Assembly: GCF_040954645.1 (NCBI RefSeq)
Contig: NC_092803.1
Coordinates: forward strand, 59,913,984 to 59,977,983
DNA: 64,000 nt
Source of the DNA: Diabrotica undecimpunctata
Taxonomy: Eukaryota > Arthropoda > Insecta > Coleoptera > Chrysomelidae
Reading direction: 5' to 3'
The notes under the pieces are model-generated. The model saw only the letters and a program-made list of their open reading frames with translations, was not told the DNA's origin and made no database searches. A program made the position numbers and the translations under genes. Below, piece after piece: positions 1 through 64,000 of the stretch; the stretch's first letter is position 1, and the number at the start of each line of letters is the position of its first letter.

Positions 1-1040
1 TCGCGCTGACAAAGGTAGTTATTGAATTTGCTGAAATTATTTCTAGTTATTGCTACTCGTATCCTTAATTATTCGTCGGAGTCCCATTTACTCTTAAAGA
101 TAACTCCAAGATTTCTAAATTTCTTAATTCTGTGTATAAGTTGGATAATTATTTTCAACTTTCGTTTTTGTGACGTTAATGTTAACATTAAATTTCTCTC
201 CTACTGTACTATCTTCTATAAAACTTCTGTGTTGTCTGTTATCATAGCTTTGCAGCCCTGTCTCACGACCTTACTCATTTTTACTTGTTGGGTATAAACA
301 ATATTCCTTGCTCTTACATTCCTTGTCGCTCTTCTATTTATTAATTTTACTGTGTCAAGCCGAGATATTCTTAATACGCTCTGGTGATTTAATACCTGCC
401 CGGGACTGAGTGCCAATTGTCTAGGTTTTTATTATCATAAAGGAATTATAGTGGACAGCATGATCCTCCAGAGGAAATAAAAACGTCATCGCAATAGGTT
501 TCTGTTACTTTGAACGATATGTAAAACTACATTTCAGTAATCCCTGATACTGCTGATACTCAATCGTCAGAGCCTCATTTGTGATTTTTCAGGGAGTACA
601 GCGAGGTACCACTCATGAATGTGAGATTGACATTAAAGTAGGAGATGCTATTGAGACTAGGCCATATAAATTGTTAATTATTCTAAGACTGGTCCATTCC
701 AGTCGTTACTGTTTAAACAGTGTTAGAAAGACCTGGGAAGTCCGCATTAATCACTCTTTATACACGTATTAAAAATGTTTAGCAATACTATTTTAGCTTA
801 TTAAAGAGCTTAAGATTTTCCTGAGAGGAAAACATACCTTCTCAAATAATGAATCATGTTGATACCTGTGAAATTTGCTTATCTAGCCAATCTATTTGAA
901 TAACTCAATGAAAGTATCAGGTTTTTATAGGTGTAAAAAATTAACATATTTACAAATTTATCATTTGTATTACATTTGGAGAACTAAAGAAAAAAGAGAA
1001 CGATGAGAATTTAATAAATAAATAAAATTAATATAGACGG
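1..1040. other. Unassigned A+T-rich stretch
   Basis: No recognisable gene. Open frames of about 60-90 codons exist on both strands (for example minus 216-416), but none shows a domain I recognise, and their overlap on opposite strands argues for chance. Confidence 0.5.
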
Positions 1041-1047
1041 TTGCGAT

Positions 1048-1602
1048 TCAATCAAGTCTGCCTTGTTGGCTAATGTCGATCAGTTTATTGTTGGTACTTT
1101 TTTCCATAACATTTTGTAGACTTGTATGATTATTTTCTAAAGAATTTTCTATAACACTATTATTTTCCAGCAAGTCTAATGTCTCGTGTATATTCTCCAA
1201 GCAACTAAAACTGTCATCACAAACCACAGTAGCGTTGTTAATTATGTCTTCCATTTCTTTTGGTGATAGAACTGGTGCAATAGACTGAGCATTATATATT
1301 TCCAATAAAACCGAATTAGAAAGGGTATTTAATTTTTTCTGCGCTTGATGACAGTCACTCTCTGGATCAATATTCTCGGTCTCTTTATTATTTTTCATAT
1401 CTTGATACAAACGTTTAGATGGCGAAGATATTGTTTTATCTGTTTTAACTTTAACTAATCGCATCATTTCCTTAGTACGACTGGAAAATGGTATTATGCT
1501 TTTTAAGTGCAGTAACTCGGTAACTGTATTGAAGGCTGGATCTCGTAGGTGACACGTGTAAATAAAATAAGTTTTTAGCGAAATAGTAATTAACATAAAC
1601 AA
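1048..1602 (-). CDS. Unrecognised open frame, possible terminal exon
   Basis: An open frame of up to 184 codons on the minus strand, polar and rich in Asn, Ser, Glu and Leu, with no domain I can name. Its first part (from about 1560 down) encodes a short stretch beginning CHLRDPAF. A diverged copy of that stretch lies about 235 bp upstream on the same strand (around 1783-1730), preceded there by a TTTATTTATAG acceptor-like sequence. In the copy next to this frame the AG has become AC. This suggests an exon start duplicated in tandem, from either a host gene or an unrecognised element. No start codon is convincing, and the frame could also be a chance ORF. Confidence 0.35.
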   Translation of the reverse strand: MFMLITISLKTYFIYTCHLRDPAFNTVTELLHLKSIIPFSSRTKEMMRLVKVKTDKTISSPSKRLYQDMKNNKETENIDPESDCHQAQKKLNTLSNSVLLEIYNAQSIAPVLSPKEMEDIINNATVVCDDSFSCLENIHETLDLLENNSVIENSLENNHTSLQNVMEKSTNNKLIDISQQGRLD

Positions 1603-1930
1603 AAAACTGCTTTATCTAATAAATTTAGTACTATTGATCAGAATAAATAAATTTTATTTTAATAAAATCTCTGTTTTACCTTTAAACACCTGATAGCGTA
1701 GAGCAACACAACAATAATGGCCACCGAAACTTGATTTTTAAGTGCAGTAACTCGTAATTGTACGAAAGACAGGATCTCGTAAGTGACACCTATAAATAAA
1801 ACAATTTATAAGGGAAATATTAATCAACAGCAACACAAACACTGCTTTAGACGGCCAAATTATATTGTAGTTAACAGAATAAATACAGTTGATTTAAATA
1901 AAGTCTTCATTTTACTTTTAAACCAAACTG
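1498..1930. repeat. Diverged tandem duplication, two units, period about 235 bp
   Basis: The block beginning AAGTGCAGTAACTCG at 1505 recurs at 1740. The similarity continues through TCTCGTARGTGACAC and GAATAAATA to TTTAC.TTTAAAC near 1687 and 1923, so each unit is about 190 bp. Divergence is high (many substitutions and small indels), so the duplication is old. Confidence 0.8.
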
Positions 1931-2208
1931 CAAACTGCACTATACGGGGTCCTGATTTTAATATATTTTTTCTTCAAACGTCAAATAATGATGACATTAC
2001 TTATCTAAATCTAACTTGATCCTGTCAAAGTTTGATGTCTCCGCCGGCAGCAGTTTTTTTTCCCATTTCTTTACGGCGGAGGAAAAATGTTGTCATGGCA
2101 ACAATATGAAACATGTCACAAAGCAACAATACAAATGTCATTAACAACAATTAAACATCATTTTTATTTATAGTAATATTAAAAGTACAATTAGTTAATG
2201 CGGCATTT
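1931..2208. other. Unassigned spacer 3' of the recombinase
   Basis: A+T-rich with a small GC-rich patch near 2040-2080 (CCGCCGGCAGC and CGGCGG). No coding signal seen. It may be the 3' flank of the recombinase element on the minus strand. Confidence 0.4.
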
Positions 2209-3290
2209 TCAAAAATTGAAACCGTGCAAAAATGTTCCCGACTCTTGATACGCATTGGTAATTGTTGATGATACTGATGGTTGAGAACAACTTTCAGCAA
2301 TCATTCCCGATGTTGGCGAATCATGAGGGTTTAAAATTTTTTGAGCATTATCGTTCTTATTTCTTATTGAATCCTCTATATATCCTTCGGCAACCGTGCT
2401 TGATTTCCAGCCCCCATGTCATTTGAGGCATTCTAGATTTCCGCCTCCATCAATTAAAAGTGTTGCTGAAGTTCGTCGTAAAGAGTGACCCGTGTATGCG
2501 CTTACATCGTTTAAATTTAAATAACTAGCTACTTTTTGGGCTACTGCGCTGATCGAATGTATTCCCATGACGCTTCGGTAACACTTTCCATTTTGGTACT
2601 TGATAAAAAATCGGTTTTCTGTGAAATTTTCAGGCCGCAGTGATGCATACTTTTTATACAGTTTAATGTAGTTTTGACCAATTATCGTAAAAGATCTAAT
2701 TTGTCGTGTTTTACTGTCTGGGATTTTGATAATTATTACATTTTCTTTATCCTCAATGTCCACAGTCTTCATTTTTACCATTTCGTCGCATCGACAGGCG
2801 CCGGTAACCCCAATTAACAAAACAATCTGAAATATATTTATAATTTAGTAGAGTATACTACATGCTTTGCAATATAATGTTTTTTACCTTTAATCCTAAA
2901 TACAACTTATCTGGCGCTTCAAACAAAAATTTGTCAAACTCGTCTGTAGTGAAAACTTTAGACTTCTTTGCAGTATATCCTTCGCTTGTTTTTTTTCAGA
3001 AAGGCACGTAACTTTAAAAATTTGCTTATATCCACATTTTTTCTAATAACTAACTCGGATTTTATCATAGAGTATCGTGACCACATTGTAGAATATTTTC
3101 ATTTATTTTCATTTTCCATTATATTAAAATATGCCAGTAAAACGTATTCGGTAACTTGCCGTACTCCTCTTGTATCGCACCACTCTTGGAAGTGCTTGTA
3201 CGCTAACCGATACTTTATTCCGAACTTGGAGGGCCCCAAACGTGCTACTGCATCATTAGCCGCGGACTCAATTTCGTTTAGGTTTTCCAT
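2209..3290 (-). pseudogene. Crypton-like tyrosine recombinase, intron-containing, broken
   Basis: Read on the minus strand from an ATG at 3290-3288. The N-terminal half (to about 2889) looks like a core-binding domain (YRLAYKHFQEWCDTRG). The C-terminal half is a phage-integrase catalytic domain with the expected set: Arg in GACRCDEM, HxxR in GHSLRR, HGGW, and a Tyr codon at 2380-2382. A 61-nt GT-AG intron (2887-2827) joins ...LYLGLK to IVLLIGV in frame. Damage: TGA at 3101-3099, a one-base shift in the homopolymer near 2989-2996, and TGA at 2421-2419 just before HGGW; the frame then stays open to TGA at 2211-2209. Tyrosine recombinases in animals are mostly Crypton, DIRS or Ngaro. No RT or methylase is next to it, so Crypton-like is the best guess. 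Confidence 0.75.
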
Positions 3291-3760
3291 TTTCGCACTA
3301 AATTTGCGCTTGCGGTTGCAACAACAATAAGCTGTCTTTAATAATTGCAAACAACTGTCAAACAACTGTAACCAGGGAGACGCAAATCCCACCGACGACT
3401 TAATTATTTTAATTTCTAACATCTAGACGACTTTGATAGTTGTCACAGTTAATTTCGAGTAAAAATAGCGTATGAATTGTACTATTTATGGTTGAACATT
3501 GCTACGTTTGAAGAAAAAATAGTATACTTTTCTCGGCGAAGAAGCGTCTTCGAACCCTCGATATGTGATATATTTTCTTCTTTTATTTCAAATACAGTCC
3601 ACATGCTTATTTTTTCTATATTACGTAATATTCATATTTAAGCCAAAGGGGCGGAATTAGCGTTATTTTAGACTGAACGTTTATACACTTGAACAGACTG
3701 AACTAGACTTCCTTTCTTATGTCATATGTTACATAGAGGTTATTGAATGTGCAAAAAGCT
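3291..3760. other. Unassigned A+T-rich stretch
   Basis: 5' flank of the recombinase gene on the minus strand. No open frame, TIR or tail recognised. Confidence 0.5.
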
Positions 3761-3767
3761 ACATCAT

Positions 3768-3840
3768 CGAAACGTCAAAATCAAACGTAAAATTTATATT
3801 TTAATATAATCAATTGTGGTTTAACCCCATATAAATACAA
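3768..3840 (+). repeat. Dispersed GAAACGTC/CAATTGTGG repeat, copy 1
   Basis: Contains CGAAACGTCAAAATC and then CAATTGTGGTTTAACCCC. Related copies lie at 9381-9515, 19776-19868 (minus), 36563-36640 (minus) and 43684-43765. The GAAACGTC core followed by A+T-rich sequence resembles the 3' half of short-stem-III hammerhead ribozymes in Penelope-like terminal repeats, but the 5' box is not preserved here. Confidence 0.55.
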
Positions 3841-3849
3841 TATTTTTAA

Positions 3850-4406
3850 CAGAAAGATAGTTAAAATTACACTAAAAAAACAGAGATTAAAGCTACCCTG
3901 GAAGAAAGTATATCAAAAGCCTTTGCATCAAAGAACGGACTATGGTAAGAAAATCCACTGTCTACCTTGTTCAATTAAAAATTGGAATCTATACTGCAGC
4001 AATGCGATTAAAGAGACAAGTTATTTCTTTTTTAGACTTCAAAGCAATGGCTGTAAGCAGAACTAGTAAAAATGTTTAATGAGATAGATTGAACATCAAA
4101 AACAGTTTTAGATAGACCAAGTAAAAGCAAATAATATTAAAGCGAGATTTTAGCAAATAGATACTGAAAAAGACAAACCCCATATAGGTACAGAACTAAA
4201 AAAAAATTGATTAAAGCAAAGGAAGCTTGGATGTGAGCAATAAAAAATGAAAATATTACGCAAGTAATATATTGAAATAAAGGATAAGGGTGTAATATTG
4301 GGAGGAAGAATCAATAAGAAATTGTTATGGTTATATAAACAGCTAAATATTACATAAAAGATAAAAGGACATGGCAAAGCTTAGGTTACTATTATAAAGA
4401 ATATGT
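3850..4406. other. Unassigned, target region of the PB1 insertion
   Basis: A-rich sequence with many short broken frames on the plus strand. It may be a decayed LINE, but no RT motif is clear enough to call. The piggyBac TTAA target (4407-4410) closes this stretch. Confidence 0.4.
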
Positions 4407-6963
4407 TTAACACATTGGCTGCCCAAATAGAAAGAAAAATTTTTCATTTCAGGCTTCAAACTTTTTTTTATTAATTCATATTAAAAATACATTAGGTTAT
4501 TAAATTTTTTAGTTCAGTTACAAAAAAATATTTTTTCTTGATTTATGACCGTGAATTATATTTAACGCACGGAGGTCTAAGACCAAAATACCACTTCCAG
4601 GCCACGTGCATTTTAGGTGACTCACGCAATATACTTTACCTACCGCTACAAGTCTCAGCTTGCAATTTAGTTTGAGTAAAGATTTCGTTAGAGTAACAGT
4701 GCTGTTCGAATTTGTTTCGTATTAGAACTACCTATTCTGTTTATTATGGCGAAAAAATTTGATACTTAGGAGAAACAACAACAATATTTACAGAGATTGC
4801 ATAAGAATGAATACTTTGATATGAGTGATGAGGATGTAGATGATCCTTTCGAAGGTGACAATTCTAAAGACGATTATATACCATCTATGTCCAGCTCAGA
4901 TAGTGAACAAGAAGAACCGGCAAATGGAAACGAAAAAGTGCAGAACCATCTACAAGTACTGTAGATCAAGTGATAAGTAGTGTATGTTGCGGGCTAGTCG
5001 TGAATCATTTAGTGATAGTCGTAAAACTGTGACACAGTCTGCAAGCCGTATCACGGAGACAACAGATCATCAATTTAGTGAATCATCTGAAGACACAGAT
5101 CACGATGGCATTGAACTTCCTATTACTCCTACCGAACTTCAAATTACATGGACTGCTGTAACGGGAAAAAATTTAAAGGTATTTAATTTCAATGCAGTAC
5201 ATCCTGGCATTTCACCTGAAGTTGCATCGCTATTAGCGCAAAAAGAACCCTATGATTTCTTTAAATTTTTTTTAACAGATTATATCATTGACTATATTGT
5301 AACTGAAACAAACAGATATGCTGAGCAGATCAAACAAAATGAAAATATTTCGAAGTATTCAAGAGTCAAGAGATGGAAACGTCTAACAAATTCAGAATTT
5401 GAAATCTTCCTGGGTATAATTATGTGAATGGCTTTAAATAAAAAAACCTCGACTATCCGATTATTGGTCCAAGAATATCCTGTACGTCAATGATATCAAA
5501 AAGCGTATGTCACGAAATCGTTTCGAACTAATATTACGTATGTGGCATTTTTCTAATAATACAGAATGTCCAAGAGGTGATCGACTTTTCAGAATTCAAC
5601 CCTTAATTGATCGTTTACTAGCCAAATTTTAAACTGCCAGAATTCCGAACAAAAACGTATATGCATTAATGAGACTCTAGTACCGTTTCGTGGACGGCTG
5701 GCTTTCAAACAATATATCAAAAACACAAAAAAATAAATTTGGGATAAAACTCTACAAGTTATGCACAAAAAATGGGTATACATTCAATATGAAAGTTTAC
5801 TGCGGATGAGACCTTTTGGAGCCAGGGATTTCAGCATCATCTTCAGTTATTATGTCGCTGATGGACGGTCTCCTAGATTGTGGTAGAATACTGTACACAG
5901 ATAATTTTTATACTAGTATTCACTTGGCTCACCAACTTTTAGATAGATCAACACATCTCATAGGCATACTCAGATCGAACAGAAAATTAAACCCCCAAGA
6001 GGTTGTGAAAGTAAAGTTGAAAAAAAATGAAATTATTGCAAGAGAAAGTAACACAGGAGTTGTTGTAATAAAATGGAAAGATAAAAGAGATGTATGAATG
6101 CTTAGTACTGTACACACAGACAGCAAAGTAGAGGTTATCAGTAAAAACAACAAAAATGGCAGCACAACCACAAGCAGTGATCAATTATAATAACTGTAAA
6201 GCGTTTATTGACCTTTCAGATCAAATAATGTCATATTCGAATTTACTACAAAGAGGACTAAAATGGTACCGTAAACTAGCAGTCGAACTTCTCACTGGAT
6301 CAGTTATTACAAATGCCTACATTATGTATAAAAGTATATCTAAAAATAAAATACAAATTACTGCCTTCAGAGAAGAAATAACAAAAAAACTATTAGAGGA
6401 AGTGCCGGAAGAACAAGTCGTACAACAAGAAATTTTACAAACTTGTCGACTGAAAAAAAAATGGAATCAGCAAGAAGAAGGTGTACAGTTTGTTATGAGA
6501 ATCTGAAAACAGAACATGGAAGATACTATGCTATGAAAAAATGTAAGCAGACTCCATACAAATGTGACATTTGTGAGACATTTTTCTGTGTGGAGTGTTT
6601 TTTTGTGAAACATAAAACTGTAAAAATTTGATTTATAAAGAACTAAATAGTTTGTCACTTTCACAAATATCCACTTAATTTGATTGTTTTTTGGTAATAC
6701 ATAATTTACAGTAAAATGTGCATCTTGTTTTCTACGGTTATTACAATAGTATTTTTCACGAAAACCATTGGGCTAACTTCAGTAATCTGACCACCGGGCC
6801 ATGTACAAATGCTTTGTATACGAATAACGTGTAAACTGTAAATGATATTTGTCTCACAGAGCATAGAACCAAACCTGTCGTTGGAATTATATTTAACTCA
6901 CAGAACGTCTGGTCAAAACTGAGCGTGAGTTAAATACAACTCACATGGCGGTTAATGTGTTAA
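4407..6963 (+). mobile_element. piggyBac element PB1 (complete, TTAA-flanked, inactive)
   Basis: Bounded by TTAA at 4407-4410 and 6960-6963, giving an element of 4411-6959 (2549 bp), a normal size for the superfamily. The ends form an imperfect inverted repeat: CACATTGGCTGCC on the left and the complement of GGCGGTTAATGTG on the right, 10 of 13 matching with all differences transitions. Subterminal copies of TATTTAACKCAC lie near 4558 and 6889, and an inverted copy (GTGAGTTAAATA) near 6926. The interior is one degenerate transposase. The flanks on both sides are unannotated sequence. Confidence 0.9.
4746..6631 (+). pseudogene. PB1 piggyBac transposase, multiply broken
   Basis: Starts at ATG 4746. 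An acidic N-terminus has TAG after seven codons, then the dimerisation-region block (4984-5427, with ELQITWTAVTG and a flqnYIIDYIVTETNRYA-type segment). Next come frameshifts, the FRGRLAFKQYI block near 5674-5710, YTDNFYTS near 5894-5917, DLSDQIMSY near 6210-6236, and a C-terminal cysteine-rich zinc domain (6484-6620, with CTVCYENL, CDICETFFCVEC). The first catalytic Asp of the family, normally in IDE, reads Asn here (AAT at 5668-5670); the other two (GAT 5900-5902, GAC 6210-6212) are kept. At least six stops or shifts make it non-functional. Confidence 0.9.
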
Positions 6964-7640
6964 AGATGCAACACTCTTTATAAGAGTTGTGGTTTTACCA
7001 AAATATGACCAATTCAGGTTATATAGCCGAAAAAATTTGAAATTGCTGTTTATTAACCAATATTATGGTGTTTTAATAATATGTAATGTTTACTTAATAA
7101 TAATATTATTTGGTTATACTTTGATAGGTCGATATGCAGAAGAACAATACAGACTAGAGTTTACGACTTTAAATGTAACAGTTAAAACAATAATGAGGTT
7201 TTGTCTATAAATGATCTGAAATAACAGAATAAAAACTACATAAAAACTTTTATTTTTTTAATATTAACGTTATATAATTTAATTTAATTCGATATACAAC
7301 ATAAATACAAAATATTTCATTACTTCTTCGTGTTAAAAAAAAGATAGTATAAACTGCATAAAACCCTTGACCTGTCTTCCTTTATCGATTTGGAAAAACC
7401 GTATGAAGTTTCCTCTGTAGCGTTACACAAATTAGCATGAAAATAGCATGCTTAGGAAACCTTTTTCGTGCAGATTTGTGCCAAAACTCCAGCATCTAAA
7501 TTCTTAGTAGTATTATGTAAATACCACTAATATATGAAAAATATACACGACACATGCAAAATCCAGGCCGATTTATCTGGAAAATAAAATTGATCAAGAC
7601 TTATTATCGGAGTAGTTAAAGGGCATGAAAGAAAAAACAA
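6964..7640. other. Unassigned A+T-rich stretch
   Basis: Sequence 3' of PB1. One 73-codon hydrophobic frame (6989-7210) shows no family signal. Nothing else seen. Confidence 0.5.
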
Positions 7641-7664
7641 AATATATAATAAAGATGAATAAGA

Positions 7665-9218
7665 TTGGTGAAAAAAAATTTTAAAATCAATAAATACTTA
7701 AAATTTAATATACTTATGGATGTTATAAGACAACAATCATTGTTTATCGCGGCAAATCAGAACAGGCTACTGGAGGAAAAAAAATTAAAAAGGAAGGGTT
7801 TGTTTCCGGAGGGGGTAGAAAAGGTAAGCAGTAATATACTTCAGCCACAATTTACAACATATATATTTTGGTAAGTAAGTAATAACATATTTTAGGTACG
7901 TCTTTGCTAACAGTTGAGCATCAGAATAAAACCAAATCCTTGAAATTATACATAGTTGATGGTGAAGGTCCTTCATTGGTTGGGGAGAGTGGATACGTTC
8001 ATTAGATATAAATTAACACAATGTAAACACTGTCTCAATTGCAGAAAAGAAATTACACCCAGCACACTTTGGCATCGTTAAGTAGAAAGGTTTAGCTCGC
8101 AGTTACTGTTGGTGGCCTAATATAGATAAAGATGTAGAGTCACTTTGTAAGAACTGTTATAATTGTAATATATTTAAAATTAATCCGATTTCTGAAGATA
8201 CTCATGAATGGGAAAAACCAAATTATTGTTTTAAAAGAGTACAGGAAGATTATGCTGGACCATTGAATGGATGCTATTATTTTATATCAGTTGATTCCTT
8301 CAGTAAGTAGCCAGAGATAGTTTACACTAAAAATATCCCTACTGCATCTACTATTAAAATTTGCAGGAAAATTTTCAGTAGATATGGAATTCCTAAAGTA
8401 TTTGTCACTGATAATGGAACACAATTTACTTCTTATGAGTTTAGGAATTTTATCAAATATAATAGAATTATTCATAAATATACGGTTTTTTTTTATCCAG
8501 CTACAAATGGCCAGGGAGAAAGATACGTACAGATTTTAGAAAAAGGTTTAAGAGCAATGAGTTTAAAGGGAAAGGATAGAGAACATGAACTTCGCAAATT
8601 ACTGCTACAATATAGGAAGGTCCCACAGTCTTTAACAGGGAAAAGTCCTTCGTTTTTAATGTTTGGGAAAAAGATGAGATCAAGATTGGAATTAAATCAG
8701 ATAGTGTAAATAAAAATTACAATGATGAATGCACAAGAGATATTGAATTACGTACCAGAGTTTCTGCAAGAGATTATTTTAATGAAAAATGGAAGTTTGG
8801 TAGAGTTATAAAAAGATGGGGTCTTTTACATTATTTAGTTGAATTAGATGATATGAGGATTTGGAGAAGGCACATTAATCAATTAAGGGTAACAGGGAAA
8901 AATAAACCAATTAAACTATTTTTTATCTACCCCTTAGTACCGTTAATAGAGACAAATATTCATGCAAATTTACCTGACAAAATAATTGAAAATAAAATAA
9001 ATACACTTTTTAATACAAATAAATTGCCTGGAACAAATGATAGTGCAGAATCATCTAACCATGAGGCTCCAGGTTCTTCATCTATAACAACTGATGTGAT
9101 TTCTAATACCAAAGTTACACCTACCTTACGTAGAAATACGTATACCCATTGTAAAAATGAATGTCTAAAGAAATTCGTTGTTAAACGAGGAAATGTTATG
9201 TTTGTTGTATATCTTTAA
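7665..9218 (+). pseudogene. Ty3/Gypsy pol fragment: protease edge plus integrase, RT/RNase H deleted
   Basis: A possible gag-like piece (7718-7825) is followed by a segment reading LYIVDGEGPSLVG (about 7945-7985), typical of the protease/RT boundary of Gypsy elements. It then jumps to the integrase HHCC region (HPAHFGIVK, CKNCYNC; 8054-8170). No RT or RNase H lies between. The DDE core follows: Asp in ISVDSFSK (with TAG at 8308-8310 where Trp is expected), TDNGTQF near 8408, and Glu in GQGERYVQ near 8515. A stop and frameshift at 8707-8709 precede the C-terminal module GRVIKRWGLLHYLVELDD (8800-8850), ending RRHINQLR. The tail runs open to 9218. No LTR pair was found, so this is an internally deleted remnant. 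Confidence 0.85.
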
Positions 9219-9221
9219 GTT

Positions 9222-9380
9222 TGTATTACAGATGGTAAGAGAAAAAAAAAGAAGAAGACAACCGCATGGCAGAAGGTTAAGGTTAAGACTCGTAGTTTTA
9301 GTATTATACTTACATATTAAATTAAAGTAGTTTTAAAATAATATATATTTTATTCTACACTACATACACAGTACACAACA
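9222..9380. other. Short spacer
   Basis: Contains an A/GA-rich run (9240-9260) and A+T-rich sequence. No LTR boundary recognised after the Gypsy fragment. Confidence 0.4.
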
Positions 9381-9515
9381 AAGTTTATTGACGTTTCAAT
9401 TTTCACTTTCATTTTTAAAATACAAACATTAATAATTTTAAAAACGATTTTCGAAGTGGACATTGAAATGCCAATAAACTTATGTTAAACTTCAATTGTG
9501 GCTTATTTTTATTAA
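9381..9515. repeat. Dispersed inverted-pair repeat, copy 2
   Basis: Begins AGTTTATTGACGTTTCAATTT and ends with a reverse-oriented match (GACATTGAAATGCCAATAAACTT), then CAATTGTGGCTTATT. The two arms are about 30 nt with about 45 nt between them. On the minus strand the first arm reads TTGAAACGTCAATAAACTT, which keeps the GAAACGTC core. It looks like two facing copies of a hammerhead-bearing terminal repeat. Confidence 0.65.
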
Positions 9516-9747
9516 AATAGTAATTGCTTTAAGATGCCAGAAGAAAATAGCTTCAGAACAACACAATATAATATAAAAAAATGTAAGTGTAAAAAAATGT
9601 ATTCTAACCACTCTTGGAGGTGCAAAAACCTGGTGCAAGTTTTGGTAATGACATAAGTAACTTGTCAAAATGATCTTGATGGTGTGGTCAGAATTTATCA
9701 TTCTCCCTTTTATCAATAGCCAAAAACTTGATCTATATCCTGATTCC
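9516..9747. other. Unassigned spacer
   Basis: No feature seen. It ends at the target-site duplication of the following RTE insertion. Confidence 0.4.
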
Positions 9748-10162
9748 TTTAGAAGCACTTACCTTAACAAAAGCAGCAGCTACCAAACTGAGAGTCACGC
9801 AGAGAAGAATGGAGCGGTCTATGTTAGGAATAACTCTACGAGACAGAATAACCAACGAAGACATCAGGAGAAGAACCGGAGTGACTGACATCATCGAGAA
9901 GATAGCCAGACTAAAATAGAGATGGGCAGGACTCATAGCCAGAATGACAGATGGGCGATGGACAAAGAGGTTATTGGAATGGAGGCCAAGGGAAGACAAG
10001 AGAAGCGTCGGTCGACCACCTACAAGATGGACTGACGATTTAAGAAGACTCAATAAAAACTGCATGAGAGCGGCGTAAGAGGGACGGAGTTGGAAACATG
10101 AGGAAGAGGCCTATGTTCAGCAGTGGACTCTTGAGGCTGGATGATGATGATTTAGAAGCACT
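9748..10162 (+). mobile_element. 5'-truncated RTE-like LINE tail with 12-bp target-site duplication
   Basis: TTTAGAAGCACT occurs at 9748-9759 and again at 10151-10162, framing a 391-bp insertion. The insert encodes the well-known C-terminus of insect RTE-like reverse transcriptases: RRMERSMLGI, RDRITNEDIRRRTGV, a RWAG..ARMTDGRW block and SVGRPPTRWTDDLRR. It ends with VQQW-type residues and a (GAT)n tail at 10138-10150. One TAG (9917-9919) and another stop break the frame. Only the last quarter of the ORF was copied. Confidence 0.9.
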
Positions 10163-10207
10163 GGTACATTGAGCAAGGTATTAGAAAAAATAAACAAGTC
10201 TAGATTT

Positions 10208-10935
10208 GTGGAATGCAATTTTTAGATTCCCCATGTCTCTCTTAACATCTTTATCAACGTCTGTTTTGCCTTGCAATTTTTAGAAGGCACAGATTAAAGC
10301 GGAATTCTTGAATTTGGTTTTGAAAATTAGTCTACGATTTTATTATCAGATGTCGCTACATTGCGTCTATACGAAGCCATGTTAGAGTTGCTTCCTAAGA
10401 CAGAAAGGATTTATTTCACGTTCAGAGCGTTTGCAAAAGCCGTTCTGATGAGGCCTATTGGGCCGAAATACGCATAAACGGATGCGCAAGCTCCCTGTAC
10501 GTGAAATACAATCTTAACTGTCTTTTCCTTTTTATTTCGATATACTCTGTACGAGTACTAGAAACCAATTCGCTAAGAATTTTGCTTAGTTGAGGAGATA
10601 TGTTGTGGAATGCAATTTTTAGATTCCCCATGTCTCTCTTAACATCTTTATCAACGTCTGTTTTGCCTTGCAATTTTTAGAAGGCACAGATTAAAGCGGA
10701 ATTCTTGAATTTGGTTTCGAAAATTAGTCTACGATTTTATTATCAGATGTCGCTACATTGCGTCAATACGAAGCCATGTTAGAGTTGCTTCCTAAGACAG
10801 AAAAGATTTATTTCACGTTCAGAGCGTTTGCGAAAGCCGTTATGATGAGGCCTATTGGGCCGAAATACGTATAAACGGTTGCGCAAGCTCCCTGTACGTG
10901 AAATACAATCTTAACTGTATTTTCCTTTTTAAGTC
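10208..10935. repeat. Tandem repeat, 397-bp period, about 1.8 copies
   Basis: The unit beginning GTGGAATGCAATTTTTAG at 10208 restarts at 10605 and continues to about 10935, nearly identical over some 320 bp (a handful of substitutions). Each unit contains an inverted pair, TTATTTCACGT and ACGTGAAATA, about 90 nt apart, able to form a hairpin. No coding signal. It looks like a fragment of a satellite or the duplicated end of an unknown element. Confidence 0.9.
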
Positions 10936-11249
10936 TAAATTTATTTGTCACCTAGACAATTATTTTTAATAAATAAACAGAAAACCGTTCAACCAAACCT
11001 TTTTAAGAGTTAATATATTTTATGTAACTTCAAAACTGTCTCTTTATTAGATATTTTTAAGTTCCGATTATTATCGGAATTCCCTTTATTATCTTACATT
11101 AATTTACTGCAGAATATGGCTTTAACTGTGGATTTAATTTTTTCTCTTAAATAAATACAAATGAAGATTAAAAATTATACTTAATATAAATTTAATTAAA
11201 ATTGATAATTAAGAGATATGACTTCAACCAAAGATGTCTATTAAATATT
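10936..11249. other. Unassigned A+T-rich spacer
   Basis: Nothing recognised. Confidence 0.5.
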
Positions 11250-11400
11250 GCAAAATTCAAATGGAGATGGCTGGTTATATAACACGTTTAAATGATAATA
11301 AGTGGACCAAAAGGTTTTTACTAAAGAAAACAAGAAACACCGAGGTAGACCACCAATAAGATGGATGGATGACTTACAAGAAGCAACAGGAAATTAAAAC
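11250..11400 (+). pseudogene. Fragment of RTE-like LINE C-terminus
   Basis: The plus strand reads a broken version of the RTE tail: a KFKWRW segment, then TRLNDNKWTKRFL, then, after a shift, RGRPPIRWMDDLQEA-like residues (11335-11390). Too short and damaged for more detail. Confidence 0.65.
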
Positions 11401-11865
11401 AATTTAATTTGCCTACCATATTGGATACCAGTTGTAACAATATAAACAGCTTGCCACGTTGCTGGGAGACAGTTGTAAAAATATATAATTGCTTATAGGA
11501 GGTTGAAAGGGGGAACTGAACAATTACTGAAGATAGGATAAGCAAATAAACTAAAACGTTTGCGAACGGTTACTCGTGTTTTGGTTGAAGAGCTAGGTCG
11601 TGGATAAGGGTTTCTTTATTGGATGAACTAGGGAAACTAATTACAAAAAAATTAATAAAAAAAATACTTACAGAGATTTGCTGGATACACAAGCAATACG
11701 CAAGAAGATTCCTAAACTATTTAAAATCAACGCCGTTTAAAAAAATCCTTTTGTTGATCAGAAAGAAGGGCTTTTCTTTCCTAAAAAATTTTAAGGGTGA
11801 AACCTTTTTAAAAAAAATAATTTTAAACACATAGCTTAAAGAGAAACATTACATATTTATAACTT
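11401..11865. other. Unassigned
   Basis: An open frame at 11619-11834 is Lys- and Leu-rich with no family signal. It may be 5' sequence of the following Jockey copy. Confidence 0.35.
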
Positions 11866-11869
11866 TCAA

Positions 11870-13025
11870 AAACAGCATTCAATCCATTCAGAAAATATAA
11901 TACACTTGAAAATAAATTAGAATTCAAACGACTAAAAGCACGAGCTAGATTTATCATTAAAAGAAGTAAACGTGAATCATGGAAAAAGTTTGTTTCAGAA
12001 TTAAATTCGTCTACACCAATTAATAAAGTATGGCAAATGGTACGAAAGATATCCGGGAAAAATACTCCAAACCACGTATCCTATTTAGAAGAACAACAAA
12101 AAATATACACTTCCCCTCTAGGCATAGCCAATATTCTAGCTAATAGTTTTGAAAGATTCCTAAGCGATAATGTTCTTCCTCTAGATTTTTTTACCAAAAA
12201 AGAAAGAGAGAAATCCAAAGGTATTGATAACCTGATAACCTCTCCTGATAACCTTCCTACTTTAAATTATCCCATAACCATGGATGACTTAGAATACTCA
12301 CTTAATAATACGAAAAACTCTTCTCCCTGTCCTGATAATATCCCTGCAATATTTCTTCAAAAACTTCCTTCATCTACAAAGAAACACTTGCTGAATATCT
12401 ATAATAATATATGGAGACACTTCAAAAATCTGGAGTTCATCTATCGTCATTCCTATTTATATACAAAATCAATCAAAAATTAACAAAGCGGATTCCGAAA
12501 AAATCGTTCAACACTGCATAATCTTATTAGTTTAGAGTCTGAGATTCATGAAGCGTGGACAAAAATTATCGCAGTATTTTTTGACATAACTAAAGCATAC
12601 GATACAGTTTGGCGACATGGTATTATTTTAACACTTAGTCAATGGGGAATAAAAGGTAATATAGCACAATTCCTAAAAAATTCCCTTACCAGTAAAAACT
12701 AGACTCTTTGTAGATGACTTAATCATTTTTGTTGAGAAGATAAATGATAAAACCCTTTAGACCCATCTACAGAAAGTGCTATGGAATCTCAAATTATGGA
12801 CAAATTCCACAGGTCTTCAATTATCAAGAACAAAATCAAAGGCTATGTTATTTTCAAAAAAAAAAGAAGTTATATCACTCCAGAATTAAAACTATTTAAT
12901 TAAGAAATAAAATATGTTGAGAAAATTAAATGTCTAGGCATGAGATTTGACAACAAATTATCTTGGAACCACCACATTCATGATCTAAAAATTATGTGTC
13001 AATCTGCACTTAACATGAATCCTGT
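11870..13025 (+). pseudogene. Jockey-clade LINE reverse transcriptase, deleted internally
   Basis: The linker upstream of the RT domain is open (12037-12483, including KARARFIIKRSKRESWKKF just upstream and VWQMVRKISGK). It runs into PCPDNIPAIFLQKLP and HLLNIYNNIWRH, typical of Jockey. A deletion then removes the start of the palm, and GFRKNRSTLHNL and FFDITKAYDTVWRHGI (12487-12620) follow. A second deletion joins this to LFVDDLIIFVEK (12707-12745), where the usual F/YADD is FVDD, then NTKSKAMLFSKKK-like and KCLGMRFDNKLSW (12930-12968) residues. Stops occur at 12481 and elsewhere. A dead copy. Confidence 0.85.
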
Positions 13026-13734
13026 TAACCACTATGTAAATTCCATGTAAAACCACTATGATAATAGTGAAATGTCGAAATAAAATATCAAACTTTTCTA
13101 AATTATTAATTAATTATCAAGGTTAACTTTATTTAAAAGAAAACTGAAATATGACAATTAGCTGATCCATAAAACTTATATTTATTTATAATTTTTTAAT
13201 TTGTCATAAATGCCAATCCTAGTATATTAATGAAGAATGTTATTAAGAAAGTTTATTATTTCGGAATTAGATACAAAGTAAACACACTGTGACATATAAA
13301 ATGGACATATCTTGGGGAGGTCAAACATCGAATTGGCTTTCAGGTAATCCTGGATGATAACAAAATGTATTTTTCAAAACTCGGCTGCTTAGTTTTCACA
13401 TAAAATCTTGGAAACGCTGTTTTTCAAATAAATCCCTTTAGACTACAGCATTCAACAAAATAGTGAACTAACTAATTAGTTAACCAAATTCTTCATGACC
13501 TCAACAATGAAACCGACTTCTCTCGCTGTCCATCGAAGAGTGGTATTATCCTCTCAAAATGATTCTCTTGTCAGCATACCTTTTTTCACTAATCTAAGTG
13601 GAAATATTCATATTTCCTGCGTAATATCTATGCGGAATACGAAACAGCAATTAAAGTTATTATACACAGACTTAAAAATGCTTATATTACCAATCCCAGC
13701 GACGCAAAAAGACTAAGAATCTTTTCAGTGTTTT
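13026..13734. other. Unassigned A+T-rich stretch
   Basis: A 73-codon frame at 13495-13716 has no recognisable domain. Nothing else supported. Confidence 0.45.
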
Positions 13735-13862
13735 AATATATACGGGGCAAAGCAGAAATGCTACAAAATTAGATATAGAAAGCACAGGAAAGAGTGGAAG
13801 AGCATGGTGGAAACCTATGTCCAACAGTGGATGCAAGAGTTTAATAAATATTGATGATGATA
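13735..13862 (+). pseudogene. Very short RTE-like 3' tail
   Basis: Reads a final ...GRAWWKPMSNSGC-like end in which the alternative frame gives ETYVQQWMQEF, the usual last residues of this LINE group. It ends in a short GAT repeat (13850-13860). Confidence 0.6.
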
Positions 13863-14104
13863 AACAGCTTAATGTTGTGTACGAATATGTAACTTAACAA
13901 AGTGTTTCAGGCCATTTTAAACTTTGTATTTATAAAATTTACATGTACGTGTTCTGATAATCGTAAAGAATATAGTACTTTTATGTTATTAATAAAACCG
14001 TTTTTTACTGCATATTATTTGAACACATAAGGCAACCACCGCAATTTTGTAATATAATGTCTTACAATACATAATAATTTTACACTTCAAATGAGGATTT
14101 TGTT
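13863..14104. other. Unassigned spacer
   Basis: No feature seen. Confidence 0.45.
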
Positions 14105-14770
14105 TACAATTTAGTTGATTTTATAGTTCCCATTTCAATTTCTAATTTTTCTTCTGTAACTAAAACTCAGTTTTCTGTATATTAATTGTAAAGCCCCACT
14201 TGGTGTACTCCTCCTCCAGTTTTCTAAGCATAAAGTCTATATCGCTCTCGTCTTCAGCAGAATGGAGTTTAAATATCTAGGCATCACATTATCCAGCTAC
14301 GGAAAGCTTGAAACCGAAGTGGAAGATCAAATAATAGAGCAAACAGAGGCTGCGTAAATAAAACAGTATGGAGAAATAAAATTATCGGAAAAGAAATGAA
14401 AGGCAGAATTTACAAAACAGTCATCAGACCAATAATGACATATGCGGCAGAAACAAGACCTGACACAGAGAGGAAAAAAGGATTTTAGATTTTGGATTTT
14501 AGAAAAATTGATGGTAGGACACTATGGGACAGAGTTAGAAGTACAGATATACGACGTAAATGCAAGGTGGAGAACATCAAGAACTGGGTAAGAAATAAAA
14601 GAGTAGAATGGAACAATTATATTAGCCGAATGACAACAAATAAAGTAGTAAAGACGGCAAGAGACGGTTTCCCAATAGGAAGACGATCAGTAGGAAGACC
14701 ACGAAACCGATGGAATGATTTACTGGAAGCACATTGAAAAACAGACAGAGTCATGTCTATATAAAAAGAA
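14105..14770 (+). mobile_element. RTE-like LINE copy with 5' inversion
   Basis: From about 14262 rightwards the plus strand encodes EFKYLGITLSSYGKLETEV, then (with stops and a shift) the IYKTVIRPIMTYAAET-type segment. An open C-terminus at 14492-14737 has RKCKVENIKNWVRNKR and SVGRPRNRWNDLLEAH. The sequence just 5' of this in the ORF lies on the minus strand at about 14257-14105: EDESDIDFMLRKLEEEYTKWG, TINIQKTEF, then EEKLEIEMGTIKS. The two pieces meet at about 14258-14262, the classic arrangement left by twin priming during LINE insertion. Confidence 0.85.
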
Positions 14771-15199
14771 GAAGAAAAAGAATTTGTTTCCATTTTTAAT
14801 ATTTAACGTCATATTTTTGTAAAGCTGTTGTACTGCTTTTATATTACTTATTTTTCTTGCTCCAAGATCTTTTTTGCCGCTGTTTTTATGTCGATGTTTA
14901 TTTTTTCCTAACTAATTTAGATATATTTTGCCACGTTATTCTTTGTCGTTAATTTGTTTTTTAACCTACTTTAATATGTTTTTCCGTTGATTCATTGTAC
15001 AGTTTTCTAAATTAATTTAGTTTTGAGTTTTTGTATTTTGCTTATGCGTTTTCTTCTCATATTAAAGTAAATTTGTATCAAAACTAAAATGTAGTCACTA
15101 CCTGCGTTAGCTAAGCTTAGGCTCCGAAGATGTAGTTTGTTTGTAATTTACTTATTTTTTAATTATATTTGCATAACACGGAATATACTATAGCATCGG
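14771..15199. other. Unassigned T-rich stretch
   Basis: Possibly decayed LINE sequence on the minus strand continuing from 15200, but no motif is clear. Confidence 0.35.
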
Positions 15200-15540
15200 T
15201 TTGAGTTCTCTTGTATTATTGAAAGTATACTATTGTTGATCTGTTTGATTAAAATATGTGTTATTAATTCTGTGCCCTGTTTTCGGTTTGTATACATTCG
15301 TTAAATTTTTGCTTTATACTTGGTTTAAGGTCATTAAAATGATTGATGTCTCCCATGATGATCACCTTAAATGTTATTGCATCCACTACCTTTTGGATAT
15401 CTTGATAGAATTTTAGTCGAGCTTCTTAAGGTTAACAATTCTCAGACCTTCAAACACATATCAGTAGCTGTCTTTGTTGTTCCGTTATTAGTTCGACTAT
15501 AGGAATTCGATGTAAGACGTAGTTTTTTTTTATTATTCTT
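15200..15540 (-). pseudogene. LINE endonuclease-domain fragment
   Basis: The minus strand from about 15432 to 15343 reads EARLKFYQDIQKVVDAITF followed by VIIMGDINHFNDL. This matches the apurinic-type endonuclease signature of RTE-like LINEs, where GDFNA is normal and here is GDINH. Further on, a shifted frame gives GHRI and NTYFNQ, the next conserved blocks. The domain is interrupted by stops. Confidence 0.7.
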
Positions 15541-16620
15541 GTATTCTTAGTATTGAGTATTACAGTATATATATTTAAAGTATTCGCCCAGCTACTGCTG
15601 TCCTTTGCACTTCTTTTTCGTCTCTTGTATGGCGCAAATATTTATCTTGTGATTCTTTTATTATTTTATCAACTTTTAATCCTTGTTATTTATGACTGTT
15701 ACACTTCAGGTCCAATTCCTCATGATTCTCTTTCTATTTTTATTCATGTAATTTGTGAAATATTTAATTTTGTCTTCGAGGAATCATTCTATTTCCAAGG
15801 CATAATGTCTAGGTTATAATACTTTAACTAATGAATGTTGGTTATGTCATCCAATTGGTAAACGCTATTATTATAAGTTAAATAAACATTAATTTTTGCA
15901 GAAATTGCTAAAAAATGTTTTAATTAAATATATAACAGTTAAAATCTTTTACTTTAACCATAAAAATTGTTGAACTGACAGTTCTAAAACCGCTAAAGTT
16001 CATACACCTATGCATTTTCAGAGACGTATCAAGGGCAACATAGTCAAAGTTTTGTTCGATAATGAGAGGCCAATGAGAGTAGGATAATGAAAGTCCAACA
16101 CTCCTTCTATACTACTCCATTAATCCAGTTTCCATTTAATCAATAATAATACAATAGGGATGTCAAAATAAAGCATAGCAATTAACGTCTTCCTTCCTTT
16201 ATGTTGATGTAACAGATTAATAATCAATGGCATTTGTGTACCCACCGAGAACTCGCCAGCCAGTGTCATCGTTTAATAACGAACGTCGGCGATTTGCTTC
16301 GTAATGACCAATTTTGCCTTATGCGGACGTTGGAAATTGGCATCAATCAAATATCAATTATCAGATCAACCGTATATCTGCCCTATCTTTGTTATAAGTT
16401 GATTTATTAAAACTCTTTTAAATATAGTAATATCCATAAAACATCCAATTCTATAGATATGTATTGTTTATACACATATGTGGTTTGAATTGGTCTAGAA
16501 TATTCAAAGAAAAATATCATAATATGAATTTAATGTCATCGACCACTAAAATCGATTTAATAAATAAATAGGAAAATTATTTCGGTAAAAACCAAATAGA
16601 TAAGAATGAGTAATGGGTTT
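15541..16620. other. Unassigned A+T-rich stretch
   Basis: Only chance-like frames, for example 15553-15819 (hydrophobic, no family signal). No repeat boundary seen. Confidence 0.45.
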
Positions 16621-16621
16621 T

Positions 16622-18730
16622 CTAAGCTAAGATCTTCTTCTTCTTACGATACCTATCCGTTCCTGATGTTGGCGATCAACAGGGCTATCCCAACTTTGCT
16701 TGCTGCTATTCCGAATAGTCCGGTTGTCGATGTATTAAACCACTTTCTCAGGTTTTGAAGCCAAGATATTCTTCTTCTCCCTGGTCCTCTCTTTCCAAAT
16801 ACCTTGCCCTGAAGAATGAGTTGCAACAATCCGTATCTCTGTTCATTCCTCATAATATGGCCAAGATATTCTAGTTTGCGCCCTTTGATGGTGTTAATAA
16901 TCTCGCATTCCTTGCCTATTCTACGTAGGACCTCAACATTAGTCACACGATCCACCCATGAAATTCTTAAAATACGTCTGTAACACCACATCTGGAATGC
17001 CTCGAGTTTTCTTAAAGAAGCTTCGGAAAGTATCCAGGCCTCTACTCGGTATAATAACGTAGAAAATACGATGCTATGTAATGAGAGAGATTTTGGTAGC
17101 AAGTGGTAAATCGTGACTTCTGAAAAGAGACTTCATCATTATGAACGCCGATCTCGCTTTTCCTATGCGTTATTTTATTTCACTGGAGTGATCCCATTGG
17201 CTGTTAATGTTGATATCAAGGTATGTGTAGTTGTCCACTCTGTCAATTGGATGTTGGTTAACCAAAAGCTGTGTATTTAATATTTCGCGCTTACTGATTT
17301 GTTTTCTTCGTATTAAGATTAAGTCCGTGTTCTCTACTTATATCTGATATACGCTACATTATTCTTTGCAAACCGTCCAGTCTATCTGCAAAAATTACTG
17401 CGTCGTCGGCATATCTAATGTTGTTTAGACGTATTCCGTTGACTAATACGCCTTCTTGTAGTTCGCTTAGCGCTTGCTCGAAGATATATTCAGAGTATAT
17501 ATTAAATAACACCGGGGACAGAATGCATCCTTGCCTCACTCCTCTATCTATGAAGACTGCCTCTGTCAATTGGTCATCCACTTTAATATTGGCTGTTTGA
17601 TTGTAATATAAATTATGGATGATTCTGAAGTCCCTATCATCTAACCCCACTTCTTTCAAGATGTTTATATATTTATCATGCTTTACTCTATTAAATGCCT
17701 TTTTGTAGTCAATAAAACAAGTATACACATCACAGTTAATATCTCTGCATCTTTGCATAAACACTTGGACAGCGAATAGAGCCTCTCGGGTGCCTACGGA
17801 ATCGCGGAATCCAAACTGCGTCCATGATACTTGTTCTTCGAATTTTTTATATATCCTGCCGTGTATCACTTTCAAGAACGTTTTAAGTAAGTGGCTCATT
17901 AGGCTAATTGTTCTGTAGTCTTTGCATGTCTTGGCATTTACTTTTTTTGGTATGGTCACGAAGGTCGACTTTAACCAGCTTTGGGGTATTTTTCCAGTTA
18001 CGTATATGTTGTTGAATACAGTTGTTATCCATTTTATTCCCTCTTCATCCATAAGTTTTAGGAATTCTGCACAAAACTCGTCAGGCCCTACCGCTTTACC
18101 ATCTTTAGTTCTTTTAATAGCTGACGTGACTTCTTCAATGGTAATCGGGGGTCCTGTTTGGCACTCAGTGTCTTCAATGGTATTCGGCCTTTCATCTGCA
18201 AAAGTTACTTCCACATAATTCTTTCAAGTGTCTAGTTTTTCTTCCACAGTTAACAGTAGTTTGCCCTGGTTATCTGCCAAACACCCAACTCTTCTAAGTT
18301 TGTATAAGCCTGCGGCTTCTTTAACTTTTTTGTGCATATTAAATGAATCGTGTTTATGATGCAATTGCTGTATTTCCGCACACTGTTTTCTTAGATGTGT
18401 ATCCTTAGCTATTCTAATAGCTTTTTTGATCTTTTTATCGATTCTTTTGTATAATGACATGTCTTGATCTTGGAACTTTCGCCTCTCTTCCATCATATCT
18501 AGAATCTCATATGTCATCCACGATTTCTTCTTTATTTTTGGTGGTTTGAGAAATTTCTTTCGTATGTCTTTTGAAACTATATATAACTTTTCTAGCTCCT
18601 GGTCCATTACATCCGATTGAATAACGGTATTCAAATTGTTCTGTATATACCGCTTTACACTATGTTCTGTGTGTTGATCTTTTAATAGCTTGATGTCGAA
18701 TTTTCGATTGACACTAAACTAAGCTAAGAT
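16622..18730 (-). mobile_element. 5'-truncated RTE-like LINE with exact 12-bp target-site duplication
   Basis: CTAAGCTAAGAT is present at 16622-16633 and 18719-18730, so the insertion is 16634-18718 (2085 bp). The minus-strand 3' end carries a (GAA)n tail (CTTCTTCTTC on the plus strand at 16634-16643). Coding sequence begins abruptly at the 5' boundary near 18718, so it is truncated inside the linker before the RT domain. This is one of the best-delimited LINE copies in the window. Confidence 0.93.
16653..18700 (-). pseudogene. RTE-like reverse transcriptase, nearly complete RT domain, a few lesions
   Basis: Linker: 18634-18227, with KSWMTYEILDMMEERRKF. A TGA at 18226-18224 (probably a former Trp codon) is the only break before an 861-nt open stretch (18214-17354). 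That stretch contains GKAVGPDEFCAEFLK, RTISLMSHLLKTFLKVI, FGFRDSVGTREALF, FIDYKKAFNRVKHDKY (palm Asp), GVRQGCILSPVLFN and IRYADDAVIFAD (active-site YADD intact). Stops and shifts follow at 17353-17100. The C-terminus (17102-16653) reads FSTLLYRVEAWILSE, RRILRISWVDRVTNVEVLRRIG and GRRRISWLQNLRKWF. It copies itself by target-primed reverse transcription when intact; this copy is dead but young-looking. Confidence 0.93.
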
Positions 18731-18814
18731 AAAGCAGATAAAAATCGATATGATAGCAATAGTCGGTTTTTATTAGCAATTATGTCAAACGTACAGGTAT
18801 AGGAATAGAAACCA

Positions 18815-18945
18815 TCTTCTTAGGTCTTTCAGCTACGAGTTCTGGCATCTTCCAACTGATCTTTTGCCATGCACTTTACCTTCTAATATAATTTGAAGTA
18901 ATTCATATCTTTCACTTCTCAACACATGACAGTAAAACATGAGGG
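18815..18945 (-). pseudogene. Short RTE-like C-terminal fragment
   Basis: Reads FYCHVLRSERYELLQIILEG, then GKRSVGRCQNS, TAG and LKDLRRWF on the minus strand. Very similar to the tail at 25855-25975, so the same LINE subfamily. Confidence 0.75.
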
Positions 18946-19775
18946 TAGATAATAATCTTGATGATTAGTTTTATTGTTATATCGAGACATAAACAAAAAG
19001 AAAGGAAATACTGATGAAATTGGAAATACCAAATGATATAAGGTCATGATGACAGCGAGTTTGTTTACTGAAAAAGTATTAAATGTGATTGGTTGGAATT
19101 TAAGGTGTGGAGTGTATGATGCTGGAATCTGATTGGTAAAAGCGGAAGGTAGAGGAAAACAACGCCAAGCCGATTTTGCAATACCGGAGGAGATTTTAGT
19201 GTATTCCGAAGTTCTGAAGAAGCTGGTTAATTTGTTGCTCCATAGCCTGCAGTAAAAGTGAGCAGAGTTGCTTGTAAATAAAAATTATGTATAGTGTTTG
19301 ATGTGTCTGTGGAACAAGCCAAAGGAGTAGTAGCAGTTTAAAGCGAAATTTACATCCTGTAGTAAGGAAAACAGGTGTAGCATATGTAATGCTAATCGGT
19401 GAAAATCCTTTCGATTAGTAAGAATATGTATTCCTGTAGGATATGTGTTTATCCAGGAGGTGTTTTGGAGAAACTATAGCGGTGTTAGTGTATGTAAGAG
19501 ACTTTCACCAGCTAAGGATATCAGGGGTGTGTGAAGCATCCAAGAATACGAGCAGTGGATGGTTAGAGCACAGTCGGAAGAGAAAAGGAGCCAATAGAAA
19601 AATGGTGTAAGTGAAAGGTCAGACTGATATACAATAAAAAAAGGACTTTCAACCACCAAACACCCATCGAAAAAATTATAATTATAGCAGGCCTTGAAAT
19701 AGTATCCAATGCCTGCAAGGACGTTCTTTGGTATGGTTAGTCACTTCCACAAAAAAAATGAAATCAACTATTATT
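18946..19775. other. Unassigned
   Basis: Less A+T-rich than its neighbours around 19100-19300, but without a frame or repeat I recognise. Could be an LTR or UTR of an unknown element. Confidence 0.35.
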
Positions 19776-19868
19776 ATTGGAAATAAGCAAAAATGTTACT
19801 TTAAAATAAGTTTATTTTGACGTTTTGATTTTCACTTCGGAAGTCGTTCTCAAAATACAAAACATTAA
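19776..19868 (-). repeat. Dispersed repeat, copy 3
   Basis: On the minus strand this reads TTTTGTATTTTGAGAACGAC, then TTCCGAAGTGAAAATC, then AAAACGTCAAAATAAACTT. It matches the stem-loop portion of copies 2 and 5. The GAAACGTC core is AAAACGTC here. The two strands of CGACTTCCGAAGTG-like sequence can still form a hairpin. Confidence 0.6.
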
Positions 19869-20894
19869 TAAAATAAACAAATTTAGTATTTGTTCCTTGG
19901 TAAAAATGTTTAAGAGCTCTTGTATGTTTATATTTTGCCATTGTTTTATCTCCGGACTGAAAATTACTATCTGAACGGCATTCTAAAAAAAGTGTGTTTT
20001 AAAAAAGAATAAAGCTCATCAACGTAATAAGTTTTAATAAGTTTTATTGCAGTCCTATGGCTTTTTTGGAGCATTAAAATTATTTTGGAATGAAGCAACA
20101 TAAACCTGTCTCTAAAAATAGTACCTTTCGCTCCTTTATTTTCAAGAGATTTTTATGTAAACTAATAGCAATATATAATTGGTAGTTAGTAAAGAACCAA
20201 CAACAATGGCTATTTTCCCAGCGTTAATAAGTTTTTATCTTTTTTTATGCTAATCAAGTCTTAGATTTGAACTTTCAACAATGAAGTTTAGTAAGCTCTG
20301 AGGAAATATTTTTAAGAAAGGATCTATTTTTTTACCAAAAGTGATCAAGATTTAGCTGATGGTTGAAAGTTATTTTCATATTCAGACCATTCAATATTAC
20401 TGACAAAATTTTTATTGTTTGGTTGTCCTGGTGCCGGTAATTTAGTATTTCATATTTTCATATTCGTGAGTATTTATATTTAAGGCATTATTTAAACTTA
20501 GGTAGTTAAACTGGTGTAGAGAGGTATTTAAAATAGAGAGTATGCAGTAGTTACATTAGCATCACAAATGTCAACTTAAGAAACTGATACGTTGTCGTCT
20601 GATACGCTACCAGTCTTAAGCTTAGATAGCCGATTCTCACATTACTTTTTTGGAATGGTTCCTCCTCGTTTGACTCATTTTATAAATGAATTGCAAGCTC
20701 GTGTAATTTGTATTCTGTTAGTGTTACCTACTTTCTTGAAATAAACATTTTTTTGACTAAAGGAACACGGATCTCTCTCTCTAGTATCATCCCACTTTAT
20801 GGAGTATTGTGGAGTATTGTGCTCTTATGCGTTTCTTTGTTAAAAGTGTAAGATTGTTGACTGACCGGGTAAGCGCATAAACTGTGCACTAATT
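19869..20894. other. Unassigned A+T-rich stretch
   Basis: Nothing coding is evident. Around 20690-20760 there is GTTACCTACTTTCTTGAAATAAAC, containing a polyadenylation-like AATAAA, but no LTR partner was found. Confidence 0.4.
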
Positions 20895-21300
20895 CTTTGC
20901 ATTCTCTTCTATTTGCTCTTTTATTTGTTCTTCTATTTGCTCCGTTTTTAATTTTTTCCTTGGTCCAATTTTTTCGCGTTCTCTTATTGTTGTTCTTTTC
21001 CAGCTATTGTCTGGTGTTTCCCTCTTTTTTTCTCTCTGGTTGGTATTCAAGTGTTTGTCTGGTTATGTCGTTTTCATCTTTCCTCAAAGTATGATCAATT
21101 CAGTTTTATTTTTTTTTTTCTTGACTGTAGGAGATTTTTTGGTTTGCTTTGTTCTTTTCCATAGTTTTGTATTAGGTATTTTGTTGTCAAAATATATTTT
21201 CCGGATTGTTTTTAATATTTGTTTACAAAAGTTTGCAGTTTTTTGTTTGTGGTTTCGTCCTATTTTCATGTTTCTGCTCCGTAAAGTAGTATACTTCTGA
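20895..21300 (-). pseudogene. LINE C-terminal fragment of a second RTE-like subfamily
   Basis: From 21300 down the minus strand reads SILLYGAET (then stops), KKLQTFVNK, then further down DENDITRQTLEYQPERKK and, in a neighbouring frame, SWKRTTIREREKIG. These are the LLYGAETWK..KKLQTFVNKCLRK and ITRQALEWNPQG blocks of a common insect endonuclease-RT group. Several stops. Confidence 0.7.
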
Positions 21301-21429
21301 TAAAGAAACACAGATAAGTCATAGAAATTCACTAGTGGGAGGCTTAAAAGTGCCATTATTGCGGGAAAAAAAAATTTAAAATTAATAATATGATTTTATG
21401 TTTAAATATTTCATAACCTTTCTTCTCGA

Positions 21430-22085
21430 TCCGTGCCAGTGTAGTTTCCAAGAAGGAGGGGTTCTGAATTGAGTAGGGGCTCTTCAGTACTTCTTGGAAA
21501 ATACACTCGGAGGGGGGTAGTTCTCAACCTCAACACGCCCCGTCCCAATGGCTGATAGGGAACTTCCTACAGATATGTGGGGCAGGTGTGAATAAGGCTC
21601 TGCCAAATAAACACCCGCGAATCAACTGAGAGCATGGCATAGGGTAGCTGCTATGTCATTACAGGATCGGAGCGGTAGAAAAAATCTCTTTACCGGTCTG
21701 ATACCGAATAATCACAGGCGGTAATTATGATTTAACCGATTGTGACACTGCGAAATCACCGAATGTTTGCCGGTATAAGCAAACCCCCACTTACTGATCA
21801 ACGGCTTCGGGCGGATGAGTTGGTAAATGGAAGGGCACTCTTTTGTCCTGAGATTGATAAATCGATCTCAAAGGCGGATGAACCAAGATCAACGGCATAA
21901 TGATGCAGAAGGCAAGGAGAAACCACTGCATTAAAGATCCCTAAGGGTTCTCAAGAACAACCACAAATGGACGTAAATCAAACAGTGGCCCCGAGTGCGT
22001 GGCATCCCTTTAATGGGACAGGGGTGCGAAGAATCCCCGGGTGGAGAAACAAATTTAGTGTAAGCAATTTAAAACGTAGAGCAAC
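21430..22085 (+). other. GC-rich 5' UTR of a near-complete RTE-like LINE
   Basis: About 650 bp clearly richer in G+C than anything around it, without an open frame, immediately upstream of the endonuclease domain at 22086. It contains an 11-bp perfect inverted pair, TTTCCAAGAAG at 21445-21455 and CTTCTTGGAAA at 21490-21500, a hairpin with a 34-nt loop. Position and composition fit a LINE 5' UTR, probably with an internal promoter, though promoter function is inference. Confidence 0.7.
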
Positions 22086-24626
22086 GTAGAATATAAGAAC
22101 ACTTTATGAAGCAGGAAAATTACCAACAGTCATGCTAGAAATGGAGAGATTAGACATACAAGTATTGGGCCTTTCAGAAGTCCGATGGCCAAAGTCTGGA
22201 AACTACACCAAGGATAATAATACTATTTTCTAATCAGGCAAAAGCACTGGAGAACACAGCCATGGTGTTGGTATTATTATCAACAATAATTTAAAAGAGT
22301 TTGTGACAAATTTCATTCCCTTTAACGAACGTATGATGCTACTTCAGCTGAAAGCCAAACCTCTAAACATAAATCTAATCCAAGTGTATGCTCCAACATC
22401 TGATAGCAATGATGCTGAGGTCGAAAAATTCTACGCGGACTTAGAACTGTTAACAAAAAACATAAAGAAGCAGGAGGTAAAAATAATTATGGGCGACTTT
22501 AATGCTAAAGTCGGTCGAGGAAAAACTGGAAATATAGTGGGAAATTTTGGGTTAGATAAAAGAAACGAAAGAGGACACAGACTAGTCCAGTACTGCCAGG
22601 AGAAAGAATTAGTCATAACAAATACATACTACGATCTACCCTTACGAAGATTATACACGTGGACTTCTCCAAAAGATAACACAAACAATATAATCAGAAA
22701 CCAAATAGATTTTATAACGATTAACAAAAGATTACGTAATGGAGTACAAGTGCAAAAACCTATCCAAGCGCAGATGCAGATACACACCATAATCTATTAC
22801 TAGCAAACGTCAACATTAAACTCAGAAAACCGGAGAAAAAAGTTAAAACCACCAAAATAAACATCAAAAACCTAAAAGACGACAACTGCCAACAGCAACT
22901 AAACGCAGAGATAAATAAATTAACTAAAGGAAGCGTTGAATGGGCAGATATGAAAAAAGCCATACTAAAAGCGGGAAAGGAGGTCTTAGGCGAAGAAGAG
23001 AAAACCACTAAAAAAGACTGGATGACACCGGAAATAGTTGAGCTAATAACTGAAAAAAGAAAATACAAAAACAAAGATGAAAATAAATATAAAACCATCA
23101 AGAATAAAATCAAATATGAAATCAGAAAGGCAAAGGAGGAATGGATGAAAAAAGAAGGCCAGGAATTGAGAGAACTCAGCAACAAACATGACACCTCAAA
23201 CTTAAATAAAAAAATAAAAGAACTTACAGGCAACACTAGACAAAGAAGAACACTCATATCAAGAGATAATAATGGAGAAATATTTACTAATGAAAGCAAA
23301 ATAAAGGAAGTATGGGAACAATATATAATCCGTCTGTTCCATGACAAGAGAGAAAATGAACAAGATATAGGTGAAGAAGAACAATACCTACAAATTTTAC
23401 CTTCAGAAGTAAAGAATGCCCTACAGAATGCAAAACAAGGAAAAGCACCGGGTCCTGATCAAATTCTAGTTAAACTGTTAAAAGCCTTAGATGACGGTAA
23501 TATAAAGAGACTCACCCGAATTCTCAACCACATATATGTAGAGGGCAACATCCCGGAAGAATGGCTTAAATCGATATTTTTACCTCTACCAAAAACAACA
23601 ATCCCAAATCATGTAATGACTATAGATTGATAAGCCTAATGTGCCACCCTTTAAAGATTCTCTTGAAAATTGTTCAAAACCAAAATTATAAGAAATGTGA
23701 GGAGCAGATAGATGAAACTCAGTTTGGCTTCAGAGGAGACATGGGTACAAGAGAGGCATTATTTGCGTTGACAAAATTTAGACAAAAAAGACATTAAGTT
23801 TATTAAGGCTATATACTGGAACCAAAAAGCAGTAGTAAAGGTGAACGATATAGAAACAAATAATATACCGATTGCGAGAGGGGTAGGCAAGGATGCGTTT
23901 TGTCTCCGACGCTTTTCAACGTGTACTCACAGGTCATATTCAGAAACGCCTTATGGGAAAGAAAAGAGGGAATAAGAATTGCAATAATGCAATAAATAGT
24001 GAATGCATTCAAATGAGACTTGACATCAACACAGATAAGACCAAATTTATGATAGTATCAAGGAGTCCAATAAATAATGAACAACTAACTCTTGGTGGAA
24101 AGCAAATAGAGAGAGTGACAAAATATAAATATCTGGGAGTTTACATCAACACAGAATTAGATCCAGACCAAGAGATCCGGGTACGAATAGAAATGGCAAG
24201 GGTAGCGTTCTTAAAATTCAAGCAATTGTTCTGTGACAAAAATCTGAATACTGCACTGAGACTGAGGTTTGTTGAATGTTACGTCTGGTCGCAACTATTG
24301 TACAGGGTAAAAACATGGACACTAAAAGCGCAAATAGTTAAGAAGATTGAAGCCTTTGAACTTTGGATATACAGGAGAATGTTGAGAATTCCATGGACTG
24401 CCAGGGTCACCAATGAAAAAGTGCTGAGAAGGATAGGTCGAGACAAAAAATTGTTGAGAACAATAAAAGTACGCAAGACTGCATACCTTGGACACATACT
24501 AAGAAATAATAAATATAGTCTTCTGCAGGTCATCATGCAGGGTAGAGTCGATGGCAAAAAGGGAATAGGTAGAAAGAGGAAGTCATGGCTGCGAAATATT
24601 CGAGACTGGACAAACATGACTTAAGA
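22086..24626 (+). pseudogene. RTE-like endonuclease/reverse transcriptase ORF, broken
   Basis: Endonuclease domain: NIRTLYEAGKLPTVMLEMER (22090-22150), LSEVRWPKSGN, HGVGIIINNNLKEF, IQVYAPTSD, IIMGDFNAKVGRG, RNERGHRLVQYCQEKEL and a YTWTSPKDN..NQIDFI block. TAG stands where Trp is expected near 22087, and TAA at about 22231. A frameshift near 22755 leads to the YPSADADTHHN block. The linker and RT start are open at 22950-23630 (KKDWMTPEIVELITEKRKY, GKAPGPDQILVKLLKAL). A further shift precedes YRLISLMC and FGFRGDMGTREALF. The palm segment with the catalytic Asp and the YADD segment are both deleted (near 23785 and 23985). The C-terminus is open at 23893-24624, with RRMLRIPWTARVTNEKVLRR. Confidence 0.92.
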
Positions 24627-24709
24627 CGAATTATTCCATGTTGCAAAAGACAGAGAAGCTGTTAAAAATCAGGACGCCAACCTCCGTTAATGACTTTGAT
24701 TAGACATAT

Positions 24710-26080
24710 GCCAATGCCGACTTGCTTACAGCACTATTCAATTAGATATATGACACAGGTAAAATACTATTAGACTGGCTCAAATCAACATTCGTAACAT
24801 TACCAAAAAAATTCAATGCCTTACACTGCAATGACTATCGAATAATAAACATGATGTCTCATGTCTTTAAAACTTTTCTCAGAATCATTCATATACGAAT
24901 TTACAAGAAGTGTGAGTTTCAGACGGGTGACACTCAATTCGGATTTCGAAATGGATTGGGAACACGAGAAGCTCTTTTTGACTTAAATGTGTTAACACAA
25001 CCATGCAGAGACATAAATGTAGATGTATATGCATGTTTTATTGATTATCGAAAAGAATTTGACTTCGTTAACCATCAAAAGGTGATCGAAATTTTTAGAA
25101 CAACTGAAATTGACGAACAAAATTTGCGAATTTTCTCAAAACTATATTGGGACCAAACGGCAACAATTAAACTAGACCACACAACATCCGAAAATATACA
25201 AATCCGACGAGGAGTGCGACAAGGTTGCGTCTTATCGTCGCTATTATTTAATATGTATTCGGAATTTATATTCAGAAAAGCATTAAACGAGGTCCAAGCT
25301 TAAATCAAGAATACCGGAACCAGTATAAACAAAATCACGTTGAGAATACCATCCTAATAGCAAGCAACGCACAAGAACTACAAAATATAATAAATGCGGT
25401 AGTTACATTTAAATATTTCCAAAACTAAAATTCAGTATTATTTTCAAAGATAATAACTAAACTATATTTCTATGCTAAGGGTTAAATCATAGAATGGTAA
25501 CTTTCATAAAATATTTGAGAGCAAATATCAACAGTCAGTGTAACCAAAAAAATCCTATCAAGAATCGAACAAGCAAGAAAAACACAACATGAAAACATTT
25601 TTTACAAGATCAGACCTTAGTCTAAAGCTCAGAATTCGAATGATCAGATATTACGTTTTCTCTGTTTTGCTGTCTGGCTGTAAAAGTTGCACAATGGACT
25701 TTTAAACACAAAAAAATAATAGATTTTTTTGAAATGTATATATACAGACCGATGTTGAGAATTCCATGGGTACAAAAAGTTATCACCGGTGAAGTACTTT
25801 GGCGCATGAGTAAACAAAAAGAATTACTCAGCAGAATCAAAGAGAGGAAGATACAATATTTGGGTCATGTGTTAAGAGGTAAAAGATATGAATTAGTAAA
25901 AATCATATTGGAAGGTAAAGTGCTGAGCAAAAGATCAGTTTGAAGCCGCCAGAACTTGTGGCTGAAAGATCTAATCTACAGAAATGTTTCGTGCAGCAGT
26001 TTCCAAAGTTACAATTGCCATTTGGATCGCCAACTTTTGAAAGGAGACGGGGAATATGAAGAAGAATCCCATTCAGCGAC
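24710..26080 (+). pseudogene. RTE-like reverse transcriptase fragment with altered active site
   Basis: Begins inside the RT fingers (ILLDWLKSTFVTLPKKFN). The open part 24851-25303 has MSHVFKTFLRIIHIRIYKKC, FGFRNGLGTREALFDL, a palm block FIDYRKEFDFV (KAFD changed to KEFD) and GVRQGCVLSSLLFN. Where the active-site YADDT should stand (25338-25352) the frame reads HVENT, so both catalytic Asp residues are lost. The C-terminal part is broken: MYIYRPMLRIPWVQKVITG near 25734, YLGHVLRGKRYELVKIILEG near 25860, then TGA. A GAAGAAGAA-type tail is near 26058. Confidence 0.88.
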
Positions 26081-26955
26081 TTGAATGGACTGCATAATAC
26101 AATTTTGGTATCTTAGGAGATGTAAAAACTATATTGTATCAGTAAGATATCTATATAGTTTTTTTAATATTTTAAGTATTTTTTAATGGAAAATAATATA
26201 ATATCCTTAACCATTAGGCGCGAAAGGGTTATAAAAGATATAAAAAATAGTTTATTTTTATCAAGTTAAACTTTTATATATCAATATAGTATCTTAAATT
26301 ATGCATAATGTGATTAACAATTTTCCTATGTAATTTCTTATATCAAATTCATTTTTAATTTTTTTTTACCACTAAAATAAAATATTACATTTTTGGTCGA
26401 AATTTTGGTGGATAACACTGTATTGTATGTATATGATTTGGAAATACCTTCGCCAAAAATTTCGACTGTCAAATTATTAGATAGATTAAGCATTACTTTA
26501 TTAATTTCAGTGTAATTTCTATAAAAATGTACGTTCTTATCAAAACCTACTAACTATCGAAGTATACAGGTGCACCATATATTTTTAGATCATAACAAGA
26601 TGTACAGACATATCTTCTAATTATGTTGATTACCTTTCTGATGTTAATGTACCTATCTATCTTTTGTCATTTTCGTACATTACGACAACCGTCCACCAAT
26701 AGTTGCTACAATGTTTTCGTGTAAGGGATCTGCCTTTACCTCTTTTACATTCGACCGTTGCCTATATAGTAAACGTCTCGAGACCATTCCTTAGGTAACC
26801 TTGCCCAAAACAGCCTATTATTTGTTCTTAACTTGCACTTTTTTAATTTTTTTATGTTTAGTTGTTTAAGTTCGAGAAGACCTTAACAGGAAATCCACCC
26901 AACAAAACTGTAGGCGAAGATTACCGAAGTATAAAGACATTAGAAGAAAATGTAA
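26081..26955. other. Unassigned A+T-rich stretch
   Basis: No gene or repeat boundary recognised. Confidence 0.5.
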
Positions 26956-26959
26956 CGTA

Positions 26960-27255
26960 CAGTATATAAATAAATAGACATAAAATAGAAAAAAGAATAG
27001 AGTAACCACATAAGCAGAATGGGGGAGACCTGTGTCGTCAAAATAACAAGAGATAAGTCACCAACGGTAGAAGAAGTATCGGACGACCGCGCAAAAGATG
27101 GTGCGACAACTTTCCATAGAGGTATTAATCCGCCAATTAACAAGCGGAATAGCTTATAAAGAGGAAGAAGAAAGAGAAGGAGAAGGAGAATAAGAAGAAC
27201 AAGGAGACGAAGAAGAAAAAGAAGAGAAATAAGAAGAAGAAGAAATAAAAGAGAA
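26960..27255 (+). pseudogene. RTE-like tail with expanded purine-rich 3' end
   Basis: HISRMGETCVVKITRDKSP and, in a shifted frame, IGRPRKRWCDNFP identify the C-terminus. From 27160 to about 27252 follows a GAA/GGA-rich tract interrupted by a few pyrimidines, probably the expanded and mutated 3' tail of this LINE. Confidence 0.7.
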
Positions 27256-28065
27256 TGGAAAAGCAATTAATACCATCCGATATGCTGACGACGATATGAT
27301 CTAAATGTTGAGTGATGAGAAAGAGTTACAATTCCTAATAAATGAAGTTAATAACATAAGTGTATGGTCCTAAAATAAATATAAACAAAACCAAATTTTA
27401 TGCACACGAGTAAAGGGGACAAAAACAATGTCAGAAAACGAATAGTAAATCAGGACATAAAAAGAGTAAATAGATTTAAAGACTTGCAGGCTAAACAATA
27501 AACGGTATCCTGATGATGAAAGTGAAACCTAGAATCAAAATAACTAGTAGTACGTTTTTCATAATTAAAGCACTATATTGCTCTAGAGACCTGAGTCTGA
27601 CTACTCGATGGCGTGATATGATACGTACTATTTCCACTGTTAAACAAAGTTAAACGATAGACGTTAAGGCGAGAACCATGTCACTTCTGGATTCTTTTAA
27701 AATGTGGTTGTACTGGCGGTTATTGAAAACATCATGGACCGAGAGAGTACCAAAAATAATCGAGTGTTAAAAAAATTAATAATGATAAAAACTATTGACA
27801 ACAGATAAGCGAAGAAAAGCAGTTTATTTTGACATGTCTTTAGAAACGATAAGTATATTTTTCTGCTGCAGTTGATGAAAGATGAGTTAAAAGAAAGACT
27901 AAAGGAAGGCGAGTCATCGAACGAACCAATTTTTCCTGGCTGCGAAATTTAGGATAATGTCTCGACGTCAGGAAGGTCAGTACAATTATGTGATTATCAC
28001 ACGATGGAAAAAAATTCCAGTTGATGGTCACTATTCTTTGATGGGGAGAGGGCAGATGAAGAAGA
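27256..28065 (+). pseudogene. LINE fragment beginning at an intact YADD
   Basis: Starts GKAINTIRYADDDMI (TAA after MI), with LSDEKELQFLINEVNNI and KTKF following. A long broken section then gives SLLDSFKMWLYWRLLKTSWTERV (27680-27745) and a final TNFSWLRNLG. The GAAGAAGAA tail is at about 28056-28070. Stops throughout. It abuts the tail of the previous copy, so one inserted at or near the other's 3' end. Confidence 0.75.
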
Positions 28066-28960
28066 AGAACTTCTCTAAGTATTGATTTATTTGTTTTTCG
28101 TGTCACGTAGAGGATTTTAATCACTCTTCTCCAGCAGACTACTTTGACCAAATCCATTAGCTTTTGGTACTTCTACTCAAGAGTTCAGTACTCTATAAGC
28201 ATATCGTAAATCTGGGAAAACCAAATCTTTAACAAATCCAATTTTGATATTAGCAGTTCTTCTAATAACTGTTTTCCAGATGTTAATGGTTCCCAAAAGT
28301 TAACGGTGGTGTTAACGGTTTTTTTGTTACTTTACCTTAGCGATTTTTGCAATTGCTGAAATCCATATTATTATGTTAGTGCACTATCGGAAAACATTTG
28401 AATATAAGGCTCTCGAGATTATTTGAATACCATCTTTAACTTTTGATCTTAGCTTTTAACATGGCTGTTTTACTTTTTTTATATATTTGTGCCAGAGCCA
28501 AAGGATCTTCCTAACACAAGTGTGTATATAATTTCGTACCACATTTTTTATAAAGTTTTTAAGGTACCTATATATTAATCGGTTATAATTTTATATTTAT
28601 CAATTTTTTGAAACATATGATTAAGTTGGTCAATTTGTGGTATGGTTACCACAGTTTTGTACGTTAATATGGTTTTTAAGCTTATAGAAAACCAGTTTAA
28701 AGATTATTCAAAACTAACTATACTAAATGAATAACTTAGAAAAAAATTGTATTTGACTAAAAAATTTATAATATTTCTGCCTTTGTAAACAATTCGGACA
28801 AACTACATAATGTTTCTAATGTCATTGGTTGTTCCTGATAATTAGAATGATACAGATGAATGCTAAATTCAACTTAACATTCTCTTTCACCAAAAATTTC
28901 TTTCTGTCTTATGATATTCCGACATGTAGTATGGAAACCACTTATGGAATGAAATTAAAA
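28066..28960. other. Unassigned A+T-rich stretch
   Basis: Nothing recognised beyond A+T-rich sequence. Confidence 0.5.
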
Positions 28961-28962
28961 TG

Positions 28963-30093
28963 TACAGGGTGATTAACGCAAGTCTAGCATAGTCCATAAT
29001 CTTTATTTTTAATGGAACACCCAATATATTTTTAAATTTTTAAAAGCTGCTTAATAACCTGATGTCAACGAACTGTATTATGTAGGGTCGACTACAAATA
29101 AGATAGGGTAAAATTTTGAAATTATACAGTGTGAAAACCACTTCTAGATACAATTTGAATACAATATCTATACCAAAAATGAAGTATTTTCGAGATTTTT
29201 CAATTTTTTTCAAAGAATTTTAAAAAAACCCTAGTCCATATTAAATAACATTATATTTATTATTAACGAGGCTAGTGACGTGAAATTGTAACTAGTAAAC
29301 AACAAGCGCTTGTTTTCTTTCATTTGTACCTATCACATTCCTTCATTATTAAGTGTAATAGAAATGTTGAATGGACTTGCCGTGTTTTCTCAAGTTAAAA
29401 CATAACAACACTTAATTATTTCAACATTTGTAAAGAACAGGCCATGATTTCTATGATTCAAGGTAATATTTTATTATTTTTTGATGTTAATAATTCTGAA
29501 ATGTAACCAATAGCATAAAAGGATTGTTAATTGTGGATATCAATAAAAACGTTAACTAGGTAAATAATTAATTAATTTAAGTAGGTAAATTACAATCTCA
29601 AATAACTAAATCTAAGATTTAACAAATAAGGTTTTAAAATAAGTGCTCAAAATTAACACTATCTACTTCAAAACATTTATGAATAATATTTAATTAGTGT
29701 CTTGTCTAATTATGTCTTCTTATTCTGGAAATATAGTCAGTTGTTAGTGAATTAAAAGAAAGTAAGACTCCCTGTACAATATATTCCATTGTATTTTACA
29801 GATTTAAAAAACACGTCTAAAACCATCTTTAATGTAATCCCAAATACCAAGATCTAAAGGAGTCAAGTCAGGAGATCGAGCTGGCCAACGAAACGGACTC
29901 TGAATGGTAATTGATCATGAAACATGTCGTGTAAAAGTGCTAAGCAACACCCCCAAACCCCCCACCAACTTATGAGTAGGTGCTCCATCTTGCTGATAGC
30001 AACAAAAATGCCTACACCCTCGAAATTTCAGATTTTTAATATAATTGTACCCGCCATTACTTTTAATTAAAACTTGTCGCGCCACACCCTGTA
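28963..30093. mobile_element. Possible TA-flanked DNA transposon (ends TACAGGGTG...CACCCTGTA)
   Basis: TACAGGGTG at 28963 and CACCCTGTA ending at 30093 face each other 1.1 kb apart, with TA at both outer ends. Similarity stops after about 7-8 bp, so pairing of these two ends is not certain. The transposase fragment at 29830-30010 lies inside. A related facing pair bounds the MITE at 62482-62985. Confidence 0.4.
29825..30030 (-). pseudogene. DDE_3 (Tc1/mariner superfamily) transposase fragment
   Basis: The minus strand reads RGCRHFCCYQQDGAPTHKLV (30033-29974), then a stop and, in frame with it, PFRWPARSPDLTPLDLGIWDYI (29896-29840). QQDGAPxH carries the second catalytic Asp, and WPARSPDLxPLD leads into the third acidic position. 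No N-terminal half is left. Confidence 0.8.
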
Positions 30094-32190
30094 TTCTTAT
30101 AAACTGTTACGAACAGTTATTTAGAATAGCTAATAAAGATTTTCTAGTGCCATCTTTCTTTGTGGAGTATTGGACTTGCCACGTAAACACATTTTCCTTA
30201 TCGTTTTTTTTTTTTCTAATTAACCTTAAGACTGGTTCTTTTATTCTCTTTAGTATAATATGCGTTATTTTAATTTCATTATTTAAACTTGATTTTTTCG
30301 TGACATTTATTTATAGTGCTTAGTTTCTATTATTTATATTATTTTTCCAACTAGTGCTTAGTTTTTCTCTCTTTATTTTTTCTTTGGATCTTGTCTCGTT
30401 ATATTATATTTAATCTTTACTCAGGAAATTTACATTTTTATTTTTGATTGCAGCAGAAATGTTGTCTTGTTCGTTATTTCGTGCAGTTCTTTCTTAATTA
30501 TTCCATTTAGTCAATGTACTGACAGAATCTGTTTTATAAATATGTTTACCACGTTTCTGATCTCCAATCCATTAAATGTTTTTTAATACATTTATTAAGA
30601 GGTATAATTAATTTTGGTTGATTTTAATATGCCATTTTCGTAGGTTGAATTCATATTATGTAGTTTTGATTTTCTTATCTGTATTCTTCTTGCACCCCAA
30701 ATTTTCTATAACTAATCTCTTATATTAAAATTTTCCACGTTTCCTATTTTTTCTATTGCCTTTTTAGAATTTTAATTCTCTTTGTTTATTTGAAAAATAA
30801 TGTCGGAATAATATATTAACTTATCAGGTTTTTATGCAATACAAATGTGTAACTGTATGCATTTGAATTTGGATTTAAGTTAACAAAACGATGTCATCTA
30901 TATTAACAGGCACATGTCTGTCCAATCATTAGGTACTTTTCTGAATATCCAATCTAATATAACGTATCATTACCAATAAGTGGTATAAGACACAATTCTG
31001 CTTTGCCTAAGCTTTGTATGGCTATTTTTACATAAATTTTTAATAAATTTTACAGTTGCGATCTATCAATAACCAGAAGGCTTGTTTAAAGTGGATAAAA
31101 TTACATTTATATATTGTTAGTTTAGGTGTGATTATTAATAAAGCGTTTGTAGAGACATCTACTTTATTGATTCATGCTTTCTCAGCTAATTTTAATGTAG
31201 ATCGTTCTAAAATAATTTTGTTTATTACTTAGGTGTAGCATTTAGCAGTGCTATTGCACGCTAATTTTTGTAGCCACTTTTTTTGTACCTATCTTAGATT
31301 GTAAGTCCAAGTACACCATGCAGGACAGACTAGGTCAGAAAATTATTATCTCTAAAATATCGTATCCTAATGACTAGAAAATAAATAGGAAAGTGCTATG
31401 GGTAAAAAGAACAATAAAATAAGTGTAAATAAGATGATAAAATATGTCAGTCACATATAAACATACGTGCAGATACAAATACCTAGACTCAAACACAAAA
31501 TATACATTTACACCATGCGATTCAGCAAATCACAACTGACTTACTATACGATGAGATGTGCCCCTCGACTAATGCGCTTTCTAATTTCGAAATCTAACAC
31601 CAATATACCCATGGGATGTAAGGCACTGATATGACTAACTGATGCTTCTAAGAGCTGGCGAACTCTAGGGGATTATAGCTTTGGCACTGTATGGGCGCAC
31701 TGCCGTGTGTGACTGAATTTCGTCCCGGTTTGTGGAAATAAAATAAACACTAGACAAAAATAAATGAATCAGAAGAGGATTCGAAAATAAATCTATAAAT
31801 AAAAATGTAGAAGAAGCAAGTAGGCCATTCTGTATCTGCAGTAAATAGGTCTCGATGATCCCAATGTTTGTTCAACCTTCAGCACAGTAAGGCAGCTTTC
31901 TCAGAACTTACTGTTGTTATGATGGGGTATGATGTCACGCAGATACAAGAGTCGTAGATATACCAGGGCCAAATTCAAGGTCCATTGGTTCTTAGCAGAA
32001 AGCCTATGTATAAGCAGGTCTACCAAAGCTCTAAGGACTTGTACAATAGTTTAAATGAAATGTGTAAAATAATACATTTGGCTTAGGTATTTTTTATCAA
32101 TCTCTCGTTAGGTGTTATACAAACAACTTTTTCAGCATTTGTATTGATATTGCCGTACCTTTTTTTATTGTGTAAATAATAATATTGTCG
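30094..32190. other. Long unassigned A+T-rich stretch
   Basis: About 2 kb with only short chance-like frames. A less A+T-rich patch at 31520-31740 (TGTGCCCCTCGACTAATGCG onward) has no recognisable content. Possibly the most host-like DNA in the window, but no gene is visible. Confidence 0.45.
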
Positions 32191-32194
32191 TGTA

Positions 32195-32655
32195 TGTCTT
32201 CTTAGCCTTTTATTGTCCATTTCTGGACATATGTCTCTCCCAACTCCTTCCATCGATCTCTATTCTGAGCAACATACTTCCAATTTGTTCTGGCTATTTT
32301 ATGTAGTCTATCCATCTCATCAGTGGTCTTGTCTACTTTTGTATTGTTACGTTCCAACATTGTTTTTCTTGTCTAGCAGTACGACCTGCGACGCTCCATT
32401 TGATTTTAGCAATTTTTGATATGATATCATAATTTAACTTTTGTTTTTGACCTTACCCAGTCGTTCCTCTTTTTATCTGACAGTCTTATACTCAAAAATA
32501 CTCTTCGTTGTCCTTTCTGCTGTGGCTAGTTTATTTATACATACCTTGGTTAGGATACAGGTTTGATATCCATATGTCATAATGCGATGGATGGGTTGGT
32601 TCAACACTTTGCTCCTTAAGTATTAAGGTACTTTGAAGTCTTGAATATGTTGCTT
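32195..32655 (-). pseudogene. RTE-like C-terminal fragment
   Basis: The minus strand gives HRIMTYGYQTCILTKVCINK and LATAERT, then in shifted frames KLKW..AG, TRWIDDLHKIARTNWK and YVAQNRDRWKELGETYVQKW, ending at about 32200. Same LINE group as the copies at 9760 and 60130. Confidence 0.75.
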
Positions 32656-32704
32656 GTATAAATCCATTTCAAAAAAGATAAAAGAAAAAAGAATAAGACT
32701 CACT

Positions 32705-32795
32705 CACATTCAATTTATTTTACCACCAAGACAGGTTTTGCATACTATAATTTGCTATGCATCTTCAGGTCAACGGTACATGGTAAAATAAATGC
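32705..32795 (-). ncRNA. Hammerhead-ribozyme-like motif (degenerate)
   Basis: On the minus strand: box CTGAAGA (32768-32762, fits CUGANGA); a 6-bp stem TGCATA/TATGCA (32761-32756 with 32744-32739) around an 11-nt loop; then AAAACCTGTC, corresponding to GAAAC..GUC with the conserved G changed to A. Outer arms TGGTAAAATAAAT (plus 32781-32793) and ATTTATTTTACCA (32713-32725) are perfectly complementary over 13 bp, matching stem I. Penelope-like elements are known to carry type I hammerheads in their terminal repeats, and Penelope coding sequence begins about 80 bp away on the opposite strand. The G change probably abolishes cleavage. Confidence 0.6.
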
Positions 32796-32999
32796 TAAAA
32801 ATATAATAATCCATATTAGGCTACTGTCTGGTATAAAATATGTACCAAATATTAAGGGGAAATTGATTAACAACTAGGCTACGAACAACTTAAACAGATA
32901 TAAAATAAATTCAACATTTTAACAACATTTAAAACAACAAACGCATTGAGATTTATTTTATCTAAAACCAAACCTAGTTATAAACAAGAAAGAACAAAT

Positions 33000-35692
33000 G
33001 AGGAGCATACATGCAAAAACCGATAAATCCATTTTTGAATTTTTTAACCTGCATATGGATTAGTATCAATTAAGTAGCCCTCTATGTTTCTAGAATATAA
33101 AATTCCAACAAAAACCGATATTTTTCCTTTAAAATGATGAACAAAGTTCACCAGTTCGAGCAAATGCCGATAAATCCAAATTTCAAGCAAAACCCGATAT
33201 ATCTTTAAATAATGAATTCGCCATCTATGTTGTAAATCCATAATATAGTGCGTACTTATAGCAGGTTTGTTTATGCTGTTTTGGGCTTCGTTTTATAGTA
33301 GTAGCATAAACAAAGAAGTATACTTCTTTTCCTATGGTAGTAGTTTGTAAATTAAAAACGAGAGGACTGTGTTAACATAAACACGTTGTCGGAATTAAGG
33401 GGGCAAGAATTAAGAGGTTATGTTATGTTGATTATGAATTACGTATTAAGCAGTTGTTTAACATACTCTTATTAAGTTTTAACAATGGAAGCAAGTGTGT
33501 TGGAAATTAGTATAGGAAATAGGAAAAAACAGAAAAGTGAGACCAAGAGGCAGAAATTGCAAAAGCAAAGGTAACAGGTAAAGAATAAATTAAGACGTTC
33601 GTTACCTAATCCATTTTTTGTTTTAGATATCGTGATAGCGATCCTCATTTGGAAAACTTTACAATAGTTTGCAAACATAATGGCCCTACTTATCACTGCA
33701 ATAGCATTGCTGAAAGTGACATTCGAGCCATTCGAAATAAAATTTTTGAAAATAATGTGAAGTCAGAACAGGATATCAAATTGTGTCATTACATGTCAGT
33801 AGTTCCAATTGAAAGGAAAAGATCGACAACAGAACGAGCAATCAAGGGGCGTAACTTTTCCGTACACTACTTCTTGTCGAAAAGAGTCAGCAAGAAAAAA
33901 GTTCAGGTATGTCAGGCATTTTTTTTGAAATGTGTGAATATTAAAAAAGATCGCATAAACTACGTTGCTAAAACATTGTCAGACGGAAATATTCCAAAAG
34001 AAAATCGGGGTGGAGATCACGTGTCCACAAAATCTGTTGTCAAAAAGAATAAAATAAGAGAGTTTATTGGTAAACTACAAGGAAAAGAAAGTCATTATAA
34101 TAGAAAGAAAGTAAGACGAATTTATTTGGCCGCTGATCTAAGCATAAAGAAATTACATGGCATGTACCTCACTCAATGCGACCCTGAACATAATGTAAAC
34201 TTTTCGATGTTTAGAAGGATATTCGTTAATGATTTTAACATTGGGTTTTCTACTCCAGCATCAGATGTGTGCGCACAATGTACCAGACTTAAATTCAAAA
34301 TTAGAACGGAAATTAACGAGGTAAAGAAAAGAGAGTTTCGAACTGAGTTAAGTATCCACCAAAAGAGGGCTAATGCATTTTATAGTCTGCTAAAAGAAAC
34401 TCCTGAAAATTCCATTACATTCTGCTTTGATATGCAGCAGGTGCAGCCTTTGCCCAAAACACCTATTAATGATGCGTTTTATGCACAGCAGATTAGCATG
34501 TATGTTTTTTGCTGCGTTGATAGCCAATCCAAACATCCAACTTTTTTTACGTGGACTGAAGATCAGGCAGGTAGAGGATCAATTGAAATAGGTTCTGCAT
34601 TTGTAAATTACTTGGATTCTTTAGAGTACGATAATATTACGACACTTCGCCTCTTTTGCGACGGATGCGGTGGACAAAACAAAAACTCCCATATTATTCA
34701 TTCGCTGTACTTCTGGCTTAGATTTAAAGCTCCAGTTCAAGTAACAGAAATATTACTTGTATTTCCAGTCAGGGGCCATTCGTATTTGCCAGCAGACAGG
34801 GTATTTGGGAGAGTAGAAAAGCTTCTAAGAAAAAAAGCCACAATTCTCTCTAGAGAGGAATATGAAGAAATTTACAAACAAATTGGAGTTGTTAAAAAGA
34901 TAGGCACTGATTGGAGATTGTTTAATATGAAAGAGCTTCAAGTTGGCTTGAAAAAAGTAAAAGCGCTAGCCGATACAAAGAAAATTGTAATAAAAAAATT
35001 TAAAAATGGCAAATTCATAAAAATACGTTCATTCCAAAACTATTATTTTACCAGTGGGTTGGAAAATTTTGAAAAACTTTTGAAACCAAAATTTTCCGAT
35101 GCTGAGTTAACCATCACAGAAAAAGATTTGACTCGGGGTATCCCCGAAAAGAAAAAAAAAATCCCTTAAACACTTACTAAATCAACAGTTCGATAAAGAT
35201 TGGGAGAAATTACAAGAACTTGACTGGTACCGGGAATTGCTTAATGGCAAAAGTTCAAATGAAAAGGATGAGGAGAAAGAGGAAGAGGAGACATGTGACT
35301 GCCTGGAAGAGGAACCAACACTTCAGATTTAACTTGACTTTTTTACTTTTTTCAACTTGTTAAACAATAAAAATAATTTTCTACATTCTAGTTCGTTTAT
35401 TTTCTTTTATTAACAACAAAAATATGGTGCTCTTGCAAATATCTTTCAGGCAAAAACCGATAAATTTCGGTTTTCAAACAAAACCCGATAAATTAAAAAA
35501 AAATGACAAATAAAAACAGTAAAAAAAGATAATATATTAAAATTCTAGGATTTTATTACATGACTTACTACTACTATTTAATTCCAATATGATGTTTTTT
35601 TAAATTATTATGGGATTTTGCTGTATAAGTTTTTGGCATTTATCTCGAAATTGGAAAAAGTGGATTTATCGGTTTTTGCATGTATGCTCCTC
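33000..35692 (+). mobile_element. 2.69-kb DNA transposon: 32-bp TIRs, AAAT duplication, intron-containing DDD/E transposase
   Basis: Ends are perfect inverted repeats of 32 bp (33000-33031 and 35661-35692, starting GAGGAGCATACATGC), flanked by AAAT at 32996-32999 and 35693-35696. Subterminal copies of a CRAAAMCCGATAAAT-like motif occur at 33107, 33160 and 33187 on the left and 35450 and 35477 on the right. It encodes one transposase. The 4-bp duplication and the protein type would fit the Sola superfamily, but I cannot confirm the assignment. Confidence 0.95.
33485..35332 (+). CDS. DDD/E transposase, two exons, frameshifted near the C-terminus
   Basis: Exon 1 is 33485-33570, starting at the first ATG (MEASVLEISIGNRKK). 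A 56-nt GT-AG intron (33571-33626) follows, then exon 2 from 33627, in frame with a 506-codon open stretch ending at 35169. The fold signals are CAQC (near 34270), FCFDMQQ (Asp 34429-34431), RLFCDGCGGQNKN (Asp 34660-34662) and GHSYLPADRVFGRVEK (Asp 34795-34797, Glu 34815-34817), the expected spacing of a DDD/E transposase. A run of ten A at about 35152-35161 shifts the frame. With nine A the protein would continue about 55 residues (WEKLQELDWYRELLNGK, acidic end) to TAA at 35330-35332. Otherwise undamaged, so young. Without the extra A it would look intact. Confidence 0.88.
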
Positions 35693-35696
35693 AAAT

Positions 35697-36064
35697 AATC
35701 GTATTTATAAAATACCTTGTGAATGCGATCAGTTTTATTTAGGTGAATCATCAAGATCAATAAATGTTAAAATAAGTGATCATCAATCTTATATTAAAAA
35801 CAGAGAATTTATTACATCTCAAATATGTAAACACACATGAGAAAATAAACATAGGAAACAAGGGATCGATTCAAATATAGTCCTAAAAGAAGCAGATAGT
35901 AAGAAGAGAAAAATCAAAGAATCTGTTCTAATTATGTTAACTAAGACCAATTATGACGAAAATTCTCTTGCAAAATGCAATAGGAGCTGGTTACCCATAT
36001 TAAAAGGGGAACCTAATAAAAGGAAGATGCCACTATTAGTAAGTCCGATTTGCAAGACTGAGTA
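35697..36064 (+). pseudogene. GIY-YIG endonuclease domain of PLE-1
   Basis: IYKIPCECDQFYLGESSRSI and RISDHQSYIK-like residues give the family signature of Penelope-like elements (the Y..G pair is kept as FYLGE). TGA at 35838-35840 interrupts, then the frame continues (VLKEADSKKRKIKESVLIML, CNRSWLPIL) to TAA near 36064. In an active element this domain nicks DNA to prime reverse transcription. Confidence 0.85.
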
Positions 36065-36084
36065 AGGAACAAACTTGAACCCTA

Positions 36085-36560
36085 ATCTTGTAAACTAATT
36101 AACTATAAATTAATTAACTAATCCTGGAAGCCAGGAAGAAGAAGAAACAAAATATACTCTATTGTACATTTCATACAATATTTGTTCAATTACGCTAGTA
36201 ATATATAACTATAATAATCTAGCAATTATATATTTTCTGGTAATGAATAGTTTTATCTTTTTGGTTTTCTTGCCATTGTTTCTACATTTTCTACAAATAA
36301 TAGTGATACAATAAACTTAAAATAATAGAATTATGTGTGCTACTCGTTCTTTTAGTACATAATACAAGTAACGTTTTATCTAAATTAAAGTAGAATACGC
36401 TTCCAGGCTGTTATTTAAGTGAAAGAATGTCATTGGGGATAGTGCTAGACGGGCTTTTATAGAGACTATTTATAAATTGTCATGGATTTTCTTACGTGTA
36501 TTCTGTTTATTTATTGCAAGTTTAGTGATGTTTAAAATTAAAGAGTACTTTTCAATTAAA
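36085..36560. other. Unassigned spacer between two PLE fragments
   Basis: A GAAGAAGAAGAAAC stretch near 36136 follows PLE-1 and may mark its 3' end. Nothing else recognised. Confidence 0.4.
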
Positions 36561-36562
36561 TA

Positions 36563-36640
36563 TTATGTTTATATGGGATTAAACCACAATTGATTGTATT
36601 CAAAAAGTAATAATTTTAACTAACGTTTGACGTTAAGAAT
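36563..36640 (-). repeat. Dispersed repeat, copy 4
   Basis: Reads ATATGGGATTAAACCACAATTG on the plus strand, the reverse complement of the CAATTGTGGTTTAACCCCATAT block in copy 1, followed by AACGTTTGACGTT. Located just upstream of PLE-2, supporting a link with Penelope-like terminal repeats. Confidence 0.5.
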
Positions 36641-36734
36641 ATTTTAAAAATTCTGCAAGTTGTTAATGGGTTATGTTTTTTAAAATTGAAATTAATATTA
36701 AAAAATAAGTAATCTAGAAACAATTACAAAAGGG

Positions 36735-37065
36735 AAATCAAAGATGACAACAATACCGTAATATAAAGGGCTTATCAGGAAAAATGAGAAGAAAGGAAAT
36801 AAGTACATCTTAACAACATTTAAAACAACCAAAACACTGGGATCTGTCCTGTCCAAAACCAAACCCAACAATATACAAGGAAGATCAAAGAATTGCATCT
36901 AGAGATACCATGTGAACACAACAATTTTCTATGTGAGAGAAACTGCAAGACCACTAAGTGTCAGGATAAATGAGCATAAAACATTCATCAAGAGCAGAGA
37001 CTTCGACAAATCCTAGATATATAAACATGCCTGGGATGACGAGTACCGAGTACAATGAATTGCTG
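36735..37065 (+). pseudogene. Penelope-like element fragment PLE-2
   Basis: MTTIPYYKGLIRKNEKKGNK, then ILTTFKTTKTLGSVLSKTKP, the same segment as in PLE-1 with several substitutions. The GIY-YIG part (NNFYVRETARPLSVRINEHK, 36915-36980) appears after a frameshift, and a TAG falls at about 37015. Only the RT end and endonuclease start remain. Confidence 0.85.
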
Positions 37066-37089
37066 CATCAATAATTATGAAAAACGTAT

Positions 37090-38145
37090 AGCATATCCAT
37101 CAGCAAAATGTTTATCGTTTACGTTTTTCTATTTGTGGTATAAAGCGCCGCCGCGCGCCCTCTCTTGTTATTTTTAAAGCGCTCCTGCTCGAGGGTTAAT
37201 TAGATGGTTATAAAATTTAGGTGAACATTTTTTTTTTCTAAGATATACTTAACTTTTCTCAGATTTGCGGAATGGTATTGTGAGCTAGATAGGTCAAGTG
37301 CTCCCTCTAAGTGCTGACTAAATACAACACTTTTTTTGTTGGTTATCGATGCGTTGTTTTATGGATAACATAGCCATGATTTTTTTATAAACACTTGAGA
37401 AATAACTACATAACCTAAGTTATATCATTTACTAAGTAATAAAATACTATAAAAAAAGTTGGTAGATAACGTAATTGTATTAGTTCATTTACAACTTTGA
37501 TGCTGTTTCGGTTATCTTGAAGGCAGAGGAGCACCTGCCGTGTAGAGCATTGGCTTTTTGGCGAGTTAACGCATTGATCATAGTTCATGATATAGCTGGA
37601 AGTTCTTTCCTAGCTTTCTCAGCTAGAATTAGGGACACCTGATTCTAGCTAAGTTGGCTGAATATTATGACATTCGGCATCTATTTTTCATGGCTGGTAT
37701 TGGGATTTATGGTGAATGCAAAGTATGTTTTCCACGGAGCAAGTCTGGAGAGTGGGAAACCCTGTGTTGCTTTAGACGAGGCGACAAGAAATATTTATAA
37801 TCTGCATCACTATCCTCCGAGCTCTTCTGGTGACCATGGGCCAGAAAATATGCATACTCTTTTTAAAACTAAAGATCTCCATAATATTTTTATATTTTTT
37901 CTAATTTCCTAAGAGTCGCTAATCTCATCGGTATTGAATCCATCTCTCTATTTGACATCAAAACCACAGCTTTGTTATCAAACCATTTTAAAACAGACAC
38001 TTGCCCTTCAATTGCGCCCTACCTTCTTTTTTTAACTCATTATTATTTTTTAGCTTGGAGTTTTGGGTATTCTTACTTGTTTCAAAGTGGCAGTACATGT
38101 AGTTTTTAGGAGAAACTTCTAGAAACGTGATCTAGGACGAAACGT
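37090..38145. other. Unassigned; one weak signal-peptide-like frame
   Basis: A GC-rich patch (GCGCCGCCGCGCGCCC at 37146) stands out. The frame 37667-37912 begins MTFGIYFSWLVLGFMVNAKY, which looks like a signal sequence. The 81-codon frame has no recognisable domain and no partner exon, so I do not call it a gene. Confidence 0.35.
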
Positions 38146-38149
38146 ACTC

Positions 38150-38870
38150 AGAAGCTTCAACATAGCCTTACTACTAATTTGTAGAAGTTTAAACGATCAT
38201 CATGAACTATAGAGTCACCTTTTTGCTGGTAGAAGACAAAATCCAGTGGCAGTCTATCTGAAGCAGCTACGACAAATTTTTTTAACCCACATAGATTGGG
38301 CTTTATTTTGATTACTTGTCTTGTTAGCCAATGCCTGCAGAAAGGAGTCATTTGTTCGTCTATAACCACTACTTTAGGCTTTGGATTCAGCAAACAACCT
38401 ATCTTAGCTGACCTTATTAGTGGTTTTACTTTTCAGAACTTGTTGTCCTTTTCTTCATTCGGTACATCACCATCATACACACCCTTGAGATTCTTTCCTA
38501 TACAAAAATATTTATTCCTTGGCATGAGGTTACTTACATATTCTACTTTGGTTCTGCGAGCCCAATACATCCTTATCCAAGGATACCCCATAAAAGACAT
38601 TATCAAACTTGAAAACTGAAAAAAACTATCAGTGTTATTAAAAGTCGCCCGCTTTAATGTATTTAAGATACCATCCGATAGCGTTTCTTCCTCTTTTTTG
38701 TCAATTACCCCAATGCCATCGGTCTCCTGCTCTGGTAGCCACGTTGGATCTGCATCCAAGTCATCATCATCGCTGATGTCCACTTCACTGTTATCTTTAC
38801 TAAAACAGTCGTCGACATTTTCTAGAATCCGCTTACAATATGTAATTAAAAAATATTTAGTTTATCATTT
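38150..38870 (-). pseudogene. piggyBac transposase fragment PB3
   Basis: On the minus strand an acidic start (VDISDDDDLDADPTWLPEQE) leads to FFQFSSLIMSFMGYPWIRMY, LMPRNKYFCIGKNLKG and DVPNEEKDNKF. TGA stands where Trp is expected, then KVKPLI and PKPKVVVIDEQMTPF with the first catalytic Asp intact. It breaks off after DFVFYQQKGDS near 38200. The other catalytic Asp residues and C-terminus are missing. No TTAA-flanked ends were found. Confidence 0.85.
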
Positions 38871-39290
38871 CCAAACAGTAAACTTGGTTTACAAGAAGTA
38901 TTTTAGGTTTACATTTTTTTGTTCGTTAACTGTGCAATCAGTCAAAAAGAAACCATAAACACATTTGTTTACTTTACATCATTGGCACGAAGAAAAATAT
39001 TTCAATAAATATTTACTCTACATGAATATTACAACTATCGATTCTTAACTCAAGAATGATAAATGTGATCGTAATTTTTTGCTTCTGGCGTCTTTTTTGT
39101 AGAGTATTGTCCAATAAATTTAACGCTAAAATATTTGGATAGTCCTCTAATCGTTGTAAATATTTATCACTATGTGATGATATATTTATTACTTCACTCA
39201 TAGTTGGCACGTGTAAGTCTTGTAGTATGTCTTTGTTGCCTACAAACCGTGGCGCATCATTTATTGCTCACAGTACCTTGTTTTGAAATC
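38871..39290 (-). other. Unassigned; possible short exon at 39013-39201
   Basis: A 62-codon minus-strand frame starts MSEVINISSHSDKYLQRLED and has a basic RRQKQK run. It lies 140 bp upstream of PB3 on the same strand and could be a first exon of that element or unrelated. No supporting splice pair is clear. Confidence 0.25.
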
Positions 39291-40190
39291 AGCCATGATT
39301 GCTAGGTTGGATTTAAAAGCAGTGCCCCACACATCTATTCCGTATGTCCAAATTGGCTTCAGTATGGCATTGTAGCATTGTACGCTAGTAGTTTTCGCAA
39401 CGACAATTTGGACTTTTTTCGGAGTAACCAATAATATTTTTTATATGTGTTATCAAGAAGTTTTCTTTTTTTTTTTTCGATATGTAAGCCTCATACATAT
39501 GATATATCCAGTATCTACCCTTGGAAGGGAAGCATTGTTAAGTAATATTTGAGGTGAATCGCTAAGGCATTTAGTAAATACTATGTGACTTGATTTATAT
39601 TAATTAAGTTTGATCTTCCACTTCTTAGTCCATTTCTGGACTTTATTTAAGTTTTCTTGGAATTGTTCTGCTGTAACAACGGAATCTGAATATATCCTGC
39701 ATTTTTGCGGTATCGTCCTCAAATGTGACTGTATGCACTTTATTGCCAGTACATTTTTGCCGTATCGTCCTCAAATGTGACGGTATGCACTTTATTGCCA
39801 GTAGGCAAATCGAAGGTATATACTAGGTAAATGATCAGTCCAAGAACTCTACCTTAAGGAACGCCTGCCTGTCGCCCGGTTATTTCGTCTTTATATTTTA
39901 CATGGAAATATCGTTCTTTCAGATAAGAGTATAGCAGGTCATACATATTCTGGTGTAGGTCCTTTTTTAGTTTATACAGTAGTCTCTGATGCCACACCTT
40001 GTCAAAAGCTTGACTCACATCGGTGAATGTAGTTGAGCAATATTGCTTATTTTTAAAAAAAGTTTTGGATTAATTCTATCAGTCGATGGACTTGCACAAT
40101 TGTTGAATGTTAGGCTCTAAATCCAAATTGGTGTGTCGGTGGAAGATCTTATTCTGCAATAATTTTTATAAGTCTCTTAGCTAGTAATTT
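39290..40190 (-). pseudogene. Jockey-like reverse transcriptase fragment
   Basis: The minus strand from 40185 gives LLAKRLIKIIAE, HQFGFRA, HSTIVQVHRLIELIQ and, after a shift, FTDVSQAFDKVWHQRLLYKL (palm Asp), YLKERYFHVKYKDE, RQAGVP and VHTVTFEDDTAKM, where FADD is FEDD. The segment around FEDD is duplicated in tandem (39700-39803). The 3' part carries EQFQENLNKVQKWTKKWKIK-like residues in a broken frame, up to about 39480. Many lesions. Confidence 0.88.
39700..39803. repeat. 52-bp tandem duplication inside the Jockey RT active-site region
   Basis: Unit 1 is 39700-39751 and unit 2 39752-39803. They differ at two positions (GCGG/GCCG and GACTG/GACGG). Because 52 is not a multiple of three, the duplication alone shifts the frame. 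Confidence 0.95.
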
Positions 40191-42300
40191 AATATATAAT
40201 AAAATCTACTCAATAAAATTATTAATCTAATTAATAGTAAGGTCTGATATAAATACAAAAAGTTACCTTTAAACTCTTCGTTCACCTCTACATTTTCTAC
40301 GATTTTTGTTATCTGTTGCCTACTTGTTTTTTTTTTTGTTACTCGAGTTCTTTTATACACGATACCTAATAAAATTCTAGTACTTACAGTTACAATATTC
40401 ATATTTATGTTTTATACTTATTTCTATATGTTTAGTCACAAACACAAGTACTTATTTTTGTTTAAAGTGCTTGGAATGACCTAAAAATTGGTTGAAATAA
40501 CGAAGCGATTTTAAAACATTTATTTACTTCGACTAGAGATTTAGAATAGCATGTAAAAATATTTCTATTATAAAAAAATTAATTGTCCTAATAGATTATT
40601 TTAGTTTTTATTTTAAGATGTTATTAGGATATCACAGATTTAAAGAAAAAATTCTAATTGTATGTTTTATTGACCAAATCCAAACGGAAAAAATATAGCT
40701 AGAATTCCAATTCCAATTTTCATGGTAACAGCTTAAAAAAATATTAATGGAAGAATAATTATCCATTTACAGTTGAGAAGACAAGTCTTTCAGATCAGTA
40801 TTTAATTATTGATGACATTTTAGGCTAAGTAAAAAGCAAAAAAATAACTTACAGAAACTTCTACATAGAATTGGCCTGACTGAAGCAACAGATCGCCATT
40901 TTTGCTTCTACTTTAAAGTCGTCAAATTCGGATAAATGAACTAAAAACTCACTCCAGCAGGTGCTACCTCTTGGCTTTTCAGTTAACTTCTTTTTAGGTC
41001 TGCCAACCTAAGCTGACATCTAAAAAAAATCCCAAACAAAACATGTTTTATGTCGCCTGTATATGACGCTGGAACTAAGGAGGATAATGCAGCTCCGACA
41101 GGATACACGGGCTGGCTTTCTCTATGCCAGCAATTCGTGTAATTTATCTTCTGTTTAGTTATTAAATTTTAAAAGAGTAATTAATTTAATAACTATAATT
41201 TATTTACACTAACTCTCTAAAAAAATAAAGCCCTGTTTTGGAAATATTTACATGTTAAAATATTGGCAACTTGAAGTTTTGAAAGATTTAAAAATTAGTC
41301 TGGTTCTAGAGAGTTACATTATAACAGGATGGTTAAAGATGCCTGCCGTACATTAAACTTAGTTTTTTTATAAATTCGAAAATCTCTCGCACTATTACAA
41401 CCGCTCAGTGGTCACTTAGACGATATCATTTGCCAAGTATTCCAATTGCACAATCGAATTATCTATTTTTGAGTGTCAGACGAGGTATTTGTGAGATATC
41501 CAGTTAAAAATGGAAAGCGACGAGGAAGACACGCCGTCTTTTTCGGTTGTTTTTTTTTTTCGCAAAAGTTGTGGTGCTGAAAACTAAAGGACTCTAGAGA
41601 GAATGGTGCAGAGGATAGTATATGATTTTCTTGAATAAAAGTAAACCTGGGAGGTGAGAGAGCTGTTTATTTTTGTGCTTGAGTGTGGCAAACCGTAAAA
41701 AAAAACCGGGTATATTGGACTATATTTACATTTATGTTTTTACAACTATTTCCCGTTTAAAGTTTGCTTATAATAATAATATTTTCGAATTCTTAAAACA
41801 GGGTAAACTATAAAAATTTTATTTTAAGTTTACACTAGGGATAGGAAAATGATTGAAAAAATCATTGTTATATAAATCGAAAGAAATCTTTTTCATTATT
41901 AAAGTTGAGTTCTAAAAATTAAATATATAAATTATATTCATCTAACGAATATATGTTTAATGAATTGCACCTTACAATTTTTACAAATTCAAAGAAAAAT
42001 TAAAACAAAGATATACAAAGGATGAAAAAGGTGCTAGGAAAGAGATTTTTATAAGCAATTCGCTTTGAGACACCTGGAAATCGAATGTAATTAATTAAAA
42101 CATAATGAGTTATTCAGGTAATAAAATCGTCGTGAACAATCAGTAAAGAATTTATTAAGGCTGCTTTAAGGGGCCAGGCACAGGCAAAAAGTCATTATTG
42201 CTTAGGCCTTAAAAAACAGTTTTTATAATTGTAGATTTATTAGAGCGCAGCGTATTACGTCTTTAGATAGCAATATTACAATCGCATACACTTTGTAGTA
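40190..42300. other. Mostly unassigned; small coding-like patch at 40855-41022 (minus)
   Basis: Minus strand 41022-40855: after a TTTTTTTTAG acceptor-like run it reads MSA, TAG, then VGRPKKKLTEKPRGSTCWSE and FLVHLSEFDDFKVEAKMAIC, ending at a stop. It has an AT-hook-like GRPKKK but no family I can name. The remainder (40190-40850 and 41030-42300) is A+T-rich without signal. Confidence 0.3.
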
Positions 42301-42304
42301 AAAC

Positions 42305-43110
42305 ATTGTATTGTATAATTTTAAATGTGTATTGGTGGCCTTAAAGAAAGCCTTTTATACTGTTGATGACATGCTGTTATTATCTGTATTGAAAACTTTA
42401 GGCATAAGGGACATAGTCACAAAGTGGTTTCATGATTGGCTATTAGAAAGAACACAACTAAACTTTGTTAACAGGGCGAATAATCAATTGTCCAATATTG
42501 AGTATGGAGTTCCTCAAGGGTCGATACTTTTACCAACGCTGTTTATTATTTATGCTAATTTAATTTTAACATTGCAATTACGAGGTACAAATGAATACCG
42601 ATGATACTTGCATTGTATACTTTATCAAAAACTCCAACGAGGCAAAAAATTATGTTAAATTTGACTTCCAGATGGTGAAGGGATGGTTAGATGATTATAA
42701 ACTTACCCTTAATGCAGATAAATCAAGTTATATGGTAATAACAAAACAAGAACATTGACAACAATTAACGCCAACACTTAGATCAAGGCCTTCACAAAAA
42801 AATTTATTAAATATTTGGAATGTTCATTGGCCATAAACTTACTGGAAAGTATCACATATAACATTTATGCAAAAAAATCTCACATGCAAGAGGGGTTATT
42901 GGAAGAGCAGTAATTTATGTAGAAATTAAATATGGGAAAAACATATTACAGTTTAATACATAGCCATGTCACCTATTTAACTCTAACTTAAAGAATAGCC
43001 ACACATAAAAATCTTCATGCTCTTTATTTGCTTCAAAATATAGCTATAAAAAAATTATTGGACTACCAAGACTCTATCCAACCAAAGAATTATATCTGTC
43101 CAATATAATA
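42305..43110 (+). pseudogene. CR1/Jockey-superfamily RT fragment
   Basis: Palm: ALKKAFYTVDDMLLLSVLKT (42330-42390; the usual AFDTVDH is changed). Then WFHDWLLERTQLNF, IEYGVPQGSILLPTLFIIYA and, in the next frame, TDDTCIVYFIKNSNEAK, where the F/YADD position reads NTDD. WLDDYKLTLNADKSSYMV follows. The C-terminal thumb (IIGLPRLYPTKELY, near 43055-43095) closes the fragment beside a TA microsatellite. Confidence 0.82.
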
Positions 43111-43129
43111 ATATTGAATAAATATAGTT

Positions 43130-43137
43130 ATATATAG

Positions 43138-43217
<80 letters not shown>

Positions 43218-43255
43218 CTATATCCATCCAATAAAATTATATTGAATAATAATAG

Positions 43256-43312
<57 letters not shown>

Positions 43313-43391
43313 AAACCACCAGTTTTGTACATATGGTTTGGTATGGTACTAACTGGTGGTTTTGTTTATATCGACAGTCACGAATATCCTG

Positions 43392-43485
<94 letters not shown>

Positions 43486-43515
43486 TATACGAGTATATAT
43501 ATATATATATGCGGG
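43130..43515. repeat. Block of (TA)n microsatellites with an internal hairpin
   Basis: TA arrays at about 43139-43217, 43258-43307, 43396-43446 and 43449-43511. Between the second and third lies a unique 88-bp piece with perfect 15-bp inverted arms, ACAAAACCACCAGTT (43310-43324) and AACTGGTGGTTTTGT (43351-43365). Frames that run through the arrays (Tyr-Ile repeats) are not genes. Confidence 0.95.
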
Positions 43516-43683
43516 ACAACAAAGCATTGTGGTAAAAGGAATAAAGTGCTCCCTCTTTATTTGAGATATCGTCAAGGCAATGAACATCAGTGCCTTGAAA
43601 CGAAAATTAAAAATGTAATTAAAAATTAAAATTAAAAATTTTTTAATGTGTTTGTAATTATATGTGTGTATATTATTCATTTT

Positions 43684-43765
43684 TTTTAATATTGTTTTGA
43701 AGTGGAAACTGAAACGTCAATAAACTTACTTTAACCTATAATTGTGGCTTATTCCCATTTACATA
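43684..43765 (+). repeat. Dispersed repeat, copy 5
   Basis: TTTTGAAGTGGAAACTGAAACGTCAATAAACTT-type sequence (43691-43724) followed by AATTGTGGCTTATTCCCATT. It keeps the GAAACGTC core and a short stem around GAAGTGG, but has no CUGANGA box upstream. Confidence 0.6.
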
Positions 43766-44465
43766 GTAATACATTTTTTGTCTAGTTTCACCCACATAGC
43801 CTTCGCTTAAGATCTATAATTGTATAACTAGCATTTCTGCAAGTGATATTTATACTTTCATGGAATAAATAATAAAACATTTTTTAAGTACATTAAGCCT
43901 TTCTACTATCTGATGAGATCCAGAGATTCAAATAAATTCAAACAGATCATTTTATGGCCAAAGCACTAACTTTTAGAGAGAAATGTCGGAAATTATATGG
44001 TTTATAGATACTAATTACGCCTATCTTTATAAAATAGATTACAGAGAGTACAAGATTTGAAAAGCATGTTTTGTTTAAGCATTTTAGAGGTGGCAGCTGT
44101 GATTTTGGTAAAGAGTTTGCCTTTATTAAATCTTCTGTGCTGAAATATTTGTGCTGATCTTAACCTCTAGGCTCTCCAATAATTCAGTCCTCATTTCTTA
44201 CAGCCTTATTTAGCCACTGTGTGAATTGATTCTCTGCATGATCCAGTATTTTTCGAAGCTTAGATTTTTATTCATGCTTGGTAGTCTTTTGTTTAAAATG
44301 TTTACGTAGTTGTTATTAAATATCATTAATGTATTTTTTGCTTTTTGTACTATGACTTTCTTAGATTTTGATATACGAACTTTAAATTGTGTTTATACAA
44401 GCTAATAGTTAAACGCTGTAGGAGCAGGAATATACTCCTATAAACCAAAAATTTAGCGAAAGATT
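43766..44465. other. Unassigned A+T-rich stretch
   Basis: Nothing recognised. Confidence 0.5.
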
Positions 44466-44469
44466 ATCC

Positions 44470-45260
44470 TTCGCAATGTACACAGGGAAATAATAAGAGA
44501 GCATTTGAAAAAGAGCAGTTCTATATATTGTTTGACCCTCAAACGACACTGAAGTCACTAGCGTGTCAGTAAGTGAGAAGACTGGTGTAGGACTGCATCA
44601 AAGAACTTAATAAACTGAGACCAAGAAACAAGGTTAAGCTTGTCTGGGTACCAGGGCACCAGGATATTAAAGGCAACACAAAGAAGATCAACTTGGTAAA
44701 AAAGGATCGAAAAATTAAACGGACCAGCTGTGGATCATAAACAGACGGAGGTACCAAAAGCTGCAGTACGTAGAGTCGTAGAGGACTGGATACAATAAAG
44801 ACATGAGAGATATTCAGCAAAAGAATTTCGAAACAAGCACATGGAAATATCTTCATTGGTTGACCATGTACAATAAGAACAGAGAAACTACCCCATATAG
44901 GAACAAGCTGAGAACAGTAACAAGAATTTTGACCAAGCGTGCATCATTAACAGAATTCCTGAATAAAATAAACATTAGCAATAAAGACCTTAACTGCAGA
45001 CTCTGCAATAAGGAACCAGAAACTGCAAAACATGTTTTCTGCGATTTGGACAGTAAAAGACAAAAACTATACGGGCAACCAAGAGGAGATCCTAATATAT
45101 TTAGGACCCACCAAGCAAAAAACCTGTACAACCTTCTACAGGGTACAAAAATTCTAGAGTAGGTGAAAGAAACAACAACAATGGGCAGCAAATTCAATAA
45201 GCTTCCGTTTCAGTGATAGCGGAGATCTGATCTTTGAAGACTATGCTCTCCGATAGTTGG
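44470..45260 (+). pseudogene. LINE 3' end with RNase H and zinc-knuckle tail
   Basis: FDPQTTLKSLAC followed by a stop and ELNKLRPRNKVKLVWVPGHQ and DIKGN, the end of an RNase H domain (normally SDSQAALK and WVPGHxxxxGNExAD). It is followed by an open C-terminus (44803-45162) with CRLCNKEPETAKHVFCDL, a CxxC...HxxxC knuckle typical of I/R1/LOA-type LINEs. The RT domain upstream is missing. Several stops before 44803. Confidence 0.82.
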
Positions 45261-45755
45261 GCTGTTGGGTTGTTTAATCTTTTATTTAATATGAATCCCA
45301 CGACAGAAGTATAATTCATTTTATCTTCGCTTTAGTAGAAAATGTATGAATAAATGTAGCATTTATGGAATAAGCTGTTGCGTGATAAAAACGCAGTATT
45401 ATAACCTAAATTATAAAATATAAAATAAAAAAACACAACACTTAAATAACATTTTATTATTATTTTTATTTAACTAAACTTCGATGACCGATATACAAAA
45501 ATCATTAGGTATATAATCTGACAGTGAAAGATAAAACCACAGAGAAAGGTTGGACAAAGGGATTCTATCTCACCCAAGCTATTTCCTTTAGCTCTGGAAG
45601 ATCAGGGATTAAATATCTAACCAACGACTCTTTAGATATAAATAGGGATATAACATTGGACAATTAATAATAATATAGAAAAGGTCGAGTCGTATATATA
45701 TACTTAGAAACAATTGAATTAACAAAGCTTAACTTAAAGGCTGATTTAAATAGAA
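45261..45755. other. Unassigned, probable decayed upstream part of the Gypsy fragment
   Basis: Short plus-strand pieces without clear domains. Nothing certain. Confidence 0.35.
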
Positions 45756-45759
45756 GAAT

Positions 45760-46332
45760 GCAAGAATTATCAGGGAACATGCGCATTACTGCAAATAGAG
45801 CCACTACACTCCACAGCGAATCACCAGAAGACAATTGGAGCTTTAGAAAGTACTCATAAATATTTAAATGCGTATCTTAGGATACAACTGTCAAAATTCC
45901 TGACAATTTGGAGTATGTGGGTATAATATTATTTCTTTTTATACAACATCTCGGTACATTCAACAACAGGTTACACACCATTCGAACTAGTATTTGGAAA
46001 AATCCTGTAGACTGCCTACAAATTTACAGAACGAGATGGAGCCACTATACAACTTTGACGATTATCCTTTAGAGCCAAAATACAGAAAAGTCACAATAAT
46101 ATATAAACCAGAAGATAAGGTGTTAGTGAAGAACGAGTCGACTTCAAAACTAAACCCTTTGTTTCCAGGTCCATGTAAAGTTATTAAGTATAAAACACCT
46201 AATAATATTATAAATAAAAACAATAAACACGTAGTTATTTACAAAAAGTTAGTAAACTGTATACTGGTTAAAAAAAGGGAAAATGATAAGGATAAAATTG
46301 AGTGTGAAATGAAAAAGTGGTTAAGGGCATAG
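45760..46332 (+). pseudogene. Ty3/Gypsy integrase 3' end
   Basis: Stops interrupt EYLNAYLRIQLSKFLTIWSM, then, in shifted frames, VHSTTGYTPFELVFGKIL (the conserved STGxTPFxLVFG block after the catalytic Glu). The open C-terminal part is 45994-46332 (RLPTNLQNEMEPLYNFDDYP, IIYKPEDKVLVKNESTSKL, FPGPCKVIKY). The catalytic core itself is not preserved. A different family from the 7.9-9.2 kb copy. Confidence 0.82.
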
Positions 46333-46469
46333 AAGAAGTGAAAACGAACACTATTGGTTAGTACTAAGAATTTAAATTACGAATTTAACATTTGTAAAAT
46401 ATTTTTTCGTTCTCTCGAACAATTTCTTTGGGGAATATTAAGTAGGTAAGCTATTAGAGAGCTATGCAA

Positions 46470-46812
46470 CGGAGAATGTTAAACATTAAGCATAACGATC
46501 GCATATCCAATGAAGAAATAAGAAGCGAACAAAAGTAAGAGATGTCATTTAAAATATTGCCATGTTAAAATGGAACTGGGCAGGATACATAGGAAGAATG
46601 GCACACAGCCGTCGGACGATGCGAATTATTAAATAGCGACCAAGAGCAAAGAAGATAAGTAAGGGCAGACGTCAAATCAGATCGACTGATGACATCAAGC
46701 CAGTGACTGATCACAAATAGATGCAAAAAAAAGAATGAACTGATCCACCTAAGGAAGGCTTACGATAATTTGACGATGGATGGAATAGCTATTGATGCTG
46801 ATAATGATAACT
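46470..46812 (+). pseudogene. RTE-like C-terminal tail
   Basis: RAMQRRMLNIKHNDRISNEE, then in a shifted frame LKWNWAGYIGRMAHSRRTMR, ending ARKAYDNLTM-like with GATGCTGATAATGATAAC near 46794-46811 as remnant of the GAT tail. Confidence 0.75.
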
Positions 46813-47075
46813 TTAAAATTTTTTTTTGCTGTGGTATATTTTATCCAGGCTGTAAATTTATTAGTTAATTAAGGGTTATTTCCCTTTTGAATAATCTCAG
46901 TTGCCAATAAGTTGTCTTTGCAGTAGATAAATTTGTAGCTCTATAGTTGTAGTTAACTGCTTTAAAAATATACAAGATAAAAATAAATATTAGAATTGTT
47001 TAAGGTTTATTGGTATACTGTTTGTAATAAATAGATCGTAAAAATCTATACAAAAGAGTATACGCAAGCAAAACA
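46813..47075. other. Unassigned spacer
   Basis: A+T-rich, no feature seen. Confidence 0.45.
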
Positions 47076-47266
47076 ACATTTCCTCATATGAAATTTACTG
47101 GATTCTAATGAAAGCTCATAATTTTTTGACATCAGACACTTCAGATGTGAGAACTCACAGAGTCACAAGAGATGCGCTATCCACAACACTTAACTTTGCG
47201 TTGGAACAAGTTATTAGGAAAACTCCTATACAGGGTGTCCCATAATTAATTGGACATTAGCTAATG

Positions 47267-47510
47267 GATGATAGCTGGCATCTGATAAAAAAGATTCTAA
47301 CAGCGCAACCCGTGGGAATGAGAAGACGGGGTAGACCAAAGCTAAGGTGGATGGACGAGGTAACACAAGATGCCGAGAAGATCGGAGTCGGCAACTGGAA
47401 AATGCAAGCGAGGGACAGAATAGAATGGCGTAGAAAGCTTGAGAAGGTCGAGGCCCTCTAAGGGCTGTAGCACCAAGAATATGATGATGATGATGATGAT
47501 AGCTGACATC
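47267..47510 (+). mobile_element. Nested RTE-like tail with 16-bp target-site duplication
   Basis: GATGATAGCTGRCATC flanks the insert (47267-47282 and 47495-47510; one mismatch). The right arm of the host element carries the empty site. The insert encodes LIKKILTAQPVGMRRRGRPK, LRWMDEVTQDAEKIGVGNWK and RDRIEWRRKLEKVEAL, then a stop and a (GAT)n tail (47481-47500). A subfamily different from the 9.7-kb tail. Confidence 0.92.
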
Positions 47511-47599
47511 AAAATAAATTGTTTGAGCTCAAATTGCTTATGCAAAATGTTTATAGTTTTCGTTTTACAGGAGAATTCATTAATATTTTTTTATATTAT

Positions 47600-47805
47600 T
47601 TTTAGGGATAAAGTGTACATGTTAGCTAGCAGTACTGTAATGTATTAGAGCCTAAGGAATATTGCTGAATGTAACCGTAGATAAGTTATTTGTAATATTT
47701 GTATATAGAACTATCTTGCTTATTGATCAGAGTGAATGATCAGATAGCAATAATCATAAGATTCCTGTTGGAGTTTTATTAAATAAAAAAAAAATTTTAG
47801 GGATA
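47600..47805 (+). mobile_element. A-tailed retrocopy with 11-bp target-site duplication
   Basis: TTTTAGGGATA at 47600-47610 and 47795-47805, while the opposite arm has a single copy. The 184-bp insert ends in TTATTAAATAAAAAAAAAA, with an AATAAA-type signal and poly(A), so it was made by LINE-type retroposition. Source unknown: a SINE-like, LINE 3' UTR or mRNA-derived piece. No ORF. Confidence 0.88.
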
Positions 47806-48247
47806 TATTGAAAACTATTTAACAGACCTAAGTGAAATTTGGTATCTTGCTATTATTTAGTATGCTTAATATGAAAATGATATTAGTTTTACCATTGACA
47901 CTAGGTGGCGTCACCTACTAAAACATTGGTTCATTAATGTAGTCATAATTTTTTTGTCCAACCTGTATAAACATTCTAGGAAAAGACATAAAATATCATT
48001 TAATTCTACACAAAAAAGGTATTCTTGTTTCAAATAAAAAAAGACACACCGTTTTCGAAATAAACGTATTTTGTTAATGATGCATGTCTCTATTTATTTT
48101 TTTGCAAAATAAGTATGCTTTGAACTTAATGGCAACGTCAAGGCGTAACTACGAATTTATTTATTATTAGTTGTCAAAGTGCAGGGCGAGTGATTATTTG
48201 TCAAAGTGCTATTAAGTTTTTTATAAACCAGTTAAGATAAAGGTAAA

Positions 48248-49105
48248 ATGCCACGTCATAGTGAATTTTCTAATGTAGAAATGCGCGATATGATCTGGTT
48301 GTATGCTCAGGAAAATGTTTGTTCCCTTAAAGCAGCTCAACGCTATTTCGAACTTTATCCCAATAGAAGGCTACCAAACCATTAAACTATTACATCATTG
48401 TTTGACAGATTAGGCGAAACAGGGTCATTTCATCCCAAAAACATGAATGCTGGAAGACCAAGAGTAATTGATGCGGATATGGAGGATGAAATTGTTGTGC
48501 GTGTTGCAGAAGATCCAGACACCAGTACAAGGCTTGTTTCTGCGGCCACTGGTATAAGCAAATCTATGGTGTCAAAAATAATACGGACAGAAAATCTGGA
48601 TCCGTATCGTTTTACTCCAGTACAGAATCTTTTACCACAGGATTTTCCAGCAAGACTCCGATGAAGTCACATTTACTAGAGGAGGTGTGTTTCACTCACG
48701 CAATAGCCATACCTATGCGACAGAAACTCCTCATGCATTTTAAGAATATCATTTTTAACATCAGTTTTCCATAAATATTTGGTGTGGCATATTTGGGAAT
48801 TGTATTGTAGGACCATTCGAATTAACAACTAGGCTTGACGGAGTAACAAATCTAAATTTTAATTTTTTGAGAGAAGATAACTCTTTTAATAGACATACCC
48901 CTAAATTCACGACATAACTCTTGGTACAAGCATGATGGTGCATCACCACAATATAGCCTAGAAGTTAAAAATTATCTAGATGAAATTTATCCTCACAGGT
49001 GGATTGGTAGAGGTAGTATGGCCAGCACGCAGTCCCAAACTAAATCCCCTAGACTTTCACTTGTGGGGCTAACTAAAGTCACTTGTTTATAAAAAAAATA
49101 AATAA
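48248..49105 (+). pseudogene. DDE_3-type transposase with DUF4817-like N-terminus, broken
   Basis: ATG at 48248: MPRHSEFSNVEMRDMIWLYA, a helix-turn-helix start of the DUF4817 type. TAA follows at 48383, then LGETGSFHPK, RPRVIDADMEDEIVVRVAED, STRLVSAATGISKSMVSKII and LLPQDFPARLR to a stop at 48662-48664. The DDE part is fragmentary: FTRGGVFHSRNSHTYATETP-like, HKYLVWHIWELYCRTIRI, then ARSPKLNPLDFHLWG (49030-49070) with third-position context preserved. Multiple shifts. Confidence 0.85.
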
Positions 49106-49657
49106 CCGTCAAGAGTTAAGTCGACTTTACACTACATGATTTATCATGTGATTTGTTATATGATTTGGTCATAAGTGAAATTTACATATTTATACTGTGT
49201 GATTTGTCATATGATTTTCTCATAAGCACTGTCATGCGGCTCGTCATAGCTTATCACAGGAGAATAGGACGGTACCTATTCCGCATGATAAAATCATATG
49301 ATTTTCGGTAATAATACGGGTAACACCAACATATTTAATTATCGCGCCTTATTCTTATGTCAATTTAGCAACATTCCCTTACCGAGAGACATTCTTTATT
49401 TATTTATTTATTTATTTATTGTTTGTTGCATTGATATTGAACCTATTATCTGATGTGTGCTACTGAGTCGTATTTTTCTTTTATTATTTATTTAGTTTAT
49501 TTTATTCTTAGTTTAGTGTTTTATAGTCTTCTTAGTAATAATTTTGGTTTAGTTTCTTTATTAATTATTTTTATTTTGGTATATTATCAACACTAAATTT
49601 GATACACCCTGTCCACGATTTCATCGTAAGAGCCATCTGCAAGCCCAAAGGCGTCTG
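49106..49657. repeat. Low-complexity interior with short direct repeats and a palindrome
   Basis: TGTGATTTGTYATATGATTT recurs at about 49147 and 49197. A perfect 16-bp palindrome AAAATCATATGATTTT lies at 49290-49305, and a (TTTA)n run at about 49398-49421. No gene. Possibly a small non-autonomous element inside the interior. Confidence 0.6.
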
Positions 49658-50940
49658 ATCTTTTTTGATTTGAAACAAGAATACCTATTTTGTGTAGAGT
49701 TGAATATTATTTTATGTTTTATTGCCTAGAATGTTTATACAGGGCGGACAAAAAAATTATGGCCACATTAATAAACAAATGTTATAGTAGGTGGCGTCAC
49801 CTAGTGTCAATGGTAAAACTAATATCATTTTTATATTAAACATACTAAATAATAGCAAGATACCAAATTTCACCTAAATCGGTTAAATAGTTTTCAATAC
49901 ATCCCTAAAAATAATATATAAAAACATTAATTAATCACCCTGTAGAACGAAAACTAGCAACATTTTGCCTTAGCAATTTGAGCTCAAGTGCTTTATTTTG
50001 ATGTCAGCTATCACCTATTAGCTAATGTCCAATTAATTATGGGACACCCATAAGATAGAGAAGGTACAAAGTTTACAAAAATTAAACAAGTAGTAGCTTA
50101 CGTTGATAATGTAGACATAATTAGTTGGACATTAAAATATCTAGAAAAGATTTATACACATTTTAAAGAAGCAGCACATACTATGGGTCTAGAAGTTAAT
50201 GTCTCATAGACAAAGTGCATGAAAACCACTCTAGAAAAAGTGCAAATGAAAGACACTTATATATCTTTGTAGACCGTTGCAAATATTTAGGATCAATAGT
50301 AGCAAGAATTTTACTGAGAAATAAATGCTTCTACAGCCTACAGAATAATATAAATTCAAAATCAGTATCTATTAACTCAAAAATAAAAATATACACAACA
50401 CAGTTATAAGACCCGTCGTATGCATCAGAAACATGTATTTTGACTAGTGAATAAGAGAAACAACTTCTTAGATGAGAAAGAAAAATTTTAAGTAAAATAC
50501 ATTTACCTATGCAGAAGAATGGCCTATAAAAATAAACCACGAAATAAATCGAATATTTAATAGACTGACAAAAGAAATATGAAGTAAACGACTGAGTTGG
50601 TTGGGAGACGTAGAAAGGATGGATGATAGGATAAATATAAAAACAGTACTTAAAAAAGAAATAAACCAGAAGAGACCGAGAGGTAGGCCCAGGAAAAAAT
50701 GGATTGATGTTATTAACCAGGATTTAAAAGAATCAGGAATACAAGAATGGAAAAACAAGTAAAGGAAAGAAAAATATGGTCAATATAGTAAAGGAAGCAA
50801 AATATATATGACACTGAAATGATCTTCTCAAAGAAGATAAACTAGGAAGTAACGATTTTAGATATAAAACGCTGGACATTTTGAGGAGTTATGCGTGTGG
50901 CCCTCGATGGGCTGTCATTGGTTACAGATAATGATGATGA

Positions 50941-52532
50941 CATAATTTTTTGTTGGATATAATAAGAGAAGAGGGCGTGGTAAAAAAATCTGAGAAGAAG
51001 AAGAGGACGGTAACTTGTATTACATGCTCAAAAGTATAGCAGACAAGAAGTTTTAAAAAAATAATTACTGAATATACCTAAATACCGAGTTATTTTATGT
51101 TTAAATACATATGTTATGTCAATAATTTATTAACAGAAAATCAAAAATTCAGCTACAATTTTGAAATTTTACCAAAAAACAATAAATAGGCAATTAAGTT
51201 TACTTAAAATATTGCAACATATTGTCAGAAACGTATACGTAAGGATCTACACATATATACATATACACCAGCTACACCGGAGGCAAGTGCATTTGGTGCA
51301 GCTATACGCTATATTTGGTGCAGCTGTAAGCTATGCGATGCCTTTCCTCGTGCTATACTTTAATATGTTTTCTTATTTATTTACATTTTTGCACCAAAAT
51401 GACCGTTAAGAAACTTTAGTCTTTAACAATATAACTGCAAGTAACGTTGGGACCCAATTATTTTGGCTTCGTCTAGCTCAGTCTCTCAGGTGTATGTACG
51501 TTCTATCTTAGATGCAAACCAAAACAAAGAGAAATGACAGGGACTAATAAAAGATGATATTAGCTAATCATATTTATTATACATTAAATATGAATTTTAA
51601 TATTAATAAAAAAAGAAGCAAATCTTACCTAAAAGCTATACTAAATGTAAAAATAATACTTATGGCAAAATGTATGGTTGGCTTCATGTAATTGAATTAC
51701 TTGTTGGCTTCATTCAGTTGAAACAATTACTCGTTGGCTTCATACAATTCATTGTAGTGTTAAGTGCAGTTGTAGTTGAATGTAGATGGATGTAAGCTGA
51801 AGTAGTTTCAAGTCGGTGTTCAGTTCTCCATACCAGCAGCCATGTTACCGACTGCCAAGTTCCTCCCCAAAAGGGGATCAAAAAATTTTCAAATAACGCC
51901 AAACCACTAAAACAAGAAACCTTGTGTTAGTAACAACAATAATTTTAAAAATTTCCATGCCATGAAATTATGGAAAAAACAAATTTTTAAAAAAACGTAG
52001 TCGATGACAACGATAATTAAATAAAAATATTAATTATTAAAATAAATAAGTTAAATTTAATAAATAATTCTGTGTACATATAAAATTCATATGGTTAAAA
52101 AGAAACGAAGTTTGGAGAATATGTTATTTCAAAAGAATATTATAATGAATTATCTAAAAGACACTTATTATTGGGTAAATATTAAATATAAATAAATCAA
52201 CTTACTTCAAGATGAGATTAAAGAATAGAAATGGGTTTATGAACTAAAATACCACTTTAAATAGACAAGAGGTATACAACAAACATTGCCTTTCTATTAT
52301 AAGTGACACTAACATTCCATAACGAAAGTCACAATTGCCAACAGACAAAAAAGGTTTGTATCGACTCAAAGTAGATCATAGACATTTTATATATGTCTAT
52401 GGAATAGCTACAGGGTCTGAATATAAAGAACATCCAAAGAGTAAATGGTAACAAAACTAAAATAAAAGAAAATTGGGATTGAAGAATACAAGTTAAACAG
52501 AATATTTAGTTGGTGAAAGAGTTACGCGCTAA
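50941..52532. other. Unassigned stretch with small repeats
   Basis: GTTGGCTTCAT occurs three times with about 27-30-bp spacing (51676, 51703, 51733), and ATTTGGTGCAGCT twice (51292, 51312). No gene recognised; could be a regulatory or LTR segment of an unknown element. Confidence 0.4.
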
Positions 52533-52870
52533 CTATTTTTAGAAGAAAAATAGTAAAACACAACACACAGTTTATCGAAAATTGGAATATAATACTTATT
52601 TAAAGAAAAAAAGCAAACGTGTGACGTTTGTAACGTTACAAGTTATTCTAAAAACTGTTTTATTTGTTTGTTCAAGTTAGTGTTTACAAAAGCTGTATAG
52701 TGACGATCTTTAGCAAAAGTTTCCTTTTATTTCCGAGGTGAATGACAACCAAAAAACACTATTAGTTGATAGTACAAAAAGTAATTTATATAAAACCATA
52801 TGTACACACATTTGTAAAACAGACTACGAATATAATTTATTTCCGTAACTCTATTTTCATCTGTATTTCA
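52533..52870. repeat. Direct repeat R, left copy (338 bp)
   Basis: From CTATTTTTAGAAGAAAAATAG to CATCTGTATTTCA. A copy with roughly 4 percent differences lies at 53823-54162. Not coding, and no TG...CA LTR ends in the usual form. Confidence 0.92.
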
Positions 52871-53822
52871 ACATTAATGGAGAGAAGCTCAGCCATTTTA
52901 TATTTGCAGATGACATCATTCTTATAGCCGATTGTATGGATAATGCAATAATAATGTTTGAAAAATTATATCACGCTTTCTTGGAGGTTGGACTAAAGAT
53001 TAACCCTCTAATGCATACAACCGCCTTGAGACGGACTTTGATCAAAGTCATATTAATATGAACGGGCGAAATTCTGGTTGGAAATCATCATGGCTATGCA
53101 GACTCTGTTGATTGCCGCTCTATAAAGTTCTGCACTATTGCATTCAAACCATTCCCTTAAGTTCTTAAGCTAGGATATTCTTCGTTTTCTCAAATTTCGC
53201 TTTCCTCAGATTTTGCCTTGCATAATAAGTTGTAATAATGCGTATTTTTGCCCTTTCATCACATGTCCTAAGTACTCAAGTTTTCGTCTTTTGATAGTTA
53301 ATATTATTTCCGCCTCATTTCCTATCCTTTTAGTTACTTCCACGTTTGATATTCTTTGAATCCATGATATTCGTAAGATTCTTTTGTAACAACAAAATTC
53401 AAAGGCAGTAAACTTATTCAGATGGACTTGTTTTAGTGTCCACGCTTCCAAGCCATAAAGAAGAGTAGAGAACACGTAACATCGAAGCATTCTCAGGCGT
53501 ACGTCTACCTTTATATCCCGACAACAAAGAAACTTTTTAAGTTTAATGAATGATGCACGTGCTATTTCAATGCGTGTCCTAATTTCTTTGGTTTGGTCTA
53601 CATCTGATGTTATCCATGTTCCTAAGTATTTATAGTTATTAACACTCTCAATTGCAGTATCTTTAATAGTCAGTTGGATATTTGCATGTGCAGATTTAGT
53701 CATGATCATGCATTTAGTTTTCTTTCAATTTATCTTCAGTCCGTACTCATGACAGCGTTCATTAAGGCGTTGCATTATGTTTTGTAAATCGTTGTTGTTA
53801 TCCGTCATTATTACTGTATCGT
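52871..53822 (-). repeat. Duplicated segment copied from the 56.25-57.09 kb nest
   Basis: Corresponds to 56248-57089. It contains, in order, the FADDIILIADC piece of the outer RTE (plus), the PB2 left end (CCCTCTAATGCAT at 53009), and the RTE-A tail on the minus strand (53709-53206: TIKDTAIESVNNYKYLGTWI, LLYGLEAWTLKQVHLNKF, RILRISWIQRISNVEVTKRI). This copy keeps blocks deleted in the 56-kb copy, so it split off before those deletions. Confidence 0.92.
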
Positions 53823-54162
53823 CTACTTTTTAGAAGAAAAATAGTAAAACAGAACACAAAGTTTATTGAAAATTGGAATATAATACTTATTTAAAGAAAA
53901 AAAAGCAAACATATGACGTTTATAATGTTACAAGTTATTCTAAAAACTGTTTTATTTGTTTGTTCAAATTAGTGTTTACAAAAGCTGTATAGTGACGATC
54001 TTTAGCGAAAGTTTCCTTTTATATCCGAGGTGAATGACAAGCAAAAAACACTATTAGTTGATAGTACAAAAAGTAATTTATATAAAACCATATGTACACA
54101 CATTTGTAAAACAGACTACGAATATAATTTATTTCCGTAACTCTATTTTCATCTGTATTTCA
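53823..54162. repeat. Direct repeat R, right copy (340 bp)
   Basis: Matches 52533-52870 almost completely. After its end the sequence continues TTGAGTATATTTT, unlike the left copy, which runs into the duplicated segment. Confidence 0.92.
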
Positions 54163-54905
54163 TTGAGTATATTTTAATAAAAAGTTCATAATGATATCCA
54201 TACACTCTTTACATTGCTTAAAAAGTTTTTTAATTTGTTGTCGTAAATGCAGACCGTGAGCTTGTCGTAATTTCGAAATTAGTTTCTGTCAAACTAATAC
54301 ATTGATGCTAAAAATAGACGTCTAGCTTTATTTATATCTACGTTGTTTTGTTTGGTCTATTTGTATCGTTAATTTGCAACGGTATGAGTGGTTTTAGTGT
54401 TTAAATTTCTTTGTTTCGGTACAGCTGAACTCATGAAAATGTTAATAATAGATGATGCCTAGAATTAATTGATATATAATTTAGTACAAAATTAAAGCAT
54501 CCCATTGTACTTCTACTATTACTGATAACATACAGTTTTAATTCATATAATATACTATTGAAATAACTTATAATCTCATCTACCATTATTAAATATATTC
54601 GTTTATTAAAAGTTTTGGGTGTTATTGGTAGTTAAATCGTAAAAATTTGTTCAAAACTTAACTTATGTTGATCGTTAGTATGATTTCCAATTGGTCGAAG
54701 TTACAAATTGTACTATCTAGTACTAGGTGGGGCAAAAGTAACCACCCTATTGAAAATATAATAAAAAACATATAACTGAAATCTGGAAAACATATTTCTT
54801 AAGTCTTTTTCGTGCGGTTATAAGCCGTGATCGGTTTAATATGGTTGATGTTGCTGTTTTGTGTAATAATATGTATCGGGTTCAACCCAAAGTCTAGATA
54901 GACTG
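54163..54905. other. Unassigned A+T-rich stretch
   Basis: No gene or repeat recognised. Confidence 0.45.
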
Positions 54906-54909
54906 ATAA

Positions 54910-55225
54910 ATGATGAAATTTCCTAAAAAATCTTGCAAAGCAGTTATGGATTCCTGCTACAGAAATTCGTATGACCATTTCGAAAGTGGTTGCAAAACTT
55001 TATATACGTAGCTCTATAGAAATAGTTCTTGATCGGCACATAATCCAACCAGTTGTCACGGACGAGCCATCTCGTAATGTTTCTGCGCGTATTTTTGTAA
55101 TTTAAAGTTGCACTGTGTATCGATGATTTACCAAAGAAAAACGTAAAATACGAAAACTGTGTCACATATGCAGAAAACCGGTTTGTAATGAACACTGTAC
55201 CTATAAAAAAATGAATATTTGAAAC
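54910..55225 (+). pseudogene. piggyBac transposase C-terminal fragment PB4
   Basis: LPKNLAKQLWIPATEIRMTI fits the late helical region of piggyBac transposases. After a stop, KEKRKIRKLCHICRKPVCNE with EHC is the C-terminal cysteine-rich zinc module (CxxCxxxxCxxH). The catalytic domain is missing. Confidence 0.7.
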
Positions 55226-56439
55226 CTGCACTCAACAGGACGATTAATTAATTTCGATTAACATAATAATATGTATCTTGTAGGTATGTATGTAGGTGGA
55301 AAAAGAAAACTGAGCCAGAATACCAAACGGCTAATAAGTTAAAGAAGACAGCTGACGGAAAAATACGGCTCCAACTACACAACAATGAAAAAATTAAATA
55401 AATATATCCACCGGCTAATCCGAAAAGACGTAGGAGAAAACTTTAAAACAGAAAACAAAAGTTTAAAAGTTTTGAGACAAAATACGAGCAACATAAACAA
55501 CAAAAATATGTACAAAATAAAAAACAAAGATGGAAACATTACTACGGATAGAACCAAAATCCTTGAGGTTGTCGAATCCTTTTATTGCGAAATGTATGGG
55601 AGCACCGACGAAAGACAAGATCAGCCCCTGATGGCACAGTGATCAAAGCGATTAAATTAGGTGAAAAGAAAATTATCCAGGCTTTGGCCAAGCTTTTCAC
55701 CGAATGCGTCTACCAAGAAAAACTTCTTCTCAATTTAACAATGCAGTCATTATTTTATTACACAAGAAAGGAGACATAACAGGTCTTAAAAACTAATATC
55801 CTATCAGTTTGCTTTTACACAAATAAACTTTTTACAAAAATTATCAAAAAAATACTGGACCCTAAGTTAGACTTCTATCAGCCTAGAGAACAAGGTGGAT
55901 TTAGATCGGGATACAGCACTAACGACCACTAGTGGTAAAGAACCTAATAGAGAAGTCTGCAGAATAAAACAAATCATTGGCACTGATATTTGTGGACTAC
56001 GAGAAAGCATTCGATACCATAAGACATTATAAAATGTTGACAGAATGCCGAATAGACCATCGCTACACTAACATAATCAAATATAAGTCCCAAAATGCCA
56101 CAGCTAGCGTAAGACTATCTGAACAAGAAACAAATAATTTTTGTATATAGCGAGGGGCACGGCAAGAAGATACCGTCCCTCCAAAACTATTCACGACGCT
56201 TTTAGAACATACATGTAAGGAGGCACATGCGAACGAGCATGGTATCAACATTAATGGAGAGAAGCTCAGCCATTTTATATTTGCAGATGACATCATTCTT
56301 ATAGCCGATTGTATGGATAATGCAATAATAATGTTTGAAAAATTATATCACGTTTTCTTGGAGGTTGGACTAAAGATTAACCCTCTAATGCATACAACCG
56401 CCTTGAGACGGACTTTGATCAAAGTCATATTAATATGAA

Positions 56440-57605
56440 CGGGCGAAATTCTGGTTGGAAATAATCATGGCTATGTGGACTCTGTTGATTGCCGCTCTGA
56501 AAAGTTCTGCACTACTGCATTCAAACCATTGCCCTTTGCCTTGCATAATAAGTTGTAATAATGCGTATTTTTGCCCTTTTATCATATGTCCTAAGTACTC
56601 AAGTTTTCGTCTTTTGATAGTTAATTCATGATATTTGTAGGATTCTTCTGTAACAACAAAATACAAAGGCGGCCAACTTATTCAGATGAACTTGTTTTAG
56701 TGTCCACGCTTCCAAGCCATAAAGAAGAGTAGAGAACACGTAACATCGAAGTATTCTCAGGCGTACTTCTACCCTTATATCCCGATAACAAAGAAACTTT
56801 TTAAGTTTAATGAATGATGCACGTGCTATTTCAATGCGTGTCCTAATTTCTTTGGTTTGGTCTACATCTGATGTTATCCATGTTCCTAAGTATTTATAGT
56901 TATTAACACTCTCAATTGCAGTATCTTTAATAGTCAGTTGGATATTTGCATGTGCAGATTTAGTCATGATCATGCATTTAGTTTTCTTTAAATTTATCTT
57001 CAGTCCGTACTCATGACAGCGTTCATTAAGGCGTTGCATTGTATTTTGTAAATCGTTGTTGCTATCTGTCATTATTACTATATCGTCTGCAAAACGTAAG
57101 TTATTCAAAACTTCTTCTTCTTCTTCTTAACATGCCATACACCAAAGTGCGTAGGCGACTATCTCATTACTAGAATTCTGTTTTTGGCGGCGTGACACAG
57201 CTCGCCTGTATTGTGTATTCCTGTCCATTCTTTAATATTCCTTAACCAGGATAATTGTTTGCGGCCGGCTCCTCTCCTACCTTCGATCTTCTTCCCTTGT
57301 AGGATTAACTGTGGTATTTCATGTTTTACTCCTCTCAATATGTGCCCAAGGTAACCAATCTTGCGTTTTTTAATTAATTTAAAGAGTTCTCTTTCCACGC
57401 CGGCTCTCTTAAGGACGTCATTGTTTCGAACTCTATCCACCCAAGGTATGCCCATCATTCTTCTTAATGACCACATTTCAAATTTCAAAACTTCTCCATT
57501 GATCGATATACCTTTTTGAAATCCCGCTTCACTGTAGACATTGAAACGTAGTGGGGACAGCACGCAACCCTGGCGGACTCCTCTCTGTATTTTGGTATGG
57601 TTGCA
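56440..57605 (-). pseudogene. RTE-A: minus-strand LINE fragment inside PB2
   Basis: From about 57600: IQRGVRQGCVLSPLRFNVYS, EAGFQKGISINGEVL. The sequence resumes across RTE-B at 57108: NNLRFADDIVIMTDSNNDLQ (FADD intact), LNERCHEYGLKINLKKTK, VNNYKYLGTWITSDVDQTKE and LLYGLEAWTLKQVHLNKL. A deletion near 56630 fuses this to LTIKRRKLEYLGHMIKGQKY, and another to WFECSSAELFRAAINRVHIA. The 5' and 3' limits are approximate. Confidence 0.88.
57104..57495 (-). mobile_element. RTE-B: innermost LINE insertion, 12-bp target-site duplication
   Basis: TTCAAAACTTCT at 57104-57115 and 57484-57495. The insert (57116-57483, minus strand) encodes FEMWSLRRMMGIPWVDRVRN, LKRAGVERELFKLIKKRK, YLGHILRGVKHEIPQLILQG and RRGAGRKQLSWLRNIKEWTG. 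Its end is near 57159 and it has a (GAA)n tail (CTTCTTCTTC on the plus strand at 57117-57126). Fourth level of the nest. Confidence 0.92.
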
Positions 57606-57879
57606 TACCTAGTTAAAACTGTTTCGTGGATGGTTTGTTTTATATGATAGCGATGTCCGTAGTTTCATATCTGTCACAGAGGAGCAGAGGCGGTTACTTA
57701 TATGGGAACAATTAATAGTATTGGGTGAAAAAATTATTTGGCGCGAATACACATTTTTAGTCAAATAAGTACTTGTTTTGTGGAACGCTAAGTAAAGCAG
57801 AAAAAATTATAGGTGAGTATTTGATGGCTTATTACTAAAGCGTTGTGAGATGTGGTACAGTACATTTTTCTTTTCATAT

Positions 57880-59205
57880 ATGGCACAACGGGGTTTCAGA
57901 CTGTCTGAAATGACTGATGCAGAAATCTGGGAGATGTTGGATCATATACCTGCTGCTGACGATGAAGCAACAGATGTTGAGAGTGACTATGATTCTGATG
58001 GTAACAATAGTTTAGCTGATCCTGTTGCTGAGACTGCTGCTGATTTAAGCGCTGATGTAATGGAATTGGATAGTGTAGCTTCAACTGTTGCCCAGATAAT
58101 TCAAGAGCAATCCAATACAGATCAACTAGATGTATCAGAGGTGTCACAACCACCAAGTGTGTCTGAGGAAATTCCAGTGCAGGGATCTTCACAGACAGAA
58201 ACGTCCCCGAACGCCGTAATTAACGGAAGAAGATGGTGGTCCAGTAGTAGCAGTTCGTGTTGTAAGAGGTGATGTTGCTGCCATGAAAATGATTCTATCG
58301 AATTTAAATCTGTTGTTTGGGAAAGTAAACACCTTCAACTTCATGTAAATGAGGTGTTATGTCGAGGCCAAAAGCAGTTTCCAGATAAAATTAAGCAATT
58401 TGCCACTCCATACGAATGTTTTCTTTATTTTCTTGACGACACAATTCTATGATGGTTGATCATCTAGCGGAGCAAACAAACTTATATACTCGGCAAAATG
58501 ATATACAAACAAAATTTAGCATCCAGTCCAACGATATTCGAAAAATTTTTGGCATTCTTCTATATATGTCTGTTTATCGCTATCCGAATGTCCGATCATA
58601 TTGAAAAAAATACTCTTTTGAGCCAATTCGTCAGACTATGCCTTTGCTTCGGTTTGAATCTATACGCCGGTACCTACACTATAATGATAACTCAGTAGCT
58701 GTGGAAAGGGGTAACCCTGGATACGATCCTCCGCATAAAGTTCGTCCGCTAGTGAAACATTTCAATGACAGGTTTCTATCAGTTCCTATGCCTTCTAGGT
58801 TGTGCGTAAATGAACAAATGTGCGCTTACAAAGATCACTGGAAGTAACCTCTGACAATATATGCCCAACAAGCCACATAAATGGGGTTCAAATTTTTAAG
58901 CCTTTGTGACACTTCTAGATTTTCGTATTCATTCGAAATTTACACTGGTGCAGGAGACAACATAATTTTGGACGACACTCCGGATCTTGGGGCTGCCTCG
59001 AATGTTATGGTTCGCTTATCAAAGCACATTCTAAATTTCGTAAATTACATTTTATACTTTGACAATTTCTATACGTCTTTGGGCGTGCTTACCTATCTCC
59101 GAAGTAGAGGAATATACAGTACCTAATTGCAAATTATTAACCGACGCAAATTTTCAACAGAAGAAAGTCCGTGGCTATTCAGAAGAATTTGTTGGTAACG
59201 CATTT

Positions 59206-59250
<45 letters not shown>

Positions 59251-59810
59251 CCTCTGTATTGTGCAACGATACAAAATATATGACTTTTGTCGACTTATGT
59301 TGGCGTGAAACCATTTGCATCCAAAAATGATAGCGTACAGTCCCAAAAAATTAGACGGTGGGACAGAAAAAAAAGGGTTCACGATGAAATCGATTGCCAA
59401 CAGATCATCAAAGAATATAATCGGCATATGGGAAGTGTTGATTTGATGGATGGACTATTAGGTCGGTATCGCATTTATACAAAGATCAGAAAATGGATAA
59501 ATCATATTTTTTACTACCTTATAGATGTAGCGGTGATCAACGCTTACCTACTATATCACAGGATTCATCACCAAAAAGAAAAAAATGAGTTGCCTGTGTT
59601 CAGAACACAAGTAGCTGAATCGCTCTGCTTCTGTGGCATGGCTCCAGTCAAACGTCCTGTTGGCCGACCTTCCAGTTGTTCACCTAAAACCACTGCAAGA
59701 ACACCATAGAGAGCATATTTTCCGAGAGAGAACATCCGTTACGATCAAATAGGCCGCTGGTGTGTATTTCGGGATCGTACTGGTAAAAAACAGTGCAAAT
59801 TTCCAAAATA
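57880..59810 (+). pseudogene. PB2 piggyBac transposase, broken; first catalytic Asp is Asn
   Basis: ATG 57880: MAQRGFRLSEMTDAEIWEML, acidic N-terminus to 58200. Frameshift near 58220, then TNLYTRQNDIQTKFSIQSND-like, MPLLRFESIRRYLHYNDNSV, a GNPGYDPPHKVRPLVKHFND block and RLCVNEQMCAYKDHWK. The family's DEQ is NEQ (AAT 58809-58811). Then GFKFLSLCDTSRFSYSFEIY, LGAASNVMVRLSKHI, YFDNFYTS (Asp 59061-59063), a (TA)n array at 59208-59248, HMGSVDLMDGLLGRYRIYTK (Asp 59440-59442) and IDVAVINAYLLYHRI. A C-terminal zinc part CKFPK..YCIKCNLSLCN is in a shifted frame. Confidence 0.93.
59208..59248. repeat. (TA)n microsatellite inside the PB2 transposase
   Basis: About 20 TA units between the YFDNFYTS region and the STYVG-type block. 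It replaces or disrupts coding sequence. Confidence 0.95.
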
Positions 59811-61062
59811 AACATCCGAAACCCAAGCGTATTGTATAAAATGCAATTTATCTTTATGTAATTTAATCACAAAAACATGTTCTTACGATTTTCATAATAA
59901 ACAATAATTTAAATTTGTTTTTATTTGCTTAGTTTGATAATTAAAAAAATTAAATGCTGTTACCTTAATGCATGGTTACTGCACAAGTCCGCCTCAAAGC
60001 GGATGTCAGTTTTTTCGTTTTAGAGGTACACCTGGCAGTAATATCAATTTTTGCCTCAGTACATTTGTCTTCGTAAGTGTAAAATCTAATGAATTTTTCA
60101 GCTCGAATAAAAATTGATGCATTAGAGGGTTAATATGAACAAGACGGAAATAATGACTAACCTGGTGCTGAATCGAAATATTGATGTTGACGGAAGGGAT
60201 ATCGTGCAGACTGCATCGTATTGGTACTTAGGATATAAAATTCAGTTAGGCAGAGATAACCAGACATGTGATCTGCCACGTCGCATAGGATTAGTCTGGG
60301 CAACTATTGGTAAATTAAACTATCTATTTAAATCGGACCGGCCCATATGCCTCAAAAGAAACATCTTTGACCAATGTGTGGTACCTGTACTCACTTATGG
60401 AGCGGAAACACTCCCAAAAAAGTATCGCGTGACCCAGAGGGCTATAGAACGCCAGATGTTGTGTGTCTCTCTGACAGACCGAATCCCAAACAAAGAAATA
60501 CGTCGTAGAACAAAAACAAAAGATGCGATTAAAAAAATCGTGTTGCTGAAATGGAATTGGGCAGGATACGTCGCCAGACTATTAGACAACCGAAGGACAA
60601 AACGTATTGTCGAGGGAGACTAAGACAAGAAGAACTGCGGAGCAGAGAACGACTACCAACTAGATGGATAGACAACCTGAAGCGTGTTAGAAATAACTGT
60701 ATGCAGGCCGCACAAGACACAGACAGAAGTTAAGAGCTGAGGGGATCTATATCCAGCAGTGGACGCATACACGTTGATGATGATGATAACTCGGTAGGTA
60801 ATATGAACTATCAATCTCTTAGTCATTATTAGACTTCGGCAAATATGCAAATAAAAATGTAGAAAATATGCGCATAAATATGTACGTGTTTACCCGAAAA
60901 TATGCAAATATTTTACAAAATATGCATACAAATAAATAAAAAAATCGTAAAATAGTAACAATTTTATTTAAAAAAAAAGTGTACATAACTAAATATTTCC
61001 TACTATTCATTAAGATTTACATTTATTTTAAGTAACTACATCATTTTTAAGTATGAATAAAC

Positions 61063-63127
61063 TTATTTAGAATTATGGTAACAATAAATGACCAAGTGGT
61101 GTTCAAAATTTTCTAACAAAAACTTGTGGCCTCTGTCTGAGTACATATATTTATATATGGAAAAACTTCGTTCAACATCAACTGATGTAACGGGAGCATT
61201 TTTCAAACTAACCAAAACATTTGGTTCTAAATTAATTGTTTCCGAAATATTTCCAGCTAGAACACTGACTACTTCAAAAAGAATATGGTAACCTTTATTT
61301 TTTTCCATAGTAGCTTAAATTTTTTTTAAAATATCTTTTTCAATATTACCTCTAACGTTCCGACAACATGACGCAAATTCTTTTATTAATGCTGTACTTT
61401 CGAACAATGACAGTTTTGGTGATTCTAACTGAGTAATTGTTTTTTGAACAAAACTAAAATTTGATTTTATAAATGAAAGTTCTTGTTGAAGCAAGTTACT
61501 CTGAAAAGTTTGTTTAGAATCCAAAAGAGATTGGGAACTTTCATCTGTTAACGTATCAATTATGTTCTTTATTTTAACAAAATGATCTGCATAAAAATTA
61601 GCTGCTTCTAACCATGTTCCCCATCGCGTTAAAATAGGTTGTGGTGGAAGAGTAATGTTAGGTAGCATTTCTTTATAAAGTTGAATTCTTATAGGAGATT
61701 TAAGAAATACTTTTTTGACACTGGATATCATGGTATTTACAAGAGGAAACTTTTTTCGTATTTCCTCTCCATGCGCTACACAAGTAACATGTATTAAATC
61801 TGGGAAAAATATTTTTAAATTTTGTCCTGCTTTCACCATATAAGGAGCAGCATCCGATAAAACAAGCAGTAATTTATTAGAAGGAATAGTTGTCGGAAGA
61901 AAAAAAGTTGCTAATGTTTCTTGTATAAAACGCGAAATTGTTAAAGCATTTGTTTTCTCAAGTTGCTGGCATGAAATAAGATGAGATTTTGGTAAGGTAT
62001 CTTCTTTAAGAACACCAATCAATAAATGAGTAATATACTTTCCTGAGGAATCAGTGGTTTCGTCTACAGATATGTAAAAATAATTATCTCCAATTTCTTC
62101 CTTAATATTAATTAACACCGACGAGTATAGCCCGTTCACATTATTTCTTCTTAGAGACCGATCATTTGGAACATTAAGTTTGCAATATTTTTTTAGAAAC
62201 GAACTAAAATTTACATTTGCTAATTTTGAAAGCGGTATGTTTGCAGACACTAATGCGCGACACAAGTCTTCATTAAAAGTTTCTTGCTCATCTAATTTTT
62301 TTGAAGTAGATTGGAAACATTTAGCCATTGAAGTTTGATGTTTTCCTCCTATTTTTCCTTTTTTTGCAATGTGTGAAGCAGTTCTCACATGTTGGTCTAT
62401 CTGAAATTTCTTCTCACATGCTATCTATAAATAAAAATAAAAACCTTTATTTTAACCCAACCTTTAAAATATAAAAATATACAAGGTGTTTTTGGTTAAT
62501 CAAATAACTGGTTTGGAAAAAAAAACACTTTAAATGCAGTATTAATCCACAAATTAGTTTTTGTTACTAACCATTAGTACATCATATAACTTATTTTAAA
62601 ATTCAACAAAAGTTTTTTTTTTGTTAATTCAATTACAATAAAAATAATTGTGTTTTAGAATAGCTGACTTCATGAAAAAAAGTAAAGGTGAAAAATTTTT
62701 CTAAATACACACCATTGTATTGTACCATAGACAATTTTTTCTCCCTAAAGGAAGCTATTTTTCATTTAAAAACAACCTACGAGTACTAAATTTCAAGTAA
62801 ATACGTTTATTGGTTTTAAAGTTATTGTTGTTATTAACTAAAAGAATTTAATTTTTTTTTTAATTTTAACACCCCGTATCTCGAAAAGTAAATAAGTTTG
62901 ACCCCTCATTAACTATATCGTTTTGTTCAATTTTTCGAGAAGTATCTACAGTCAAACGTTGTAAGTGTCATTTGGAAACACCCTGTATGTATGAAATATT
63001 AGATATTTAATAGAAAATATTAGATACTTACAATTTTGCCACAGACTGAACAGTAGATTCTTCCCATATCCATAGACAGCTCTTTATAAGGTTTAATCCA
63101 AATTGAAGCACTGGTTGTTTTAGGCAT
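61063..63127 (-). CDS. hAT transposase (CGBP1-like), two exons, one stop codon
   Basis: Exon 1 is 63127-63032 (ATG 63127: MPKTTSASIWIKPYKELSMD, then YCSVCGKI). The intron is 63031-62425 (GT-AG, 607 nt including a 504-bp MITE). Exon 2 starts 62424 IACEKKFQIDQHVRTASH, so the BED-type zinc finger CxxC...HxxxxxH is split between exons. The catalytic domain has FYISVDETTDSSGKY (Asp 62064-62062), LVLSDAAPYMVKAGQ (Asp 61854-61852), HVTCVAHG and RWGTWLEAANFY. A TAA at 61317-61315 (a CAA Gln codon is one change away) precedes an in-frame end with NAPVTSVDVERSFSIYKYMY (Glu 61173-61171), the hAT dimerisation/catalytic end, to 61063. About 486 codons; otherwise undamaged. The same family gave rise to CGG-repeat-binding protein 1 in vertebrates. 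Confidence 0.93.
62480..62987. mobile_element. TA-flanked MITE in the hAT transposase intron
   Basis: TA at 62480-62481 and 62986-62987. Ends CAAGGTGTTT and AAACACCCTG are inverted with one mismatch. 504 bp without ORF. It contains CACCCCGTATCTCGAAAAG near 62870, a look shared by the TACAGGGTG group of small insect elements. Without it the intron would be about 100 nt. Confidence 0.8.
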
Positions 63128-63702
63128 TATAAAATCACAATCTTCTTTTTGTTACGCACAACGAGTGTTTACGCTTTGAATATCAAAACAAAAATGATTT
63201 ACAAATCTGAGCATCAAATTAGAAATGTTTAAGTACCTAATTCAATAAACTGGGAGATTTTGGAAAATCCCTAAATTAGGAACAAAACTATTAGCCGTTT
63301 ACCTGCTGTTAAGATACAAAAAATTGTAGATAGATTTGGGGATTAGATCATAAAATGCAAATAAGCGAACCCTTAGCGATTATCCAATAATTGAATGCCT
63401 CAGTGACCGAGACTTTCTAAGAATGTTGAGGGCTACTTAAATTGATCTTCTTTGAAATTGTAAATGTTTTGTACCTGTAGAGATTACGTACTTAGATCAT
63501 TACTTGATTAAAATGACTACAAAATTTTATACAAGAATTGAAATAAATTGGTATGTTTAAAAATTTTCAAATACAGTATAAAAACTTTTTTGCACTTTAT
63601 GCAAACTTTTATACAAATATGCCAAAATATGAAATATTTGCATAAACTATGCACAATATGCAAAATATGCAATATGCATATTTGCCGAAGTCTAGTCATT
63701 AT

Positions 63703-64000
63703 AAAAATTGAGAGTATGCGTTATAATTGAAGATTCTTATAACAACGTTTTATTAATTTATTAACGTGACGGAACGTTACAAATATACCAACACTAATGA
63801 GACATAAACATAATAACATCAGATTATAAACACATCATTTTTATTAACAGATTTTTTGGTTTATTGTAGTTTATTCCTATTCATAAAATATTCAATAAAA
63901 AACCTGCCAGTAGAAAACAGTTTCACAAAAATTAACTTTTGCATGTTGCGCGGTATTAAGTTAATTTTTTTTTATTTTATTTGCGTTTAGTCGTAAAAAA
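63703..64000. other. Unassigned A+T-rich end of window
   Basis: Nothing recognised. Confidence 0.5.

Follow-up and report, generated by a model that had tools for sequence, protein, structure and literature searches.

A young DNA transposon with a putative DUF7869 transposase, most likely of the Sola2 type, inserted in a Penelope-like element of Diabrotica undecimpunctata

Analysis of a 64-kb stretch of Diabrotica undecimpunctata DNA (64,000 nucleotides, hereafter the window) revealed a real, well-delimited and recently inserted DNA transposon lying within a Penelope-like element (Table 1). We estimate at roughly 0.8 the probability that it is a young, autonomous-type cut-and-paste Sola transposon, most likely Sola2, with a spliced gene for a DDD transposase of RNase H fold that corresponds to the Pfam family DUF7869. 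The element represents a new, young family of an already known kind of transposon. The name Sola, and most likely Sola2, was reached by setting its anatomy against printed descriptions.

Table 1. Coordinates of the transposon, its putative gene and its Penelope-like target in the window
Feature	Position	Strand	Basis or remark
Penelope-like target, left portion, one TSD copy included	32914..32999	+	77.6% identity to 36805-36889
Left TSD copy, AAAT	32996..32999	.	
Complete DNA transposon, 2693 bp	33000..35692	+	TIR pair and TSD; aligned with 24 other two-ended copies
Perfect 32-bp terminal inverted repeat at the left end, starts GAGGAG	33000..33031	+	
Left array of CCGATAWAT, at 33020, 33167 and 33194	33020..33202	+	
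Transposase exon 1 (MEASVLEIS...)	33485..33570	+	start and splice as in database protein P0001
Putative intron, 56 bp, GT..AG	33571..33626	+	splicing predicted from gene model P0001
Transposase exon 2, frame broken near its end	33627..35332	+	DUF7869 match at 34495-34875
First putative catalytic Asp, D274 (frame from 33610)	34429..34431	+	
Second putative catalytic Asp, D351	34660..34662	+	
Third putative catalytic Asp, D396	34795..34797	+	
Run of 10 A	35152..35161	+	copy alignment
Right array of CCGATAWAT, at 35457(+), 35485(+) and 35664(-)	35457..35672	.	
Right terminal inverted repeat	35661..35692	-	
Right TSD copy, AAAT	35693..35696	.	
Penelope-like target, right portion, with a GIY-YIG-like block recognised by eye	35697..35837	+	without Pfam match
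Second Penelope-like copy, uninterrupted paralogous site	36805..37082	+	

Direct comparison showed that the last 32 bases of the element are the exact reverse complement of the first 32, and a repeat finder returned the same pair as 97% identical over 38 bp, flanking T/A included. The perfect 32-bp terminal inverted repeats (TIRs) announced in a preliminary description of this DNA were thus confirmed, as was the AAAT target-site duplication (TSD) on either side. The same description had claimed that an open frame is restored when the element and one AAAT are removed. This was borne out: ...SYKQERTN runs into NRIYKIPCECDQFYLGE... in one frame, and the sequence across the excised element reads ...YKQERTN-NRIYKIPCEC.... 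The interrupted target must already have been degenerate, because stops are present in the upstream part of its frame. An alignment of uninterrupted paralogues provides the stronger check, since it is independent of the restored frame. With a 150-bp Penelope-like query, a first look at the genome gave 1,503 candidates, and seven of the 39 other matches that were scored (L076-L082), together with the second copy in the window, supplied eight paralogues of the target. All eight align gap-free over the junction, which corroborates the exact empty site that had been proposed. Two of them, L077 and L078, are neighbours and do not count as independent sites; both have AAAT exactly at the insertion point. 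The frame of L076 stays open through this site; in the window paralogue, a single-base gap occurs about 11 bases downstream of the junction.

The target is probably Penelope-like, as proposed. Elements of that kind carry a reverse transcriptase followed by a GIY-YIG domain. In paralogue L081 a reverse transcriptase is encoded upstream (Pfam RVT_1, 2.9e-07), and the GIY-YIG-like block in the frame that follows the junction was read by eye only, Pfam calling no GIY-YIG domain there. Without counting the transposon, the two diverged copies of this Penelope-like element in the window (32914-35837 and 36805-37082) lie about 1 kb apart.

To collect further copies of the transposon, its 205-bp left end was compared with the 1.74 Gb genome of D. 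undecimpunctata, and 40 of 122 candidates were scored. Both ends were recovered in 25 copies, the one in the window included; in the 15 others both ends were not found within the stretch taken. An exact 4-bp TSD flanks 21 of the 25 two-ended copies (AATT in 11, AAAT and AACT in three each, AAGT, ATAT, ATTT and AGTT in one each). By chance 0.7% per copy would be expected, and shifted controls gave 2 in 125. The remaining four are L031, L044, L033 (one base off) and L027, which has TAATA on both sides. Because both flanks are common to L031 and L044, these two descend from one insertion. They lie on different contigs; either the insertion was duplicated later along with the DNA around it, or the pair is an assembly duplicate.

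Five copies (L009-L013) share 99.6-99.9% identity with the window copy, with 3 to 10 differences in 2,637-2,692 aligned bases. They sit at other sites with TSDs of their own, and the spread of the family is therefore recent, in agreement with the description of the element as a young DNA transposon. The most diverged of the 25 copies retains 92.6% identity. A search with 31 nt of the TIR gave 103 matches in the genome (at most 2 mismatches) versus none for the reversed control. An origin of the TIRs by chance, or by the local inverted duplication that the preliminary description had raised as an objection, is rejected by these matches and by copies with their own TSDs. Its other concern, that further copies might show different ends or another TSD length, met with a favourable outcome, given the exact duplications described above. 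Short non-autonomous derivatives were not seen: inspection by eye of the matches listed (about 100 of the 103) gave no opposite TIR pair closer than about 2.5 kb, and the smallest of 12 close-looking pairs that were measured spans 2,505 bp.

The gene of the element appears to consist of two exons, as in P0001, a D. undecimpunctata database protein annotated as 'uncharacterized protein'. The GT..AG borders of the intron, which is presumably spliced in vivo, are retained in 23 of the 25 copies, and the remaining two do not contain this region. Near the end of exon 2, a run of A residues is 9 A long in 13 of the 25 copies, including four of the five closest to the window copy. The window copy carries 10 A, and its last ~55 codons are therefore frameshifted. 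Only L009, one copy in 25, is fully open from ATG to stop, and its transposase would comprise about 596 amino acids. The list of open reading frames holds no second long frame within the element. Since the assembly contains at least one open copy, this young family provides material for work on excision and insertion.

The blocks named earlier as marks of a transposase, FCFDMQQ and CDGCGGQNKN among them, are indeed present in the translation of the window frame. Compared with Pfam, the window protein matched PF25273 (DUF7869) with 22.9 bits, below the gathering cut-off of 26 bits; its relatives P0022, P0109 and P0043 scored 25.7, 33.5 and 33.6 bits, respectively. Throughout the genome, a first look gave 8,786 candidate DUF7869 loci, and the 150 that were scored all exceeded the cut-off. 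Three aspartates, D274, D351 and D396, are invariant in 89 aligned rows and in all eight DUF7869 proteins compared. Residue E403 is disfavoured as the third catalytic residue, because K or R takes its place in two of these eight proteins. Structure prediction gave the catalytic domain an integrase/Mos1 (RNase H-like) fold. The predicted fold is thus common to the element's transposase, the Mos1 mariner transposase and retroviral integrases, the latter two giving no sequence match to it in a PDB search. Mos1 likewise uses three Asp. Tc1/mariner elements duplicate TA, unlike the 4-bp duplication found here (PMC10741241).

Other searches with these proteins were negative within their scope. Foldseek alone returned no PDB match at E <= 0.001, and the two hits of the PDB sequence search (E 7.7e-4 and 0.38) concern fusion constructs and were taken as spurious. 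The NCBIfam search gave no meaningful match, no DUF7869 relative was confirmed in the viral contigs or prokaryotic genome contigs searched, and PF25273 had no match in 14 control genomes. PF25273, the protein family of the window element and of six related elements, is curated as a domain of unknown function. Anatomy and predicted fold together suggest that DUF7869 is the DDD transposase of these elements, which would give a function to a Pfam domain that insect annotations carry as 'uncharacterized protein'.

The related elements stem from six further DUF7869 families that were cut out of the genome, with 25-51% protein identity to the window family. We took 23 loci: the eight top search matches of one family and three copies from each of five others, the latter probably young because they were mostly chosen for equal frame length. 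Both ends were found in 22 of the 23, L055 having no recognisable ends, and each of the 22 two-ended copies is flanked by an exact 4-bp TSD (ATAT 11, AATT 4, ATTT 3, AAAT 2, ATGT 2). The termini of the six families begin with 5'-GA(G/A), as GAGGAG in three families and as GAAGCG or GAATC in the others. Three copies of the P0109 family (L049, L052 and L053) lie inside (TA)n runs, where the TSD is indistinguishable from the repeat. These microsatellites fit the ATAT target of that family. That DUF7869 loci are very numerous and fall into several families whose copies are nearly identical suggests that a number of lineages have been active recently in this genome.

When both sets of copies were considered, those in (TA)n runs and the duplicated pair counted, all 47 copies had a pyrimidine directly 5' of the TSD, and 46 of the 47 had a purine directly 3' of it. 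The target rule for DUF7869 elements can therefore be sharpened from ANNT to Y-ANNT-R. All 43 exact TSDs start with A and finish with T. For this reason it fits the data equally well to extend each end by one base (T-GAGG...CCTC-A) and to read a duplication of 2 bp, and the empty site does not discriminate between the two; the 4-bp parse was kept because it follows the printed convention for Sola.

According to PMC10741241, Sola elements encode a DDD transposase, produce 4-bp TSDs, mostly measure 2-9 kb and end in TIRs of 11-1124 bp; for Sola2, PMC3627910 names AWWT as the type of TSD. The window family agrees with this anatomy. Its invariant, putatively catalytic D274/D351/D396 triad lies in an integrase-like predicted fold; the 4-bp TSD is found in 21 of 25 copies of the window family and in 22 of 22 of the six others, a 2-bp parse with longer ends also fitting; and the 2693-bp element and its 32-bp TIR fall within the size ranges. 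AWWT accounts for 16 of the 21 exact TSDs in the window family and for 20 of the 22 in the other families, the exceptions being AACT (3), AAGT (1) and AGTT (1) in the former (5 of 21) and ATGT (2) in the latter (2 of 22). The assignment to Sola, first put forward from the 4-bp duplication, is thus supported by anatomy, with AWWT pointing to Sola2. The defining papers for Sola are reportedly those of Bao et al. 2009 and of Yuan and Wessler 2011.

With Sola2 the window element has in common the DDD transposase (a feature of Sola in general), the 4-bp AWWT duplication, the presence of TIRs and the length range. It differs from the dictyostelid Sola2 elements of PMC3627910, whose transposase has 888 aa (DFa-2), whose TIRs measure 12-21 bp and which also have Fanzor1 proteins; in the window family the transposase of the open copy has about 596 aa, the TIRs measure 32 bp and the window element shows no second long frame. 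A protein search with a distant DUF7869 family reached no named Sola2 protein. The earlier claim of an under-described system holds only in part: Pfam has yet to assign a function to the domain of this protein, but in its anatomy the element is an ordinary Sola transposon.

Two points would fit the DUF7869 elements forming, instead of Sola2, a DDD superfamily of their own that still lacks a name and makes an AT-rich duplication of 4 bp (or 2 bp). Pfam lists the domain as one of unknown function, and none of the papers searched contains the name DUF7869 or any of four signature strings. Literature searches on Sola and Diabrotica likewise showed no description of the element in the titles, opening lines of abstracts and text passages that they covered. 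Against this stands the fact that every printed Sola feature open to testing is present, and we regard a separate superfamily as unlikely. Equally unlikely, in our judgement, is a broader proposal, that DUF7869 marks a large insect DDD transposon lineage apart from published Sola2, with a common Y-ANNT-R rule and family-specific subterminal arrays that diverge along with the transposase, and that few DNA transposon lineages of rootworm beetles have been more successful.

If only the size of the duplication is considered, the element could also belong to another superfamily with a 4-bp TSD, such as piggyBac, Kolobok, Sola3 or Ginger. Sola3 duplicates TTAA, and the same sequence is given for Kolobok and piggyBac. 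TTAA does not occur among the 43 exact TSDs, and Pfam recognised no further family of transposases or integrases when the window protein, P0109, P0043 and P0022 were compared with it, which leaves this group with very little probability. Finally, the annotation 'uncharacterized protein' in D. undecimpunctata might be expected of a domesticated host gene that inverted repeats flank by chance; near-identical copies elsewhere, each with its own TSD, and the 103 TIR matches in the genome reduce this explanation to a negligible one. We thus retain Sola, most likely Sola2.

The ends, the duplication, the target preference, the recent spread and the conserved triad can be read from the DNA itself, and the following mechanism is proposed for a Sola transposon of this kind. 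The transposase would bind the TIRs, and perhaps repeated subterminal motifs too, and would excise the element at its GAGGAG ends. Strand transfer with a 4-bp stagger into an AT-rich palindromic Y-ANNT-R site would follow, and gap repair would then convert the stagger into the TSD.

The motif CCGATAWAT occurs six times in the element, near its ends only and twice inside the TIRs, and not at all in the rest of the 64 kb; none of 100 shuffles of the window reached six occurrences. All 25 two-ended copies carry it 3 to 6 times. In three further families, represented by one copy each, other short words recur within the outer 450 bp but do not occur in the middle, these words having been picked for end-only repetition and without a control, and one family having three places only, two of them in TIRs. 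The subterminal arrays (CCGATAAAT) are possible transposase binding sites.

The gene models of such elements call for caution. The translation of L011 (C4:107754467-107757767) equals P0001 over the first 532 residues. This copy has 8 A at the A-run, and the P0001 model skips the stretch as if by an intron, which looks like a false intron, an annotation artefact over the frameshift. Annotation of such an element thus seems able to conceal a frameshift behind a spurious intron. Two other DUF7869 models, P0010 and P0201, carry a host-gene name or joined sequence; they are an 842-aa model of Phaedon cochleariae and rpabc2 of Holotrichia oblita.
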